DNA from: Sediminispirochaeta bajacaliforniensis DSM 16054
Lineage (GTDB): Bacteria; Spirochaetota; Spirochaetia; DSM-16054; Sediminispirochaetaceae
NCBI RefSeq assembly: GCF_000378205.1
Contig: NZ_KB899422.1
Location: 1 to 64,000 of the forward strand
Length of the DNA: 64,000 nucleotides
Direction of reading: 5' to 3'
How positions within the stretch are numbered: position 1 is the stretch's first letter; every line of letters begins with the position of its first letter. Both the position numbers and the translations under genes were made by a program. Under the pieces are notes generated by a model that was not told where the DNA came from, did no database searches, and was given only the letters and a program-made list of their open reading frames with translations. Below are positions 1 through 64,000 of the stretch, in pieces.

Positions 1-258
1 AATTATCACCATCTGCATTCAGCGCTCGGATACATCACCCCCAATGAGAAAAGAACCGGCAAGGATTCCGAGCTGTTCAAGCGGAGAAACGCCACGATGG
101 AAGCTGCTCGAAACTCTCATGCTGAACGATGGGGAAAGCGATCCGTCAGGAAGTGGACGCCATCTAATGTGGTGGTTCTGAATCCTGGTAAAAACTATGA
201 AGGACAATCCTCTACCGAAGGTAAAAAATCTTCACAAAATATTTCAAAGAGCGCGTAA
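1..258 (+). mobile_element. IS3-family transposase OrfB, C-terminal end (cut by window edge)
   Basis: The first frame is open from the window edge to a TAA at 256-258. It reads as the C-terminal end of an IS3-type DDE transposase: the motif YHHLHSALGYITP is followed by a segment like TGKDSELFKRRNATMEAAR and then VVLNPGK, the usual tail of this group. Only about 85 residues are visible, so completeness of the element cannot be judged. No clear terminal inverted repeat was found in the 40 bases after the stop. It sits beside a second, unrelated transposase remnant, which marks this edge as an insertion hot spot. Confidence 0.75.
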
Positions 259-286
259 TCTATGTTGACATAAAGCGCGAATAACT

Positions 287-540
287 AAGTTTGCTGTGTG
301 GCTGATGGAGTTAGGGATCCAGCCAGTGTATCGTGATCCAGCACCACCGCAACAGAATGGTCGTCATGAACGGATACATCGAGAATTGAAAGCAGCGGCC
401 TGTAATCGGGCAGGAAAGAACCTGCAGGCACAACAAAGGAAGATGAATGAGTTTATGAGAGAATACAAACAAGGATATAGGTCTTGAAGAGATTATGAAC
501 AGCTTGCCAAGAAGCACCGAAAGTCACTAAACAAGCTCGC
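287..540 (+). pseudogene. IS481-type transposase remnant
   Basis: A short open stretch encodes ELGIQPVYRDPAPPQQNGRH followed by ERIHRELKAAA and AQQRKMNEFMREYKQ. This matches the end of the integrase catalytic domain of IS481-like transposases, where the third acidic residue lies just after the QNGRHER motif. The N-terminal two thirds are missing. The frame ends early at a TGA at 485-487, just where the usual motif N-x-x-R-P-H would follow. It is therefore a dead fragment with no start of its own. The bases up to about 540 show no further gene. Confidence 0.6.
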
Positions 541-548
541 CAAGTAAT

Positions 549-758
549 ATGAATTTTCGCTTTCTGACACTCGAGGAAGTGCAAGAGATTCATAGAAGTG
601 AGATTGCAGCAGCTGTTTGTGTTTCTGGGGTCAGAGATATAGATAGACTAAAGTCTGCCATTGGAGCAGCACAAGCTACATTTGATGGCAAGCTCTTAAT
701 GGGTACGTTTGACTCGACGTACGTTAAATTGCACAATATATTGTACTTATGGATGTGA
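549..758 (+). pseudogene. Doc/Fic-type toxin, N-terminal remnant
   Basis: The first about 55 residues (MNFRFLTLEEVQEIH, then a GVRDIDRLKSAIG-like stretch and QATFDGKLLMGT) resemble the N-terminus of Doc-type death-on-curing proteins. That family normally continues through the HPFxDGNKR catalytic Fic motif to about 125 residues. Here homology stops near base 705 and the frame ends in unrelated sequence that is the promoter and operator region of the following yefM. The catalytic part is absent, so this is a truncated, non-functional toxin start, apparently cut by recombination next to another toxin-antitoxin pair. Confidence 0.55.
731..746. promoter_or_regulatory. Operator-like palindrome before yefM
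   Basis: GCACAATATATTGTAC has a perfect 12-base palindromic core (ACAATATATTGT) with one further matching outer base pair, and ends two bases before the yefM ATG. A TTGACT hexamer lies at 709-714 and could serve as the -35 element. YefM-YoeB complexes are known to repress their own promoters by binding palindromes that overlap the promoter, so this is the likely operator. The assignment is inference from position and symmetry. Confidence 0.45.
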
Positions 759-1003
759 TTAATTATACAGATTTACGAAGGAATTTGAAGGCTCGGATGG
801 ATAAAGTTTATCATGATCACGCGCCCCTAATAGTTACCCGTAAAGATAATGAAAATGTAGTACTGATTTCTTTAGAGGATTATAATAGTTTAACAGAAAC
901 ACAGTACTTGCTTTCTTCAAAAAATAATGCTGAACATTTGGCGAAATCATTACACTCAGCCCGCGAAGGAAAAAGCTTTTCGAAAGAGCTGATTGAAGAA
1001 TGA
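749..1003 (+). CDS. yefM: Antitoxin, Phd/YefM family
   Basis: This 84-residue protein has the Phd/YefM fold signature: an N-terminal INYTDLRRNLKARMDKV DNA-binding and dimerisation segment, then PLIVTRKDNENVVLISLEDYNSL, and a C-terminal helix that wraps the toxin. It neutralises the YoeB ribonuclease encoded next and represses the operon. The stop codon overlaps the yoeB start in an ATGA (1000-1003), the coupling usual for this pair. There is no clear Shine-Dalgarno sequence before the ATG, so the message may be leaderless or the start weakly translated. Length and the match at the very N-terminus support this start. Confidence 0.9.
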   Translation: MDVINYTDLRRNLKARMDKVYHDHAPLIVTRKDNENVVLISLEDYNSLTETQYLLSSKNNAEHLAKSLHSAREGKSFSKELIEE

Positions 1004-1254
1004 ATTGGCTATTCACACCCGAATCATGGGAAGATTATCTTTATTGGCAAAAAAATGATAAAAAGTTGTTACGTCGAATAAATGAATTAATAAAGGATAT
1101 CCAAAGAAATCCTTTTGAAGGGATGGGTAAAACCGAGCCTTTGAAATATCAGCTTCAGGGTTGTTGGTCCCGGAGAATAGATCAAGCGCATAGATTAATT
1201 TACGAAATGGAAAACGAATTGATAAAGATAATTGCTTGTCGTTTTCACTATTAG
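1000..1254 (+). CDS. yoeB: Toxin YoeB, ribosome-dependent mRNA endonuclease
   Basis: At 84 residues it has exactly the length of Escherichia coli YoeB. The residues known to be needed for cleavage are present at the same positions: Glu46, Arg65, His83 and the C-terminal Tyr84. The family cuts mRNA at the ribosomal A site when its antitoxin is degraded. The start overlaps the yefM stop by four bases. With all catalytic residues in place the toxin looks active, in contrast to the truncated Doc-like gene just upstream. No terminator is evident in the 60 bases before the next gene. Confidence 0.92.
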   Translation: MNWLFTPESWEDYLYWQKNDKKLLRRINELIKDIQRNPFEGMGKTEPLKYQLQGCWSRRIDQAHRLIYEMENELIKIIACRFHY

Positions 1255-1314
1255 AAGAGGTTAAGTCATAACAGCAGAAGCTATGTGAAATAAATAACAA
1301 AAGAAAGGCATGAA

Positions 1315-1749
1315 ATGAGTAAAATACTTTTCAGAGAAGCAAGACATGATGACCTCGACAATATATGGCGGATGATCTGTGAGTTAGAGAACTATGAATT
1401 GAATAGATCAACTTTTTCTAAGTTATTCTCCAGCAATATTGAAAATTCTAATGTATTTTATTTAGTTGCTGAAGATGAAAATGTTGTCATTGGTTTTGCA
1501 AGTTTGCATATACAGCAGCTACTTCATCACAATGGAAAAGTTGGTGAGATTCAGGAATTGTATATTAACAACAATAAACGCGGTAAAGGCTACGGCGGAT
1601 TAATTCTTGATACTTTGAAAGGAATTGCACATGAAAAGGGTTGCATATTACTTGAAGTGTCATGCAATGTCAAAAGGAAGAAAACACACTCATTCTATGA
1701 AAAAGAAGGAATGGTGAAATCTCATTATAAGTTTACATATAAGTTATAA
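1315..1749 (+). CDS. GNAT acetyltransferase, PhnO-like
   Basis: A 144-residue single-domain GNAT protein. The acetyl-CoA binding motif A is RGKGYG at residues 89-94, preceded by the strand VGEIQELYI. The C-terminal pattern (VSCNVKRKKTHSFYEKEG and HYKFTYKL) and the HHNGKVGEIQEL segment resemble PhnO, the aminoalkylphosphonate N-acetyltransferase. No phosphonate genes are nearby, so the true substrate is open; another amine or an aminoglycoside-like compound is possible. An AAAGG motif precedes the ATG. It sits alone after the toxin-antitoxin pair and is AT-richer than the core genes, consistent with an accessory region. Confidence 0.75.
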   Translation: MSKILFREARHDDLDNIWRMICELENYELNRSTFSKLFSSNIENSNVFYLVAEDENVVIGFASLHIQQLLHHNGKVGEIQELYINNNKRGKGYGGLILDTLKGIAHEKGCILLEVSCNVKRKKTHSFYEKEGMVKSHYKFTYKL

Positions 1750-1820
1750 CGGAAGATGAATACGAAAACATAGAATCTTATCCAGGAGCTAATTGACTCG
1801 TAAGATTGGGGTGAATAAAA

Positions 1821-2606
1821 ATGGAACACTATACTATAGTAAACGAAAATACACATCTGTTTCCGGTGGTGATTGAGATACCCCACAGCGGCACCTTTGT
1901 CCCCGAAGACATTCGTAACAGTTTTCTTGATAATGCATGTCTCTCAAATACAGATTGGTTTTTACCCGAGCTGTACGACTTTCTTCCCGCAATGGGCTGC
2001 ACGGCTATCATCAACCAGCTGAGCCGTTATGTGGTGGACATGAATCGGCCGGCCTCGAGTGCAAAAACGGGTGATTACCGTAAAACCGTGGTCTATCAGG
2101 AAAATACCCAAGGCAGTCCCTTATACCCTTCGCCGCTGGATGAAAATGAAATTAGCCGCCGGGTAAGCCAATTTTATGATCCTTACCATCAGGCGCTTGA
2201 AAAGCTGCTATGCAAAAAATTAAAGGTGTATCCGACGGTTCTCCTTTTGGACCTGCACAGCTTCTTCCTTAATTTTGCTGATGGCGGCAGCCAGGATGTT
2301 TATCTATCCAACCGACGTGGCTTTACGTCCTCTAAACAGACATTGCATGGACTGCATGAAAGCCTTTCAGCACAAGGCTACAGTGTGATAGATAATGCAA
2401 ACTTGGGAGGATATATTATTAACCACTACCGTGAGCTTTTTGGTGAGCGGATCGAGAGCGTGATGATGGAGCTGCGCTATACAAAATATATTGCAGACCG
2501 CTATTTTGGAGAAGAAGAATTAACAGATAAAAACGAAATACTTTTCCAGTCGGCAAAGCAGAAACTCAAGGAAGCGTTTATACGATTACCCTATTTTCAG
2601 GGATAA
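1821..2606 (+). CDS. N-formylglutamate amidohydrolase family protein (HutG-like)
   Basis: The 261-residue protein belongs to the N-formylglutamate amidohydrolase family: an early IEIPHSGTFVP motif, then NTDWFLPELYDF, RYVVDMNRP and LLLDLHSF, whose His and Asp residues match the metal-site pattern of this zinc hydrolase group. Members release formate and glutamate in histidine breakdown, but many stand apart from hut genes and have unknown N-acyl substrates. No other hut gene is present here. A GGGGTG Shine-Dalgarno sequence lies about seven bases before the ATG. It is cytosolic, with no signal peptide. Confidence 0.8.
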   Translation: MEHYTIVNENTHLFPVVIEIPHSGTFVPEDIRNSFLDNACLSNTDWFLPELYDFLPAMGCTAIINQLSRYVVDMNRPASSAKTGDYRKTVVYQENTQGSPLYPSPLDENEISRRVSQFYDPYHQALEKLLCKKLKVYPTVLLLDLHSFFLNFADGGSQDVYLSNRRGFTSSKQTLHGLHESLSAQGYSVIDNANLGGYIINHYRELFGERIESVMMELRYTKYIADRYFGEEELTDKNEILFQSAKQKLKEAFIRLPYFQG

Positions 2607-2732
2607 ATACGAAATAGCAAAGATTTTTTGACAATGTATGTCCACTGGCCTTTCTCATATGCTATCGCTTTTCCAAATGGGCGTCTCAAGTTTCTTGCTG
2701 GATTTTATGATCCACTGACCATAAAATCAAAT

Positions 2733-3080
2733 TTACTCAAAAAATTTTCCTTTATAAAAATTCTCATTTCCGAGTTTCTTTGCACTCATCCTAAACATAA
2801 CGCAACCGTCCGGGCATACAATTTCCTTGCTATATTTACTATTTCCACCGATGTTCTCTAAATCTCCACCACTTCTAACCGCCTCCATGATTGGAAACAT
2901 CATCATCATTACTTTGGAGCAAATACCCTGCCCATCCTGATTTACAGGACAGCCATACGTACACGTATACGTATCTCCGATTTCCTCACCGTTTCGGCAA
3001 TACCTTTCTGTGTGCTCACTTCGAAGAAAGCCTGTTACCTTGATCTCCCATTCATACTCCTCATCATACCATTTTTTCAT
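2733..3080 (-). CDS. TIGR04076-type small protein
   Basis: The start was set at the ATG at 3080 because GGAGG lies just upstream; this gives 115 residues beginning MKKWYDEEYEW. The pattern fits the uncharacterised TIGR04076 family: a beta-rich start (IKVTGFLRSEH), a glycine-containing turn (EEIGDTY), a central GICSKVMMMMFPIMEAVRSG helix, and a final CPDG-x-VMFRM strand pair. Function is unknown. A second, diverged member lies at 26662-27012. Four other cysteines could bind metal or be redox active. It may share a transcript with the small protein upstream. Confidence 0.65.
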   Translation of the reverse strand: MKKWYDEEYEWEIKVTGFLRSEHTERYCRNGEEIGDTYTCTYGCPVNQDGQGICSKVMMMMFPIMEAVRSGGDLENIGGNSKYSKEIVCPDGCVMFRMSAKKLGNENFYKGKFFE

Positions 3081-3206
3081 GATCAGCCTCCGAAATACCA
3101 TTTTATGTACTTTGAGAAAGAACCTCAAGCAGCGTATTATTCTGCTTCTTCCTTCATGTCCTCACATTCAGATTAATCGAGGCATTCATATAGGCGTAAC
3201 GCTATT

Positions 3207-3407
3207 TTATCTGGTATGGCAGGACGGACAACAGTAGGAGCAACCATCAACGTTGGTATATATAGTCCTTGCCTTTTTTAGCGCATCATGGCAGCTCGAG
3301 TATTCTCCAATATACGTCCGATTTTCCGGTAGATGCATACAGTTTTGTGTATGAACTTCATGTTCGCCTGTGGGTTGAGCATTGTCATTTACATAATACT
3401 TTGACAT
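3207..3407 (-). CDS. Small Cys-rich conserved hypothetical protein
   Basis: A 66-residue protein, MSKYYVNDNAQ followed by GEHEVHTQNCMHLPE, ending in CSYCCPSCHTR. The N-terminal half resembles a small family of bacterial proteins of unknown function in which a conserved HEVH-x-x-x-C stretch is followed by a C-terminal cluster of cysteines. The Cys/His content suggests metal binding, but this is inference. An AGGAG sequence lies seven bases before the ATG, supporting expression. It precedes the TIGR04076-type gene by 126 bases on the same strand; that gap holds only a short weak hairpin near 3126-3150. Confidence 0.6.
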   Translation of the reverse strand: MSKYYVNDNAQPTGEHEVHTQNCMHLPENRTYIGEYSSCHDALKKARTIYTNVDGCSYCCPSCHTR

Positions 3408-3511
3408 AACTTACTCCTTTCTAATGTGGTTAAATATCGACACGTTGAATAAAATCCACTCAAGCTTTGATGTACATATTCCAATGAGATTTTACTCGTA
3501 TAAGGCTCAGG

Positions 3512-4570
3512 TCACAATCTTTTTTTGTCATTTCTCGCTAATTGATGTTTTACAATAAATTCGTAGGTACTTGCAGGAACCAAAGGAAGAATGGCCTGAA
3601 TGTTTCCGGCATGTATGTATTTCCTGACTAATGAGGCACTTATAGGTTTTCCGTTACAATGCTTCCGTTCGATTTCTATTACTTCGACTCCGGCCTTTTT
3701 CAAAGTTCGTTGTAATGCTGCATTATAGGCGTTTGTTACATGCGAGTAAGGTTCTGTTCCGAGGTATCTTTTCGAAATCCCGAGTGCCGGTACAAAAAAA
3801 CGCATAAAGAGTGCAATGTCAAGTTTGCAATTAATCTGTTCGGCTTTGTCTATGTCGTCGAGAAAATAGCTGGGGAAGGTTGCAGGAGAAACCAAGTAGT
3901 CTTCCGTCTTATGAACCATGACATTGCGTAAAGAAGAAACACCTTCTTTCACCATTTCATATCGGTCTTTAGCACTGAATAAAGACTTCTCACTGGATAC
4001 AACAAAGAGATGTACCAACGAGCACTCCTTACTTGCGCGTTCGATGAGGTATCGATGCCCATTGGTAAAGGGATTGCAATTCACCACTATTGAACCAACG
4101 GCACCCTCACATATTGCGCGTTCTTTTATAAACCGTTCGGTCGCACTTCGTAGAAAGTCAACATAGTCTTGTAATCCCTGCTTTCTGTTTTCCATAAACA
4201 GAACATCATCCGTCTGAAGTATGGGATAAAATCCGATATCGGCAAATACAGCCATATTCTTCGGGTTTGTAAATAAAAATAGATGTTCTTGCCCATTGGT
4301 ATATGCATATGTGACCAGTTTACTAACGATATGCGATGCAATACCGTACTGTCGATACGAAGGATGTACTGCAAGATACTTAATGACATTCCCATCCACA
4401 GCTCCTGTCCCGATAATCAGACTGTGCGACAACAGGCAGATCATGAATTCCGCTGGCCCCTCATAATGAAGGCCGTTTTTATTTAGGAAATCCGACACTC
4501 TGCTTTCCCAATGAGGAGAAGCAAGGTAGCCGGAGAATTCCGTCATGTCGGCTATATCATTCGTATCCAT
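3512..4570 (-). CDS. citC: [Citrate (pro-3S)-lyase] ligase
   Basis: CitC acetylates the thiol of the citrate lyase acyl carrier prosthetic group using acetate and ATP, which activates the lyase. The 352 residues show an N-terminal GNAT-like domain (RQYGIA at 73-78) and a C-terminal cytidylyltransferase-like domain with NPFTNGH at about 166-172, the usual two-part build. A GGGG Shine-Dalgarno sequence precedes the ATG. It is the last gene of the citDEFXGC operon, ten bases after citG; in Klebsiella and E. coli citC instead comes first. No terminator hairpin is obvious downstream. Confidence 0.93.
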   Translation of the reverse strand: MDTNDIADMTEFSGYLASPHWESRVSDFLNKNGLHYEGPAEFMICLLSHSLIIGTGAVDGNVIKYLAVHPSYRQYGIASHIVSKLVTYAYTNGQEHLFLFTNPKNMAVFADIGFYPILQTDDVLFMENRKQGLQDYVDFLRSATERFIKERAICEGAVGSIVVNCNPFTNGHRYLIERASKECSLVHLFVVSSEKSLFSAKDRYEMVKEGVSSLRNVMVHKTEDYLVSPATFPSYFLDDIDKAEQINCKLDIALFMRFFVPALGISKRYLGTEPYSHVTNAYNAALQRTLKKAGVEVIEIERKHCNGKPISASLVRKYIHAGNIQAILPLVPASTYEFIVKHQLARNDKKRL

Positions 4571-4580
4571 AGAAACCCCA

Positions 4581-5477
4581 TCATGGTCTATCGTAAAGAA
4601 GCAGTTTTGCCAGGAAAATCGTCAGGGCCAGCAGATCGGCACACCCACCACAGCTGATGTGTCGAGCAATGCAATATGCGTCAAGGCTTTGCACCGATTT
4701 CATGCCCTCCTGAGTAAAACAGCCTCCTATTGCAAGAATATCCTTCGCCATTGCATGTATCAATTCCAAGGTATTTCGATCCTGTCTCGCAAGAACATTG
4801 GAATCGTCTACCACTGCCATAAGATGTAAAAGCACTTGGACATTACAGAGATTTTGCTGATACCCCCGTGCCATGTAGGATACCATAAGAGGAAGAGCAA
4901 CCTTCCTTACCGAGGGAAAACCTGTCATTGCTTCTCCCCGAACACCTTTCGAGCCGTCCTTCATATATACATTTTCACCATGGGTTCGGGGACATAGCGT
5001 TTTAAGTTCTAGTAATTCCGATTGAAGTATATGTTGCGTCATATCGATGCATGTTGAAAAGATGTGTGCGATATCGAAGTGTCTCCATTGTGCATGGACA
5101 TATGCAGAGGCCGCAGACATGATGCCTAAAGAAAAGATTGCTCCCCGATGTGTATTGACCGAATTTGTGACCGATAACATGGCCTTTTCTGCCTCAATGC
5201 CGATAGGACGAATCGCCAGAAACAAATCTTCCAGGTTCCGGCGCCAATGATACCCGATGCTTACCATTTCCGTGAAATAGGGACTAAGGGCATTTGCACT
5301 GCGAACAAAGCACGCATAGTCCATGTCGGAATGCGAGCCGGAATTGTGTTGGTCAACCAATCCCGGTTTAGGGGTTGCCGATACTTCTTCTATAAGCGCT
5401 GCATGCGCGCTATACCCAATATATGAAATGATGTGCGACTTACTTGCTACCGGCGTTAAAGTCCCTGCTTGTCTCAT
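4581..5477 (-). CDS. citG: Triphosphoribosyl-dephospho-CoA synthase
   Basis: CitG makes the precursor of the citrate lyase prosthetic group from dephospho-CoA and ATP. The signature SATPKPGLVDQHNSGSHSDMD lies near residues 33-53, followed by the all-helical body and the C-terminal HISCGGCADLLALT motif. The length of 298 is normal. Its start overlaps the end of citX by 38 bases with GGGAG seven bases before the ATG, so the two are probably translationally coupled. In some bacteria citX and citG are fused; here they are separate. Confidence 0.93.
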   Translation of the reverse strand: MRQAGTLTPVASKSHIISYIGYSAHAALIEEVSATPKPGLVDQHNSGSHSDMDYACFVRSANALSPYFTEMVSIGYHWRRNLEDLFLAIRPIGIEAEKAMLSVTNSVNTHRGAIFSLGIMSAASAYVHAQWRHFDIAHIFSTCIDMTQHILQSELLELKTLCPRTHGENVYMKDGSKGVRGEAMTGFPSVRKVALPLMVSYMARGYQQNLCNVQVLLHLMAVVDDSNVLARQDRNTLELIHAMAKDILAIGGCFTQEGMKSVQSLDAYCIARHISCGGCADLLALTIFLAKLLLYDRP

Positions 5478-6036
5478 TGAAGACTCCCTTCCCCTCCATC
5501 TGTAGATAGTTATTCAATGTTTCCTTTGTATAAGCGACCAGCTCTTCGACACTGTGGGTTCGATTTCTTCCGCAATTCTTTGCCGGCTCATGACAAAGAA
5601 AGCAACGCCGAGGCTTTGCGCCTATCTCTTCACGAGTGATGGCACGCAGGGAACTATCCATTACGTCAAAGTCGAACCATCTGCCTATTGGATGATCTTC
5701 TTCAAAGGTCATCAGCTTCCTTTTTACCGCCCATTGAGAAGCGGCTACGGGAAAGATGAAATAGCCCTCAGGGCCGGTGGAAAGCAGATACTCCTCGACT
5801 TCCGTAAGATCATGCTCCTTCATATAGATCAGCAAGGCTTCTATCCCGGAAAAAAAACAAGCGCTGATACATGGTGTATTTTTTACCGGCCCCGGAATAT
5901 TCATCGTAAATGCAATTACGTTTGCGTTGTATGTTTCTACCAACCTTTGTTTCCTGGCAACCCGTCTCTCCCGGGCCTCAAGAACCGCCTCCAAGGAGGG
6001 GACGTCCCAATTATCACAAGCCTTCTCATGAGACAT
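5440..6036 (-). CDS. citX: Apo-citrate lyase phosphoribosyl-dephospho-CoA transferase
   Basis: CitX attaches the phosphoribosyl-dephospho-CoA group made by CitG to the serine of CitD. Evidence is the conserved MNIPGPVK motif at about residues 46-53 and the later FDFDV and PRRCFLCHEPAKNCGRNRTH stretch, which are hallmarks of the family. The protein is 198 residues from the ATG at 6036; a TTG directly before it is a weaker option. The gene overlaps the end of citF by about ten bases and the start of citG by 38, a compact polycistronic layout. Confidence 0.92.
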   Translation of the reverse strand: MSHEKACDNWDVPSLEAVLEARERRVARKQRLVETYNANVIAFTMNIPGPVKNTPCISACFFSGIEALLIYMKEHDLTEVEEYLLSTGPEGYFIFPVAASQWAVKRKLMTFEEDHPIGRWFDFDVMDSSLRAITREEIGAKPRRCFLCHEPAKNCGRNRTHSVEELVAYTKETLNNYLQMEGKGVFNETSRDFNAGSK

Positions 6037-7582
6037 CAATCGAATCCTTGACCTGGTGAATCAAGTCAATTACCGAGCCGTCACGATAGGTAACGACCCC
6101 TACAATCTTGTCGGTATATTCGATTGGCTTCGATTTACCTATCAATTGTATGGCCTTACGTCGGAGATTCTCGATTGTGGTCAGTTCCATATTGGCCTTT
6201 GTTAATGCTTCGATCAAATCGTTCCTGCGGGGATTTACCGCCACTCCCTGATCGGTAACAACGACATCGATGGTTTTACCCGGCGTTACAATTGTGTTTA
6301 CATGATCGACGATGGTTGCGATTCTTCCCCGTGTAAGGGGGCAGACAATAATCGACAAAGCGGCTCCGGCAGCGGTGTCACTATGTCCGCCGATTGCTCC
6401 TCTGATGACGCCGTCGGAACCTGTGAGAACATTTACATTGAAGTCAACATCTACTTCCAGGGCGGATAGAATAACCACATCGAGTTGATTGACTGCAGAG
6501 CCTACATTACCCGGGCTTGCATAATATGATGCGGATATTTGTTGGTGAAAGCGATTATTCTTTAAAGATCGTGCGGCGTCCAAATCAAAGGACTGGACAT
6601 CAAGAATCTTTTTTATGAGCCCCTCTTCATGGAGTTTGACAATCTGACCAGTGATGCCGCCAAGTGCAAAACTGGCATGAATATCCCTTTTTACCATTTC
6701 TTCCCGCAGAAATCTGACCGTTGCAAGGGAGGCTCCTCCCGATCCCATCTGGATGGAAAAGCTTTCCCTCAGACGGCCGCTGCCGGTAATGACACTGGCA
6801 GCGGTTTCGGCAATCATCAGTTCCTTCGGATCTTTTGTATACCGGGTTGCCCCGCTCATGATGCCTGCTGGATCTCCTATGGCGTCGATCTTGACAACGT
6901 AATCCACATCGGACTGTGGAATACCCGAGGGAACGTTGGGAAAGGGAACAATATTGTCGGTAATAACCACTACTTTATCAGCATATTGGGCATCAGTCTT
7001 TGCATAGCCCAAAGAGCCGCAGACGATCCCGGTATCATTGTCACGGGAATATCCATTGGCATTGCCGAAAGGATCGCAGGAGGGGGCGCCTATGAAGGCA
7101 ATGTCGATTTTTAAGGCACCGGTTTCGATGGCATAGGCACGCCCGCCGTGGGAACGAAAAACGACGGGGATATCCATCAGGCCGTTGGAAACGGCTTCCG
7201 CCAATTTTCCACGCATTCCACTGGTTTCGATGCGCTTGATTACTCCGCTTTTGATATGTTTTATCAATTGTTCATGGACATTCATCAAGGAGCTTGCGGC
7301 AAGTGTCAGGTCTTTAAATCCCATACCGGCTATGACATCCATTACTTTGTTCAACACGTAATCCCCATCCCGAAAATGATGATGAAAAGAAATAGTCATG
7401 CCGTTTTGAAGACCACTTTTTTCAATTGCCTCTTCAAGGCTCCTCAGGATCTTACTCTCAAATTGCTCCTTTTCCAGGAAGGACAATACATCCTTGTGAG
7501 CATGATCATCGGTGTATATGCCGTTGATTCCTTTCAGCTTTTCGATATTGGGAATGGCTTCCAGCCTGATATTCGTATCCAT
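6026..7582 (-). CDS. citF: Citrate lyase alpha subunit (citrate:acetyl-ACP transferase)
   Basis: CitF swaps the acetyl group on the acyl carrier for citrate, forming citryl-ACP and acetate. The start is set at 7582, where AGGAG lies eight bases upstream, giving 518 residues, the usual size. The stretch GMTISFHHHFRDGDYVLN near the N-terminus and the glycine-rich CoA-transferase-like segments are typical of CitF. It lies ten bases after citE. With CitD and CitE it forms the cytosolic lyase that splits citrate to acetate and oxaloacetate. All three catalytic subunits look full length. Confidence 0.96.
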   Translation of the reverse strand: MDTNIRLEAIPNIEKLKGINGIYTDDHAHKDVLSFLEKEQFESKILRSLEEAIEKSGLQNGMTISFHHHFRDGDYVLNKVMDVIAGMGFKDLTLAASSLMNVHEQLIKHIKSGVIKRIETSGMRGKLAEAVSNGLMDIPVVFRSHGGRAYAIETGALKIDIAFIGAPSCDPFGNANGYSRDNDTGIVCGSLGYAKTDAQYADKVVVITDNIVPFPNVPSGIPQSDVDYVVKIDAIGDPAGIMSGATRYTKDPKELMIAETAASVITGSGRLRESFSIQMGSGGASLATVRFLREEMVKRDIHASFALGGITGQIVKLHEEGLIKKILDVQSFDLDAARSLKNNRFHQQISASYYASPGNVGSAVNQLDVVILSALEVDVDFNVNVLTGSDGVIRGAIGGHSDTAAGAALSIIVCPLTRGRIATIVDHVNTIVTPGKTIDVVVTDQGVAVNPRRNDLIEALTKANMELTTIENLRRKAIQLIGKSKPIEYTDKIVGVVTYRDGSVIDLIHQVKDSIDVS

Positions 7583-7592
7583 GATGTTTCTC

Positions 7593-8471
7593 CTATAATA
7601 AAACCTTGGCAGCCCTTGCAAGCGCTAAAACACGCTCGGCGCGCAGAACAACAGGTTTGTCGACCATTTTCCCATTAAGGGCAATAACTCCCGATCCTTT
7701 CTCGTTGGCCAGCCGTATTGCTTCCATAATATCCTGCGCTTTACGAATTTCCTCTTGTGTCGGTGTAAAAACCTTGATGATAGGCTCTATCTGGCGAGGA
7801 TTGATTACCGACTTTCCATCGAAACCAAGCTGCTTGATCAACATGGTCTCCTTGATAAGTCCTTCTTCATTATTGACATCGGAATAAACGGTATCCAGTG
7901 CAGCAATGCCGGCGGCTCGGGCGGCATGTAAGATCATACTTCGAGCAAAAAAAAGTTCACTACCGTCGGGGCTTCTACTCGTCCTCATATCGGTAACATA
8001 ATCCTCCGCCCCCAATGCTATTCCTATTAATCGTTTACTGGAAAGGGCAATTTCTCTTGCATTAAGTACTCCTACGGCACTTTCTATTGCGGCCATCATT
8101 CGGGTACTTTTACTACGGCCACATTCCTTTTCTATTCGGGAAATCTCTTTTTCACAGAATCGGATATCATCCGCTGTTTCCGTCTTTGGCAGACGAATAA
8201 CATCGATACCGGCACGAACCATTGCTTCCAGGTCCGTGACACCCATAGATGTTCTCGGATCATTGATTCGTACAACAAGTTCCTTATTACCATAATCCAC
8301 AGAAGTCAATGCATAGAAGAGCAAAGCCCGCGCAGCATCTTTTTCGGCGAGAGAAACCGAATCCTCAAGGTCGAACATGATGCTATCACATTTATAGATA
8401 TATGCATCTTTTACCATTCCTGGATTATTTCCCGGGACGAACATCATGGTTCTTCTCAATCTATCGGCCAT
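7593..8471 (-). CDS. citE: Citrate lyase beta subunit (citryl-ACP lyase)
   Basis: CitE cleaves citryl-ACP into oxaloacetate and acetyl-ACP. The ATG at 8471 (MADRLRRTMMFVPG) lies two bases after the citD stop and is preceded by GGGAG; the ATG at 8486 would overlap citD and lacks a good Shine-Dalgarno sequence. From 8471 the protein has 292 residues. The HpcH/HpaI aldolase-type barrel is marked by MFVPGNNPGM, IMFDLEDSV with the metal-binding acidic residues, and GIALGAEDYVTDM. It is an ordinary, intact CitE. Confidence 0.95.
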   Translation of the reverse strand: MADRLRRTMMFVPGNNPGMVKDAYIYKCDSIMFDLEDSVSLAEKDAARALLFYALTSVDYGNKELVVRINDPRTSMGVTDLEAMVRAGIDVIRLPKTETADDIRFCEKEISRIEKECGRSKSTRMMAAIESAVGVLNAREIALSSKRLIGIALGAEDYVTDMRTSRSPDGSELFFARSMILHAARAAGIAALDTVYSDVNNEEGLIKETMLIKQLGFDGKSVINPRQIEPIIKVFTPTQEEIRKAQDIMEAIRLANEKGSGVIALNGKMVDKPVVLRAERVLALARAAKVLL

Positions 8472-8473
8472 AT

Positions 8474-8764
8474 CTACTTCTCCCATTGATAATCTATTGA
8501 TTCACAGGCACGATAGAGGGCCGTTGTTGCTCTCGCCATGATGACACAATCCAGTGCCCCCTTATCGATTGCCTTGATGTCTGCATCTTTGACCCCAACT
8601 TTTCTAGCACTATCGAGGATAACCTCTTTGATTCGATCGCCAAATTGTTTCTTGACAGGGCTTTCAAGGGTGATATGAATTCCTTCCCCTTCGGGTTTAT
8701 CCACCACAATCATAATATCACTCGATTCCATGGTGCCAGCAACAGCTTTTTTTACAATAGTCAT
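8474..8764 (-). CDS. citD: Citrate lyase gamma subunit (acyl carrier protein)
   Basis: The 96-residue carrier protein holds the phosphoribosyl-dephospho-CoA arm. The N-terminal sequence VKKAVAGTMESSD places Ser14, the known attachment site in the family, in its expected context. Its start is nine bases after the stop of the upstream esterase, and the Shine-Dalgarno AGGAG overlaps that stop codon. The citrate lyase genes therefore have no promoter of their own at this point and are most likely read through from the esterase gene. Confidence 0.94.
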   Translation of the reverse strand: MTIVKKAVAGTMESSDIMIVVDKPEGEGIHITLESPVKKQFGDRIKEVILDSARKVGVKDADIKAIDKGALDCVIMARATTALYRACESIDYQWEK

Positions 8765-8773
8765 ATGACGCTC

Positions 8774-9580
8774 CTATATATCTTGAAAAATCCACCTAAG
8801 TGCATCAGGAAACCGTTTTCTCCATTCGGATTGGCTATGGACAGCATTCTGATAAACATTGTATTTCAAATTATCTTGATTAAGCCCTTGAGCTTCATAA
8901 AAACGCACGATGGTACTGCTTCCCTCAAGAAATTCTGAAGCCGTTGTCATCCTTCCATTTTCATTTGTCCCGACATCAAGGTATACATATTTGAGACTGT
9001 CGCAGCCAGAACAGTGATTCATTGTTTCCTGTAACTTATCCAACCAAATTGCTATTGCCGGACTAATAGCGATGATCCTATGAAAATATTCCTGAAAAGC
9101 TATCGAAGCATACACACTATTCAAACCGCCTGTGCTGTAACCGCATAGTGCAGTGAAATCCGGATCGGGATATGTCCGATAGGTTCTGTCAATATCAGGT
9201 TTAAGTATTTCAATTATCCACTGTAAATACTCTTTCCCACTACCTTTGATATAGGATTCAAATTTTTTTTCCTTTGGTACAACAAAACTTTTTGTATAAG
9301 GGGAATATAAAGCTGTTCGTTCACTTGCCACAGAGGGAGCTTCAATAGCAACGATGATTATCTGTGGTAGGAATTTTCCATAATCTTGGTAGTATTGGAC
9401 AAATCGAAGGCTTTCCACAGCTCCAAATGTATGAGAGTCATAAAAAACGTCCTGTCCATCGTTCATATAGACCACGGGATATCTCTCATTATTATCAGTA
9501 TATCCATCAGGCAAAAAAACCCGAACCATACGCTGATCATCCACCAAGCCCTCAGGATATTTCTTTTCAACTATCTTCAC
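8774..9580 (-). CDS. Alpha/beta-hydrolase esterase heading the citrate lyase operon
   Basis: A 268-residue cytosolic protein of the putative esterase family PF00756 (esterase D and enterochelin esterase relatives). The nucleophile elbow is GYSTGG with Ser149; a YPVVYMNDGQDVF segment forms the early oxyanion-side strand, and the C-terminal NAVHSQSEWRKRFPDALRW carries the likely catalytic His. It starts at a GTG with GGAGG about eight bases upstream. It is nine bases ahead of citD, so it is co-transcribed with citrate lyase, which is not a usual partner. A clear paralogue lies at 18527-19324. Possible roles are freeing citrate from an ester or deacetylating the lyase carrier arm; neither is shown. 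Confidence 0.85.
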   Translation of the reverse strand: MKIVEKKYPEGLVDDQRMVRVFLPDGYTDNNERYPVVYMNDGQDVFYDSHTFGAVESLRFVQYYQDYGKFLPQIIIVAIEAPSVASERTALYSPYTKSFVVPKEKKFESYIKGSGKEYLQWIIEILKPDIDRTYRTYPDPDFTALCGYSTGGLNSVYASIAFQEYFHRIIAISPAIAIWLDKLQETMNHCSGCDSLKYVYLDVGTNENGRMTTASEFLEGSSTIVRFYEAQGLNQDNLKYNVYQNAVHSQSEWRKRFPDALRWIFQDI

Positions 9581-9604
9581 AGAAATCTTCCTCCGTATTT
9601 TATA

Positions 9605-9716
9605 ATTTCATTGATATGTAGGTCATGAAATACAAAAATAAATCGTGTATTCTTATCCGATGTTTCGCTCCTTTTTTCGATAATTTCTGATAGAATCGCT
9701 CTTAGAAACGATCTAT
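9605..9716. promoter_or_regulatory. Dyads between lacI-type gene and esterase-cit operon
   Basis: The 155-base gap before the esterase holds two dyads. One has arms ATAGAATCG at 9690-9698 and CGATCTAT at 9709-9716 (one bulged base); its inner part is ATCG-N10-CGAT. The other has arms ATTTCAT at 9605-9611 and ATGAAAT at 9625-9631. Either could be an operator for the adjacent LacI-type regulator, and the first could also form a hairpin in the readthrough transcript. No convincing -35/-10 pair was found, so it is unclear whether transcription restarts here. Confidence 0.35.
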
Positions 9717-9735
9717 AGGGAAAGGAAAATCATTG

Positions 9736-10767
9736 TTAATAGACTTTATCACCATGAAATCTGCCGCAACTATTACGGATCATTAAACTTGACTTGCTGA
9801 CAGTAGTAATCTCAAGCAATTTTTTTTTATCGATCAGAGAGAATAATGCCTCCGCGGCAAATCTGGCAATTTCAATACCCCGATTATCAATAGTCGTCAT
9901 ACCCAAAACTTCAGAAAAAATAGTCGAATCATGTCCCAATACTGAAACATCCTCAGGTATTTTTATATCTCTCTTCGTTAAAGCATTATAGGCACCAAAC
10001 GCAAGCAAATCATTGAACCCGAAGATTGCGGAAAAAGGAATCTTCCGCGAAAGGAATTCATCTATGGCCCTTGTTGTGACATCAATATTGGTAGTCCCAT
10101 AAATAGTCAGTTCTTCTCGGAATTGGAGTCCGGCCTCTTCAATTGCTTTTCTATATCCTTTCAACATTTCAAGTTGTGATGGGCTCCTTTCTCCGTTATA
10201 CGTGCCCATCAACACAGCGATATTTTTATGTCCAAGGTTCAATAGATACTTGGTTCCAAGATAACCATTGTATTTATGGTCAACCAATACACTCACAGTG
10301 TTTTCAGGAATATTCTTTGTCGATCTATCTAAGACGACAATAGGATAGGACTTGGGAATTTGTAATAAACACTCGCCGGAATGCGGCGCACAAGGGAAAA
10401 AAACAATCCCTTGTGCGCCGCATTCGATCATGCTTTTGCATAATTTCGTCTCATTGACAACAGAATGGTTTGATTCACTGGTAATCACATTGAAATTATG
10501 CAAATCGGCAACCTCCATAACCCCCTTCACAAATGGGTAGATACCTATTGCAAGCATATTAGGAATAATCAAGCCAATCAGCTGTTTCTTGCCTTCCCGT
10601 TCTGGCATTTTTTTGTTCTCGAAGTAACCAATTTCTTGTAAAGCCTTCTCAACTGCTTGTCTGGTTCTATCATTCACACTGGAATTATTATTGATAACTC
10701 TTGAAACCGTCGTAATTGAGCATCCGACCATCCGAGCAACATCTGCAAGCCTTTTTTTCCTATCCAT
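9736..10767 (-). CDS. LacI-family transcriptional regulator (1)
   Basis: The start is set at the ATG at 10767, preceded by GGGG; an upstream TTG abutting the previous stop is less likely. This gives 343 residues. The N-terminal helix-turn-helix reads LADVARMVGCSITTVSRVINN, with the hinge helix near residue 50, followed by a periplasmic-binding-protein-like effector domain. It is the last gene after the ABC importer and CocE-type hydrolase and immediately precedes the esterase-citrate lyase genes, so it probably controls one or both. Its coding sequence contains a perfect 19-base inverted repeat (10379-10425) around the codons of the conserved GIVFFP strand. Confidence 0.9.
   Translation of the reverse strand: MDRKKRLADVARMVGCSITTVSRVINNNSSVNDRTRQAVEKALQEIGYFENKKMPEREGKKQLIGLIIPNMLAIGIYPFVKGVMEVADLHNFNVITSESNHSVVNETKLCKSMIECGAQGIVFFPCAPHSGECLLQIPKSYPIVVLDRSTKNIPENTVSVLVDHKYNGYLGTKYLLNLGHKNIAVLMGTYNGERSPSQLEMLKGYRKAIEEAGLQFREELTIYGTTNIDVTTRAIDEFLSRKIPFSAIFGFNDLLAFGAYNALTKRDIKIPEDVSVLGHDSTIFSEVLGMTTIDNRGIEIARFAAEALFSLIDKKKLLEITTVSKSSLMIRNSCGRFHGDKVY
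10379..10425. repeat. Perfect 19-bp inverted repeat inside the lacI-type gene
   Basis: Arms GAATGCGGCGCACAAGGGA (10379-10397) and its exact reverse complement (10407-10425) flank a nine-base AT-rich centre. The repeat lies wholly inside the coding frame and does not break it; the arms encode ECGAQG and PCAPHS on either side of the family's usual GIVFFP strand. The stem is GC-rich and would form a very stable hairpin in mRNA or a cruciform in DNA. The bases flanking the arms do not pair. Confidence 0.95.
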
Positions 10768-10794
10768 CCTTACCCCATTTTCTGTAACAACCAA

Positions 10795-12633
10795 TTATAA
10801 ACTGTTCACAATTGGCAAATCTACATAGGAAGCATGCTCTTTATCAAGATAAAGCCTATTCTTAGCTTTTAACATAACCTGCCCTTTTCCTTCGGGATCT
10901 CCAGTATTATGATTCACATCAAAATGAGGATAATTACTACTTGATACATCAATTCGAATCCGATGTCCTTTTTTAAACAGATTTGCGGTCGAAAAAGCTT
11001 CTACGAAAACCTCATAAATTTCTCCAGGAACCATAAGTTCGGGGTTCTCAAAAGAATTCCGATATCGCACTCTCATGATACCGTCGGTGATATTCATGGC
11101 AAATCCTTGCGGATAGCTTTCACTTATGGGATAGACATCTATGAGTTTAATAGTGAAATCGGTATCCTTACAGTCCGACGAAATCCATAACCTTGCCTTG
11201 ATTGGTCCTGCGATAACTTTATCCTCATCAAGAATCGATGTTTGAAATACCACGATGTCATCCCTAGCCTCAAGCGGTAAATAGGGTTTTTTAGAACCAA
11301 AAAAACGATCACCTTCCTTTTGGTCATAGGCGCCACCGCGCATGATAGGCTCACCAGAAGTAATAGTCCCTCCAACAGACGGTACCGGATTTCTGGGATC
11401 AAAAATATATTCAATAAATGATTCAGAAAGAGTGCTCTTTTTATCCGACAAAGATCCATTTGCATGGAAATAGTACGGAACAAAGATAGTATTTGGCAAG
11501 GGCCAGCTGTCGGCAGAAAACCAATGTCCTCCATGGCTAATTGTGCCGTTGTCATTCTTTTTGCCTGAACCACCTCCCATAATAAAAATCTTTACTTTTT
11601 TCCCATCTTCTGGGAGAACATCCTTGCCTTTTAGAAATTTGTCAAACCAGGCCAACTTGAGTTCCTGATAAGAATTGGCATAACCGGTATGTATTAGTGC
11701 TTCTGCAGAAAAATCAACTTCGCCTGCTATAGTCATGGCCCTATTATTATGAGTCCAAGGGCCCATCATAAGATAAACGGGATTTTGGTGCCTTTTACTA
11801 AAAGCCTCATAGTTTTCAAGGATGGTCTTAACGTAAGGGTCATACCAACCGCTAATCAGAAAGATGGGCGTATCAATAAATCGATCATAGTATTCACTGG
11901 TATTAATTCCTAATTGTTTCCAATACGCTCCATACGTTCCTTTTTCCCAGAAGGAAAAAGCAATATCCTCATATTCTGGAAAATTTCGAAGCAAGGAATG
12001 CCCCCGTTTAAGAGGCATTCTATCCATCCAGGCAAAGATATCTTCGCTTTTCAACGATTCTGTAATTATAGGATCCTGTATCGCAGCAGGACTAACCTGG
12101 GCCTGAAGAAAAGCCCAGATCAACTGCTTCAGTTCAAATGCCCCACCTTGACGGATCCCGCTAAAATAAGCATTAGAGAAGCCTCCAGAATCGATAAACA
12201 TGCAATCTATTCCCTCGGAAAGCAAGCACCCGAGAGCCATTGCAGCATGGGAAGTGTAAGAAAATCCCATAACACCAACCTTTCCGTTACACCAAGGCTG
12301 TTTTCTGATCCACTGAATAGTATATTGGCCATCAGAAGCTTCATTAAAGTATTTGATAAATACACCTTCAGAATCGTATCTGCCTCTGCAGTCCTGAAAG
12401 ATTACTACATATCCATGCTTATTATAGAATGAAGCTATCTTTTGCCGAGAAGATGCTTGCCCATTTGGGTCATCTATATCATAGTCGTTTGCTTCCCTTT
12501 TTCCATATGGAGTTCGCTCGAGAATAACCGGATAGGATTCAGAATCTCCCTCTGGGAAATAGATATCCATCGCTAATTTGACATCATCCTTCATCGGAAT
12601 CATGATATTGTTCATCACCTTATATTCTTTCAT
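10795..12633 (-). CDS. CocE/NonD family hydrolase
   Basis: A 612-residue cytosolic alpha/beta hydrolase of the CocE/NonD (X-Pro dipeptidyl-peptidase S15-like) family. The nucleophile elbow is GFSYTS with Ser125, the acid is in the ISGWYDPYV segment, and the catalytic His is in MMGPWTHNNR; a C-terminal jelly-roll domain follows from about residue 370. Relatives hydrolyse esters or amides such as alpha-amino acid esters, cocaine and glutaryl-cephalosporins. There is no signal peptide, so it should act on a substrate after import. It lies 11 bases after the importer ATPase gene, which supports a role on the imported compound. Confidence 0.88.
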   Translation of the reverse strand: MKEYKVMNNIMIPMKDDVKLAMDIYFPEGDSESYPVILERTPYGKREANDYDIDDPNGQASSRQKIASFYNKHGYVVIFQDCRGRYDSEGVFIKYFNEASDGQYTIQWIRKQPWCNGKVGVMGFSYTSHAAMALGCLLSEGIDCMFIDSGGFSNAYFSGIRQGGAFELKQLIWAFLQAQVSPAAIQDPIITESLKSEDIFAWMDRMPLKRGHSLLRNFPEYEDIAFSFWEKGTYGAYWKQLGINTSEYYDRFIDTPIFLISGWYDPYVKTILENYEAFSKRHQNPVYLMMGPWTHNNRAMTIAGEVDFSAEALIHTGYANSYQELKLAWFDKFLKGKDVLPEDGKKVKIFIMGGGSGKKNDNGTISHGGHWFSADSWPLPNTIFVPYYFHANGSLSDKKSTLSESFIEYIFDPRNPVPSVGGTITSGEPIMRGGAYDQKEGDRFFGSKKPYLPLEARDDIVVFQTSILDEDKVIAGPIKARLWISSDCKDTDFTIKLIDVYPISESYPQGFAMNITDGIMRVRYRNSFENPELMVPGEIYEVFVEAFSTANLFKKGHRIRIDVSSSNYPHFDVNHNTGDPEGKGQVMLKAKNRLYLDKEHASYVDLPIVNSL

Positions 12634-12644
12634 ATAGATTCCCT

Positions 12645-13610
12645 CTACCTAATTTTTCTGCATGCAACAAAATGGTCTGGTCTCACTTCAATTAATTCAG
12701 GCATTTCCAGACATGATTCATCTCCATTCCAGCAACGATTTCTGAAGGCACAACCACGAGGAGGATTTACAGGACTAGGCACTTCTCCCTGAAGAATAAT
12801 TCGCTTACTTGTATGTGTAGGGTCTGCAATGGGAATAGCAGAAAGCAAAGCTGTCACATAAGGATGCATCGGATTGGCATACAATTCATCACGTATGGCT
12901 ATCTCGACAATTTTCCCCAGATACATGACAACTATTCGATCACAAATATAATCGACAACCGTCAGATTATGAGAAATGAACACCAGTGTTAAATTTAATT
13001 CCTTTTTTAGATCTATAAGCAAATTAAGAATTTGTGATTGAATCGAAACATCTAAAGCGGAAACGGCTTCATCACAGACCAGAATTTCTGGTTTCAAAAT
13101 CAAAGCCTTAGCAATCATTATGCGCTGTCGTTGTCCTCCTGAAAACTCATGAGGATATCGCTTGCAGTGTTTCGTATTCAGTCCGACTCTGTCCATTACT
13201 TCATGAACTGCACACATCCGTTCTTTTCTATCCATGTGGGAATGAATAAGCAGGGGTTCTCCTATGATATCCCCGATATTCATTCTTGGATTGAGAGAAG
13301 AGAACGGGTCCTGAAAAACTATTTGGATCTTAGTTCTAAGGTGCATCTGCTCTTTCTTGGAAAGATCTGTGATATCCTCTCCGTCATAAAAGATTTTTCC
13401 TGATGTAGGCTTATAGAGATTCAGAATAATTTTTGCTAAAGTAGTCTTTCCACAACCAGATTCTCCCACAAGACCAAGGGATTCACCGCGTCGAATGCTT
13501 AAATTCACTCTATTAACAGCCTTGAGGTATTCGGACGAACATTTGAAAAGTCCTCCTTTTATGGCAAAAAATTTGGAAATGTCCTTAAGTTCCAAAATGG
13601 TATCATTCAT
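12645..13610 (-). CDS. Oligopeptide-type ABC importer ATPase (DppF/OppF class)
   Basis: The 321-residue ATPase carries Walker A (GESGCGKTT), the signature FSGGQRQR and Walker B (ILVCDEAV), and ends with the oligopeptide-importer C-terminal region containing the CAFRNRC motif; cysteines in this tail can bind an iron-sulphur cluster in some members. It pairs with the DppD-class ATPase just upstream, whose stop overlaps its start by eight bases (GGAGG precedes the ATG). Its C-terminal tail is intact. Substrate class is peptide, nickel or other small organic ligand; sequence alone does not decide. Confidence 0.93.
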   Translation of the reverse strand: MNDTILELKDISKFFAIKGGLFKCSSEYLKAVNRVNLSIRRGESLGLVGESGCGKTTLAKIILNLYKPTSGKIFYDGEDITDLSKKEQMHLRTKIQIVFQDPFSSLNPRMNIGDIIGEPLLIHSHMDRKERMCAVHEVMDRVGLNTKHCKRYPHEFSGGQRQRIMIAKALILKPEILVCDEAVSALDVSIQSQILNLLIDLKKELNLTLVFISHNLTVVDYICDRIVVMYLGKIVEIAIRDELYANPMHPYVTALLSAIPIADPTHTSKRIILQGEVPSPVNPPRGCAFRNRCWNGDESCLEMPELIEVRPDHFVACRKIR

Positions 13611-14568
13611 CCATAGGCCTCCAACAGGCTACATAGTGATTGTTTGATTTCTTCAAATAGGGTCTTTCCTCAAGACATTTATCACATCCGTATTCACATC
13701 GAGGGAAAAAAGCACACCCCTTAGGCATATCCGATAAATCAGGAACCATCCCTTTGATGGTAGTAAGTCTGGCTCTCTTTCCTAGTGAAGGGATGGAGCT
13801 TAAGAGTCCCCTTGTGTAGGGATGCAACGGATTTTTAAATAACTCATTTACATTGGCCATCTCGATAATAACTCCGGCATACATAACGGCTACTCGTGAG
13901 CAACTTTCCGCAATGACACCAAGATCGTGAGTAATCATTAAGACGGAAGTACCAAACTGCATTTTGAGATTTTCCATAAGGTCTATGATCTGGGCCTGTA
14001 TAGTGACATCAAGAGCCGTTGTAGGTTCATCAGCAATAAGGATTTCTGGCTGACATAAAAGGGCCATGGCTATCATAACTCGTTGTCTCAATCCCCCAGA
14101 AAGTTCATGTGGATATTCTTTCAAGCGCTTCCGTACATCGGACATACCGACTGTAGCAAGCATGTCGGCAGCAAGCTCTTCAGCTTCCGATCGTGTTTTG
14201 TTCATATGAAGATGTATTACTTCAATCAACTGGTTCCCGACGGTAAATACGGGATTCAAACTGGTCATGGGTTCCTGGAAAATCATTGAGATTTTATTGC
14301 CTCGGACAGCACGCATTTCTTTTTCCGAAAATTCCAGTAAATTTCTACCTCGAAACATAATACTACCGCCACAAATTTCTCCCGGTGGCGTTGGAATGAG
14401 CTGCATAACACTGAGAGCCGTAAGACTTTTTCCACAACCAGACTCCCCTACTAGCCCAAGCGTTTCTCCTTTCTCAATATGAAAAGTTATCCCCCGCAAG
14501 GCATGAAGACGTCGGGTTTCGGAAACAAAATCAACTTGCAAGTCTTGTATTTCTAGAACCTTATCCAT
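13603..14568 (-). CDS. Oligopeptide-type ABC importer ATPase (DppD/OppD class)
   Basis: The partner ATPase, also 321 residues, has Walker A GESGCGKS, signature LSGGLRQR, Walker B ILIADEPTTALDVT and the C-terminal CAFFPRCEYGCDKC tail. The start lies ten bases after the stop of the permease gene and AAGGA precedes the ATG. With the DppF-class protein it powers the two-permease importer encoded upstream. Nothing is missing. The two ATPases being of equal length is common for this family. Confidence 0.93.
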   Translation of the reverse strand: MDKVLEIQDLQVDFVSETRRLHALRGITFHIEKGETLGLVGESGCGKSLTALSVMQLIPTPPGEICGGSIMFRGRNLLEFSEKEMRAVRGNKISMIFQEPMTSLNPVFTVGNQLIEVIHLHMNKTRSEAEELAADMLATVGMSDVRKRLKEYPHELSGGLRQRVMIAMALLCQPEILIADEPTTALDVTIQAQIIDLMENLKMQFGTSVLMITHDLGVIAESCSRVAVMYAGVIIEMANVNELFKNPLHPYTRGLLSSIPSLGKRARLTTIKGMVPDLSDMPKGCAFFPRCEYGCDKCLEERPYLKKSNNHYVACWRPMDE

Positions 14569-14578
14569 TCCAAATTCC

Positions 14579-15403
14579 TTAATTTTCTCTTAATCGAGGA
14601 TCAAGCAAATCCCTGAGCGCATCGCCCACCATATTGAATGACAAGACCGTAATCATGATACATAAGCCGGGAATTATGGTTAGCCAAGGAGCCTGTGAAA
14701 GAAACATTCGACCTTCATTAATAATATTCCCCCAGCTGGGAATATCTGGCTGCAAACCGACACCAAGGAAGGTTAAGCTAGCTTCTGCAAGAACCGTACT
14801 AGCTAAAATCGAAGTCAATACAACAATAATTGAGGAAAGACACAATGGTAAAATGTGTCGAACCATGATTCGTAAATCACCGACCCCAATCGCATAGGCT
14901 GCCTCAACGTGATCCATCTCTTTCACACTTAACGTAACACCACGAGTCATTCGTGCCACCTTCGGAATATTTGTAATTGCCAATGCGGCAATAATATTGG
15001 GGATGCCAGAACCCAATGTTGCAACTAGGACCATTGCAAGAAGAATTGAAGGGAAAGCTAGCGTAGCATCCATGATTCTCATTAGAATCGAATCCAACCG
15101 TTTATAGTATCCGGCCAGTAGACCAAGACCAACTCCAAGAAGACAACTGACACCCATGGTCGTTATTCCTATTTCCAAGGAGATTCTTGCACCAAAAACT
15201 ATCCTGGAAAATAAATCTCTTCCGAAAGAGTCGGTACCAAACCAATGGATCGCACAGGGCTTGGCCAACCTATTCATCACATCCATTTTCAAGGGGTCAG
15301 TTTTGACAAAAACGGGACCGAAAACAGCTATCACTAAAATAAGCGCAGATATTACACTGCCTATGATTATCTGATAATATCGCTTTTTGATTTTTCTCAT
15401 CAT
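14579..15403 (-). CDS. Oligopeptide-type ABC importer permease (DppC class)
   Basis: A 274-residue inner-membrane protein with a long N-terminal hydrophobic segment (about residues 12-32) and further membrane spans. The DppC-type N-terminal region reads HWFGTDSFGRDLFSRI and the permease EAA loop lies near EAAYAIGVGDLRIM. It couples to the ATPases through that loop. Two adjacent ATG codons (15403 and 15400) are possible, with AAAGGG upstream. It is 14 bases downstream of the DppB-class gene. Confidence 0.92.
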   Translation of the reverse strand: MMRKIKKRYYQIIIGSVISALILVIAVFGPVFVKTDPLKMDVMNRLAKPCAIHWFGTDSFGRDLFSRIVFGARISLEIGITTMGVSCLLGVGLGLLAGYYKRLDSILMRIMDATLAFPSILLAMVLVATLGSGIPNIIAALAITNIPKVARMTRGVTLSVKEMDHVEAAYAIGVGDLRIMVRHILPLCLSSIIVVLTSILASTVLAEASLTFLGVGLQPDIPSWGNIINEGRMFLSQAPWLTIIPGLCIMITVLSFNMVGDALRDLLDPRLREN

Positions 15404-15417
15404 GCTGCCCTTTCGAT

Positions 15418-16350
15418 TTAAGAATAAGTAACTCGTGGATCCAACAATTTATATAGAATATCTATGATCAAATTCACAAGAACGAACATTAATGCTACAT
15501 ACATGATATGGCCTTGTATTAGACTGTAATCCCTTCGGGAGATGGCTGTGACAATAAGATTCCCAGCTCCTGGAATGTTAAAAACAGCCTCGGTAACGAC
15601 CGCACCGCCTGCCAGCCTCGCTACATTCAGACCTATACCTGTCACTGTTGGAATCATGGCATTCTTGAAGGCATGCTTCATAACCAACAAAAACTTGCTA
15701 ACACCCTTGGACTTGGCTGTCCTGATATAGTCAGATCTCAGGACCTCCAGCATGCTTGATCTTGTCAATCTTGCGGTTTCGGAAGCTAATTGCAATCCAA
15801 GTGCAAAAGCCGGAAGTATCAAATAATATATAGAGGTCCAGAACCCGGATTCGCTAATCAGCTTATAACCTAACACTGGGAAAATATGTAGGTTCTGTGC
15901 AAAAACCAAAATAAGCATCAGGCCTAACCAAAAATTTGGGACAGAAATACCGACCATTGCCAATAAAATAAAAAGTCTATCTAAAAAAGTATTGTGATTG
16001 ATAGCTGAGAGTATTCCCATTGGGATTCCCAAAAGAATGGAAACAAGCAACCCCATGGACATTAGTAATAAAGTCGGCTCCATTCTGCTGATGATAAGCT
16101 TGGTCACCGACATATCATAGAAATAGGAATTGCCAAAATCTCCATGTATAGCCTTTGCGAACCAATTGAGCATCTGCATTAGAAATGGTTTATCCAACCC
16201 CATTGTTGTTCGCAATTCATCTATGCTTTCAGGAGTGGCTTCAGGTCCCAGCATAACACTTGCAGGGTCCCCGGGAATCAATCTGACAATTGTAAATACA
16301 AGTGCCCCTACGATTAGTAGCACCATGAGAAGACCTATTATTCTTCTCAT
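15418..16350 (-). CDS. Oligopeptide-type ABC importer permease (DppB class)
   Basis: A 310-residue integral membrane protein with the DppB/OppB layout: an N-terminal span, the IRLIPGDPASVMLGPEAT extracytoplasmic segment, and EAA loop around SDYIRTAKSKGV. It forms the heterodimeric channel with the DppC-class protein. AAGGA lies upstream of the ATG. It is separated from the binding-protein gene by 105 bases that contain a long hairpin, a common place to set the higher level of binding protein relative to membrane parts. Confidence 0.92.
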   Translation of the reverse strand: MRRIIGLLMVLLIVGALVFTIVRLIPGDPASVMLGPEATPESIDELRTTMGLDKPFLMQMLNWFAKAIHGDFGNSYFYDMSVTKLIISRMEPTLLLMSMGLLVSILLGIPMGILSAINHNTFLDRLFILLAMVGISVPNFWLGLMLILVFAQNLHIFPVLGYKLISESGFWTSIYYLILPAFALGLQLASETARLTRSSMLEVLRSDYIRTAKSKGVSKFLLVMKHAFKNAMIPTVTGIGLNVARLAGGAVVTEAVFNIPGAGNLIVTAISRRDYSLIQGHIMYVALMFVLVNLIIDILYKLLDPRVTYS

Positions 16351-16403
16351 GATATCTTCGTCCTTCTCGCGATATATATAATCAATATAGACTCCCTTAT
16401 TTT

Positions 16404-16450
16404 AAGAATACGTACCGGTCGAGAACATATCCAAACCGGTATGTATTCTT
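16404..16450 (-). promoter_or_regulatory. Intercistronic hairpin between binding-protein and permease genes
   Basis: Arms AAGAATACGTACCGGT (16404-16419) and ACCGGTATGTATTCTT (16435-16450) pair over 16 bases with a single G-U in the RNA and a 15-base loop. The hairpin starts five bases after the binding-protein stop codon. Such structures in ABC operons stabilise the 3' end of the binding-protein message or cause partial termination. There is no strong U-run after the stem, which favours stabilisation or attenuation. Confidence 0.7.
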
Positions 16451-16455
16451 GAAAG

Positions 16456-18051
16456 TTATTTAGTCAACCACGCATTCCAGTAAAATCGTCTCCATGGAGC
16501 AGAAACAGGAATTCCCTTAACATGCTTGTCGTAAACAATGGCAGTATTGAAATCACCAATTTTTACAACTGGAAGTTCCTCCCAAATAAGGTTACAGAAT
16601 GCATGCCATGCCTCGACCCTTTTCTCCTGATTTGCCTCTGTCATCAGATTTTTTAGTAGGGAATTCTTGGTATCGGTATTCCACCAACCTGGCCAGCTAT
16701 TTCCTACAAATGCTATAAGGGCAGGATCGGGCTTTATTGTATAGCCGTTGCACCACATGTTGTATGCGGTAGGGTCCGTTCTAACTTGTGTCAAGGTCGC
16801 CCAGTCGACAATTCTAAGATCAATATTCATACCGGCATGCTTCAGCTGTTCGGCGACAACCATTGCTGCATTCTTGTCGGAATCGGTAGAATTATTTCCA
16901 TAGAATACGATTGGTTCGCCTTTATATCCTGCCGCATTAAGATATTGCTCAACCTTCTGCAAATCCTGCTTATTGTACACATCGGATCCTATATTGTTTT
17001 CCCATATGGTGCCCTCAGGACCCCAACCAGGATTACAATCATAAAATTCTTCCTTGCCACCGCAAGCGGCATACATGACCTGATTCATGTCTAAAGCCGA
17101 TAACACAGCCCTTCTCATATTGATGTTGGCCATGATTCCCTGCTTGAGGTTAAATGTAATAGACATACTGGCCCTCTCGCCAGTAGGCTCAATTACGAGA
17201 TTATCGTATCCCTTGAACTGATCCAACTGTGTAGCACTGTAGACGCCGACTTCACAATCGCCACTAGTTAATGCCTGGATCTGGGTCATCGCATCCTTTA
17301 CGACTACCCAGTACATGGAATCAAGATACTGTTTCTTGGCACCGCCATAGCCTTTCGGCTCTCCATCAAGACCACAGTAATCTTCGAATCTTTCAAGTTT
17401 GATATACCTATCCGGACTCCATTCTGCCAGCTTATAAGGACCTGTCCCAATATATTTCTTGACCGAGGAATTACCCGCTTCGTCCAAAATATACTTCGGC
17501 ATCACATACGGTCCTTGATCTTGAAAAGCCAATGCAGTCAGGGCCGTAGGAGAGGGCTGAGATAAGGTCATTTTGATAGTATATTCGTCTACCACCTCAA
17601 GACCTTTCAAATTTTGGAAAGCCAGCTTTGCAAACGACGATTTACTTAACCAACGTTTTAAGGATGCATTCACATCTTCAGCTTTCATCTCCGTGCCGTC
17701 CTGGAAAAGGACACCTTGGCGTACGTGGAGAATCAAAGTCGTCTGTCCATCCTGGTATTCCCAGGAGCAGAGGTTCGGAATTGGTTGGCTTTTTTCGTCT
17801 AAAGCAAGAACGGTCTCAAAAATATGATAACCAAGCTGCCAGACAGGATCTGAGCCAGTCCAATGCACATCAAGAGTATTCATCGGCTGCCATACGAGCC
17901 TTAGACTTCCTCCTGCCATCGGCACAGAAGTTTCAACAGTGACATCATTGTCGGCAGAGGGACTTTCATTTTGTCCATTTGCAAATAAAGAACTGATACT
18001 TACCCCAAATATGCCAATTACCATGAGCAAAACTAAAAGAGCTTTCTTCAT
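16456..18051 (-). CDS. ABC importer substrate-binding protein, SBP family 5 (DppA class)
   Basis: The start is the ATG at 18051 with AAGGAG eight bases upstream; a GTG two codons earlier is less likely. The 531-residue protein has a signal peptide ending near LFANG without a lipobox Cys, then a family 5 extracellular binding protein body (GGSLRLVWQPM, VRQGVLFQDGTEMKAEDV, IGTGPYKLAEW). Family 5 proteins bind peptides, nickel, opines or sugars. It is the first gene of the importer operon and diverges from the second esterase gene. No ligand can be read from the sequence. Confidence 0.92.
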   Translation of the reverse strand: MKKALLVLLMVIGIFGVSISSLFANGQNESPSADNDVTVETSVPMAGGSLRLVWQPMNTLDVHWTGSDPVWQLGYHIFETVLALDEKSQPIPNLCSWEYQDGQTTLILHVRQGVLFQDGTEMKAEDVNASLKRWLSKSSFAKLAFQNLKGLEVVDEYTIKMTLSQPSPTALTALAFQDQGPYVMPKYILDEAGNSSVKKYIGTGPYKLAEWSPDRYIKLERFEDYCGLDGEPKGYGGAKKQYLDSMYWVVVKDAMTQIQALTSGDCEVGVYSATQLDQFKGYDNLVIEPTGERASMSITFNLKQGIMANINMRRAVLSALDMNQVMYAACGGKEEFYDCNPGWGPEGTIWENNIGSDVYNKQDLQKVEQYLNAAGYKGEPIVFYGNNSTDSDKNAAMVVAEQLKHAGMNIDLRIVDWATLTQVRTDPTAYNMWCNGYTIKPDPALIAFVGNSWPGWWNTDTKNSLLKNLMTEANQEKRVEAWHAFCNLIWEELPVVKIGDFNTAIVYDKHVKGIPVSAPWRRFYWNAWLTK

Positions 18052-18526
18052 ACGCACTTCTCCTTGTGAAATATTGAATCATTCTATGGTCACTTTTTCA
18101 TGTAGTCAAGTTTTTTCATGAAAATTTTCTTTTTATAATGAAAATATTATTATAAATGCTTATATTATAATGATATAAAATAAGAACACTATAGCATATA
18201 AAGACAATTTTTATAAAATATTACCAAATATAAATGTTGAAATGTGTATTTTTACGCCTATATACCATTGTAACAGCCTTATTGGCATAACACTTTTTAT
18301 CGTGCTAAAAGTATTTTAGTAAAAACTTGACAGCTAAAAAAACAGATCTATCATATATATTGAAGAGATTGGTATGGTTAGTCGTATTTTCATTTAGCAG
18401 AATACAGAATATACCGTTCCTTTCTTGTTAGATGCATAACATCATAATGTTGCCATCCATCCTGTCAGACATTTTACCAGGCGTACAGGAAATCCTTTAA
18501 GCAATTATGAGGAGGCCGGGTTAGTA
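18052..18526. promoter_or_regulatory. AT-rich divergent control region with plus-strand promoter
   Basis: This 475-base gap separates the importer operon from esterase 2. On the plus strand a good promoter is visible: TTGACA at 18327-18332, 16 bases, TATCAT at 18349-18354. It leaves a leader of roughly 165 bases. Just upstream is the perfect palindrome CTAAAA-GTA-TTTTAG (18305-18319). On the importer side lies the palindrome TTTTCATGAAAA (18113-18124) and many -10-like AT stretches, but no clear single promoter. LacI-type regulators encoded on both sides are candidates to bind here. No gene was found in the gap. Confidence 0.5.
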
Positions 18527-19324
18527 ATGCTGGAAGTCTATAATACACAGGCTGTTTCTCTTAACAATGTAATGACCTTTCGTGTGATGACTCCGAAAAA
18601 TTATGAAACTTGTAATAATCAATATCCAGTGCTTTATGCCCATGATGGCCAGAATATTTTCCAGGATGAAACCTCCGTAGATGGTTATAGCTGGAAATTC
18701 GAGGAATATTGCAAAACAAATGAGAAGTTTCTTCCGAAGGTGATTATTGTTGCTATTGATTCTCCCCAAACTAATAACAAACGAACGACTTTATATACGC
18801 CATTCTCTAAACATTTCGAGGTAAAAAAAGGCAGCACCTTTCCTTCTGATGTTCACGGAAGAGGAAAGGAATATCTTGATTGGATTGTAAATGATTTGAA
18901 GCCCTGGATCGATAATCGCTATCGGACCATCCCTGAAGCTAAATATACAGGTATTTGTGGCAACAGCACTGGTTCAGTCATAAGTCTCTACGCTTTATTA
19001 AAATATCCATTTGTTTTTAGTCGAATGATTTCAATAAGTGGGGCTTTTTACTATTGGTATGATCTTCTAAAGCCTTGCTTTGAAACTGTCGTGTCCGAGA
19101 TTGAGTATATTTATCTGGATGTTGGGACAAAAGATCAGGGACGTATCACTAAACCAAAAGAATTTGTGGAAGGAAATACTATGATAACTCAAGAACTTTC
19201 AAAACTCGGGTATACTGATAGTCAGATTGCCTATCATGTTTTCCCCGAAGACAAGCACACTAACTATTACTTTGGGAGAAGATTTCCCGATGCCTTGAGA
19301 TGGATATTTCAGGATTGTAATTAA
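18527..19324 (+). CDS. Alpha/beta-hydrolase esterase (2), paralogue of the cit-operon esterase
   Basis: A 265-residue PF00756-type esterase, cytosolic. The nucleophile elbow is GNSTGS (Ser147), a slightly altered form of GYSTGG in its paralogue at 8774-9580. The two share long stretches, among them LDVGTKDQGRIT-like and RRFPDALRWIFQD, so they arose by duplication. GGAGG lies 11 bases before the ATG. It is followed after 47 bases by a LacI-type gene. Its divergence from the importer operon suggests a related substrate; expression under a separate regulator may give different timing. Confidence 0.85.
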   Translation: MLEVYNTQAVSLNNVMTFRVMTPKNYETCNNQYPVLYAHDGQNIFQDETSVDGYSWKFEEYCKTNEKFLPKVIIVAIDSPQTNNKRTTLYTPFSKHFEVKKGSTFPSDVHGRGKEYLDWIVNDLKPWIDNRYRTIPEAKYTGICGNSTGSVISLYALLKYPFVFSRMISISGAFYYWYDLLKPCFETVVSEIEYIYLDVGTKDQGRITKPKEFVEGNTMITQELSKLGYTDSQIAYHVFPEDKHTNYYFGRRFPDALRWIFQDCN

Positions 19325-19371
19325 TGATAATGTTTCAAAAAATGCATAAATATTGGAGATAAACACCAAAA

Positions 19372-20379
19372 ATGGGCGTAACGATAAAAGACGTAGCGAA
19401 AAGAAGCGGATTGTCAATTACTACAGTGTCTCTAGTTCTAAACAATAAAGCTAAGGAGAATCGTATTTCGGAAAAAACAACTCGCTTGATTACAGACGTG
19501 GCTGCAGAACTGAATTATTCTGGTTCAAACTCAAGGAAGGCAACTTATTTAGAAAAACCTACAAAATATTATACGATTGGTTTTGTAGTTTCTTCATATA
19601 CTTCTCTTTATACACCAGGGATATATCCCAGGATCGAAACCTGCTGCAGGAAAATTGGTTATTTTTCTCTCTTTGCCTCAATTTATACTTGTTTAGAAAA
19701 CGAAGCTGAATATATAAAACGTTTTACCAAATATCACATAGACGGCATTGTGTTTGATCCTTCACTACTTTCCAAGGATACATCTAAACGTTTCATACAA
19801 CTTGTAGCTGATGTGAAGATACCTGTGGTTCCTCTTGGACTCGTCAATGATTCGTTCCTGCCTAATTCCATTCAACCTGATCTGAGAAAGGCCGGCTATA
19901 TGGCAACGGACTATTTAATCAGCAAGGGATTTACTAACATCTCATGTATTGTTGGGCCAACCAAGGATACCGAAAACAACACTTTATTTTCGGCAGGATA
20001 TATCGACGCGCTTGAAAAAGCAAAAATGACAAATTCCATTAACATTATTCAATTCTCACCTATTAACAATGTTATTTCACCGGAATTTTTTGAATCAATA
20101 TCATCTCTTCCGGCTTTCATTATTTCCTCTGAATGGCTTTTGAAAGAACTTTCTTTTTATGCGAACAAGGCGAATCAAAAAATTTCTGAGAACATCGTGT
20201 ATATAGCTAATTTCAGACCTCTTAACTATGAGCAAAACAGTTTACCGGGATTCCCCGTGTATCTAAACATGGAGAGGGTGCTCAGAAAAGCTACAAACCG
20301 CATAGACGAAAAAGATAAAAAGGAGAAGGCCTTAGTTCCTGAGTTTATATCACCTACACATGGTTTCCCTGATGCATAG
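19372..20379 (+). CDS. LacI-family transcriptional regulator (2)
   Basis: The 335-residue regulator starts directly in the DNA-binding domain: VTIKDVAKRSGLSITTVSLVLNN, followed by a sugar-binding-like effector domain with HIDGIVFDP in the place where family members contact ligand-domain strands. The C-terminal third (YEQNSLPGFPVYLN onwards) matches the family less well, and the protein ends with a basic segment. It is probably co-transcribed with esterase 2 and may regulate it and the divergent importer. No terminator was found after it. Confidence 0.88.
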   Translation: MGVTIKDVAKRSGLSITTVSLVLNNKAKENRISEKTTRLITDVAAELNYSGSNSRKATYLEKPTKYYTIGFVVSSYTSLYTPGIYPRIETCCRKIGYFSLFASIYTCLENEAEYIKRFTKYHIDGIVFDPSLLSKDTSKRFIQLVADVKIPVVPLGLVNDSFLPNSIQPDLRKAGYMATDYLISKGFTNISCIVGPTKDTENNTLFSAGYIDALEKAKMTNSINIIQFSPINNVISPEFFESISSLPAFIISSEWLLKELSFYANKANQKISENIVYIANFRPLNYEQNSLPGFPVYLNMERVLRKATNRIDEKDKKEKALVPEFISPTHGFPDA

Positions 20380-20530
20380 CACTTGAATTTCCATAGTAAA
20401 GATTTCATCATGCTTTTGGTTGCAGTATTCATGCACTCCAATAAATCCGATACGACTTCTATATTACACCTATTGTGCACCTTATGCCCCTGGAATATAA
20501 TAATTGTATCTTTTTAAAAAGGTCGTATAG

Positions 20531-21292
20531 ATGTCACAAAACAAGACGCTTAATCCCGACCTTATAAAACTATTAAAAGAGTCGGGAAATATTCTGGTGG
20601 TCACCGGAGCAGGTATCAGTACAAGCGCCGGTATTATTGACTTCCGAAGTCCCGGAGGGCTCTATTCTGTTGCAGTAGAAAGATATAACCTTCCTTATCC
20701 CGAGGCTATATTCGATATAGCATATTTCCATAAGAATCCTGCCCCCTTTTTTCGGCTTTCCGCCGAGCTTTTACTTGCAGATATTGAACCGACCCCGTGC
20801 CATCATTTTCTGGTGGAATTGGAGGCGAAGGGTAAGATTGGCATATTGGTAACGCAGAATATTGATATGCTCCATGAAAAGGCTGGTTCAAAGCATGTCA
20901 TTGAATGCCATGGATCGTATCGCACAGGGCGTTGTCTTTCCTGCGGAAAGCGATTTGAATATAAAGATTTCTCAGGTCCGCTTCTGAAAGGTAAAATCCC
21001 ACATTGTCAGTGCGGAGGGATTATCAAACCCGATGTGGTGTTTTTCGGAGAAAGTCTGCCTGAATCCTTTATGAGCCTCTTTTATCGTCGCCCCAAAGTG
21101 GATCTTTTACTGGTTTTGGGCACATCACTTACGGTACAACCCGTTTCAAGTTTTGCCCTGGATTATGCGCCGCGAATTCCTTCTATTTTGGTAAATCGTG
21201 ACCCCACCCCCTACGACGGCCGATTCAGCTACGTTCATCATGGCGAGCTGGACGACTTCGCGCAGCAGGCATGGGACAATGTGCTAAGGTAA
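20531..21292 (+). CDS. Sir2-family NAD-dependent protein deacylase
   Basis: The 253-residue sirtuin has the NAD motif VVTGAGISTSAGIIDFRS, the TQNIDMLHEKAGS segment, the catalytic His in ECHGS, and a zinc site formed by CLSCG and later CQCGG. The family removes acetyl or other acyl groups from lysines, often on acetyl-CoA synthetase. AAGG lies about eight bases before the ATG. A TATAAT at 20496-20501 with a weak TTGTGC 17 bases upstream may be its promoter. It appears monocistronic and is followed by a hairpin. Confidence 0.93.
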   Translation: MSQNKTLNPDLIKLLKESGNILVVTGAGISTSAGIIDFRSPGGLYSVAVERYNLPYPEAIFDIAYFHKNPAPFFRLSAELLLADIEPTPCHHFLVELEAKGKIGILVTQNIDMLHEKAGSKHVIECHGSYRTGRCLSCGKRFEYKDFSGPLLKGKIPHCQCGGIIKPDVVFFGESLPESFMSLFYRRPKVDLLLVLGTSLTVQPVSSFALDYAPRIPSILVNRDPTPYDGRFSYVHHGELDDFAQQAWDNVLR

Positions 21293-21301
21293 CGGTACAG
21301 A

Positions 21302-21325
21302 CCCCAGCCGCAAAACAAGCTGGGG
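21302..21325. terminator. Hairpin between convergent sirtuin and LuxR-type genes
   Basis: CCCCAGC (21302-21308) and GCTGGGG (21319-21325) form a 7-base GC-rich stem with a ten-base loop in the gap between two convergent genes. It could end transcription from both sides, although neither side is followed by a clear run of T. Confidence 0.5.
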
Positions 21326-21346
21326 CAAACCTTTGAAGGGAGACGA

Positions 21347-22657
21347 CTACAGTTCGGCCCTCCTCTCATGTTCGGGATCGTATCCCTTTGTACGTGTCAG
21401 CAATTCGGCCATAAGCTCGTTTCTGTTGCTGACACCGAATTTCTTATAAATTCCGCTGAGGTGTTTTTTTATCGTAATTTCTGCCAAATTCAATTTGGAA
21501 CTGATTGCCCGGGTTGGAAACCCCTCGACAAGGTAATCAAGGATTTCTTTTTGCCTATCGTTTAGTTTTGCCATTTCCTCAAAGGTGCTCTGCTCGTCGA
21601 AATTCGCATCATTGTCCACACGAACGACACCGAGATAACCGAGGTTTCTTGTCGCCAATCTGATCGGAACAACGGCGAAATCCAGGAGGCGACGCTCTCC
21701 CCCCTTTACGAAAAATCGGCCGCTCGCTTGAACAAATTCGGCATTAGTCTGCTTAAACTTCGCTTGTATATGCCGAAAGAGTTCTTCCATGGGCTTTTTG
21801 TTTATCTCCAGGGTCACATGAAGAATGTTTTTTCCAACATAACAAGAGGCTTTTCTACCGGTAATATCTTCGATACTCGCCGACAAGAAGCGTATAATTC
21901 CCGCTTCATCAATGATCCATGCACATTCCTGAAAAAGTGAAGGCGTGGCAACATTATCGATATGCTCTTTTTCGGCAAGTGTTTTCTCAGAATGCTCCAA
22001 GAGGTCTATGAGATATGTCTCTGCATAGAACTGTTCCGAAGCCAACAATTCGATCATACCGCTTTTGGCCTTTTCAATTTCTTCGTTCCATTTCTTGCAA
22101 ATAGCAATAAAGGGATCGGTTTCATTGGAGAAGAAGACCCTCCGATGATGTTGTATGAGCCGTTTCCGTTTTATCTCGTTACCACAGAATTCAAAGAAGA
22201 TGGTTCGAAAGGCAACGGTCGCAAGCTCTTCGGATTGTGCATCAAGGGTAAGGATAAAATCCTCTATCTCGGTTTCACTCCCAAGTGTCAGGATGGGGAA
22301 ATTCAAATCGATACAGCTATACATCATCTGCGATGGATGATTTTGCAGGCTCTCGCTTAAGGACGATAGGAAGGATTCTCTATCGAAGAGATAATTTTCA
22401 TCGAGAAACTCTTCCTGGGGCACCATTCTAGCTACTATATGTTGTTTCTTTTCATGAAAATTCCAAAATGAAAGAATGCTCTGCATAACATTACAGGCCT
22501 TCTCTGGACCGTAGTAGATAATTTTCGCATCTTTTTGGAAAATGGCCTCGTAAAAGAGCTGCTCCAGAAATCGAAGATATTCCTGTTGATTTCTGTAAAT
22601 AAAAAGATCTTGCTGGCCATCTATACTATGAGCCGTGTACATTCGATTAATTGACAT
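21347..22657 (-). CDS. LuxR-type regulator with MEDS-like and PAS sensor domains
   Basis: A 436-residue cytosolic regulator. Residues 1-200 resemble the MEDS sensory domain of DcmR-like proteins (AKIIYYGPEKACNVMQSIL). Residues about 240-350 form a PAS domain (CAWIIDEAGIIRFLSASIEDITG). The C-terminus is a LuxR/GerE helix-turn-helix: LNDRQKEILDYLVEGFPTRA, then ITIKKHLSGIYKKFGVSNR. It diverges from the kinase genes at 22830 onward, with a 172-base AT-rich gap between, and is the only protein in the signalling block with a DNA-binding output. The MEDS assignment is tentative. Confidence 0.8.
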   Translation of the reverse strand: MSINRMYTAHSIDGQQDLFIYRNQQEYLRFLEQLFYEAIFQKDAKIIYYGPEKACNVMQSILSFWNFHEKKQHIVARMVPQEEFLDENYLFDRESFLSSLSESLQNHPSQMMYSCIDLNFPILTLGSETEIEDFILTLDAQSEELATVAFRTIFFEFCGNEIKRKRLIQHHRRVFFSNETDPFIAICKKWNEEIEKAKSGMIELLASEQFYAETYLIDLLEHSEKTLAEKEHIDNVATPSLFQECAWIIDEAGIIRFLSASIEDITGRKASCYVGKNILHVTLEINKKPMEELFRHIQAKFKQTNAEFVQASGRFFVKGGERRLLDFAVVPIRLATRNLGYLGVVRVDNDANFDEQSTFEEMAKLNDRQKEILDYLVEGFPTRAISSKLNLAEITIKKHLSGIYKKFGVSNRNELMAELLTRTKGYDPEHERRAEL

Positions 22658-22829
22658 AGTTAAATTCTCATATTTTTTTCAACAAAAAGTAACTATACAA
22701 TAGTATACATTTTCAAGATTTCTTCTCAAAAGTTGATGCTTTACTCTCATTTTTATACCCCTGTATCTTTCATTATACGTCATTATTATTTAGAGTTAAA
22801 TAAAGAAATTGTTTTATTTGGAGATATTA

Positions 22830-24353
22830 ATGCATAGATTGAGAAAGTGCAATTCTTTTTCTCAATCGGACGACAAGGCCTTATTGCTTGAGCTTCTATT
22901 GTCGCATTATCCGAACGGTAGTATGGGTTTGTTCGATAGCTCCTTACGATACTGCATTGCCGGCGGATCGCCTGTTGCCACGAATGTGAATTCGATTGAG
23001 GATTTCATAGGAAAAACGGTAAGCGAAATTTTCGATATCGACCTGATGAGAAAAATAGAACCGCCATTCAAGGCCGTTTTCGATGATCAGCCTTCGCGTC
23101 TACAAGTCAGCCACCAAGAACATACCTACGAAATCCGCATTGAACCGATAAAGATTGATGAAACCATACCGTTTGGGATCGTGCTCTTTCAAGATATCAC
23201 AGAAAGGGAAGCCGAACTTGAAAAGAAAGAGAAGGCCCTGCTTTCTTTGAGAAAGCTTCTTGAATCTTCGTATAATACAATCAACGATATCATGTTGGTA
23301 ATGGACAAGGATCATCAAATTATCTTTTCAAACTTGGCACTCGACCATTTGCCAAATGGAATCGAGTCGACCTGCCATGCGGCTCTCTTTGGCAATGAGA
23401 CGGCGTGTGCGGATTGTGATATCCATGAAATTTTCAAGGATGGAAAGGAGCTTCGTAAAATACGAAACAATACCGATCAAGGGAAAATAGAAGAGATAAC
23501 TGCTTTTCCTGTTTTTGATGATCACAATAATGTCCAATATATTGTTGAACATATAAAAGATGTCACAAAGGAAAAGCAGTTAGAGACCATCAGAAAAAAT
23601 TTTGAGCTGGAGTTGGAGAGAGCGGTAACGGAAAGGACCAGGCTCCTGGATGAAGCAAATAGGGAACTGCGTGCTTTCGGTTATACGGTTTCGCACGATT
23701 TGAAAGCGCCTCTTCGCCATATTGCAGGTTTTTCCAATGCGCTTGAAGAGGATTATGGAGATTACCTTCCTCCAAAGGGGAAGCAGTACCTCAACAAAAT
23801 AAAGGCAAGTGTGGCCAGAATGCAGACTATTATTGACGAGTTGAGTGTTCTATCTCGTATTTCCGACCAAAATCTTAGGATCGCCTCTGTTTCGATGAAT
23901 ACACTTATCCGATCGGTCGCTGCAGAGGAACAAGAGATGGCACATGCCGAAGTGGAAATAAATATAGATGTCGAAGAGAGCAATACGCTACGGCTTGATG
24001 AAGAGATGTTCAGAATTGCGCTTAAAAATCTGATCTCCAACGCCATCAAATATACAAGTAAAACACAAAATCCGAAAATCATGATAACGGGACAGCAAAA
24101 CGAAAACTCCTACCTTTTAAAGATTACGGATAATGGTATCGGTTTTGATATGGATAAAAGCGATCGCCTTTTTCAACCATTCACTCGTTTACATAACGAT
24201 AGCGATTATCCCGGCACGGGTATTGGGCTTGCCACCGTACGAAGGATACTATTACGACACAATGGCATTATCTGGGCCAATTCACATCCCGGTGAAGGCA
24301 GTACCTTCTTTCTTTCCATTCCTCTCCAAAAAAATGAAAGGGATATGGTATGA
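22830..24353 (+). CDS. PAS-domain sensor histidine kinase
   Basis: The start is set at the ATG at 22830 with GGAG upstream; a TTG seven codons earlier is weaker. The 507-residue kinase has no membrane segment. PAS-like domains cover about residues 20-130 and 150-255, followed by a HisKA domain with phospho-acceptor His289 (VSHDLKAPLRHIAGFSN, the type found in phytochrome-like kinases) and a HATPase domain with N, G1 and G2 boxes (LISNAIKYTS, DNGIGFDM, GTGIGLATV). Two Cys pairs in the second PAS (ETACADCDIHE) may hold a metal or act in redox sensing. Its TGA overlaps the next start in ATGA. Confidence 0.9.
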   Translation: MHRLRKCNSFSQSDDKALLLELLLSHYPNGSMGLFDSSLRYCIAGGSPVATNVNSIEDFIGKTVSEIFDIDLMRKIEPPFKAVFDDQPSRLQVSHQEHTYEIRIEPIKIDETIPFGIVLFQDITEREAELEKKEKALLSLRKLLESSYNTINDIMLVMDKDHQIIFSNLALDHLPNGIESTCHAALFGNETACADCDIHEIFKDGKELRKIRNNTDQGKIEEITAFPVFDDHNNVQYIVEHIKDVTKEKQLETIRKNFELELERAVTERTRLLDEANRELRAFGYTVSHDLKAPLRHIAGFSNALEEDYGDYLPPKGKQYLNKIKASVARMQTIIDELSVLSRISDQNLRIASVSMNTLIRSVAAEEQEMAHAEVEINIDVEESNTLRLDEEMFRIALKNLISNAIKYTSKTQNPKIMITGQQNENSYLLKITDNGIGFDMDKSDRLFQPFTRLHNDSDYPGTGIGLATVRRILLRHNGIIWANSHPGEGSTFFLSIPLQKNERDMV

Positions 24354-26230
24354 ACGAATTGCTTCGTGTGTTGCTGGTAGAAGATTCCGATGAAGACGCA
24401 GAACTTTTTCAGAGGGTCTTACAGCGGGAAGAATTTGAGCTGGAAATTACTCGAGCCGTGAGTGCAAAAGAGTTTTCAGCTTTCATCGATCAAAAAAAAT
24501 ATGACATTGTTGTCAGTGATTTTCAGCTGATCGATACCAACGGATTTGAAATTCTTGAAATTTTCAACACACGACACCTCGATATCCCTTTTATCACGGT
24601 CTCTGGAAGAGTAGGAGAAGAAAATGCCGTACGGTTGATGAGAAAAGGAGCCAGGGATTACGTCATGAAGGATCAGCTTTCCCGTCTGGCTCCCGTTATA
24701 CGGAGGGAACTGGAAGAATACAGGGCCAGGCGGGAAAACGAGTATTTCGAACGAAAATTACAGGAGAGTGAGGCAAAATTCAGTCAGGTTTTCCGCTTTA
24801 GTCCCGACCCCGTGGTGATTACCGACGACAAACTTATTATCCGCGAAATAAACTACTCATATCTGGCTATGTTCGGCCTGATGATTGATGAAGCGGTAGG
24901 ACAGAAAATCGATACACTGGCGATGTGGGAGAAACATGAGAATTTTATTCAATATTTGCTGAAGATGCGTTTGGGAGCGCATAGCCCTTCTACGGAATGC
25001 AGCATGACAGATGCCGAAGGGAAAGAGCGTACCATCCATTGGAGCCTGAAATCCATACAAGTAAATGATGAAGAGTTGCTTCTCTGGAATGGCCGAGATC
25101 TTACCGAATTGAAGCAACTTGAGGGGAAGCTACAGCAAACCGAACGGATTCATGCCATCGGTACCCTTGCCGGAGGTATAGCGCATGATTTTAACAATAT
25201 CCTTGCGGTAATCTATGGCTATGCCGAAATGGGACTGAGCAATAGTGAGGGCAAACCCCGTTTCCATCGCTATTTTTCTGAAATTATCCGTTCCTCCGAC
25301 CGTGCAAAGGAGCTGATTAAGCAGATTCTTACCTTTAGCCGCATGGAAGAAGGTAAGAGAGATATAATTGATCCGGCCCCGATCGTTAAAGAAGCATTAA
25401 AGATGATCAGAGCGACCATACCGTCGACCGTCGAACTGAAGGCTCACATCGAGTCCGGACATCATATTTTTGCCAACATATCTCATATTCACCAGATCAT
25501 TCTCAATCTTTGTACCAATGCGTCATATGCAATGAAAAAGAAACCTGGCACCCTTCGGGTCAGTCTCGACAGCATAGAGAGTTTCTGTAGGTTGCAGGTG
25601 CAAGATACGGGGGTCGGTATCACTCCAGAAACGATGAAAAGGATCTTTCTGCCCTACTTTACGACAAAAGATGTAAACGAGGGAACAGGCTTGGGCCTAT
25701 CGGTCGTTCACGGTATCGTAGAAAAGTATAAGGGGAGTATCGATGTCGCCAGTAAACCCGGTGAGGGGACATGTTTCACTATTCTTCTTCCCCTATCGCA
25801 CGGCGATGATGAGAACAATATCACCGATGAGGAGCCTAATAACACCTTAAGTAATATCCGAACGGATCAGAAAATTTTGATAATTGATGATGAACCCTCC
25901 ATCGTCAATTATCTGCAGGAATTACTTTCAAGTTCGGGAATCTCTGTCGATTCAGAAACAAAATCTACCGAGGCCCTAAAGCGATTCTTATCTGTACCGC
26001 CGCAAACCTATGCAACAGTCATTACCGACCAGTCGATGCCGACAATGACGGGGACAGAACTCGCCTATCGCTTACGTAAATACGATCCCGCCATATCATT
26101 TATCTTTATCACCGGAAACGAAGAAAGCATTCCTGAGTCGGTTATCCGTGATCTTGGGCAAGGTATTATTTTATCTAAACCCGTCTCTTCGGGAGATCTT
26201 CTGCAGACCCTGAGAGGATTTATGTCATAG
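24350..26230 (+). CDS. Hybrid histidine kinase, REC-PAS-HisKA-HATPase-REC
   Basis: A 626-residue soluble protein. The N-terminal receiver (phospho-Asp in IVVSDFQL) is followed by PAS (about 140-250), HisKA with His279 in GGIAHDFNNILAVIYGYAEM, HATPase (LCTNASYAMKKK, DTGVGI, GTGLGLSVV), and a second receiver with the acceptor Asp in VITDQSMPTMTG and the conserved Lys in ILSKPV. The receiver at the front suggests it takes phosphate from the upstream kinase, to which it is translationally coupled by four bases, and can pass it on by its own kinase core. No DNA-binding domain. Confidence 0.92.
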   Translation: MNELLRVLLVEDSDEDAELFQRVLQREEFELEITRAVSAKEFSAFIDQKKYDIVVSDFQLIDTNGFEILEIFNTRHLDIPFITVSGRVGEENAVRLMRKGARDYVMKDQLSRLAPVIRRELEEYRARRENEYFERKLQESEAKFSQVFRFSPDPVVITDDKLIIREINYSYLAMFGLMIDEAVGQKIDTLAMWEKHENFIQYLLKMRLGAHSPSTECSMTDAEGKERTIHWSLKSIQVNDEELLLWNGRDLTELKQLEGKLQQTERIHAIGTLAGGIAHDFNNILAVIYGYAEMGLSNSEGKPRFHRYFSEIIRSSDRAKELIKQILTFSRMEEGKRDIIDPAPIVKEALKMIRATIPSTVELKAHIESGHHIFANISHIHQIILNLCTNASYAMKKKPGTLRVSLDSIESFCRLQVQDTGVGITPETMKRIFLPYFTTKDVNEGTGLGLSVVHGIVEKYKGSIDVASKPGEGTCFTILLPLSHGDDENNITDEEPNNTLSNIRTDQKILIIDDEPSIVNYLQELLSSSGISVDSETKSTEALKRFLSVPPQTYATVITDQSMPTMTGTELAYRLRKYDPAISFIFITGNEESIPESVIRDLGQGIILSKPVSSGDLLQTLRGFMS

Positions 26231-26239
26231 GAGGAAAAG

Positions 26240-26608
26240 ATGAGCACTATCTTAGTTATTGACGACAACGACTCATATCGTGCAATGCTCACCATGTTTC
26301 TGACAGAAAAAGAGTTTATGGTTATTCAGGCCGATAACGGAAAAAGCGGATGGAAGCTATTACACAGCCAGAAGCCCAACCTTGTCATCCTTGACATCGT
26401 CATGCCTGATCAGGAGGGCATTGAGACGCTCATACAGTTACGCAAAGTGTATCCCCATCTTCCTGTTATTGCGATCTCCGGCGGGGGAAAGATCGGTCCC
26501 GATAACTATTTAAAGCTGGCAAAGGCCTTCGGTGCCGATGAGACATTTGAAAAGCCGGTGAGTAATACCGTTCTTCTTTCGGCAATTCGAACACTACTGG
26601 AACCGTAG
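26240..26608 (+). CDS. Stand-alone receiver (CheY-like) response regulator
   Basis: This 122-residue protein is a single REC domain: acidic pocket in VIDDNDSY, phospho-acceptor Asp52 in LVILDIVMPD, and the conserved Lys in FEKPV. With no output domain it must act by protein contact or as a phosphate shuttle within the kinase cluster. It begins nine bases after the hybrid kinase stop with AGGAGG overlapping that gap, so it is clearly in the same operon. Confidence 0.93.
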   Translation: MSTILVIDDNDSYRAMLTMFLTEKEFMVIQADNGKSGWKLLHSQKPNLVILDIVMPDQEGIETLIQLRKVYPHLPVIAISGGGKIGPDNYLKLAKAFGADETFEKPVSNTVLLSAIRTLLEP

Positions 26609-26661
26609 CATATGGTACCATGATCTTGACAACCATATTTCTCCAGCGTACTCTCATCTTC

Positions 26662-27012
26662 ATGAAAGACAATTCTGATCAATTTACTTTATATGACCTT
26701 CGTATCGACGTGGTAGAGGGAAACCAACCAATGGTTTGTAACCATCGACTCGGCACGGCATTTTTTGTCGAAGGTGAGGATCTTGTCTTTCCCGGGGGAA
26801 GCCGTTTCAGCCTTTACGCTTTGGCTGCGCTCTTACCCTTGTTGCCGGCAAAACAGCGTTATACCCACGCCGCAGACTGGATGACGACAGATGACGAAAT
26901 TGCCTGCCCCGACCCGAATTGCGGAGCGCGCTTTCGTATCGTACGCACGGGAAAACGGACCTTTACCCACAATCAATGTACCGTTGTACCGATGGAGGAC
27001 AAACATGAATAA
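26662..27012 (+). CDS. TIGR04076-type small protein (2)
   Basis: The start is taken at the ATG at 26662 (MKDNSDQFTLYDL), giving 116 residues; an earlier start would add an unlikely hydrophobic leader. The pattern LRIDVVEGNQPMVCNHRLGT, a central SLYALAALLPLLPA helix, and CPDPNCGARFRIVR fits the TIGR04076 family of unknown function. It overlaps the aldo/keto reductase start by eight bases, so the two are coupled. Family members are often small partners of redox or metal enzymes, but no role is established. It shares the fold signature with 2733-3080. Confidence 0.7.
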   Translation: MKDNSDQFTLYDLRIDVVEGNQPMVCNHRLGTAFFVEGEDLVFPGGSRFSLYALAALLPLLPAKQRYTHAADWMTTDDEIACPDPNCGARFRIVRTGKRTFTHNQCTVVPMEDKHE

Positions 27013-28054
27013 GCATTCTCTGGGGAAACTTCCTGTCCTGATAAACGGTGCCTGGCAGCTTTCTGCCGGCCACAGTCCCGATTATGCGGAAAAGAATAAC
27101 CAGGCGATTGAGGCCTTTCTCAAGCTCATTGATGCCGGGTTTACAAGCTTTGACGGCGCCGATATTTATACAGGTGTCGAGGAACTCTTCGGAAAGCTCC
27201 TTTCCATGTATCTATCTGCCTCGCCCCAGCACCGAAGGGAGGATTTGCGTTTTCACACCAAGTTTGTTCCCGACAAGTCAATACTTCCCCAGGTGGATGA
27301 GAGCTATATCCGTTCAATTGTTGAACGAAGCCTTTCACGAATAGGAACCGACTACCTTGATCTTGTACAATTTCACTGGTGGGATTGGGAAGTTCCTGGC
27401 TATGTCGAGGCTGCCCGCTATCTTATGAACCTTGCGAAGGAAGGGAAGATCAGACAGCTTGGTACCACCAATTTCGACACGGAACATCTTCGTGACTTGT
27501 GTGACAACGGAATATCCATCGTCAGCAACCAGACACAGTATTCACTTCTCGACAGACGGCCGGAACACGGCATGATATCTTACTGTCTTGAACAGAATAT
27601 CGCACTGCTCTGCTATGGAACCCTGGCAGGAGGGTTTCTCACCGACAAGTGGCTTGGAAAGCGGGATCCCGGTTATGGGGAAAACCTCGAGAATAGATCT
27701 CTTATAAAATACCGCCTTATTATTGATGAATTCGGAGGATGGGATGCTTTTCAGGAACTGCTCTCCCTTATGCATGCGATAGCCGATGCCGAGCAGGTTT
27801 CTATTGCTAATATTGCCACCTCATGGGTTCTTAGTCGAAAAGGAGTGAAGGCCGCAATTGTCGGAACACGAAACGACACCCATGTTGCCTCCAATCGGAA
27901 GAGTGCGGAACTCCGACTGACCTCTGATGATCTGCAGAAGATAAACCGCTTTATTGCAGACCATCCTGGACCGGGCGGAGAACCCTTTGCTCTTGAACGC
28001 ATTCCGGGAGGTATTCATCAAAAGATCATGAAGATGGAACTGAACAAAGAGTAG
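27005..28054 (+). CDS. Aldo/keto reductase
   Basis: The start is the ATG at 27005 with GGAGG eight bases upstream; a longer frame exists but overlaps the preceding gene. The 349-residue TIM-barrel NADPH oxidoreductase shows the AKR catalytic set: Asp and Tyr in FDGADIYTG, Lys in FHTKFVP, His in LVQFHWWDW. The C-terminal part carries the cofactor region (ASWVLSRKGVKAAIVGTRN). The physiological substrate is unknown. It is embedded between signalling genes and coupled to the TIGR04076-type gene. Confidence 0.9.
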   Translation: MNKHSLGKLPVLINGAWQLSAGHSPDYAEKNNQAIEAFLKLIDAGFTSFDGADIYTGVEELFGKLLSMYLSASPQHRREDLRFHTKFVPDKSILPQVDESYIRSIVERSLSRIGTDYLDLVQFHWWDWEVPGYVEAARYLMNLAKEGKIRQLGTTNFDTEHLRDLCDNGISIVSNQTQYSLLDRRPEHGMISYCLEQNIALLCYGTLAGGFLTDKWLGKRDPGYGENLENRSLIKYRLIIDEFGGWDAFQELLSLMHAIADAEQVSIANIATSWVLSRKGVKAAIVGTRNDTHVASNRKSAELRLTSDDLQKINRFIADHPGPGGEPFALERIPGGIHQKIMKMELNKE

Positions 28055-28055
28055 C

Positions 28056-30146
28056 ATGGAGTGTATACCCGTTCTTACCTTTGTTTCTGCTTTAATCTAT
28101 CTCGGAGCGGGTGTGTATACCTTTGCAAAGAACAAGGAAGGAGGAGTAACTCAACATTTTTTATTGTTGTCTCTTTTCCTTTCGATGTGGGCCTTCGCCG
28201 CATCTTTTGCCATTGCGGCCCCTTCTGAGGCCAAAGTTTTTTTCTGGTACAACAGTTTTTCATTTGCCTGGTTTTTGTTTCCTCCGGTCTTGGTGCATTT
28301 TTTCCTCTCCCTGACCAGGAAAAACTTCTCTCTCCGTTTTCGACATATACTTCTCTACCTGCCGGGGTTCATTCTTCTTTTTGCCACGCAGCACACAAAG
28401 TTAATTATCAAGAATTTTGTAAGAGGTCCCTGGGGATGGACCATCATCTATGATCGCACCTCCTTCTGGTATATCTGCAACATCATCCATTACTCTTTGG
28501 CCATACTTATATCTCTCATTATTCTATTGAGATGGTTTAAAAGCTGCAAAAGTACGGAAAAGTGTCAACAGGCCGGTATCACACTCTTTACCTTTCTGCC
28601 GGCGGTTCTTCTTTCAACGGCTACGGGAACGATTCTTCCCATATTGGGTATCTTTAGGCTCCCCCCCCTTGTCCCTATTTTTATGACCATTTGGGTTATC
28701 GGTATAGCGATAGGCGTCACAAAGTTTAATATGATGATTCCCACTCCGCAAAACAGCGCTGCCAGCCTCATCGAAACCATTCATGAAAGTGTCCTCCTCT
28801 TGGACAAAAACTTGCATATTGTTTTCTCAAATCCCGCCTTCTCAAAACTTACCGGATATTCCCCGTCGCAACTTTCGGATGTCTCGATCGATACATTTTT
28901 ATCTGAGCCGATTTGCAGTGGTACTACTCCCCTTCTGTTGTTTCGAAAAGAGGGAAATGCCGTTCCCGTTGAGGCAACCAGTACGATTGTCTATACGGAA
29001 AGGAAAGACGAGATTGGACGAATCGTCGTCTTTAAGGATAAGCAGATAGACGAACGGCTTTTGCAGGAAATCAAACTGAGAAAGGAGACGGCCGAGCAGC
29101 TTCATTATTCGGAGATTCTATTTACCAAGGCCTTCTACCTAAGCCCTATCGGAATGATTATTGTCGATAGCGAAGATTATCGCATCATCGAGGTCAACGA
29201 CGCCCTTTTGGCTATTTTCGGCTATGACCGGAGCGTTTCGGAAGCAAGGAAGATTACCGACTTCCCCATATGGGTCCACGATAGTGATCGCCGGGCTGTT
29301 TTCAAAATTCTAAATCAAGGCAAAACCGTTCGAAACATGATGGTCGCCCTGCTCCATCACGATGCCTTTCCCATAGAGACTAAATTTTCCGCGGAGAAAC
29401 TGTCCATTGGAGATAGGGAGCTTATTCTGTTCTGTGTTGATGATATATCCTCAAGGATCAACTTAGAGCGGCAGGTAATGAAGATGCAGCGCATGGAATC
29501 GCTGGGCTTTCTTGCAGGAACCGTTGCTCATGATCTAAACAACATCTTCACGGCAATAGAAGGGAATTTGGATATTGCCCGCCATACGCTCCCCAATGAT
29601 GAAGCGGAAGTAAAAGAAGCCTTGGATGCCGCATTATATGCATACGAAAAGGGGAAACGGCTTGTTCGAACAGTTCTGCAGCATACAAGAGTAAAAGAAG
29701 ACATGCAGACTAAGATCAACATCCGTGATGTACTGGAGGCCGCCGATCAACTGGCTTTCCGTGCATCAACGGTCAAACGGACAACAAAGTCTCCCTCCGG
29801 ATTTGATCCATTTCTTGCCGGCTATCCCGATCTCCTCTTTCAGCTTTTCATGAATCTCTTTGTAAATGCACGACAGGCAATGAATAACATGGGTGAGCTC
29901 CTCATCGAGTTATCCGGGGATGATGACACCATAACGATAGGTGTCTGCGATGACGGCCCCGGGGTTCCTAAGCGCTATGCTGATCAAATTTTCGATAACG
30001 CCTTTTCCACCCGTGAGGAGGGAACGGGGCTTGGCCTATCGATTGTCAGAAGTATTGTGGAGCGCCATAAAGGAACGATACATCTCGATACGAGGTATAC
30101 AAGGGGGGCAAAGTTTATTGTGACCTTGCCGAGGGAAATCGCTTAG
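28056..30146 (+). CDS. Membrane sensor histidine kinase with 7TM-like N-terminus and two PAS domains
   Basis: The 696-residue protein begins with seven or so hydrophobic segments up to about residue 220, resembling the histidine kinase N-terminal 7TM region. PAS domains follow at about 235-335 and 345-460, then HisKA with His492 in GTVAHDLNNIFTAIEGNLD and a HATPase domain ending in GTGLGLSIVRSIVERHKG. It starts one base after the aldo/keto reductase stop. Its TAG stop overlaps the TAA of the convergent LacI-type gene in TTAG. No response regulator is directly downstream; the nearby single-domain receiver is a possible partner. Confidence 0.9.
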   Translation: MECIPVLTFVSALIYLGAGVYTFAKNKEGGVTQHFLLLSLFLSMWAFAASFAIAAPSEAKVFFWYNSFSFAWFLFPPVLVHFFLSLTRKNFSLRFRHILLYLPGFILLFATQHTKLIIKNFVRGPWGWTIIYDRTSFWYICNIIHYSLAILISLIILLRWFKSCKSTEKCQQAGITLFTFLPAVLLSTATGTILPILGIFRLPPLVPIFMTIWVIGIAIGVTKFNMMIPTPQNSAASLIETIHESVLLLDKNLHIVFSNPAFSKLTGYSPSQLSDVSIDTFLSEPICSGTTPLLLFRKEGNAVPVEATSTIVYTERKDEIGRIVVFKDKQIDERLLQEIKLRKETAEQLHYSEILFTKAFYLSPIGMIIVDSEDYRIIEVNDALLAIFGYDRSVSEARKITDFPIWVHDSDRRAVFKILNQGKTVRNMMVALLHHDAFPIETKFSAEKLSIGDRELILFCVDDISSRINLERQVMKMQRMESLGFLAGTVAHDLNNIFTAIEGNLDIARHTLPNDEAEVKEALDAALYAYEKGKRLVRTVLQHTRVKEDMQTKINIRDVLEAADQLAFRASTVKRTTKSPSGFDPFLAGYPDLLFQLFMNLFVNARQAMNNMGELLIELSGDDDTITIGVCDDGPGVPKRYADQIFDNAFSTREEGTGLGLSIVRSIVERHKGTIHLDTRYTRGAKFIVTLPREIA

Positions 30147-31135
30147 GCAGTGCCCCGAAAAATAAGATTGGGTTCAAGAATAAGCGTTTGTTGATGGTCG
30201 CACTTTTTTATGATGTCAAGAAGCAGCTGGGCACCGGAACGTCCCAATAAGCGGTTCTTTAGATCAACAGTGGTCAGTTGCGGATCCATCAATGTTGCAA
30301 ATGCGGTATTTCCCGCCCCGATAACCGCAACGTCATCCGGAACTCTTCGCCCTAAGGCGCGCAGGGCATGTATGACATGGATAGCTATCAAATCCGTAAG
30401 ACAATAAAATGCGTCGATCTTTTCGGCAAGGGCCCTTTCCACAAGAGCGGGGATCTGATTGGAATCGTAATCACACTCGAAAATGGTATGGGAAGAGAAA
30501 TCACGCCCTCTTTCACGCAATGCCGATGTGTAGCCCAGGTAGTTGATATGGGATTGAGGCTGCCGCAAACGGCCGAGCATAATGGCAACCTGTTTCCTAC
30601 CGCTTTCGATAAGGTAGCCGGTTGCATCGTAAGCGGCTTTGTAATAATCGACATAGACCGAAGGAATCGGTATGGGAGAAAACATTCGATTGAGGAAAAC
30701 ATACGGGATACCGTTTCTGTCCAAAGACCGAAGATGGAGAAAATCCTCGTAGTTTGAAGGAAGGGTATTAAAGAGTACTCCTGCAACACGATTTTCGATC
30801 AGGCGGGGTATGACCGCCTTTTCACGCCTGATGTCGTTTTCAAAGCCATAAATAAAAACCGAAAAACCGTTCTGACGAAAGACCGTTTCGATTTCGTGAG
30901 CACTTTCCGCAAAGAGCAGGTTTGCAAGGGTGGGAATCAAGAGTGCAACATTGGAAGAGAAATTTGTTTTCAGAGTCTTTGCAGCGTTGTTTGGAATATA
31001 ATGCAAATGCTCAATGGCGTGGTCGATCTTTTTCGCCGTATCGGCCTTTACCTTAATCTTCCGATTTATATAACGTGAGACGGTGCAGACGCTGACCCCG
31101 GCGTTTTTCGCAATATCTTTAAGGGTTGACACCAC
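30143..31135 (-). CDS. LacI-family transcriptional regulator (3)
   Basis: A 330-residue regulator with the N-terminal domain STLKDIAKNAGVSVCTVSRYINR, hinge region near residue 55, and a full periplasmic-binding-like effector domain ending with TTVDLKNRLLGRSGAQLL, the pattern usual for sugar-responsive members. It diverges from argC across 144 bases. A role in arginine control would be unusual for this family, so the target may be elsewhere or may be itself. It ends overlapping the membrane kinase gene by four bases. Confidence 0.9.
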   Translation of the reverse strand: MVSTLKDIAKNAGVSVCTVSRYINRKIKVKADTAKKIDHAIEHLHYIPNNAAKTLKTNFSSNVALLIPTLANLLFAESAHEIETVFRQNGFSVFIYGFENDIRREKAVIPRLIENRVAGVLFNTLPSNYEDFLHLRSLDRNGIPYVFLNRMFSPIPIPSVYVDYYKAAYDATGYLIESGRKQVAIMLGRLRQPQSHINYLGYTSALRERGRDFSSHTIFECDYDSNQIPALVERALAEKIDAFYCLTDLIAIHVIHALRALGRRVPDDVAVIGAGNTAFATLMDPQLTTVDLKNRLLGRSGAQLLLDIIKKCDHQQTLILEPNLIFRGTA

Positions 31136-31279
31136 GTTTCCTTTTCGCTTTTTCGATTATATGATAGTGTATAATGCTTTGTTAAACGATGTCAACGATG
31201 CTTTTTACCTATGGTATTGCAATAATATGCGAAATTACTGTATCTTTATTCATCATTTCGCATCTAAGGAGCACATCCA

Positions 31280-32326
31280 ATGGTAAAAGCCGCAGTAATT
31301 GGAGCTTCCGGGTATGCCGGTCAGGAACTGGTAAGGCTCCTCTACCACCATCCGGAAGCGGAAATTGTTTATCTTGGTTCCCGTTCTCTGGAAGGAAAAT
31401 CCCTTTCGGATTCTTTCCGCTCCATGGCCGATTCCGATCGTTATCGATTTCGTGCAAGTAATCTTCGTGATGCTGCCGAGGAAGCCGACATCATTTTCCT
31501 TGCCCTTCCTCACGGTATTGCAGCAGGCGCCGTTGATAACGAAATTCTGCAGAAATCAAAAGTCATTGATCTCGGTGCCGACTTCAGACTTCGATCTCTG
31601 GATGCATATCGTTTATGGTATCATCTCGACCATCCGGGAGGACCGGTATTCGACAGTGCCGTTTACGGACTGTGTGAATTGCATCGGAAGGCCATTGCCC
31701 CTGCCCGTTTGGTAGCAAATCCCGGTTGTTACACAACCTGTTCGATACTTTCATTGGCTCCCCTCCTTGCCGAAGGGGAAATAGATCTCAGCATGCCCAT
31801 TGTTGTCGATGCAAAATCGGGGGTCTCAGGGGCGGGAAGAAGTCCGGGAGAGGCCTTTCACTTTCCAGAATGTAACGAGAGCCTGAAAGCATACAAAGTG
31901 GGAACGCATCGCCATACCCCGGAGATCGAACAGGAACTTTCTCTACTTGCCGGCACACAGGTGACCGTACAATTCACCCCGCACCTTGTCCCGATGAATC
32001 GGGGGATTCTGGTCACAGCCTATTGCAGGCCGAACGGCAAGGCCGAGGCGCTTCGCATAGAGGAGTTGTACCGGACCTTTTATGCCGATGAGCCATTTGT
32101 CAAAATCCTCGGTAAGGCCGAAGGTTTACCGGAAACCCGATGGGTCAGAGGGAGTAATCGTTGTGACATCGGTTTTCATTATGACGAAAGAACTGGTTTG
32201 CTGATGGTCATCGGAGTCATCGATAATCTTGTAAAGGGAGCCGCAGGTCAGGCTATCCAAAATATGAATATCATCAGTTCCCTTCCCGAAACGATGGGAC
32301 TGACAAACTACGCCATGTTTCCCTGA
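31280..32326 (+). CDS. argC: N-acetyl-gamma-glutamyl-phosphate reductase
   Basis: ArgC reduces N-acetylglutamyl phosphate to the semialdehyde in arginine synthesis. The 348 residues show the NADP motif AVIGASGYAGQELVRLL, the catalytic Cys in VANPGCYTTCS and the C-terminal HRHTPEIEQEL segment with its catalytic His. AAGGAG lies nine bases before the ATG. It heads the argCJBD operon; no ArgR box could be recognised in the 144-base gap upstream, which holds only weak promoter-like elements. Confidence 0.96.
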   Translation: MVKAAVIGASGYAGQELVRLLYHHPEAEIVYLGSRSLEGKSLSDSFRSMADSDRYRFRASNLRDAAEEADIIFLALPHGIAAGAVDNEILQKSKVIDLGADFRLRSLDAYRLWYHLDHPGGPVFDSAVYGLCELHRKAIAPARLVANPGCYTTCSILSLAPLLAEGEIDLSMPIVVDAKSGVSGAGRSPGEAFHFPECNESLKAYKVGTHRHTPEIEQELSLLAGTQVTVQFTPHLVPMNRGILVTAYCRPNGKAEALRIEELYRTFYADEPFVKILGKAEGLPETRWVRGSNRCDIGFHYDERTGLLMVIGVIDNLVKGAAGQAIQNMNIISSLPETMGLTNYAMFP

Positions 32327-32339
32327 GGAGTCTTATGTT

Positions 32340-33584
32340 ATGCAGGAATTTCATAACGAATTGAGGACGGGAGCAGATATCCAGCTTCCGTCAGGTTTTT
32401 CCTTTGCCGGATACCGGGGAGGAATAAAAAAGGACAAATTAGATACCGCTGTGATTGTTTCACAGGAGCCAAGCAATTGTGCGGCGGTTTTTACTCGTAA
32501 CAAGGTGAGAGCACACTGTGTTGTTCGAAACGAAAAACTCGTTGATCGTGGAGAGACCGTAAAAGGAATCATCGTAAACAGCGGAAATGCCAACGCCTGT
32601 ACGGGGGAAGAGGGAGAGGGCAATAACGAACGCTTTGCCGCCGCCGCTGCACAGCATATCGGTTGCAAAAGCGAACAGATACTTACCGCTTCCACCGGCG
32701 TTATAGGCGTTCAGCTTCCCATAGCGGAGATGGAACATGCTGCCGGCAGCATCGAAACCGGAAGTTCCGGCGAACATTTTCTGGCCGCAGTAGATGCCAT
32801 CATGACGACCGATACCAGACGCAAATGTGTAAGCTGCCGTTTTATTGCCGGAGGCTCTTCTTTCACCATTACCGGAATGGCAAAGGGATCGGGAATGATT
32901 CATCCAAACATGGGCACGATGCTCGGTTTTATCGTGACCGATGCTCCTATCTCCGCCCCTTCTCTCCAGAGTTCGCTCAAATTGGTTGTGGATGAAACCT
33001 TCAATATGATTTCGGTCGATGGAGATACCAGTACCAACGATATGGTTTTACTCCTCTGCCCTCCGGGGGACAGGGGTCGTTTTACCTGTGAACAGGAACG
33101 GATGGATTTTCTCTCCAGTTTTCACTCGGCGCTTTACGATATCTGTCGCTATCTTGCCGTAGAAATTGCACGGGACGGAGAGGGCGCAACGAAACTTTTG
33201 CGCTGCCGTGTGGAAGGAGCCTCCTCTCTTCAGAATGCGAGGACCCTTGCAAAGGGAGTCATCGGAAGCAGTCTCGTAAAGTGTGCCTTTTTCGGTGAAG
33301 ATGCAAACTGGGGAAGAATCATTGCGGCCATGGGCTACAGCGGTGCCGATTTCAACCAGAAAGCGGTAAGTATCAGCTTTCGGAATTTTGATGGAACACG
33401 AGCAATTACCCTTATGAAACGTGGAACCCCGGTCGTTTTCAGCGAAGAAGAGGCAAAAAAAATTCTTAGTCAGCAGGAGATCGAAATATTCATCGGACTG
33501 GAAGAGGGAAGCGCTTCTGCCACCGCCTGGGGATGCGATCTTACCTACGACTATGTGAAAATCAACGGAGATTATAGAACCTAA
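32340..33584 (+). CDS. argJ: Bifunctional ornithine acetyltransferase/N-acetylglutamate synthase
   Basis: ArgJ moves the acetyl group from N-acetylornithine to glutamate, recycling it. The 414-residue precursor has the self-cleavage site in GMIHPNMGTMLGF, where the Thr becomes the N-terminal nucleophile of the beta chain. Other family stretches are IIVNSGNANACTG and CAFFGEDANWGRI. Its presence shows the cyclic route, so neither argE nor a separate argA is needed. It starts 13 bases after argC and touches argB by one base. Two nearby ATG codons exist in different frames; 32340 is the one in frame. Confidence 0.96.
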   Translation: MQEFHNELRTGADIQLPSGFSFAGYRGGIKKDKLDTAVIVSQEPSNCAAVFTRNKVRAHCVVRNEKLVDRGETVKGIIVNSGNANACTGEEGEGNNERFAAAAAQHIGCKSEQILTASTGVIGVQLPIAEMEHAAGSIETGSSGEHFLAAVDAIMTTDTRRKCVSCRFIAGGSSFTITGMAKGSGMIHPNMGTMLGFIVTDAPISAPSLQSSLKLVVDETFNMISVDGDTSTNDMVLLLCPPGDRGRFTCEQERMDFLSSFHSALYDICRYLAVEIARDGEGATKLLRCRVEGASSLQNARTLAKGVIGSSLVKCAFFGEDANWGRIIAAMGYSGADFNQKAVSISFRNFDGTRAITLMKRGTPVVFSEEEAKKILSQQEIEIFIGLEEGSASATAWGCDLTYDYVKINGDYRT

Positions 33585-34441
33585 TGCAAGCCTACATCAA
33601 CAAAGCCGAAACGCTTATCGAAGCGGCTCCCTATATCAGGAAATTTTCAGGAAAAACCGTGGTAATTAAATACGGGGGAGCGGCAATGACAGACCCGCTT
33701 CTCGAGCAGATGGTGATGGACGATATCGCCCTTCTTTCGGTTTTAGGGGTGAAACCGGTCATCGTTCACGGCGGAGGGCCCGCAATTAATGCAATGCTGA
33801 AACGCTTATCCATCGAGCCCTCCTTTGAAAACGGCCTCAGGATCACCGATCCGCAAACCATGGAAATCACGGAGATGGTACTTTCCGGGAGCGTTAATAA
33901 GAAAATCGTGCAGATGCTCTCTGACCGTTCGATCCGTTCCGTCGGCCTTTCAGGCAAAGACGGGGGCCTCTTTGAGGCAAAACTCCATCGTCCCGACGGT
34001 AAGGATATCGGCTCGGTGGGAGAGATCGTGGCCTGTAACACCGAGGTTGTAACAGCACTCATGCAAAATGGCTTTCTTCCCGTCATAAGCCCGGTTAGTG
34101 CCGGAAACGAAGGCGATAGCCTTAATATTAATGCCGATATTGCTGCGGTAAAGATTGCAGCGGCCCTACACGCAACAAAGCTTATTTTCCTTTCGGATGT
34201 GCCCGGTGTGCTGCGTGAGATAGGCAATCCCACCTCACTTATCTCCACCATAAAGATCGATGAGGTCCCCGAGCTGGTCGCCGATTCGGTTATTACCGGG
34301 GGAATGATTCCCAAAATCACCTGTGCGGCCGAAGCGGTACAGAAGGGAGTGGAATCCGTCCACATCCTCGACGGAAAAAGCAAACATGCGTTGCTTCTTG
34401 AAATTTTTACGGACAAAGGAGTAGGAACCGTCTTATGGTAA
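33584..34441 (+). CDS. argB: Acetylglutamate kinase
   Basis: ArgB phosphorylates N-acetylglutamate. The 285-residue protein has the amino-acid-kinase motifs VVIKYGGAAM, VIVHGGGPAINAML, and IPKITCAAEAV near the end. The N-terminal helix (residues 1-20) that allows arginine-sensitive hexamers in some species is present in length, so feedback inhibition is possible but not proven. Its start overlaps the argJ stop by one base and its own end overlaps argD by seven, so the genes are coupled. Confidence 0.96.
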   Translation: MQAYINKAETLIEAAPYIRKFSGKTVVIKYGGAAMTDPLLEQMVMDDIALLSVLGVKPVIVHGGGPAINAMLKRLSIEPSFENGLRITDPQTMEITEMVLSGSVNKKIVQMLSDRSIRSVGLSGKDGGLFEAKLHRPDGKDIGSVGEIVACNTEVVTALMQNGFLPVISPVSAGNEGDSLNINADIAAVKIAAALHATKLIFLSDVPGVLREIGNPTSLISTIKIDEVPELVADSVITGGMIPKITCAAEAVQKGVESVHILDGKSKHALLLEIFTDKGVGTVLW

Positions 34442-35616
34442 GTAAAACATATCTTCAAAAAAACAGCGAAAACGCGCTTGAAACCTATGCACCTTTTCCC
34501 ATCGTTCTCGATCATGGAAAAGAATGTACTGTTACCGATGTCGACGGCAAGGAATATCTTGATTTTGTTGCAGGGATTGCAGTCAACATACTGGGACACG
34601 GCAACACCCGCCTGGCAAAGGCCATTGGACAGCAGGCAGAACGGCTGATGCACTGTTCAAATCTCTATCTTAATCCCGTAACCGTCGATTATATGGATGC
34701 ACTTCTTGCGTGTAGTGGCTTTGACAAGGCCTTTTTCTGCAACAGCGGAACCGAATCGATTGAAGCGGCCCTCAAGCTTGCCAGAAAGCGTGCCGGGTTA
34801 ACGGGAAAAGCAGGACGTGATATCGTAGCGCTGAGCGGAAGCTTCCACGGAAGAACCTTCGGGGCGCTTTCCGTTACCGGACAAAAGAAATATCAGGCCC
34901 CTTTCACCCCTCTTTTACCGGGAGTCAGATTCACCGAATCCAATAATCCGAAGGCGTTGGAAGAGGCTGTCGATGACTCTGTTTGTGCAATCATCATGGA
35001 GCCGATTCAGGGTGAGGGCGGCGTTAAGCCTCTTTCATCGGCCTTTGTTGAAAAGGCCGATGAACTACGGGAAAAGTATGATCTCCTCCTGATTTTCGAT
35101 GAGGTGCAGTGTGGTTTTGGTCGATCGGGAAAGCTCTTCGCCTGGGAGCATTTCGGTATCAGGCCGGACATCCTTTGCATGGCAAAGGCGATCGCCGGAG
35201 GCTTTCCAATGGGGGGTATCCTTGTCACCGAAAGGGCAGCGGCCTTTAAGCCAGGAGATCATGCCGCTACCTTCGGAGGTAACCCACTAGCTTGTGCGGC
35301 AGCCTCGGTCGTACTCGATGAGCTGACAAACAGGGGACTCCTCGCCCATGCGGAAGAGGTTGGAGCATATCTGGGGCAAAAGCTCGGAGAGCTGAAAGAA
35401 AAACACCCACATATAGTAGATGCACGGGGACTGGGTTTGATGCGGGGAATAGAACTTTCATCGGGATCGGCAGACGTCATATCGGCCTGCATGGACAAGG
35501 GATTGCTGCTTGTGAGAGCAGGGAGCGAGGTCATTCGTTTTGTTCCTCCCCTGATTGTCACAAAGGAGGAGATCGACAAGGCTATCTCAATTCTGGATGG
35601 AGTCCTGGGCCTATAA
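34435..35616 (+). CDS. argD: Acetylornithine aminotransferase
   Basis: ArgD is a class III PLP aminotransferase converting N-acetylglutamate semialdehyde to N-acetylornithine. In 393 residues it shows the phosphate-binding FCNSGTESIEAALKLAR, the DEVQCGFGRSGKLFAWE segment and the PLP Lys in MAKAIAGGFPMGG. It is the last gene before a strong terminator, so the operon covers only the four steps from acetylglutamate to ornithine. argF, argG and argH are not in the window. Confidence 0.95.
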   Translation: MVSKTYLQKNSENALETYAPFPIVLDHGKECTVTDVDGKEYLDFVAGIAVNILGHGNTRLAKAIGQQAERLMHCSNLYLNPVTVDYMDALLACSGFDKAFFCNSGTESIEAALKLARKRAGLTGKAGRDIVALSGSFHGRTFGALSVTGQKKYQAPFTPLLPGVRFTESNNPKALEEAVDDSVCAIIMEPIQGEGGVKPLSSAFVEKADELREKYDLLLIFDEVQCGFGRSGKLFAWEHFGIRPDILCMAKAIAGGFPMGGILVTERAAAFKPGDHAATFGGNPLACAAASVVLDELTNRGLLAHAEEVGAYLGQKLGELKEKHPHIVDARGLGLMRGIELSSGSADVISACMDKGLLLVRAGSEVIRFVPPLIVTKEEIDKAISILDGVLGL

Positions 35617-35643
35617 GGCATAAGACTTTTTTCAGCTGATACA

Positions 35644-35683
35644 AAAAAAGGGACTGATCGCTTCAAACGACAGTCCCTTTTTT
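35644..35683. terminator. Bidirectional rho-independent terminator
   Basis: GGGACTG (35650-35656) and CAGTCCC (35671-35677) form a perfect stem with an A-run on one side and a T-run on the other, so it works in both directions. It ends the arg operon on the plus strand and the 56-residue basic protein gene on the minus strand. Confidence 0.92.
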
Positions 35684-35700
35684 ATAGAAGAAAACCTCTT

Positions 35701-35871
35701 CTACATCAAATCCTTTGGCTTACGTGCGGTGTTGCCGCTTGCTTCACACACGGCCATATGCTTCAGTTTGCCATTCTTAAAGACAGATTTCATCTTAATA
35801 TTTCCGCCCCAGCGACTGACGAGCTGCTGCGCTCCGCCACGACGAGCGTTCTTTGATACGCTACCTGCCAT
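35701..35871 (-). CDS. Small basic protein of 56 residues, unrecognised
   Basis: Begins MAGSVSKNARRGGAQQLVSR, continues with WGGNIKMKSVFKNGKLKHMA and ends with ARKPKDLM. It is rich in Lys and Arg, has one Cys and no membrane segment. GGGAG lies six bases before the ATG. A near-consensus promoter, a compact leader hairpin and a strong terminator frame it as a stand-alone, highly expressed gene. I do not recognise the family; the size and charge recall small ribosomal or nucleic-acid-binding proteins, but that is inference. Confidence 0.75.
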   Translation of the reverse strand: MAGSVSKNARRGGAQQLVSRWGGNIKMKSVFKNGKLKHMAVCEASGNTARKPKDLM

Positions 35872-35887
35872 AACAATCTCCCTTCAT

Positions 35888-35905
35888 AGGGTCTAATAAG
35901 ACCCT
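35888..35905 (-). promoter_or_regulatory. Leader dyad upstream of the small basic protein
   Basis: AGGGTCT and AGACCCT (on the transcribed sense strand) form a perfect 7-base stem with a four-base loop, between the promoter and the Shine-Dalgarno sequence of the 56-residue gene. It could be an operator or an mRNA structure controlling translation. Confidence 0.55.
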
Positions 35906-35917
35906 GTATTCATATAA

Positions 35918-35946
35918 ACTATACAATAAAAGCAAAGTTTCGTCAA
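35918..35946 (-). promoter_or_regulatory. Near-consensus sigma-70 promoter for the small basic protein
   Basis: On the minus strand TTGACG (35941-35946) is followed after exactly 17 bases by TATAGT (35918-35923). Both boxes match consensus at five of six positions, making this one of the clearest promoters in the window. Confidence 0.8.
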
Positions 35947-36011
35947 ACCCACCACAGCCTCTTAATCCTTTACCTTGTCATAACATACAGAAAATCGTAT
36001 ATTTTCCTTTA

Positions 36012-36305
36012 ATGAATCTTGCGAAAATTGTCCGAAGAATATGGATTCTTCCCATAGAGTTCTACAGAATTGTTATCTCTCCGGCCCTACCCGACACCTG
36101 CATTTATACCCCAAGCTGCTCATCGTATGGCAAAAAAGCCATACTTAAACATGGGATCCTGAAAGGTACACTTCTGGCCGTTTCTCGTATAGGACGCTGT
36201 ACAGGAGCCTTCTTTACCGGTGGTGACGACCCTGTCCCCGACCACTTCTCGTTCAAAGAGATCGGGGAGGGATATCGCCGCTTCCATCGCAGGAAAAAAT
36301 CCTAA
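36012..36305 (+). CDS. yidD: Membrane protein insertion efficiency factor
   Basis: YidD helps insert proteins into the inner membrane with YidC. The 97-residue sequence has the family hallmark CIYTPSCSSYGKKAILKHG, then the conserved RIGRC segment and the GGDDPVP motif. It is usually found between rnpA and yidC near the replication origin; here it stands alone beside unrelated genes. An amphipathic N-terminal helix (residues 3-22) is visible. No strong Shine-Dalgarno sequence was found. Confidence 0.93.
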   Translation: MNLAKIVRRIWILPIEFYRIVISPALPDTCIYTPSCSSYGKKAILKHGILKGTLLAVSRIGRCTGAFFTGGDDPVPDHFSFKEIGEGYRRFHRRKKS

Positions 36306-36319
36306 ACAGGGTAGATCCC

Positions 36320-36820
36320 CTATCTGTTATGCTCGGACAGGGCACCGGCATCCTCAAGACCGCTTCGATAGCCCTCGCTGTAGGCCTCTTTATAGGCCTC
36401 TCTCCAAGCCTCCCGATAACCGTCAAGGTATCCCTGATTGTAACTGTCACTACTATCCGATCCACCACCGTCACTTCCTTCCGAGTAATCGTCAAAGGTA
36501 AAGGTTATGGTACGATCGGCTGCATCGGAAAGATCAACCTCGTAACGGGTGTATCGGTCGCCGTCGATATCTACGGCAAGGACATCGTAGACGGCCGCAT
36601 CGGGATCGGACAACGGTACCTGCACATCACTTGATTCGCCATCGCGAACACTGTTGCCATTAAGCAGATCGTCCTGCCAATCATCAGAACTCGAGGGTGA
36701 AATATAAAGCTCATTGATGTCGTAGCCCGTTTGGTTACTAAAGGTAACGGTAAAGCTTTCCTGAGCAAACAGGATCGCCGTGACAAAAAAAAGCATTCCA
36801 CCGATAGTCAGTCGTTTCAT
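36320..36820 (-). CDS. Secreted protein with C-terminal (G/A)-x-x-x repeat
   Basis: A 166-residue protein with a signal peptide cleaved near ILFAQ. Residues 20-115 look like a small acidic beta domain ([19 protein letters not shown] and [20 protein letters not shown]). The C-terminus holds seven tetrads with Gly or Ala first and mostly Tyr or Trp second: [28 protein letters not shown]. This spacing resembles the GX3 helix motif of Yae1/Lto1 and the GxxxG repeats of FliH, though those are cytosolic. It is coupled to the uridine kinase gene by an ATGA overlap. Function unknown. Confidence 0.75.
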
Positions 36821-37452
36821 CTCTTCTCCTCCTCAGTTCGACTAATCTCTTTCATAAACGGAATCAATACCCTCAGGGCGTTATCGTTAAAGCCCCCTTC
36901 GGGAATAATCAAATCTGCATACAATTTCGTCGGTTCAATAAACTCATAGTGTCCAGGCCTTACTACTTCAAGATATTGATTGATAACAGAGTCGACAGTC
37001 CTCCCTCGCTCCTTCACATCCCGCTCCAATCTGCGGATAAATCTGATGTCGTCGGGAGTATCGACAAAAAGCTTCAGATCAAAAAGCGAACGAATTTTTG
37101 CATCGGAAAAAACCATAATCCCCTCGAAAATAATCAAATGCTTGGGTTCGAGCGGGACCGTTTCTTCCTTCCTTCGATGATGGACGAAATCATACTGAGG
37201 CATTTGAATACGCTTTCCCGATTTGAGGGCAAGCAAGTGCTCGTATAAGAGATCGTTATCAAAGGCCTCGGGATGATCAAAGTTAAAAGCCGTAATATTA
37301 CTGTTGTTGATATACTCTGCAGACTTATAGTAGTTGTCCTGCGGGATGAAGTTAAAGTCCGGAACGATTTCCGATATCTTTCGGACAATGGTTGTTTTAC
37401 CGGAACCAGAACCGCCCCCGATTGCAATGACTCGTATATCTTCCACATCCAC
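36817..37452 (-). CDS. udk: Uridine kinase
   Basis: The 211-residue P-loop kinase has Walker [11 protein letters not shown] near residue 13, the DNYYKS uridine-binding motif, [12 protein letters not shown], and [11 protein letters not shown], all typical of uridine/cytidine kinase of pyrimidine salvage. The stretch [13 protein letters not shown] is the lid arginine region. GGGAG lies just before the ATG. The gene is 23 bases downstream of the LysM protein gene and overlaps the next gene by four bases. Confidence 0.9.
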
Positions 37453-37475
37453 TCCCGTTTATTAATGGTAGCCCA

Positions 37476-38303
37476 TTATCCACGGGGAGCCTTTGCCGGA
37501 TCAAGCGGTTTTCCGTCTTTATAGACAAAAAAGAAGACTTTTGCATCTTTTTCTATGAGGTGAGTTCCCAATTTTCCAAGAACGGTTCCTGGTGTGACCC
37601 TGTCTCCGACATGCACGAAGGTCTCCCCGTTGCCGCCATAGGCGTAAATGGTATCGTCCGCCCCTTCGACCATGACAAGACGACCGTAGCCTCTGTAGGG
37701 AGCAACCCAGACCACATTGCCGCTATTAACCGCCACAACGTCGTCTCCCGCATTACCCTGAATTTCAATCCCCTTCAACTTTCCCGAAAGGTCCCGTCGG
37801 CTTCCTGCATGGGGCCAGAGAGGAACTCCTGTATAGACAGATAGAGGGGGAACACCTCCTGAAGAAGGGGGAACGGAATCGTTGTGCTTAGTATCATCCT
37901 CTTTTCCCGCTTCGAGGACCGGAAGCTTGGAGATAATCGGTACTTTGAGTTCCATTCCGATCTTGAGGAGCGAATCCTTTGAGATGTCGTTTATTAAACA
38001 AAGACGATCAATATCAATCTCATACTCTCGTGCGATTCCGTAGAGCGTATCCCCCCGTGCCACTTCATGGATCGTATACTCTTTTTCTACCTGAGGAAGC
38101 ATAAGCTTCTGACCAATTTGAAGAGTGGTAGGGTCTTTAATGCCGTTTTCCGTCATTAAGGCATCGGGGGATAGAGAAAAACTACGGGCAATGCTGTAAA
38201 GCGTATCCCCGGGTTTCACCGTATAGCTCTGGTTTTGGGTCTGAGCCCAAAACGGGAAAGCAAAGATGACAATTGTTAAAAAAAACAGTCTAATGTGTTT
38301 CAT
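37476..38303 (-). CDS. LysM protein with degenerate M23 (LytM) domain
   Basis: The start is set at the ATG at 38303, giving a 275-residue exported protein with a signal peptide ending near FWAQ. Two LysM peptidoglycan-binding modules follow ([13 protein letters not shown] and [14 protein letters not shown]), then an M23-like domain. The expected zinc motifs are lost: where peptidases have LHFEIRKNGKPVDP this protein has [14 protein letters not shown]. It therefore resembles NlpD/EnvC-like activators of amidases rather than an active endopeptidase. A role in cell separation or cell-wall shaping is inference. Confidence 0.85.
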
Positions 38304-38410
38304 AGCTCCATCTATCTTATCGGCATTGATGATACCACTCTTGAGTAATCCAGAAAAAAGGATATCGATGCTACATGCTACTGTCAACGAGCCCGACTCT
38401 GATATAGAAT

Positions 38411-39754
38411 ATGCGCATGCAAAGTAACTGGGCAAGGCTGGATAACAACGGAAATCTCTACCCGGCAGTACTCTCTAAATCGTATACCACCATATTTCGT
38501 CTTTCAGTAAGCCTTTTCGAGGCCGTTCAGGTCGATATCCTCAACAAGGCCCTTGCCGTGACTATAGATAAATTCCCGTACTACAAGGTCCATTTGCGTC
38601 CCGGGGCTTTCTGGTATACCTTCGTCAAGAACCAAAGAACTCCCCACATTGTTATCGACAGTAAATATCCTTGTACCTTTATGCCGTTCAAACAACGAGG
38701 AGTCTTTCCCTTTCGCGTACGTGCATGGGGGAATACTATCGCAGTTGAATTCAGCCATGCTCTCACCGACGGGACCGGAGCAATGATATTTCTGAAGACC
38801 CTTCTTGCAGACTATTACAAGGAACGTAAGGGAGCTTTGTCTGAGGCGGATCGACGCTTGTTTGAGGCCGATGAACAGATACGTCTTGGCACCTCTCCAT
38901 ATGTTGAGGAAGAGGCCGAAGATGCCTTCAGGCGCTACTTTGATTCCGATATTCCGGACTCGGAAGGCTACCTCAAAGCCTTTCGTCTTCCGGGAAAGCG
39001 GAAAAGTACCGACCAGTACGGTGTTCTCACGGCCGATATGCCTGTTGCTCAGCTTCTTAACCAGGCAAAGATGAGAGGACTCAGCCTGACGGAATATCTT
39101 GTATCGGTCTACTTTTTTGCCCTCCAGGAGATTCAGATACGCTGTATGAAGAGACGACCGAGAAAACGCTGGTCTCCCCTTTCCATTATGGTTCCCATTA
39201 ATCTTCGTCCTATGCTTCCTAGCCGAACCATGCGCAACTTTTTTCTCGCCCTCTCTCCCCATTTGGATACTCGTCTCGGCTATTATCACTTTGATGAAAT
39301 TTGCCCGAAGGTGCACCATTTTCTCAGAAGCCAACTCGACTACCGTAATGTGAAGCAGGATATTAGAAAGAACATGCGGGGGGTTGTGCATCCCCTGCTT
39401 CGTATTGCACCGCTTTTTGTAAAAAACAGTGTTATTCGGATGGTCTACAGAGATCAGGGAGAAAAGGCCTTTTCCGGAAATCTTTCGAATTTAGGGGTTT
39501 TTTCCCTTCCTAAACCACTAAACAATCTTGTCAAAAGCGTTAGCTTTGTTCCACCGCCAAGCCCCGTACTTGGCATCAAGTGTGGGGTCATCAGTTACGG
39601 GGACACCCTCTCGATAACCTTTGGATCACTTGTGGAAGAACGGCTCTTGGAATATCATTTTCTCAGCTTTCTCAGAAAAGCTGGGATACGACCATACCTT
39701 AGAGGTAACTGGAAAGGAGAAACGAATGCCTTATTGTCCCCACTGCGGAGTTGA
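38411..39754 (+). CDS. Condensation-type acyltransferase-like protein
   Basis: A 447-residue protein with the HxxxDG active-site motif of CoA-dependent acyltransferases and condensation domains: [19 protein letters not shown] near residue 115. A second conserved part reads [17 protein letters not shown]. It is similar in layout to bacterial proteins annotated as alcohol acetyltransferase-like. Two start codons (38411 and 38417) are equally possible. It overlaps the next gene, a zinc-ribbon membrane protein, by 29 bases, a pairing that suggests a common function in making an acylated lipid or ester. Acceptor and donor are unknown. Confidence 0.7.
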
Positions 39755-40442
39755 GGTCGATCCCGATACCCAAACCTGCCCGCTTTGCAAAACCCCGTTA
39801 CCTTCCATCGATACCAAGCCCATCGGTTTCGGCGAATATCCTGATAGGGAACATAAGCTGCATTATCAACGGAGAAGATTTACAAACAGGGAACGATTCT
39901 CAGCCTTACACTTTATCCTGTTCATATTGCTTATTCCCTTTACCGTAACACTTTCCACCGACCTTTTGTTACATGGAGAAATAACCTGGTCGATTTTTCC
40001 AATTGTCTCTCTTCTGGGAGCCTTTGCGATATGTGCCTGTTCGCTATTTGTCAGAAATGTCTGGAAACTGCTTAGTTCGTATCTGCTTATTGCCCTTGTT
40101 ATCGCACTTCTCTTTCATATGATAACGGGAACCCTCGGAAGTTTTCTTCGGTGGTCCCTGCCGATCACCCTGGTTGCCACAGCAATAACGGTAGCGGCCA
40201 TTATTTACGGTGCAAAGGCAAAATCAAGAGGATTCAATATAGCCGGGGTATCGTTATGGGCGGTAGCCCTCTTTTGTCTTATCTTAGACGCAATTATTGC
40301 AATCAATAGGGGAACGTCCCAAAAGATCCACGGCTGGTCAGTGATAACCGGTTCCGCCCTCTTTCCTCTCGGGGCTCTCTTTTTCTATGTTCATTATCGC
40401 TTTGGAGGCAGAATCTCCTTCAAACGCTTTTTCAATGTCTAA
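39726..40442 (+). CDS. Zinc-ribbon membrane protein (DUF6320-like)
   Basis: The start is the ATG at 39726 with GGAG upstream, giving 238 residues. The N-terminus is a zinc ribbon, [19 protein letters not shown], with two CPxC knuckles. About seven membrane segments follow from residue 60 on. I associate it with the DUF6320 group, which is often next to acetyltransferase-like genes as here. The overlap with the preceding gene implies coupled translation. The last bases of the gene take part in a 14-base inverted repeat with sequence after the stop. Confidence 0.65.
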   Translation: MPYCPHCGVEVDPDTQTCPLCKTPLPSIDTKPIGFGEYPDREHKLHYQRRRFTNRERFSALHFILFILLIPFTVTLSTDLLLHGEITWSIFPIVSLLGAFAICACSLFVRNVWKLLSSYLLIALVIALLFHMITGTLGSFLRWSLPITLVATAITVAAIIYGAKAKSRGFNIAGVSLWAVALFCLILDAIIAINRGTSQKIHGWSVITGSALFPLGALFFYVHYRFGGRISFKRFFNV

Positions 40443-40465
40443 TGCCTAACGGCGTTTGAAGGAGA
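40414..40465. repeat. 14-bp perfect inverted repeat spanning a stop codon
   Basis: TCTCCTTCAAACGC (40414-40427) and GCGTTTGAAGGAGA (40452-40465) flank 24 bases that include the TAA of the zinc-ribbon membrane protein gene. It lies between two convergent genes, so it may act as a terminator or 3'-end stabiliser, although no T-run follows on either strand. Confidence 0.75.
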
Positions 40466-40475
40466 AAACATACAA

Positions 40476-41027
40476 CTATTTTTGTAAGGTATCTTTAGCA
40501 ATCTGAGTTGCCACCGTGCTTCCTGCAAGGTAGGAGATTAAGGCCAAAGCAAATTCCGCGGCAGTACCAGGCCCCCGACTGGTTATGAGGTTGTCATCGA
40601 CCACCACCCGATCGGCACAAAACCTTACATCGGAAAAATGCTTTTCAAATCCGGGATAACAGGTGGCTTTTTTGCCTTTCAAGACTCCAAAAGCTTCAAG
40701 AGCCACTGCAGGTGCCGCACAAATAGCCGAAACAAGTTTGCCCGCTTCCATAAGATCGGTCACAAGTCGACGGGCTTCACCGCTTTCGGCAACATTCGCG
40801 GCTCCGGGCATACCTCCAGGAATAATGACGGCATCATAATCGGAACTCTTCACCTCGCTCAGCAAACAATCGCATCCCACAGTAAGGCCGTGGGAGCTGG
40901 TTACCTGCTCTCCTGCTACGCCAGCAACACAGACATCAAGTCCTGCCCGGCGAAGAAAATCGATAGGAGTAGTCGCTTCAACCTCTTCAAATCCGTCGGC
41001 AAGTAGTATTACCGCCTTCTTGTTCAT
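40476..41027 (-). CDS. DJ-1/PfpI family protein (YajL/ThiJ type)
   Basis: The start is set at the ATG at 41027, whose A is shared with the TGA of the upstream DAHP synthase gene. The 183 residues match the DJ-1 class: AVILLADGFEEVEATTPIDF at the N-terminus with the conserved Glu, and the nucleophile Cys in VSAICAAPAVALEAFG. DJ-1 proteins serve in oxidative or carbonyl stress protection; some deglycate or hydrolyse glyoxals. It is the last gene of a five-gene operon. Confidence 0.92.
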   Translation of the reverse strand: MNKKAVILLADGFEEVEATTPIDFLRRAGLDVCVAGVAGEQVTSSHGLTVGCDCLLSEVKSSDYDAVIIPGGMPGAANVAESGEARRLVTDLMEAGKLVSAICAAPAVALEAFGVLKGKKATCYPGFEKHFSDVRFCADRVVVDDNLITSRGPGTAAEFALALISYLAGSTVATQIAKDTLQK

Positions 41028-42091
41028 CAATGTGCCTCCTTCAGCCTCTTTCTGGCCGTTCTTAGCATATCTTCGGTCTCTTCCCAGCCGACACATTCAT
41101 CGGTGATGGAAATTCCATATTTCAGTTCATCGGGGGAGTCGGAAATATCCTGGCAGCCCTCTTCGATATTGCTTTCGATCATCACTCCGCGGATAACATC
41201 CTGCCCTCTGACAATCTGATCGATAACAGAACGGAGTACCCGGCGCTGCCGTACCTGTCGTTTGCCGGAATTTGCGTGACTGCAATCGACAAAAACCGCT
41301 TGAAGGAGTCCCGCCTCCTCTAAAAGACGCTGGGCATGTTCGACATCCTCTTCATGGTAGTTAGGGCCGCTCCTGCCGCCCCGCAGAATGAGATGGCAGA
41401 CGTCATGCCCCGTCGTATGGAGAATACAGGTATTACCATCCTGATCAATTCCGATGAAGCTTGCAGGCTGTTCTGCCGATTGCATGGCATTGACCGCAAG
41501 CTCGAGACTGCCGCTGGTACCATTTTTAAAGCCCACAGGCATCGATAGCCCGCTTGCAAGATTCCTGTGTGTCTGGCTCTCGGTGGTCCGTGCACCGATG
41601 GCCGCCCAGCTGACCAGATCATCAATGTATTGGGGAACAATAGGATCGAGCATTTCACTTCCTGTCGGCAGCCCCATCGAGACAATATCAAGCAGAATCT
41701 GCCGTGCAAGATTCAAACCGTAGGCAATGTCATAGCTTCCGTCGAGATAGGGATCAACAATCAAGCCCCGCCATCCTATTGTGGTTCGTGGTTTTTCAAA
41801 ATAGACACGCATCACTACATAGATAGCGTCGGAAACCTCATCGGCCAACTCTTTAAGCCGTTTTGCATAATCGATGGCGACATTGCGGTCGTGTATGGAG
41901 CAGGGGCCGACGACTGCTAAAAGCCGTTTATCCTTCCCGGTTATGATATTTTTAATGATTCGCCGGCTTTCAATGACCGTATTCGCAATCGCAGGGGTTA
42001 AGGGGTACTCCCACTTCAGTTCTTTTGGACTTATGAGAGGAACCGTAGAGCGAATGTGAAGGTCATTGATTCTCTGATCGTTCTCGTTCAA
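41027..42091 (-). CDS. 3-deoxy-7-phosphoheptulonate (DAHP) synthase, class I
   Basis: The 354-residue enzyme makes DAHP from phosphoenolpyruvate and erythrose 4-phosphate, the entry to aromatic amino acids. Motifs are VVGPCSIHD, VYFEKPRTTIGWRGLI, PTGSEMLDPIVPQY, GARTTESQTHRNLASG and DCSHANSGK, as in AroF/G/H. The start is a TTG, chosen because GGAGA precedes it and it overlaps the previous gene's stop by four bases. The feedback specificity cannot be told from this. It stands without other aro genes. Confidence 0.94.
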   Translation of the reverse strand: MNENDQRINDLHIRSTVPLISPKELKWEYPLTPAIANTVIESRRIIKNIITGKDKRLLAVVGPCSIHDRNVAIDYAKRLKELADEVSDAIYVVMRVYFEKPRTTIGWRGLIVDPYLDGSYDIAYGLNLARQILLDIVSMGLPTGSEMLDPIVPQYIDDLVSWAAIGARTTESQTHRNLASGLSMPVGFKNGTSGSLELAVNAMQSAEQPASFIGIDQDGNTCILHTTGHDVCHLILRGGRSGPNYHEEDVEHAQRLLEEAGLLQAVFVDCSHANSGKRQVRQRRVLRSVIDQIVRGQDVIRGVMIESNIEEGCQDISDSPDELKYGISITDECVGWEETEDMLRTARKRLKEAH

Positions 42092-43794
42092 TGCTTTTCT
42101 CCGTCTTCCTTTTCGTTGCCTTTATTGTGCCGCTTTGTCTTACCACTGTAAAGATAGCGCTTGATCTTTTGGGTCGGAGTTTTTTCAAAGGGCTCATGTT
42201 GTTCCAGCAGATCATGTAACTTGGAAAAGGAACTCAGGCGCTTATTCGCCATAATCTTCAACTCGTTAAGGTATTCACCGACGTGATGGGAAATGTCTCC
42301 GGCAGAGTCTGCAAGATGGCTGAATGCTTCCTTGATTTGATCATAATCGACGTGGACTCGTGCGAAGATCTTCCCTTCTTCTTCAAAAACCAGTGAATCC
42401 GTCACAAAATCGAATTGGTTGATAACCGCCTCAATCGATTCCGGATAAATATTTTCACCGCTTGGACCAAGAATCATGTTCTTGCTTCTGCCCTTGATGT
42501 AGAGAAAGCCGTCTTTGTCAAAGACTCCGAGATCCCCGGTACGGAACCATCCATCTTCGGTAAAGGCTTCAGCACTCTTTTTCTCGTCACGATAGTAGCC
42601 AATCATGACATTCGGCCCTTTTACAAGAATCTCTCCCTCCCCTGTCACAGGATCCAGATCTCCAAGTTTGACGACAACCCCGGGAATGATTGTCCCGGTC
42701 GAGGTATATCTCGTTTGTGAGGGGGAACAACCGGCTATAAGGGGACTCGTTTCGGTGAGACCGTAACCGATCGCATAGGGGAACTGTGCTTCCCGAAGAA
42801 ATTTTTCAACATCGGGAGCAAGGGCCGCACCACCAATACCGAAAAAATAGAGCCGCCCGCCGAAAATTTTCATAAGCTTTTTTCCGGCAATACGGTTGAG
42901 CATTTTTCGAAAGGGAGGAATTCGATAGAGAAATTTTACGGCCGCCTTTTTATTCAAAAGAGGCAGAATGCTTTGACGATATATCTTTTCGATCAAAAGA
43001 GGTACCGAAAGCATCAGAGAGGGCCTAATCTCTTTCAGTGCCGGTAGCAGAACACTCGGAGCAGGCGGTCTATCGAGATAGTGGACATGGGCACCCAACA
43101 TCAAAGGAATAATCATTCCAATGGTACATTCATAGGTATGACTTAAGGGAAGAATGGAGATGAGGGTATCTCCGGGCTTGATACCCGGAATGGGGCTGGT
43201 CGCAAGGGCATCAAAAACAAGGTTCCTATGGCTAAGCATCACGCCCTTCGACTGGCCCGTCGTACCTGATGTGTAGATGATCGACGCCACATCATCTTCT
43301 TTTGGAATATCTATCCCCAGATCTTTCTCACTTTTTTCCTCAAATGGCTTCAAGTCGAAGGGAACGGACGTCTCGTCCTCTTTCAGAAGAGAAAAATCTT
43401 CGATAAAGATAATCACAATTCCCTTTTCTGATACACGTTTCAGTTTCGGATAGAGCTTTCGGGAAACAAAAACGGCAGAGACTCCGGCATGGATGAGAAT
43501 ATTGACCATGTCGGAAGGAGGAAAATCCGGAAGGATCGGAACGGTAACAGCCTTCATTCTGGAGACTGCAAAATAAGCGAGCCCCCAATTCGGCATATTT
43601 GCCGAAACGATGGCGACTCGATCACCGGGCCTAATGCCAAGCTCTCTCAGTGCCGCCGCCAATTGCAAACTTTTTTCGTCAAGTTCACGGTAGGTAATCG
43701 TCCCCCCCTTGATAAAGGAAAGGGCCGGACGTGTATCGTATCGTCGTGCAGATTGTTTAATGAATTCCCGAAGCGTGAGTGTATCGAATGTCAT
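42088..43794 (-). CDS. Long-chain acyl-CoA synthetase (AMP-binding)
   Basis: The ATG at 43794 overlaps the stop of the preceding gene in ATGA and gives 568 residues. The adenylate-forming signature is IIYTSGTTGQSKGVMLSH; GYGLTETSPLIAG and YRTGDLG-like WFRTGDLG follow, and the acceptor Lys lies in TPTQKIKRYL at the end. The enzyme activates a fatty or other carboxylic acid to the CoA thioester through an acyl-adenylate. The basic C-terminal tail beyond the Lys is longer than usual. It sits between a metallohydrolase and DAHP synthase in one operon. Confidence 0.9.
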   Translation of the reverse strand: MTFDTLTLREFIKQSARRYDTRPALSFIKGGTITYRELDEKSLQLAAALRELGIRPGDRVAIVSANMPNWGLAYFAVSRMKAVTVPILPDFPPSDMVNILIHAGVSAVFVSRKLYPKLKRVSEKGIVIIFIEDFSLLKEDETSVPFDLKPFEEKSEKDLGIDIPKEDDVASIIYTSGTTGQSKGVMLSHRNLVFDALATSPIPGIKPGDTLISILPLSHTYECTIGMIIPLMLGAHVHYLDRPPAPSVLLPALKEIRPSLMLSVPLLIEKIYRQSILPLLNKKAAVKFLYRIPPFRKMLNRIAGKKLMKIFGGRLYFFGIGGAALAPDVEKFLREAQFPYAIGYGLTETSPLIAGCSPSQTRYTSTGTIIPGVVVKLGDLDPVTGEGEILVKGPNVMIGYYRDEKKSAEAFTEDGWFRTGDLGVFDKDGFLYIKGRSKNMILGPSGENIYPESIEAVINQFDFVTDSLVFEEEGKIFARVHVDYDQIKEAFSHLADSAGDISHHVGEYLNELKIMANKRLSSFSKLHDLLEQHEPFEKTPTQKIKRYLYSGKTKRHNKGNEKEDGEKH

Positions 43795-44576
43795 AGGTTT
43801 CGTTCCTCCCAATTCTCCGCGGCGGCGGGCACAAAACGTTCACCTTTTTTTAGAATTCGGTAACGCCCCTTCCACTCGAGACTCTCTTTCACATGATGCG
43901 CAAGGAGTTCCGGATTATTGCTGTTCCCGGAAAGATGGCAGAAATAGACCGATGAAAGCATAGACTCGGGAGAAAGGTTATTCAGAAACTGAACGGCAGC
44001 ACTATTCGATAAATGTCCTTTATCTGATGCAATACGTTTTTTAAGGAACCGTGGATAAGAACAACTTTCAAGCAATGTCTCATCGTAGTTTGCTTCAAGA
44101 AACAACACATCCGAAGATTCTGCATATCTTGTCATGACTTCCGAGGTAAGCCCCGTATCGGTCAGAATCGTAAACGTTGTTCCGGCAAGGGTAAAATGGT
44201 AGCCCATCGAATGCGGGGCATCGTGACTGGTTGGAAAGGCTTCGAAGCGTAAGGCTCCGGTTTTATATTCCCGACCGGTCCTGATATCGAGCTTCTGTTC
44301 AATATCCCCCTTAATATAGCGGCCGAGATCAAGTTCACCATGAGCTACCACCGGCAGATGATAACGACGGGACAGTGGTGCTACTCCCCTAAGATGGTCA
44401 TCATGAATATGGGTAAGAAATATAAATTTTAATTGCGATAGATCGAACCCCGAAGATTCCGCACGCCTGGTCAACTCCTTAAGAGAAAAACCGTTATCGA
44501 ACAGAAAAGCTTCTCCATCATGCTCGAACAGATAGGCGTTCGCATTCGATCCGCTCCCGAGAATCGAATAACGCAT
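43791..44576 (-). CDS. Metallo-beta-lactamase fold hydrolase (YycJ/WalJ-like)
   Basis: A 261-residue protein beginning MRYSILGSGSNANAYLFEHD, the start typical of the YycJ group of MBL-fold phosphodiesterases. The metal motif HxHxDH is FLTHIHDDHLRG, followed by the later ligands in AFPTSHDAPHSMGY and ILTDTGLTSE. The family is linked to cell-wall stress signalling and DNA or RNA phosphodiester cleavage in other bacteria. It lies two bases after the ArsC-like gene with AAGGGG before the ATG. Confidence 0.88.
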   Translation of the reverse strand: MRYSILGSGSNANAYLFEHDGEAFLFDNGFSLKELTRRAESSGFDLSQLKFIFLTHIHDDHLRGVAPLSRRYHLPVVAHGELDLGRYIKGDIEQKLDIRTGREYKTGALRFEAFPTSHDAPHSMGYHFTLAGTTFTILTDTGLTSEVMTRYAESSDVLFLEANYDETLLESCSYPRFLKKRIASDKGHLSNSAAVQFLNNLSPESMLSSVYFCHLSGNSNNPELLAHHVKESLEWKGRYRILKKGERFVPAAAENWEERNL

Positions 44577-44578
44577 CG

Positions 44579-44923
44579 CTACCCCTTTTCCCGACGGACA
44601 AACTCACTCCATACATTGGGAGCATCCCCGCAGACAGCACTACCGGCGGCACGCACTACCGGCGTCTTTAAAAGCTCGGGATGCTCAAGGATCTCTTCAA
44701 GGGGATCATACTCCCTCCACTGATACCCCGCCTTGCGGTAAAAATCACCGTCACTATCGATAAGTTCCTCGGGAGGAACCGATTTAGCTATATTCGAGAG
44801 TTCTCCGGGAGAAAGCCTGTGCGTTTTCAGATCAAAATCCTGGAAGCCGATACCACGCTCACTAAAAAAACGTTTAGCCTTTTTTGTGGCACGACATTTC
44901 TTACTGCCGATTATCTGAATCAT
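44579..44923 (-). CDS. ArsC/Spx-family small protein
   Basis: A 114-residue thioredoxin-fold protein: IIGSKKCRATKKAKRFFSER near the N-terminus holds the conserved Cys, without the second Cys of the CxxC pair. GIGFQDFDLKTHRLSPGEL and KTPVVR complete the ArsC-like pattern. Members may be arsenate reductases or regulators such as Spx; the Arg triad of true arsenate reductase is not clearly complete, so I prefer an uncharacterised redox protein. It is the first gene of the minus operon and diverges from asnS. Confidence 0.8.
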   Translation of the reverse strand: MIQIIGSKKCRATKKAKRFFSERGIGFQDFDLKTHRLSPGELSNIAKSVPPEELIDSDGDFYRKAGYQWREYDPLEEILEHPELLKTPVVRAAGSAVCGDAPNVWSEFVRREKG

Positions 44924-45029
44924 GATCGCTAAACTTTATACTTCGAAAGAAGAATTTGCAAGGGAAGAGTGCAAAAAGGCGATAGCGAACATTTGACCAA
45001 TAGCCGGGAACGTGGTACACAATATTCAT

Positions 45030-46418
45030 ATGAAAAGAACACATCGAATCACCACCATTCTTTCTATGTCACCTGGAGAGCGTTTAACGGTATATGGATG
45101 GGTCAGAACCAAAAGGGACTCGAAAAATGTCTGTTTTCTCGAGCTGTCCGACGGTTCCTCCTTTCGAAATCTTCAGGTTATCATCGATAAGGCAGAGGAA
45201 GGTAAAAGTTCGGTCATCGATAGCATCACGACAGGTGCAAGTGTGGAAGTTACCGGTACCCTCGCAGCCTCCCCGGGGAAGAATCAGAGTATCGAGCTTC
45301 AGGCCGACACGCTGAAGCTCATCGGAGAAGCCCCTGTTGACACTTATCCGCTTCAGAAAAAACGTCATTCATTTGAATTTCTGCGGGAGATCGCCCACCT
45401 CAGACCGCGAACGAACACCTTTGGGGCCGTCACACGGGTGAGAAACCAGTTATCCTGGGCCGTTCATCGTTTTTTTCAGGAGCGGGGTTTTATCTATGTT
45501 CACACCCCGCTTATTTCCACCAGCGACTGCGAAGGCGCGGGTGAGATGTTTCAGGTTACAACCCTTCCCTTGGAGAATGTTCCGCTGAAGGAAGGCCAGA
45601 TCGATTATTCTCAGGATTTTTTCGGCAAGAGAGCCAGCCTTACGGTAAGCGGACAGCTTGAGGCCGAAATCTATGCCTCCGCCTTTTCGGACGTCTACAC
45701 CTTCGGCCCCACTTTCCGTGCGGAAAACTCCAATACGACTCGTCATCTTGCGGAATTTTGGATGATCGAACCTGAAATGGCTTTCTGCGATCTTGTGGGT
45801 AATATGGAGCTTGCCGAGGCCTTTCTGAAAAATATTCTATCATCGGTCCTTGAACATTGCAGCGAGGACATGAAATTCTTTAATCAATGGGTCGAAAAGG
45901 GTATTATTGACAGCCTTGAAAAGGTCATTGATACGCCCTTTACCCATATGAGCTATACCGAGGCTGTTCAGGCCCTCAAAACAGGCAAAACGAACTTCGA
46001 ATTTCCCGTTGAATGGGGATCCGACCTGCAGTCGGAGCATGAACGCTTTTTGACCGAAACGGTCTGTAAGGGGCCGGTGATAGTAACCGACTATCCCAAA
46101 GAAATAAAGGCCTTTTACATGAAGCTTAACGATGACGGAAAGAGCGTCGCGGCCATGGATGTGCTTGTTCCCAGACTTGGGGAGATCATAGGAGGCAGCG
46201 AGAGGGAGAGCCGGCTCTCGGTACTTGAGCAGCGTATTCACGACACGGGGTTGAATCCTGAAGAGTACTGGTGGTATCTTGATCTTCGTCGTTTCGGTAC
46301 GGTTCCCCACTCCGGTTTTGGACTTGGTTTTGAGCGGCTTATTCAGTATGTCACGGGAATGCAAAACATCAGAGATGTTATTCCGTTTCCCAGAACGGTC
46401 GGCAACGCCGCCTTTTAG
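45030..46418 (+). CDS. asnS: Asparaginyl-tRNA synthetase
   Basis: AsnS charges tRNA-Asn. The start is placed at the ATG at 45030 ([11 protein letters not shown]); a GTG six codons earlier is possible, and neither has a strong Shine-Dalgarno sequence. The 462 residues contain the OB-fold anticodon-binding domain ([22 protein letters not shown]) and class II motifs 2 and 3 ([26 protein letters not shown] and [15 protein letters not shown]). The 4-base TTAG at its end is shared with the stop of the convergent TRAP gene. Confidence 0.96.
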
Positions 46419-48271
46419 CTGCCGACAAAGATAAGGCTGAGTGCCGGTATATAGGTTATCAGTAAAACAGCAACCAGCATCACAAGGAAAAAGGGAAGCA
46501 CCGACCGGTATATAGTCGGGAGGGGCTTCCCGAATCGATAGCTGGCAAGAAAAAGATTCAAACCGACAGGCGGCGTGAGATAACCGAGTTCCAGATTTGC
46601 AAGGAAAATGATTCCAAGATGTACAGGATGTACTCCGAACAGCTCTCCCAAAGGGAGGATGAGGGGGACAACCACCATGATCGCCGAAAAGATATCCATG
46701 AGACAGCCGGTTATCAAAAGGCCGATATTAAGTAAAAGTAAAAAAAGCAGCCGGGAGGAAATATGGGCTTCCATCCAGGCGGCGAGCTTCATGGGAATTT
46801 CCGCATCGACAATGTAATAAGCAAGGCCCCGACTTGATGCAAGAATAATCAGCACCCCTCCGATAATAGGGACACTTTTTACTAGGACCGATGGTAATCT
46901 GCGAAGCGAAATATCTCGATGGATGCACATCTCAACGATGAGCGCATAGAGTAAGGTGACAGCCCCGGTTTCCACTATGGTGGCTATTCCCGTCAAATAG
47001 GGAACAAGCACGACAAGCGGTAAGAGCCCTTCCCAAAGCGCATTACCTATGACACGCAGGACAGGTCCATGGTCGGACTCCTTTACCATTACCCCTTTGG
47101 ATGATGCCCGGAAGCCCATGAACGAGACCATGACTACCATGATCACGCCGGGAATAATGCCTGCCAAAAACATATCACGAATACTGATTTGGGCGACGAC
47201 TCCATAGAGGATGATGGGCAGGCTGGGAGGAAAAAGGAGACCGATACTTCCGCTGCCGGTGAGTAAACCGTCGACAAAGCGTTCATCAAAGCCGTTTTTT
47301 CTAAGAATAACCGACAAAAGACCACCGAGGGCCAAAATGGTCACCCCGGAAGCGCCGGTAAAGGTCGTAAAAAAGGCACAGACAATAACAGCCACCGCGG
47401 CCATACCGCCGGGAAGTCCCCGAAACAGGAGATGAAAAAGGGCAATGAGGCGTTCACCCGCCCCACTTTCGGAAAGGACAAAACCGGCCACGGTAAATAA
47501 GGGAATTGCCGCAATGGTCTGGGCGGTCAACATCGAATAGGATTCGATCGGTACAACCTCAAGACTGCCGAAGGATTGGGCAAAAAGAAGCAGGGCCCCA
47601 CCGCCGAGTACGACAAAAAGCGGCACGCCCAGAAAAGCAGCGAAGATAAAAAGTATCAGCAGCAACGGTACCACGTTTTCCGCCGCATTGTAGTAAACCT
47701 GGACAGCAGTATCGATAAAATCCAAGGGAACAGGGAAAAAGGCAAGCAGGTTTGCCACCGCAGGCAGGGCGAGAAGCGTCCCGCAGACGATTGCTGTCAC
47801 GCTGCAAAAAAACACAGGGCGGGGGCAGCGGTCATCCCCAATGAGACGGGAGATAAAGCCGAAGGCCATGAAAAGATAGCCCAGCGGCATGATGAGGATG
47901 ATCAGTCGTGTTGGAATAACCCCCACCATAGCATCGGGACCGAAGGCTATAAGTAACATCGAGAGACTAGTCCAGGCAAATGCAATGGAAACGGCGACGG
48001 AAATGAAGGTCCCCGCAAGAGAAATAGCAAAGGCCTTTCTACCTTTAAGAATATGGGCAACGGCAGAAATGCTTAGATGATCGCCATTGATCGCACCAGC
48101 GATCCCTCCGAGAAAGGTAAGAATGAGCACAAGGTGGGTAATATAGTCGGATGAAGCGGTAATCCCCCTGCTGAAAAACAGACGCAGGAGGATTTCAGAA
48201 ACAGGAAGGGCGACGAGCAGGAGGATCGACAGACCGGAGATATAGGAAACGACGCGTTCTATTCGTCTCAT
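46415..48271 (-). CDS. TRAP transporter fused small and large permease (DctQM)
   Basis: The 618-residue membrane protein fuses a DctQ-like domain (about residues 1-165, four spans) to a DctM-like domain (about 195-618) with motifs such as [16 protein letters not shown] and [12 protein letters not shown]. It drives uptake of a ligand with a cation gradient, fed by the binding protein. The start overlaps the binding protein stop in ATGA. The same fused form occurs in the T. pallidum TatPT locus, and the neighbouring genes also match that locus. Confidence 0.93.
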
Positions 48272-49263
48272 TTTTTCCTGTACTCTTCAAGATACGCCTG
48301 AATCTCCTGCAGGACATCTCCTGAGTAATCCTTATCCAGTCCTGAGGAATAGGCATGGGCGATTTCCTCTTCCCACAGCTCCCATTGCTGATCGCTTAAG
48401 GTATGGACCACCAGACCGTTTTCCTTCATGATCGACATTGCCTCCTCCTCAAGCTGGGTAGAGCGCTCGTACAGGGGCTTGATATGCTCCTGGGCCGATT
48501 CAAGGAGCCGTATTCTAAGCGATTCCGGTATCCGCTTCCAGCTGCGGTCACTGAATACGAGAGCACCGAGCAGCGGAGAAATCGGATATTCAAGCATATG
48601 GTTTGCAACGCCGAAGACCTGGTAGGCCGCTGCCGCAAGGGGGCTTGTGAAGGTTGCCTCAATCATTCCCCCCTGAAAAGAGCTGAGCCAGTCTATCGTG
48701 TCGACGGGCAGAACCCTGTATCCCATATTTTTCCATATCCGTTCCATTCCCTCTTGTCCCGGAATGATCCCCAGACGCAAACGCTTTAGATCATCTGGGG
48801 TAATGACAGGTTTTGTGGAGAAAAATTTTATCCAACCGGCCATGGTCCAGGTAACCAGTTTGTACCCCTTCTCGCTGACGATCTTGTCGAAGGTCGGTTC
48901 CATCCTGGGGACAAGATAATCATACTCATCGGCACTGCGGATAATACGGGGAAGGCTCATAATGAAAAGATCGGGGCTGATGATATCAAGTCCGATGGAG
49001 GTGAGAACCACACCGTCGAGCTGCCCTACCCTCATCTTTCTGATCATGGCCTCTTCGTCGCCCGCAATTCCTCCGGCATAGATTTTTATACTGAGGCGGC
49101 CATCGGAAATTTCTTCCCAGTCTTCAGCGATCTCTTTCAGGGTCTGGTCCCATGGACTTCCGGCTGGTGCTATACTTCCGATTTTTAAGGTCAGAGCGGG
49201 TAGACTCATCACGGCAAACAGACAATACAGAACGGCAACACCAAACATGGTTTTTCTTTTCAT
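48268..49263 (-). CDS. tatP: TRAP transporter solute-binding protein (TatP/DctP)
   Basis: The ATG at 49263 is preceded by GGAGGAG and starts one base after the tatT stop; the earlier in-frame codon would overlap tatT. It gives 331 residues with a signal peptide ending near LPALT. The DctP fold is marked by KIGSIAPAGSPWDQTLKEIA and the conserved Arg of ligand binding in LRLGIIPGQEGMERIW. In the T. pallidum system the ligand is thought to be hydrophobic and shared with the TatT trimer. Confidence 0.92.
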   Translation of the reverse strand: MKRKTMFGVAVLYCLFAVMSLPALTLKIGSIAPAGSPWDQTLKEIAEDWEEISDGRLSIKIYAGGIAGDEEAMIRKMRVGQLDGVVLTSIGLDIISPDLFIMSLPRIIRSADEYDYLVPRMEPTFDKIVSEKGYKLVTWTMAGWIKFFSTKPVITPDDLKRLRLGIIPGQEGMERIWKNMGYRVLPVDTIDWLSSFQGGMIEATFTSPLAAAAYQVFGVANHMLEYPISPLLGALVFSDRSWKRIPESLRIRLLESAQEHIKPLYERSTQLEEEAMSIMKENGLVVHTLSDQQWELWEEEIAHAYSSGLDKDYSGDVLQEIQAYLEEYRKK

Positions 49264-49264
49264 T

Positions 49265-50293
49265 TTACTCCTCCGATTGTTCATCGGGAATAACGACAAA
49301 AAAATCCTCGGCATGAGCAAGAAGCCACCGAGCCTTCTCCTCTTGAAGGGTATTTACCAGCCGGGAATCAGGCCACTTTTCCATATCGACGGCGAGCCCC
49401 TTTTCAAGCATAGCCCGAAACCCCTCGTAATCCTGCTGTGGAACACAGACACCCTCGGCATAGGCGACAAAAGGGCTCACAAGTCCCTCTTCACCCAGCT
49501 TAAGCGATCGTTCAAAATGATGATATGCGGCTCGGTAGGGATCGCTGATTGGATCAATCCCGAGGCCGTGGTAATAATCGGCCTCCCATGTCCGAACGGG
49601 GTCGTCGGAGGGAGCCACATTCGGCCGATAACGCATCGCTTCGGGCAGAGCGGGAAGCACAGCAATGGCAAGCTCATGAAGGGCTCCGTAATTAAAGCCT
49701 TCGTCAAGACAGAGTGCCCGCACAAGAAGGGCATATGCGGTGGGGGCCTCCGCCATTCGCCTCATATTGAAGCCTTCGGCCGAAATTGCCCCAAACCATC
49801 CGGCGGCAGCCCAGTAGAGATCCGAAACATCTTCCTTCGAACAGTTCCCCAGTGCCTCGTCGTATCGTTTTTCATCCAACAGACGAATGCATCCGTCGTG
49901 CCGCGTTTCAAGGGCTCTTAATGCATAATCGCGTCCCCTAAGATAGAGAGAGGCGGCACGCTGTAGCATATGGCGCTGCTTTTCCCACGAGGATTCCATA
50001 CTGGCAGGAAGCTGACAAAAGGCATTGGCATAAGAGACAAACCCCTCACCAGCGGCAGAAAGAAGGGCCGGATGGTCCGGATGATCGACTAATAGGGCCT
50101 CGTACATTTTCAAGGCAAAGGGCAGCGATTGTGCTGCCAATTCAGGATCGCTTTCGCCGCTAAAAACCGTCGAACTTCCTGCTCCGGTTAAGGCGTCTAT
50201 TGCCATTTCCGTAGCAAATTTCGAAGGGGAGCAAGCCGTCACCAGGGCAAGAAGCAGAACTACTAAAAAAACAAGATCAAAGGTTTTTTTCAT
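49265..50293 (-). CDS. tatT: TRAP-associated TPR lipoprotein TatT
   Basis: A 342-residue lipoprotein with lipobox LVTAC (Cys21). The body is all-helical with TPR-like pairs (PFALKMYEALLVDHPDHPAL, AEGFNMRRMAEAP) and fits the TatT component described from Treponema pallidum, which forms a trimer with the TRAP binding protein. The gene order tatT, tatP, dctQM equals that of the pallidum locus. It starts three bases after the YaiI-family gene. The unusual extra component may deliver or hold a hydrophobic ligand. Confidence 0.88.
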   Translation of the reverse strand: MKKTFDLVFLVVLLLALVTACSPSKFATEMAIDALTGAGSSTVFSGESDPELAAQSLPFALKMYEALLVDHPDHPALLSAAGEGFVSYANAFCQLPASMESSWEKQRHMLQRAASLYLRGRDYALRALETRHDGCIRLLDEKRYDEALGNCSKEDVSDLYWAAAGWFGAISAEGFNMRRMAEAPTAYALLVRALCLDEGFNYGALHELAIAVLPALPEAMRYRPNVAPSDDPVRTWEADYYHGLGIDPISDPYRAAYHHFERSLKLGEEGLVSPFVAYAEGVCVPQQDYEGFRAMLEKGLAVDMEKWPDSRLVNTLQEEKARWLLAHAEDFFVVIPDEQSEE

Positions 50294-50296
50294 GAT

Positions 50297-50746
50297 TTAC
50301 CCCTTGTTATGTTTTGCCAATAGGGTATCAAAGGCATTTGCAAATGGAGTGTAATGTTGTTCTCCACCCTTTTTTTGTGTGGGCATGATACCAGAAAATC
50401 GCAATTCGGTCATGATATTTCTCATGCTTACCCGTTCGGCGATATTCTCTTTAGTATAGACCGATCCATCGGTATCAATGGCTACGCCCCCCCGTTCAAC
50501 CACCCTCGATGCAAGGAGAATGTCACGGCTGATACAAATATCCCCGGCTTCACATTGCTGTACAAGGGCATCATCCGCCGAATCGTCCCCCTTTCCTACA
50601 AGTACCATCTCCTGATTGGAAGATTCTACATCAGGCAAAAGGCGGTCGGCAAAAAAAAGAGCGGGAATCCCCAAGCGCTCGGCCGCCCGAATCACAATGG
50701 CACGAACATTTCTCGGACAACCGTCAGCGTCAACTAATAATTTCAC
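50297..50746 (-). CDS. YaiI/YqxD family protein (DUF188)
   Basis: The 149-residue protein opens with LLVDADGCPRNVRAIVIRAA, the signature of the YaiI/YqxD family, a PIN-like fold group whose function is not firmly known. The later EAGDICISRDILLASRVVERG and MRNIMTELR stretches fit. The start overlaps the end of manA by 17 bases. A role in nucleic acid processing is a guess from the fold. Confidence 0.88.
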   Translation of the reverse strand: MKLLVDADGCPRNVRAIVIRAAERLGIPALFFADRLLPDVESSNQEMVLVGKGDDSADDALVQQCEAGDICISRDILLASRVVERGGVAIDTDGSVYTKENIAERVSMRNIMTELRFSGIMPTQKKGGEQHYTPFANAFDTLLAKHNKG

Positions 50747-51956
50747 CCAAAAGATCTCCAGGCAGGGTGGCTATATAGGCTTGCCCCTCTCCTTTTATCT
50801 GCAAGCCGCAAGATGCAGGAAGGAAGAGACTCTGTCCGCGTTTTGCCTCCACTGAATCCGCTTGCCCCGATACTCGAAACAGAAGATGCCCCTTTGTCAC
50901 CAAAACGACCGCAGGGAAACGGCCTTCAATGGTTGCTTCGCCGCCGTCGAACCGCTGCAATTCAAACTCTTGTGCCGGCGTTTGGTAGCGGAATAGCCCT
51001 GTATTCGACTTGACCGGCGTAAGTATTGCAGGGGTGGCAGAAGAAAAGATGAGCACCGATTCAAGTTCATTCATATCGATATGTTTGTGTGTAAGCCCTC
51101 CCCGAAGGACATTATCGGAGTTTGCCATAAGCTCGACGCCTACCCCTTCCACATAGGCGTGAAGCAGGCCTGCCGGTTGATAAAGGGCCTGACCGGGAGC
51201 CAAGCGGATTACATTAAGATAAAGCGGTGCCGATACGGCAGGATCATCGGGATAATAGTCGATAAATCTACGAACAAGAGCAGCTTCTTTTTGCTTTCCG
51301 TCAAGAGGCCCTCTTTCTTCCCTCGCCCAAGAAGCGAGAGCATCGGTAAGTTCTTTGCTATCCTCTTTCTCAAGATTAAGAAGGGCCGTAAAAAAGGAGG
51401 AAAGAGCATGTTCTTTTCCCTTAAGTAAAGGGAGGAGTTTTTCTTCCGCCGTACGGCTTTTTAAACGTGAAAAACCGTCGATAATTTCGCTTCGATCACG
51501 AAAGCCGCACATGGCGGTAAAAGGAGTGAGGGCCGCTATGATTTCCGGTTTGTGATTTCTATCGCGATAGTTGCGGTGAGGGGCGTCAATGGGAATTCCG
51601 GCAGCTTCCTCTCTGGCAAATCCCGCCTCCGCCTGTGCTTTATTAGGATGGGCCTGAATCGAAAGAGGCGTCTTTGCCGCAAGAACCTTAAAAAGAAAGG
51701 GCAAACGCCCACCATATTTCCCATTAATCCCGGAGCCGAGAAAAGCCTCGGGATTGGTACTCAAAAGATCTCCCAATTCCTCGAACTTCCCCTCATTAGA
51801 CAATACCTTACTCGGACCGCGGGGATGGTCCCCCATCCAGAGCTCGGCAAAGGGGCGGCCATCGGCTTTGATCCCCAAAAGCTCGGGGATAGCCGTCTCT
51901 TCCCCCCAGGGATAATGCTGTACAATATTCTGTAGAAAATACGCATCACACTTCAT
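50730..51956 (-). CDS. manA: Mannose-6-phosphate isomerase, type I
   Basis: ManA interconverts mannose 6-phosphate and fructose 6-phosphate. The 408 residues contain the zinc ligands in IQAHPNKAQAEAGF and the signature YRDRNHKPEIIAAL, plus a final cupin segment. It is the first gene of the manA-yaiI-tatT-tatP-dctQM operon and diverges from galK over 115 bases. The operon mates are unrelated to mannose as far as can be seen. Confidence 0.94.
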   Translation of the reverse strand: MKCDAYFLQNIVQHYPWGEETAIPELLGIKADGRPFAELWMGDHPRGPSKVLSNEGKFEELGDLLSTNPEAFLGSGINGKYGGRLPFLFKVLAAKTPLSIQAHPNKAQAEAGFAREEAAGIPIDAPHRNYRDRNHKPEIIAALTPFTAMCGFRDRSEIIDGFSRLKSRTAEEKLLPLLKGKEHALSSFFTALLNLEKEDSKELTDALASWAREERGPLDGKQKEAALVRRFIDYYPDDPAVSAPLYLNVIRLAPGQALYQPAGLLHAYVEGVGVELMANSDNVLRGGLTHKHIDMNELESVLIFSSATPAILTPVKSNTGLFRYQTPAQEFELQRFDGGEATIEGRFPAVVLVTKGHLLFRVSGQADSVEAKRGQSLFLPASCGLQIKGEGQAYIATLPGDLLGEIIS

Positions 51957-52071
51957 ACAACTAGTGTATACCGGTCCTCAAGAGATAGTCAAAGGGAGGG
52001 CCCTTGCCAGAAAGGGTAATATCGCCCCATACTGTAGAAACAAAACCCGAAACAACAGGTAGGAATCAAAG

Positions 52072-53277
52072 ATGACGTCGAAAGGAAAGCTGGATACATT
52101 ATTTGCAAACCAGTTCCGTCGAGAAAGCAGCTGTTTGGTCGTCAGCCCGGGAAGAACGGAACTTTGCGGTAATCATACCGATCATAATCGAGGTAAAGTC
52201 CTTGCTGCGGCAATAGATCTTGCCAAGACGGCCGCCGTTGCGGCGAGGGACGATATGCGGGTTGAGATCATCACGGAGGGGTTACCCGAACGGGTAGACC
52301 TTATAATCGATAATGACGAGCCGCGAAAAGAGGAACAAGGAAGCTCCGCTGCCCTTGTACGGGGGGTTATTGCAGCCCTTCACAGGAAGGGCTTTAAAAC
52401 GAAAGGTTTTTCTGCCTTCGTTCGCAGCAGAGTGGCTCTTGGTTCCGGTTTAAGCTCTTCGGCAAGCTTTGAAGTGCTCATTGCAAAAATCATCTCCAGA
52501 CTCTTTAACAACGACACTATCGATCCCTTGACCATGGCCCTCGCTGGACAAGAGGCGGAAAATCGTTTTTTCGGAAAGCCCTGCGGCCTTATGGACCAGA
52601 TTGCCTGTTCCTACGGCGGTATTGTGTCCGTTGATCTGGAATATCCGGATAAGCCGATAATCGAATCGGTCGACTTTAGCTTTTACGACCACGGGTACAC
52701 CCTCGCCGTGATTCATACGGGGGGTAGTCATGCCGATCTTACCGGCGATTATGCGGCGGTTCCCCAAGAGATGGAGGCTGTCGCCCGTTTTTTCGGAAAA
52801 ACGGCATGTCGCCAGTTGTCGCGAAATCAGATTTTCGAAGAGCTTCCATCCCTTCGAAAATCGGTTGGAGACAGGGCTGTATTGCGTGCACTCCATTTCT
52901 TCAACGAAAATGCGCGTGTAACAGAAGCCGCTGAAGCATTAAAAAAAGGAGACATGCAGGAATATCTTTCGATCATACGGGCTTCTGCCAAAAGTAGCCG
53001 GGATCTGCTTCAGAATATCTATTCCCCATCCAAACCGGAGGAACAGAATATCTCCATGGCTTTGGCCCTTGCCGAAGAGTTGATTGATAATGATGGAGCC
53101 TGCCGGGTACATGGAGGAGGCTTTGCCGGAACCATCCAGGTCTATGTTCCCAACGACCGATTTTCCTTTTTTCGAGAAAGGATGGAGCATTACCTAGGAA
53201 AAGGAAGTGTCACTCCCATCTTAATATCCTCAACGGGGAGCGATAAACTTGACCACCAACCGTCGACCGTCGTATAA
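52072..53277 (+). CDS. galK: Galactokinase
   Basis: The 401-residue GHMP kinase phosphorylates galactose. The N-terminal signature is PGRTELCGNHTDHNRG, a variant of GRVNLIGEHTDYN that is common in clostridial and spirochaete-type galactokinases. Motif 2 is LGSGLSSSASFEVLIAKI and motif 3 is VHGGGFAGTIQVYV. galT and galE are not adjacent. A possible promoter lies about 60 bases upstream (TTGCCA with CATACT 18 bases on). It may serve the Leloir route or another sugar kinase role. Confidence 0.92.
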   Translation: MTSKGKLDTLFANQFRRESSCLVVSPGRTELCGNHTDHNRGKVLAAAIDLAKTAAVAARDDMRVEIITEGLPERVDLIIDNDEPRKEEQGSSAALVRGVIAALHRKGFKTKGFSAFVRSRVALGSGLSSSASFEVLIAKIISRLFNNDTIDPLTMALAGQEAENRFFGKPCGLMDQIACSYGGIVSVDLEYPDKPIIESVDFSFYDHGYTLAVIHTGGSHADLTGDYAAVPQEMEAVARFFGKTACRQLSRNQIFEELPSLRKSVGDRAVLRALHFFNENARVTEAAEALKKGDMQEYLSIIRASAKSSRDLLQNIYSPSKPEEQNISMALALAEELIDNDGACRVHGGGFAGTIQVYVPNDRFSFFRERMEHYLGKGSVTPILISSTGSDKLDHQPSTVV

Positions 53278-53320
53278 AAATAAAACGCGTACGTAATACA
53301 TCAATCCGAGGAGTATCCAG

Positions 53321-54988
53321 ATGAATATTTCACTACTACAGAAAAGCCGATATGGCTATAAGCCTGTTCTCCCGAAGGCGCTTTCAGGTGATCTGGGCAC
53401 GTTAAAAACGGTGAAGGGAGAGGCAACAGAGTCGGTTGCCAATCAGAATGAACTGAAACAACTCTTTCCCATAGGCTACGGAAAGCCAATCGTTACCTTT
53501 GAACCCGGCGAGGGCAGTGTCACTTCAAGAGCCTTAAAGGTGGGTGTCATTCTTTCCGGAGGACAGGCCCCAGGCGGACATAATGTCATTGCAGGACTCT
53601 ACGACGGTTTGAAGAGATGTAATCCGGAATCGAAGTTGTTCGGCTTTCTCGGAGGCCCCTCAGGGATTCTGAATGATAAAGCCATTGAACTTACCGACGG
53701 GTATGTCGACCAGTACCGCAATACCGGAGGATTCGACATTATCGGTTCCGGCAGAACAAAACTGGAAACCGAAGAGCAATTTGCCCGCTGTGCGGAAGTT
53801 TGTAAAGCCAGAGGCATAGAGGCCATCGTTATTATTGGAGGTGATGATTCCAATACGAACGCTGCAGTTCTGGCCGAATACTTTGCAAGGCAGAAACATG
53901 ACCTTTCGGTGATTGGTGTTCCTAAAACCATCGATGGCGATCTGAAAAATGAGCAGATCGAGGTAAGTTTTGGTTTCGATACCGCTACAAAAACATACTC
54001 CGAACTGATTGGTAATATTGAACGTGATGCAAACTCTGCCAAGAAGTATTGGCATTTTATCAAGTTGATGGGGCGATCTGCCAGCCATATCTGCCTCGAG
54101 TGTGCCCTCCAGACACACCCAAGCATCGCTCTTATCAGCGAAGAGGTCGAAGAGAAAGGAATGACGCTCAATGAGATAGTCAACCAGATTGTCGATGTCG
54201 TTGTGACAAGGAGCAAAGAGGGTGAAGAATTCGGCGTTGCCCTTGTACCCGAAGGGTTAATTGAATTCGTTCCGGAGATGAAACACCTTATTGAGGAGCT
54301 CAATGATCTGCTGGCTCACCACGAGGAACATTTTTCTACCCTCAGGACCTTTGAGGATCAGTCCGAATGGGTAAATAAGAACCTTTCACGAGACAGTTCC
54401 TATGTCTTCTCCAGCCTGCCGAACAATATTCAACGCCAGCTCCTCATGGACAGAGATCCCCACGGAAATGTACAGGTATCAAGAATAGAAACCGAGCAGC
54501 TGCTTATTGAAATGGTTGCGGATAAGCTTGAAGAGATGAAGCACGACGGCAAATATGCGGGAAAGTTCTCTACACAGCACCACTTTTTCGGATATGAGGG
54601 GCGTTGCGCCTTTCCCTCCAATTTTGATGCAAACTACTGCTATGCCCTTGGTTTCAATGCTGCGATTCTTATCCGGGAGGGCCTAAGCGGCTATATTTCC
54701 TCCATCAGAAACCTCGGAGAGCCAGCCTCCGAATGGGTTGCAGGGGGAATTCCTCTTACCATGATGATGAACATGGAGCTTCGGCACGGAGAGATGAAGC
54801 CTGTTATCAAGAAGGCTCTTGTCGATTTATCGGGAGCTCCTTTCCGAACATTCGTCGCACACAGAGATGAATGGGCGATTAAAACCAGCTTTACCTACCC
54901 CGGCGCAATCCAGTACTACGGGCCGGACGAAGTGTGTAATAAGCCTACTATTTCCCTAAGCCTCGAGGCGGGAAAAGAGCTTATCTGA
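53321..54988 (+). CDS. pfp: Pyrophosphate-dependent 6-phosphofructokinase
   Basis: This glycolytic enzyme uses PPi instead of ATP. The 555-residue length is that of the long plant- and spirochaete-type PFP. Residues 173-177 are GGDDS, where the second Asp marks PPi use (ATP enzymes have Gly). [10 protein letters not shown] and the [15 protein letters not shown] region are the usual sites. It starts 43 bases after galK and ends at a strong hairpin, so both may be co-transcribed. AGGAG-like GGAG lies upstream of the ATG. Confidence 0.96.
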
Positions 54989-54996
54989 TACCTATG

Positions 54997-55030
54997 ATAA
55001 AGGGCGGTTTCAACTGACGCCGCCCTTTAT
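54997..55030 (+). terminator. Terminator hairpin after pfp
   Basis: ATAAAGGGCGG (54997-55007) pairs perfectly with CCGCCCTTTAT (55020-55030) over 11 bases with a 12-base loop. The T-rich end and AT-rich sequence beyond favour termination. The following lipoprotein gene starts close after it and so needs its own promoter or readthrough. Confidence 0.8.
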
Positions 55031-55054
55031 GTGTTATATATAATTAATATTATT

Positions 55055-57583
55055 GTGATACTACGTCGTTTTTTTCCATACCCCATTTTGATGTTTTCAC
55101 TTCTCATTTCACTCCTCTGTTTTTCCTGTGCAACAAGGTATCCCAATGCCTATCTCGATACCTCGATGTACAGAATCGAACAGGACCGAAAAAGCATCGA
55201 AGAAGAGGAAGGGCTTTCGTTTCCGTTGTCGGAAAAACAGTATCTGGAAGAGGACATAAACGGACACTTGCCTGAAACTATTTATATAAAGACCCGTACG
55301 CAAACCTTCAATACCAATTACAATTTCATTCTCGTCGACGGCCGCATCTACTATAAGTCGAAAGATGAGGAAACAAAGCCGACGAATTGGGCCCTTTTGA
55401 CAAAAACGGGATTGCCACACAGACGTTTTTCCCTGAATTTTCATCATGCATCACGAATTGTGGAGATTTCGGCGGACGCCGATGAACTCATGGCCTTGTC
55501 CGATGAAGGAGTATTCTACCGCATCAAACTTGGCTACAGCCTCCGGCAGAGGAAAGAAAGATGGTATGATGTTCAGGGGTGGCCCTACCAATCACAGTTA
55601 AAGATAAATCCCCTTGTCGTGGGAAACCGCGCTTGGAGCATCGGTATCCGTAACGATCAGGTCCTTTGGTACGAAGATATCTATCACAATCAGCATCACT
55701 ATGGGACCATGGGGATCAACACCATCTACGTTCTCGGAAAAGAAGGTCAAGAAATACGATTTGCAGATACAGGATTGCCTAGTGATTTCAGTCATAATCT
55801 TCTTGGCCCGGAACGGGGAAGTTTTATAGCTGAATCAATCAGTGCAAGTGCATCGACCATGTTCCTTATAAATGCGGCCGGAGAGATGTATACCCGTTTG
55901 GCGGATTTCGACACCATCGGGAGTGATCCGATGTTCTATAAATATACCTATGAGAAACAGGATTTCGGTATAGCAGGTTCCGATTACCGTTCCAATTTCA
56001 CCCCATGGGCCCTGCCCTCTGAGCCTTGGCAAAGGCAGCCGCCCATCAACCTGTCGGAAGGGGCACGTCTATCCCGTCGCATTACGATACTTCAGACCGG
56101 AAGGGGAAATGAAGCCCGCGAACTGCGTGTCGCGGGAAGCAATGCTGCGGGAGAAAACGGATATTATTATAAGATGCTCACCGATCAAACATGGTCTTTT
56201 CGAAAGGCCCCGCTCTTTTTGTCGGAAGAGGATTTTCTTGATGATCAACTGGTTCGTAAAGGAAGTGCACCTCGGGGGATTAGGCAGGAGCATGCCTTTG
56301 AGGGCAGATTGTGGACGAACAATCTTCCGGATAGCGAATATACCTTCTCCATTCCCGATTTTTCGATTCAGGAAGGATCCTGTCATCTTATTATCCTACG
56401 GGGAGAAGAGTCTTTTACCCTCGTTCTTCACCCCGTAGAGATGTGGACCTATCTCAAGAGATATAATCCTGGCAGAGACGGTACCGCGAAGCTTTTTTTT
56501 ATCACCACCGAGGTCTCCACAGATTATGAAGCCTTGTCTCCGGAATTTTCGGCAATGATACGGGACTATATTGCACCCGAAAGCCTACAGCTTTTTGCTT
56601 ATGTTGCCGAGGCAACAAGCGATTATGTGCTCATAAAACCGAAAACAAGTCGTAATCAGCACTCCTATCTTTTTTTGACAAAATCGGGTGAAGAAAAACC
56701 ATATAACCCCGAGATTATAAGAACGGGAGCCGAAGGAGATGATACGTTAATCTCCCGCTATATGTCGGAGGAACTAGTTCTCAAGGATCCTCATCGTGTG
56801 GACATACGGCGGAGAAGCGAGGTCGAAAAAAAGCTTGCCGAAAATATCGAGTATCGGAAAACCCTTGATAAGGCGCTGCGGTTATTTCGCGGCTATGCAA
56901 GAAGTTCCGATCTCTCACGCCTGGCCTATTCGGCCTTTGACGGACTATCATTCATCACCTTTATGCAGCATATCGATTTCCCCAAAATTAAGACCTTGAC
57001 CATGTTCGGTGAACCGATCATGGAGAACAACCACAATCTCTATACCGCAATGGCCGAGAATAAGGATTGGCTGTACGGGAATATCATAGAGCTTCTTGAT
57101 TTGCGCATAGCTGCGTATCGAGATCTGTTGGAAGATTTCGACGATAATAACTATACGGCAGCTGTTTCGCCCCATTATGCAGAGGACTATATCGGTTATT
57201 TTCATAAGCTTGGAATTCCTTCTTCAACACGAGGTTCCCTCTTCCTTTCCGATGGTACAACGGCACAAGGCAAGATATTTCCGATCTCGCCTCTTTTTCC
57301 GGGATTTCTTATCGTTAACGATGATACGTCGGACCTTATTCTTGTTGAACTGATAAAACCGGGACAGGCAATCTCGCATCTTCTTCAGGACGAGCAAAGG
57401 GAAAAGGTCCTCAAAACGAAGGTCCGCTTTTATCTTATGCATGCCTCCGATGGGGCAGAAACAGCGCTTTCCTCATTGCAAGGTGCAAGCGGATGGATTG
57501 AATGGGACGATAGTCACCTTACCGTTGTACAGCGAATTTCTCTTTTAAAGGCGAAACGGGTGTTTATCGCCTTTACGCACTGA
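55055..57583 (+). CDS. Large lipoprotein, unrecognised
   Basis: A protein of about 842 residues. Start candidates are GTG 55031 (abutting the terminator), GTG 55055 and ATG 55091; none has a clear Shine-Dalgarno sequence, and 55055 gives a usual signal peptide (ILRRFFPYPILMFSLL) with lipobox LCFSC. I do not recognise a family. The first half has recurring short beta stretches of the form SDEGVFYRIKL, NDQVLWYEDIY and AAGEMYTRLADF, suggestive of a beta-propeller. The C-terminal half has an acidic helix-rich region and ends VQRISLLKAKRVFIAFTH. It lies between pfp and a convergent RpiR-type gene. Confidence 0.7.
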   Translation: MILRRFFPYPILMFSLLISLLCFSCATRYPNAYLDTSMYRIEQDRKSIEEEEGLSFPLSEKQYLEEDINGHLPETIYIKTRTQTFNTNYNFILVDGRIYYKSKDEETKPTNWALLTKTGLPHRRFSLNFHHASRIVEISADADELMALSDEGVFYRIKLGYSLRQRKERWYDVQGWPYQSQLKINPLVVGNRAWSIGIRNDQVLWYEDIYHNQHHYGTMGINTIYVLGKEGQEIRFADTGLPSDFSHNLLGPERGSFIAESISASASTMFLINAAGEMYTRLADFDTIGSDPMFYKYTYEKQDFGIAGSDYRSNFTPWALPSEPWQRQPPINLSEGARLSRRITILQTGRGNEARELRVAGSNAAGENGYYYKMLTDQTWSFRKAPLFLSEEDFLDDQLVRKGSAPRGIRQEHAFEGRLWTNNLPDSEYTFSIPDFSIQEGSCHLIILRGEESFTLVLHPVEMWTYLKRYNPGRDGTAKLFFITTEVSTDYEALSPEFSAMIRDYIAPESLQLFAYVAEATSDYVLIKPKTSRNQHSYLFLTKSGEEKPYNPEIIRTGAEGDDTLISRYMSEELVLKDPHRVDIRRRSEVEKKLAENIEYRKTLDKALRLFRGYARSSDLSRLAYSAFDGLSFITFMQHIDFPKIKTLTMFGEPIMENNHNLYTAMAENKDWLYGNIIELLDLRIAAYRDLLEDFDDNNYTAAVSPHYAEDYIGYFHKLGIPSSTRGSLFLSDGTTAQGKIFPISPLFPGFLIVNDDTSDLILVELIKPGQAISHLLQDEQREKVLKTKVRFYLMHASDGAETALSSLQGASGWIEWDDSHLTVVQRISLLKAKRVFIAFTH

Positions 57584-57598
57584 AATCACAAATCAATC

Positions 57599-58438
57599 TT
57601 ATATCTGCTTATCGGCAACGGCATCATAGGTGAGCTCAAGGGCTTTTCGCACTTCCGGATAGTTTTCGTAGAGTAAAGTCGTCAAAACCTCGATAAGAAA
57701 ATAAAAAGGCAGTCGGGTACTTAATTCCGCCTGAAGAGCCGGAATTTTGATCGCCGTAATCATACTGCAATCCGACAGTTCTATTAATGGCGATTTTATA
57801 TGGTTTGTAAACGATACAATCCTCGCCTTCGCTTTTTTCGCCAGCTTCACTGTCTCCAGAATTCCCTTTGTTGCTCCCGAAAAAGAAAATACAATCAGCA
57901 AATCTTCAGGACTTAATAAAGAAACCCGGTACGCCTGGACATGATCATCAGCATCAAGCGAAATGTTCCCAAACCCGAGTCGCAACAACCTGTACACAAA
58001 GTCCTGCGCCATAGGAAACGATCCGCCGAAACCGATCACAATAATCTTTCGTGCCGATCTAATATGCTGTGCCGTCTCGAGCAGAGCCGCCTCATCGGTA
58101 TTCCGAACGGTAATATTCAGTTGTTTGATTACTTTTTTCCGATAGCTTTCGAGAAAAGAGCCGTTATCGCCTTCTTTTATCTGTTCAACATGATTATTTT
58201 CAGTTGCAAGACGAATTTTGAAATCCTGAAACCCAGAACAGCCGATTTTCTTACAAAAACGAATAATGGTTCCATATCCGACTCCGCTTTCTTCTATAAC
58301 TTCCGTAATGGTTTTAAATATGATCTGCGGATTTCTTTTAATATAGGTAATTAATTTCTGCTCAGTCGAACTAAAAACATTCGACTGAGTCTCAATCTTA
58401 TCCCATAAAAGCATATCGTTTTTATAGCACAGTTCCAT
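57599..58438 (-). CDS. RpiR-family transcriptional regulator
   Basis: A 279-residue regulator with the N-terminal helix-turn-helix of the RpiR group (TITEVIEESGVGYGTIIRFCKKIG, about residues 39-62) and a SIS sugar-isomerase fold in the C-terminal half (IVIGFGGSFPMAQDF, IVFSFSGATKGILETV) that binds phosphosugars. It is the last gene of the sugar operon and overlaps the SIS isomerase gene by one base, so it likely regulates its own operon through the dyad near 63440. Confidence 0.9.
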   Translation of the reverse strand: MELCYKNDMLLWDKIETQSNVFSSTEQKLITYIKRNPQIIFKTITEVIEESGVGYGTIIRFCKKIGCSGFQDFKIRLATENNHVEQIKEGDNGSFLESYRKKVIKQLNITVRNTDEAALLETAQHIRSARKIIVIGFGGSFPMAQDFVYRLLRLGFGNISLDADDHVQAYRVSLLSPEDLLIVFSFSGATKGILETVKLAKKAKARIVSFTNHIKSPLIELSDCSMITAIKIPALQAELSTRLPFYFLIEVLTTLLYENYPEVRKALELTYDAVADKQI

Positions 58439-59484
58439 TATTCTGTCTTTGTAACTTTGCTGCTATATTTGGGAATACCCGCTTTGGGGTTCTTTTTGCA
58501 CGCATAGGCAACCATGAGCTCCTGAAATGTCGTCATTACCCCAAGTGCTGCCGCAATATCATTTCCAACAGGACAGTGAATAGTGATGGCATGGTCTAAA
58601 GGAGTCATGCCGGAGGAGTCTATCACTATCAAGGCACAGGAACTTTTTTCAACTATTGTGCTTAGACTCTTGGCCAGTGTCCCTGCCCTTCCGCTTTGAC
58701 GAAACAGAACCAAAACACTATCCTCGGAAAGGACCTCTACCGGACCATGTCGCAGTTGGCCGGCCTCATTGCAGACAATAGGCTGGCCACTCAACTCTTC
58801 CAGGCCAAGAGAAAAAAGATGTGCAAGTCCGGAGAATAAGCTTCGTCCTGTAACAACAATGTGTCGTTTCGCATATAGTACGCCTAATGCCCGTTCCATC
58901 GCCGAAAGATCGGATTGTGCAAATGCAATAGAATTCATAACGGCCTCTTTACTGACGCCACCAAGCTCAAGGGTAATATATGCCATGACAGCCAAGGAAA
59001 GGGTAACGCTTCTTGTGCCGGCATATGCAAGCTCGGCGCCTCCCGATGCCACTATCACGTTAGTCCCTTTTGCAATGGAGCTTTCTTCACTTAGCGTTAT
59101 GCCGTAAACCTCTCCATCGGAAAGTAAATTCATACATTTAACAGTCTCTATGGATTCTCCTGATTGTGATGTCAGGATCACCAGCCGGTCATTGATGGCC
59201 ACCGGACTATAAAGGAATTCCGAAGCGGTCATTGCCCAGGCTTCAACGCCGCAGGCTCGTAATTGCAAGGAAAATATCTCATTAACAAAGTGTGAAGCCC
59301 CCATGCCTAAAAGGAGCACCTTTTTCCGCTCTTGAATTCTTGCCGCAAGTTTTGCCATCTGCATATGCTGTTGCCTGTAGGTCTGTACGGCGTCCGCCGC
59401 CTGCTTATTCATCTCGACCAAGAGCGATTCGACTCCTGTCGTATCGGCAAGGAGCATTTTATACTTGTTCAATAGTTCGCTCAT
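58438..59484 (-). CDS. Double-SIS sugar isomerase/deaminase (GlmS isomerase-like)
   Basis: A 348-residue protein made of two SIS domains as in the isomerase half of GlmS but without the glutamine amidotransferase domain: LLLGMGASHFVNEIF, LVILTSQSGESIETV and VVTGRSLFSGLAHLF, then LEELSGQPIVCNEAGQLRHGP. Free-standing members include AgaS and FrlB deglycases. Here the neighbouring ROK kinase and importer suggest breakdown of an amino sugar or glycosylamine to a hexose phosphate. The exact substrate is not decided. Confidence 0.85.
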   Translation of the reverse strand: MSELLNKYKMLLADTTGVESLLVEMNKQAADAVQTYRQQHMQMAKLAARIQERKKVLLLGMGASHFVNEIFSLQLRACGVEAWAMTASEFLYSPVAINDRLVILTSQSGESIETVKCMNLLSDGEVYGITLSEESSIAKGTNVIVASGGAELAYAGTRSVTLSLAVMAYITLELGGVSKEAVMNSIAFAQSDLSAMERALGVLYAKRHIVVTGRSLFSGLAHLFSLGLEELSGQPIVCNEAGQLRHGPVEVLSEDSVLVLFRQSGRAGTLAKSLSTIVEKSSCALIVIDSSGMTPLDHAITIHCPVGNDIAAALGVMTTFQELMVAYACKKNPKAGIPKYSSKVTKTE

Positions 59485-59490
59485 TTTTTA

Positions 59491-60384
59491 TCATTCCTCC
59501 GTGTATGCCATTAATGCAGCTCCATAACATCCTGCCAATGATCCCTTACGTGCCGGTATCAATCTCGTTTTCCCGTATGTTTGAAGCAGGCGTTCAAGCA
59601 GACAATTAAGGTCGGGAATAATATATTCCACAAGCAAGTCCTGTATTCCGCCTCCGATGATGATGATTTGGGGATGAAAGATGATCGAAAGCCCCAGCAC
59701 GGCATCGGCCAAGGCCTTAACCAAACGTTTTCGGAATTTCTCTTTTTCTTTATCTGCACCCTGGGTCCGTAATACATCCTCCGGAGATGACGCAAAGCGC
59801 AATTGTGCATCCCTATTTATTGCGGTTCCCGACAGGACATTCTCCAGGCATGCAGTTTTTCCGCAGTAACAGGGGATATCGGCATCAACGCCTACCGGGA
59901 TGTGGCCGATCTCGGGATGCACTCCGCCTGGAAGGCGAAAGATTTTTCCATCAAGGCGGATCGAACACCCGACCCCAGTTCCGAAAGTCAACATGATAGA
60001 GTTGTCCGGTGAGACATTCATGCTCGCAATTTCTCCCACATGGGCCGTATTCGCATCATTCTCAAGCAGGACGGGAACCTGCAGGCGTTCCCGAAGAGCC
60101 ATAGTGAGGCTGTGTCCTTCAAAGCCCGGGAGGGTATAGGGATTTTCAATAACACCTGTCTTGATATTGAGCGGCCCGGAGCAACCAATACCAAGCGAAC
60201 AAAGCACGCCTCCGGAGTTCTTGAGCATCGTACCTATCTCTTCAGAAATGGTATCAACGGCTCTCTCCATTCCGTCTATCGAACAGGTTGGAAAGCTTGT
60301 AGTATCAACAGGCTGTTTTTCGGCATCAAGCAACATGCATTTCATTGATGTTCCGCCTATATCCAAACCGGCATACACGTTCAA
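59491..60384 (-). CDS. ROK-family sugar kinase
   Basis: The 297-residue protein has the ATP motif AGLDIGGTSMKCML, the catalytic Asp in LLENDANTAHVGE, the EIGHIPVG segment and a zinc motif PCYCGKTACLENVLSG (the usual CxCGxxGCxE pattern with Ala in place of Gly). ROK kinases phosphorylate glucose, N-acetylmannosamine, allose or related sugars. It lacks a DNA-binding domain, so it is a kinase and not a regulator. It overlaps the permease gene by four bases. Confidence 0.9.
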   Translation of the reverse strand: MNVYAGLDIGGTSMKCMLLDAEKQPVDTTSFPTCSIDGMERAVDTISEEIGTMLKNSGGVLCSLGIGCSGPLNIKTGVIENPYTLPGFEGHSLTMALRERLQVPVLLENDANTAHVGEIASMNVSPDNSIMLTFGTGVGCSIRLDGKIFRLPGGVHPEIGHIPVGVDADIPCYCGKTACLENVLSGTAINRDAQLRFASSPEDVLRTQGADKEKEKFRKRLVKALADAVLGLSIIFHPQIIIIGGGIQDLLVEYIIPDLNCLLERLLQTYGKTRLIPARKGSLAGCYGAALMAYTEE

Positions 60385-61226
60385 TCCTTTACGCCTCCCA
60401 TCATCAAACCTCTCACAAGAGAACGCTGAAGAAGCAACCCTATGCAGACCGGAGGAAGCGACGCCAAAACGCCCCCTGCGGCGATAAGGTTGTAATTTGA
60501 TTGTCGACCAGAAGCAAGATTGGAAATTACAACCGGTAGGGTAATCGCATTTTGACTGTTGGTATAAAGCATTGCATAAAAATATTCATCCCATGCCATG
60601 AGAAGCGAAAGAAGTGCAACGGTACCGAGTGCCGGAAGTAAAAGAGGCAAGACAATAAGTGAAATTCGCTTGGTAAAACCTGCCCCGTCAATGATGGCGG
60701 CCTCCTCTAAGTCATAGGGAATGGTATCGATATTTTCTTTGATAAGCCAAACGCAGAAAGGAAGGATGATTGTGCAATACACAAGAGCAAGTGAAAGAGA
60801 ATTATCCAACAATCCTATTCTTGAAAGGATGCGGTATAAGGGCAGCGCATATGCAATAGGCGGCAACATAAAGGTAAAGATTGCAATCTTGAGAATGATA
60901 TTTTTCTTTCCCGGATAGCGTGAAAATACCCAGGAAGCGGGAATGGTAACAAATATGGAAATAATGACCGCCGCTAATGCAGTTTTGAGACTATTTCGAA
61001 GGCCGTAGAGAAAAAGCGAGCCTCTACTGTTTAGCCCGACTAGCAATAGTCTTTTATATGATGTGATATCAATTTTCCCGGGAATCCAGTGGAGGGGTTT
61101 TGTGGTGAGATCTGCAGATGAACTCAGCGACATGATGATCAACCAGAGAAAAGGTAAAAGAATATACATCACTAAAAGGATGATGGCAGCATACTTCAAA
61201 ACGATGAAAAGTTTATTGGTCCGCAT
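60381..61226 (-). CDS. Carbohydrate ABC importer permease (MalG class)
   Basis: A 281-residue membrane protein with six spans and the EAA loop (DLEEAAIIDGAGFTKR). The class is the MalG/UgpE-type CUT1 importer permease. The N-terminal TM begins at residue 11. It pairs with the permease encoded just upstream. No ATPase gene lies in the operon, so a shared MsmX/MsiK-like ATPase from elsewhere is expected. Confidence 0.92.
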   Translation of the reverse strand: MRTNKLFIVLKYAAIILLVMYILLPFLWLIIMSLSSSADLTTKPLHWIPGKIDITSYKRLLLVGLNSRGSLFLYGLRNSLKTALAAVIISIFVTIPASWVFSRYPGKKNIILKIAIFTFMLPPIAYALPLYRILSRIGLLDNSLSLALVYCTIILPFCVWLIKENIDTIPYDLEEAAIIDGAGFTKRISLIVLPLLLPALGTVALLSLLMAWDEYFYAMLYTNSQNAITLPVVISNLASGRQSNYNLIAAGGVLASLPPVCIGLLLQRSLVRGLMMGGVKD

Positions 61227-61235
61227 GGTACTATC

Positions 61236-62114
61236 CTATGATGATCGTTTTGTCGTGAGTACACGAAGGTACATACATATCAATATCATGATCAGAGCGA
61301 CCATAATAATTGCAAAGGCAGAACCAGATCCCATTCGCGAATTGGTGAAAGCCTCCTGATAAACGAAAATACTTCCCGACCTTGTCTTATTTGCAGGCCC
61401 TCCCTTTGTCATAATGTAGATGATGTCGAATACCTTGACGGTTTCTATGATGCGTAAAACAAGGGCAACCTGAAGAGAAGGTATGATATGAGGCAGTGTT
61501 ATATAAAAGAAACGCTGGCCGGCCCCTGCCCCGTCGATCTTTGCAGCTTCGATTTGTGACAAGGGTAATGTTTGTAAGGCGGAAAGCGTGATCAAAGCCA
61601 CCAAAGAAAAATTCTTCCAGACATCGGCAAACATAATCGACGGTAAAGCCCTATCGGCATTGCTCAGCCAGCTGGTGTACTCTTTCATAATGCCAAGTTG
61701 AAATAGTAGGGAATTCAGTGCTCCATATTCTGGATTATAGATCAATCTCCACATGATGGCATTTACGACAGTAGGAACGGCCCATGGTAAAATGAGTAGG
61801 GCCCGTACAAGGCTTCTTCCTATAAACGGTTGGTGAACCAACAACCCGACAGATGTTCCCAGAACCATTTCGGATGTGACAACAACTAAGGCAAACAACA
61901 AAGAAACTTTTAAGGAGCTCAGGAAACCATCATCGTGAAAGGCATCTACAAAGTTTTGCCATCCAACGAAACCGGCAGGTTCAAGCCCCATGAGCGTCGT
62001 ATCCGTAAAGCTGAGAAAAAATGTTTGCAGCAAAGGCCATCCTATCATTGTCCCCATGATTACAACCATGGGGACAATAAGTACATTGCACTTGCGAGCT
62101 TCTGCGATACTCAT
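61236..62114 (-). CDS. Carbohydrate ABC importer permease (MalF class)
   Basis: The 292-residue permease has the MalF/UgpA-type EAA loop (SQIEAAKIDGAGAGQRFFY) and six likely spans. The start is the ATG at 62114, one base before the binding-protein stop. With the MalG-class partner it forms the CUT1 channel for the neighbouring binding protein. No ATP-binding gene accompanies it. Confidence 0.92.
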   Translation of the reverse strand: MSIAEARKCNVLIVPMVVIMGTMIGWPLLQTFFLSFTDTTLMGLEPAGFVGWQNFVDAFHDDGFLSSLKVSLLFALVVVTSEMVLGTSVGLLVHQPFIGRSLVRALLILPWAVPTVVNAIMWRLIYNPEYGALNSLLFQLGIMKEYTSWLSNADRALPSIMFADVWKNFSLVALITLSALQTLPLSQIEAAKIDGAGAGQRFFYITLPHIIPSLQVALVLRIIETVKVFDIIYIMTKGGPANKTRSGSIFVYQEAFTNSRMGSGSAFAIIMVALIMILICMYLRVLTTKRSS

Positions 62115-63383
62115 TTATTTAATTTCCGAGATTTTCTGCACTGCCTCCTGCAGGGCCTTTTGTGGGGGAATGTCACCATAAAGTGCAGACTGGATATACT
62201 GCTGCAGAATAGCACTTGCTTCCTGATAATTGGGCTCACTGGGACGAACATTCATAATCGAGAAAGCCTTTTTTGAGGCCTCGACCAACAGTTCCCTCCC
62301 TTCACGAAGCTTAGGATCATCATACGAGGCCGTCCAGACGGGGAGCTGAAGATTGGAATAGGTATCCTGCACATCCTTACTCGACAGATACAAAATGTAC
62401 GCTAAGGCTTCCTCGAGATGAGGCGATTTAGCTAAAACGCTCAAGCCCATCGAACCGCTCATCGCAGCAGATTCTTTGATACCGGAGGCCCCCGGTAAAA
62501 CCATGACTCCCACATCTTCTTTTTTCAGGCTACTCTCCTTTGGGTCGGTCGCCAAAGCAAACATATACGCCCAGTTCAATGTAAATGCCGCGTCTCCGCT
62601 GGAAAAAACGCGACGTACATCTTCTTCCAGATACTCAAGCGAGTTAGGATTTAATAATCCGTTCTCCTTCAATTGCAGAAGAAATTCCAGGGCTTGGACT
62701 CCTGTAGTATCTAAAGTGTATTTCCCGTTTTTATCTTGAAAGGAAGCGCCATAGGCTTCCAGAAAATTGGAATAGACACACATGAGGGCCTCTGCCTGGG
62801 CAAGACTAAAAACGAAGGGGTATTCTACAATCCATTTTTCCTTCAAAGCCTTGCCCATGGCTACCATGTCCTCGATACTGGTAGGCGCTTGCTGAAATCC
62901 CGCAGCTTTCAGCATTGTCGTATTGTAGTAGAGGTACATGGTATCGAGAAACCAGGGGACCCCATACACTTTTCCTTGCTTTGTCGTAAAGTTCCAGCCG
63001 CCAGCCAGACCCCCCTTTTTATAAGAAGTAGGTATTTGATCGGTTATATCGCGTAACATCCCCTTGGAAACGTATTCGGCGAACCATATATCATCTACGA
63101 GTACCGCATCGTAGGGTCTGTTCGACCCATATGCAAGGAGGGTTTTATTTCTCAATTCCTCGTACGGCACAAACTCTGTATACACCTTGATATTCGGATG
63201 TTCCTTCATAAAATCGGCTGTCATATCATTTACGTTTTGTTCCGAATAGGCGGCCTGGGCCATCCCCAGGAACCTCAGCTCAATCTGCTCAGGCCCCTGA
63301 GACTCTTTGGAGCCAGTCGCGAAAACAGGAGAGAGAGCAAGCGAGCAAAGCAAGCAGACCAGAAATAAACCACCCTTTTTCAT
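62115..63383 (-). CDS. Carbohydrate ABC importer substrate-binding protein
   Basis: The start is the ATG at 63383, preceded by AGGAGG, giving 422 residues with a signal peptide that ends near PVFATGS. The family is the extracellular solute-binding group 1 (sugar) type: ELRFLGMAQAAYSEQNVND, VPYEELRNKTLLAYGS and YDAVLVDDIWFAEY. It is the first gene of the operon and its promoter and operator lie just upstream. The ligand is probably an oligosaccharide or amino sugar conjugate. There is no lipobox Cys at the expected place. Confidence 0.9.
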   Translation of the reverse strand: MKKGGLFLVCLLCSLALSPVFATGSKESQGPEQIELRFLGMAQAAYSEQNVNDMTADFMKEHPNIKVYTEFVPYEELRNKTLLAYGSNRPYDAVLVDDIWFAEYVSKGMLRDITDQIPTSYKKGGLAGGWNFTTKQGKVYGVPWFLDTMYLYYNTTMLKAAGFQQAPTSIEDMVAMGKALKEKWIVEYPFVFSLAQAEALMCVYSNFLEAYGASFQDKNGKYTLDTTGVQALEFLLQLKENGLLNPNSLEYLEEDVRRVFSSGDAAFTLNWAYMFALATDPKESSLKKEDVGVMVLPGASGIKESAAMSGSMGLSVLAKSPHLEEALAYILYLSSKDVQDTYSNLQLPVWTASYDDPKLREGRELLVEASKKAFSIMNVRPSEPNYQEASAILQQYIQSALYGDIPPQKALQEAVQKISEIK

Positions 63384-63432
63384 GGAATTTCCTCCTTTGG
63401 ATTTTGATGCACCAATCAAAAGAAGTAAAAAC

Positions 63433-63450
63433 ACACTTTTATCGAAGTGT
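63433..63450 (-). promoter_or_regulatory. Operator-like dyad ahead of the sugar operon
   Basis: ACACTT-N6-AAGTGT (63433-63438 and 63445-63450) is a perfect 6-base dyad that abuts the -10 box of the operon promoter. A protein bound here, for example the RpiR-family regulator of the operon, would block transcription start. Confidence 0.5.
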
Positions 63451-63479
63451 ATTTTATATCCACAATATTGTATTGTAAA
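63451..63479 (-). promoter_or_regulatory. Promoter of the sugar importer operon
   Basis: On the minus strand TTTACA (63474-63479) is followed after 17 bases by TAAAAT (63451-63456), each matching consensus at five of six positions. The leader to the ATG is about 60 bases. Confidence 0.75.
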
Positions 63480-63535
63480 GGATAATATATCCATTAATTT
63501 TTTATGGTGGTTTTTCGATACCATCTCCAAAAAAC

Positions 63536-63565
63536 TTGCGGAAACAATCATGTACGTCTTATACT
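63536..63565 (+). promoter_or_regulatory. Possible promoter of the sensor/chemoreceptor gene
   Basis: TTGCGG (63536-63541) and TATACT (63560-63565) are 18 bases apart on the plus strand, about 90 bases before the ATG at 63653. The -35 also forms one arm of TTGCGGAA/TTCCGCAA, an 8-base inverted repeat with its second arm at 63585-63592. Confidence 0.4.
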
Positions 63566-63652
63566 TTTGTATACTTATTTTTACTTCCGCAAAGGTCTCA
63601 CTCCAACATATGGATGGCCGATCTACGGATAGTTACTTCATGGAGTGTGGAT

Positions 63653-64000
63653 ATGTACTCAAAGCATGCGACAATTGGAAACAAGCTCATTCTGGTCATT
63701 ACATTATTGCTGCTGGTAATCTGTGGAGGCATGGGCTGTGTAGCCTATCTCAGTGCCGCAAAAGAGATAAAATCAAGTGTCTCGGAATCTCTTGAGGAGA
63801 TTGCAACGGATTCCGCCAGGTACATTCGTACGGTAATCGACAATAAGCTGCTCGAAATCGAACTTCTCGCAAGTCAGGAGGCACTACGCAGCAACAACTG
63901 GACAGAGCAAAAATCTATTCTTAAGGACAAAGCAACTCAACTCGGGTATTTGGGGATGGGAATTGTCGGGCCGGATGGCACAGCACACTACCCCGACGGC
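63653..64000 (+). CDS. Membrane sensor or chemoreceptor, N-terminal part (cut by window edge)
   Basis: An ATG at 63653 with GGAG seven bases upstream opens a frame that runs off the window with 116 codons visible. It starts MYSKHATIGNKLILVI, with one membrane span at about residues 8-31, then an extracytoplasmic helix (KEIKSSVSESLEEIATDSAR) and the start of a Cache-like domain (TQLGYLGMGIVGPDGTAHY). This layout is usual for methyl-accepting chemotaxis proteins, but also for Cache histidine kinases or cyclases. The output domain is outside the window. Confidence 0.7.
   Translation, partial: MYSKHATIGNKLILVITLLLLVICGGMGCVAYLSAAKEIKSSVSESLEEIATDSARYIRTVIDNKLLEIELLASQEALRSNNWTEQKSILKDKATQLGYLGMGIVGPDGTAHYPDG

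Follow-up and report, generated by a model that had tools for sequence, protein, structure and literature searches.

A short basic protein of Sediminispirochaeta bajacaliforniensis is a predicted spirochaetal bL38, from a ribosomal family with four-cysteine and cysteine-poor forms

Identity of the protein

The window, a stretch of 64,000 nucleotides from contig NZ_KB899422.1 of Sediminispirochaeta bajacaliforniensis DSM 16054, carries a gene for a 56-residue protein (35701..35871, minus strand, ATG start), which sequence and predicted fold identify as a homologue of the 50S ribosomal protein bL38. With high confidence, we read it as the spirochaetal bL38 of the large subunit, placed at 23S H95/H97, with an N-terminal SKN arm, in a cysteine-poor form, and expressed from its own promoter. 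It is a new member of a known, barely described ribosomal family, of which a putative zinc form is apparently undescribed.

A preliminary description of the locus had picked out the short, basic reading frame, whose length and position hold, and had considered the product, of an unrecognised family, as possibly ribosome-associated. The family can now be named, and the guess about the ribosome was right. The best match among solved structures was chain Ai of 8fmw, which is bL38 in the 50S subunit of Borrelia burgdorferi (phmmer E 5.5e-16), in an alignment including all but one of its 46 resolved residues, and a profile search retrieved the same chain at 1e-23. The AlphaFold model of the window protein, which starts with MAGSVSKNARR, has a moderate pLDDT of 72.5; the SKN tail is its least certain part, with 57 for residues 1-10. 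Searched with this model, Foldseek returned 8fmw_Ai as the only match at E<=0.001 (E 7.6e-5, probability 1.00), and VIA returned it at Z 6.2 over 46 residues, the only match above Z 5, the next one being at 3.3. Together, these predictions give a beta-hairpin and a C-terminal helix, in agreement with the spirochaetal bL38.

In Borrelia burgdorferi, the Lyme disease bacterium in which this protein was first observed, bL38 was placed in density and identified as bb0162 by mass spectrometry (PMC10618245). Its whole resolved length aligns with the window protein, with 63 percent of residues identical when the folds are aligned, and the two proteins share the rRNA-contacting basic residues and the cysteine-poor form, although BB0162 comes from a different family within this class. 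The study covers one species, and the words Treponema, bL28 and "zinc ribbon" are absent from its main text (PMC10618245). A full-text literature search found bL38/bb0162 of spirochaetes treated in that paper alone, found no Treponema ribosome structure, and found no description of a bL38 zinc form or of a class-wide distribution, as far as the main text of PMC10618245 goes.

The window protein had no Pfam or NCBIfam match at E up to 10. Because the family has no model in these collections, bL38 is likely unnamed in most spirochaete genomes, and probably also in syphilis-type treponemes, as indicated by a locus (L190) from the same family as the treponemes, the species being presumed.

That the reading frame is a real gene is supported by its codon differences from its counterpart in a second genus of the family, 29 of which are synonymous and 11 amino-acid-changing, and by the homologues found across the class.

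Distribution in the spirochaetes

As judged from sequence searches, bL38 homologues are near-universal in this spirochaete class, with one copy in nearly every member. A single-sequence search matched 53 of 60 class members. Of 392 Spirochaetota genomes sampled, 213 matched, every one of them in this class; these are 213 of the 214 class members listed (the exception is G189), a count that leaves aside 159 non-matching genomes, not listed and of unseen class. A further sample, built around a different class, contained five genomes of this class, which all matched, and 55 others, none of which did. The homologue search proposed in the preliminary description thus reached far outside this genome, and the possibility raised there, that the protein has no homologue elsewhere, does not hold.

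A wider profile retrieved nothing at E<=0.001 from the seven misses of the 60-member search or from G189. Weak matches at E up to 10 (G037, G189 and others) were followed by a motif search of four loci, which found no family-like protein. Two families of the order of G012 and G037 are without bL38 (f10, 0/4; f29, 0/5), while all 17 genomes from the order's remaining families carry it. This points to loss or absence at the family level, and therefore bL38 would be dispensable on evolutionary time. Our genome survey was confined to Spirochaetota; in a wider named scan, at least 80 loci among the matches listed were all titled Treponema or another spirochaete, and the plasmids and phages searched held no credible relative.

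For comparisons across genera we used 73 bL38 loci (L001-L074 without L054, which is a bL28). Fifty-seven were mapped to genera and 50 were kept, one per genus, leaving out seven second members and 16 unmapped loci, which belong to genera (g33 and g84) that were already represented.

Four-cysteine and cysteine-poor forms

The sequences split the family into a four-cysteine form, found for example in Treponema, and a cysteine-poor form, found in the window genome and in Borrelia. Both cysteine pairs, C-x(1-3)-CGG and CxxC, are present in 23 of the 50 genera and neither in 26, where Ser and Trp stand at the first knuckle instead; these counts are not a frequency, because 20 loci were picked as likely four-cysteine members from lower-scoring rows. 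One genus (L070) has the second pair only. Four loci of the families f32, f77 and f79 were also of the four-cysteine form. Within families the cysteine form is uniform across the 50 genera. One cysteine, C42, is kept in all 50, and is the only one that the window protein, lacking both pairs, retains.

The split is also seen in the phylogeny. In a tree built without the cysteine columns (48 columns), a branch supported at 99/95 separates the cysteine-poor sequences from the rest, and the support is 100/99 with the full 57 columns; with so few columns and no outgroup, the tree gives no direction of zinc change. We infer that the bL38 family began with zinc. The four-cysteine form is predicted to be a zinc ribbon and a putative zinc binder. 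Its model matched bL38 best. Next came Rpb9 and ELOF1, with their zinc ribbons, and at lower rank archaeal and eukaryotic ribosomal chains of the L37A type, and these further matches (Z 2.5-3.8) are suggestive only. Against Pfam and NCBIfam, its members gave sub-threshold matches to generic zinc ribbons only.

Other ribosomal proteins, such as bL31, bL36 and uS4, exist in zinc and zinc-free forms. The separation in bL38, between a four-cysteine form and one free of the cysteine pairs, is likewise clean; differently from those proteins, no genome was found to hold a pair of both forms. Three genomes have two matches, and none of them is such a pair: G253 and G383 carry two four-cysteine copies each, and the second match in G214 is weak and lies within a 620-codon frame. 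The two cysteine states, together with the two family-wide absences, are natural experiments on bL38 function.

Contacts on the ribosome and the N-terminal tail

Borrelia bL38 binds 23S H95, the sarcin-ricin loop, and H97, as well as uL6 and uL14, and its rRNA-contact residues are K34, K36, R49, K50 and R52 (PMC10618245). These correspond to K35, K37, R50, K51 and K53 of the window protein, all basic. The columns of K35 and K51 hold Lys or Arg in 50 of 50 genera, R50 itself is kept in all 50, and the K37 column is Lys or Arg in 47. The K53 column is more variable (Lys or Arg in 35/50, Ser in 15/50). On the model of the Borrelia structure, the window protein would fold as a beta-hairpin with a short C-terminal helix and pack through this basic spine on H95/H97 between uL6 and uL14. 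There it would brace the sarcin-ricin loop, the site of action of translational GTPases, at its base. An effect on these GTPases was suggested by the authors of the Borrelia study (PMC10618245). bL38 would thus adjoin a universal functional site.

The N-terminal tail AGSVSKNAR (codons 2-10; 35842..35868, minus strand) contains S6, K7 and N8, which are invariant in 50 of 50 genera. Its counterpart in the cryo-EM structure is not seen: the nine N-terminal residues of Borrelia bL38 are not well resolved (PMC10618245), and the structure begins at residue 10, aligned to residue 11 of the window protein. Invariant yet disordered in the hibernating ribosome, the SKN motif may make its contact when the ribosome is in a different state. 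The tail is probably a flexible arm, which could make a functional, transient contact on the side of uL14, bL19 and the GTPases.

Relation to other ribosomal families

The name bL38 is also borne by a Bacteroidota protein, from which the spirochaetal one differs. The Flavobacterium johnsoniae protein belongs to DUF4295 (PF14128), where 7jil chain 4, named "50S ribosomal protein L38", stands beside 9i5t chain 15, named DUF4295. Its position on the 50S subunit is similar (PMC10618245), and like the window protein, it is short and basic. An orthologous origin, with bL38 as one ancient family diverged past sequence recognition, would account for the same pocket being filled, and an hhalign match of four residues containing IKM could be its trace. 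We consider this reading rather doubtful, since that alignment had a probability of 0.1, against one sequence as well as against two, the Borrelia study had no success in a translated search with the Flavobacterium protein, and the Borrelia protein lies 14 A away with a distinct internal structure (PMC10618245). In addition, the two DUF4295 sequences are without cysteines, whereas many spirochaete homologues are predicted zinc ribbons. No sequence similarity between the Flavobacterium and the window protein was detectable: the PF14128 model had no match in the window genome, with a positive Bacteroides control, and homology to DUF4295 is thus unsupported. The Foldseek and VIA matches listed for the window model do not include 7jil chain 4, although the two could still share a fold. 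Given the empty hhalign and PF14128 results and the failed translated search, the shared name and place may hide two origins. Tentatively, and at somewhat less than even confidence, we go further and propose that unrelated proteins fill the same sarcin-ricin-loop pocket in Spirochaetia and Bacteroidota, and that a spirochaete zinc ribbon lost its zinc once, on the lineage to Borrelia and the window genome, while keeping an invariant SKN arm with a function on the ribosome's GTPase side.

A second candidate relative is bL28 (PF00830), which shares with bL38 a beta-hairpin followed by a CxxC knuckle. The window protein might be a bL28 paralogue, duplicated inside Spirochaetota, and the genome does have a separate bL28: its sole PF00830 match lies elsewhere, in a gene of contig 13. 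A weak phmmer match joins the hairpin and third cysteine to an L28 chain (E 0.57), and hhalign with spirochaete bL28 (20 of 22 loci, L168 and L185 having yielded no protein) gave p 0.003 to 0.014 over 24-29 columns. However, the hhalign probability was just 3 to 11 percent, and the four-cysteine members resemble bL31, as well as many generic zinc ribbons, about equally weakly; the statistical support is too weak to call homology. We therefore did not adopt bL28 paralogy, which appears improbable. Among these spirochaetes, bL28 too exists both as a zinc-type and as a cysteine-poor protein (L165, L166, L171); in the window genome, a zinc-type bL28 (L054) accompanies the cysteine-poor bL38.

Promoter, leader and terminator

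The gene is preceded by a sigma-70-type promoter, TTGACG-17-TATAGT (35918..35946, minus strand), with 10 of 12 matches to the consensus, as had been described before. Taken alone it is not above chance, as four promoter-like sites were found in a 4-kb stretch and 4.2 were expected. Comparison of the sequences indicates that it is conserved: in the 120 nt upstream of the bL38 genes, the best match reached p<=0.05 in 22 of the 50 genera (2.5 expected), the score was at least 10/12 in 30, and TTGAC was present in 37. L003, from a second genus of this family, has TTGACG-17-TATAGT as well. bL38 would thus be expressed from a sigma-70-type promoter of its own.

From the -10 box to the ATG, the leader (35872..35917, minus strand) holds a Shine-Dalgarno-like AAGGGAG and the perfect 7-bp dyad that the preliminary description had reported and interpreted as a possible autoregulatory site (AGGGTCT/AGACCCT with a TATT loop; 35888..35905, arms 35888-35894/35899-35905). 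The dyad itself was confirmed (p about 0.03, from 200 shuffled versions of the 60-nt leader); the regulatory interpretation was not. Stems this strong, at p<=0.05, were found in 4 of 50 genera where 2.5 are expected, and L003, from the same family, has none, so that the conservation proposed as a check does not extend beyond the genus and a conserved structure is rejected. In the sole congener (L002) the dyad is kept with a G.U pair; this survival is uninformative, because the two leaders are too alike, differing at 1 of 76 nt. At up to one mismatch, the dyad has a single copy in the genome, which rejects a dispersed operator and, together with the restriction to the genus, a conserved autoregulatory site.

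These results also bear on a possible role outside the ribosome, in which the protein would act as a regulator that binds DNA or RNA and controls its own gene through the leader hairpin. Its small size, its basic character and the perfect dyad would suit such a regulator. We regard this as highly improbable, given a dyad that recurs at no other genome site and is confined to the genus, and given a Borrelia homologue described as a stable component of the 50S subunit (PMC10618245). For the leader of the bL38 gene, folding of the RNA predicts that the hairpin forms with unremarkable z values (-1.36 and -0.73) and leaves the Shine-Dalgarno region free. The dyad may have a genus-specific role such as mRNA protection, and with the ribosome-binding site accessible, the hairpin would at most protect the mRNA.

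Downstream, a dyad with perfect 13-nt arms and T runs on both strands (35644..35683; arms 35644-35656/35671-35683) resembles a bidirectional intrinsic terminator. The preliminary description had given the gene a strong terminator of its own. The inverted repeat is confirmed, the exclusive ownership is not, since with T runs on both strands the terminator would serve the converging aminotransferase gene too. Our terminator scan does not include this dyad because its 14-nt loop exceeds the limit of the scan.

Gene neighborhood

A class-III aminotransferase gene (34435-35616, plus strand) converges on the bL38 gene and yidD (36012-36305, plus strand) diverges from it, therefore the bL38 gene is probably transcribed alone. 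The adjoining yidD encodes a membrane insertion efficiency factor (PF01809); neither rnpA nor yidC was among the six neighboring proteins scanned. Further on (36320-36820, minus strand) lies a gene for a 166-residue protein whose N-terminus is signal-like and whose repetitive C-terminus is rich in Tyr, Gly and Glu; Pfam gave it no match up to E 0.001. An Rfam scan of the window returned no family.

At 3 of the 11 loci scanned in this way (L010, L031 and L064), a tRNA gene (Thr, Thr and His, respectively) lies just 5' of the bL38 gene, about 20 to 40 bases upstream and on the same strand, which suggests that there bL38 is co-transcribed with the tRNA.
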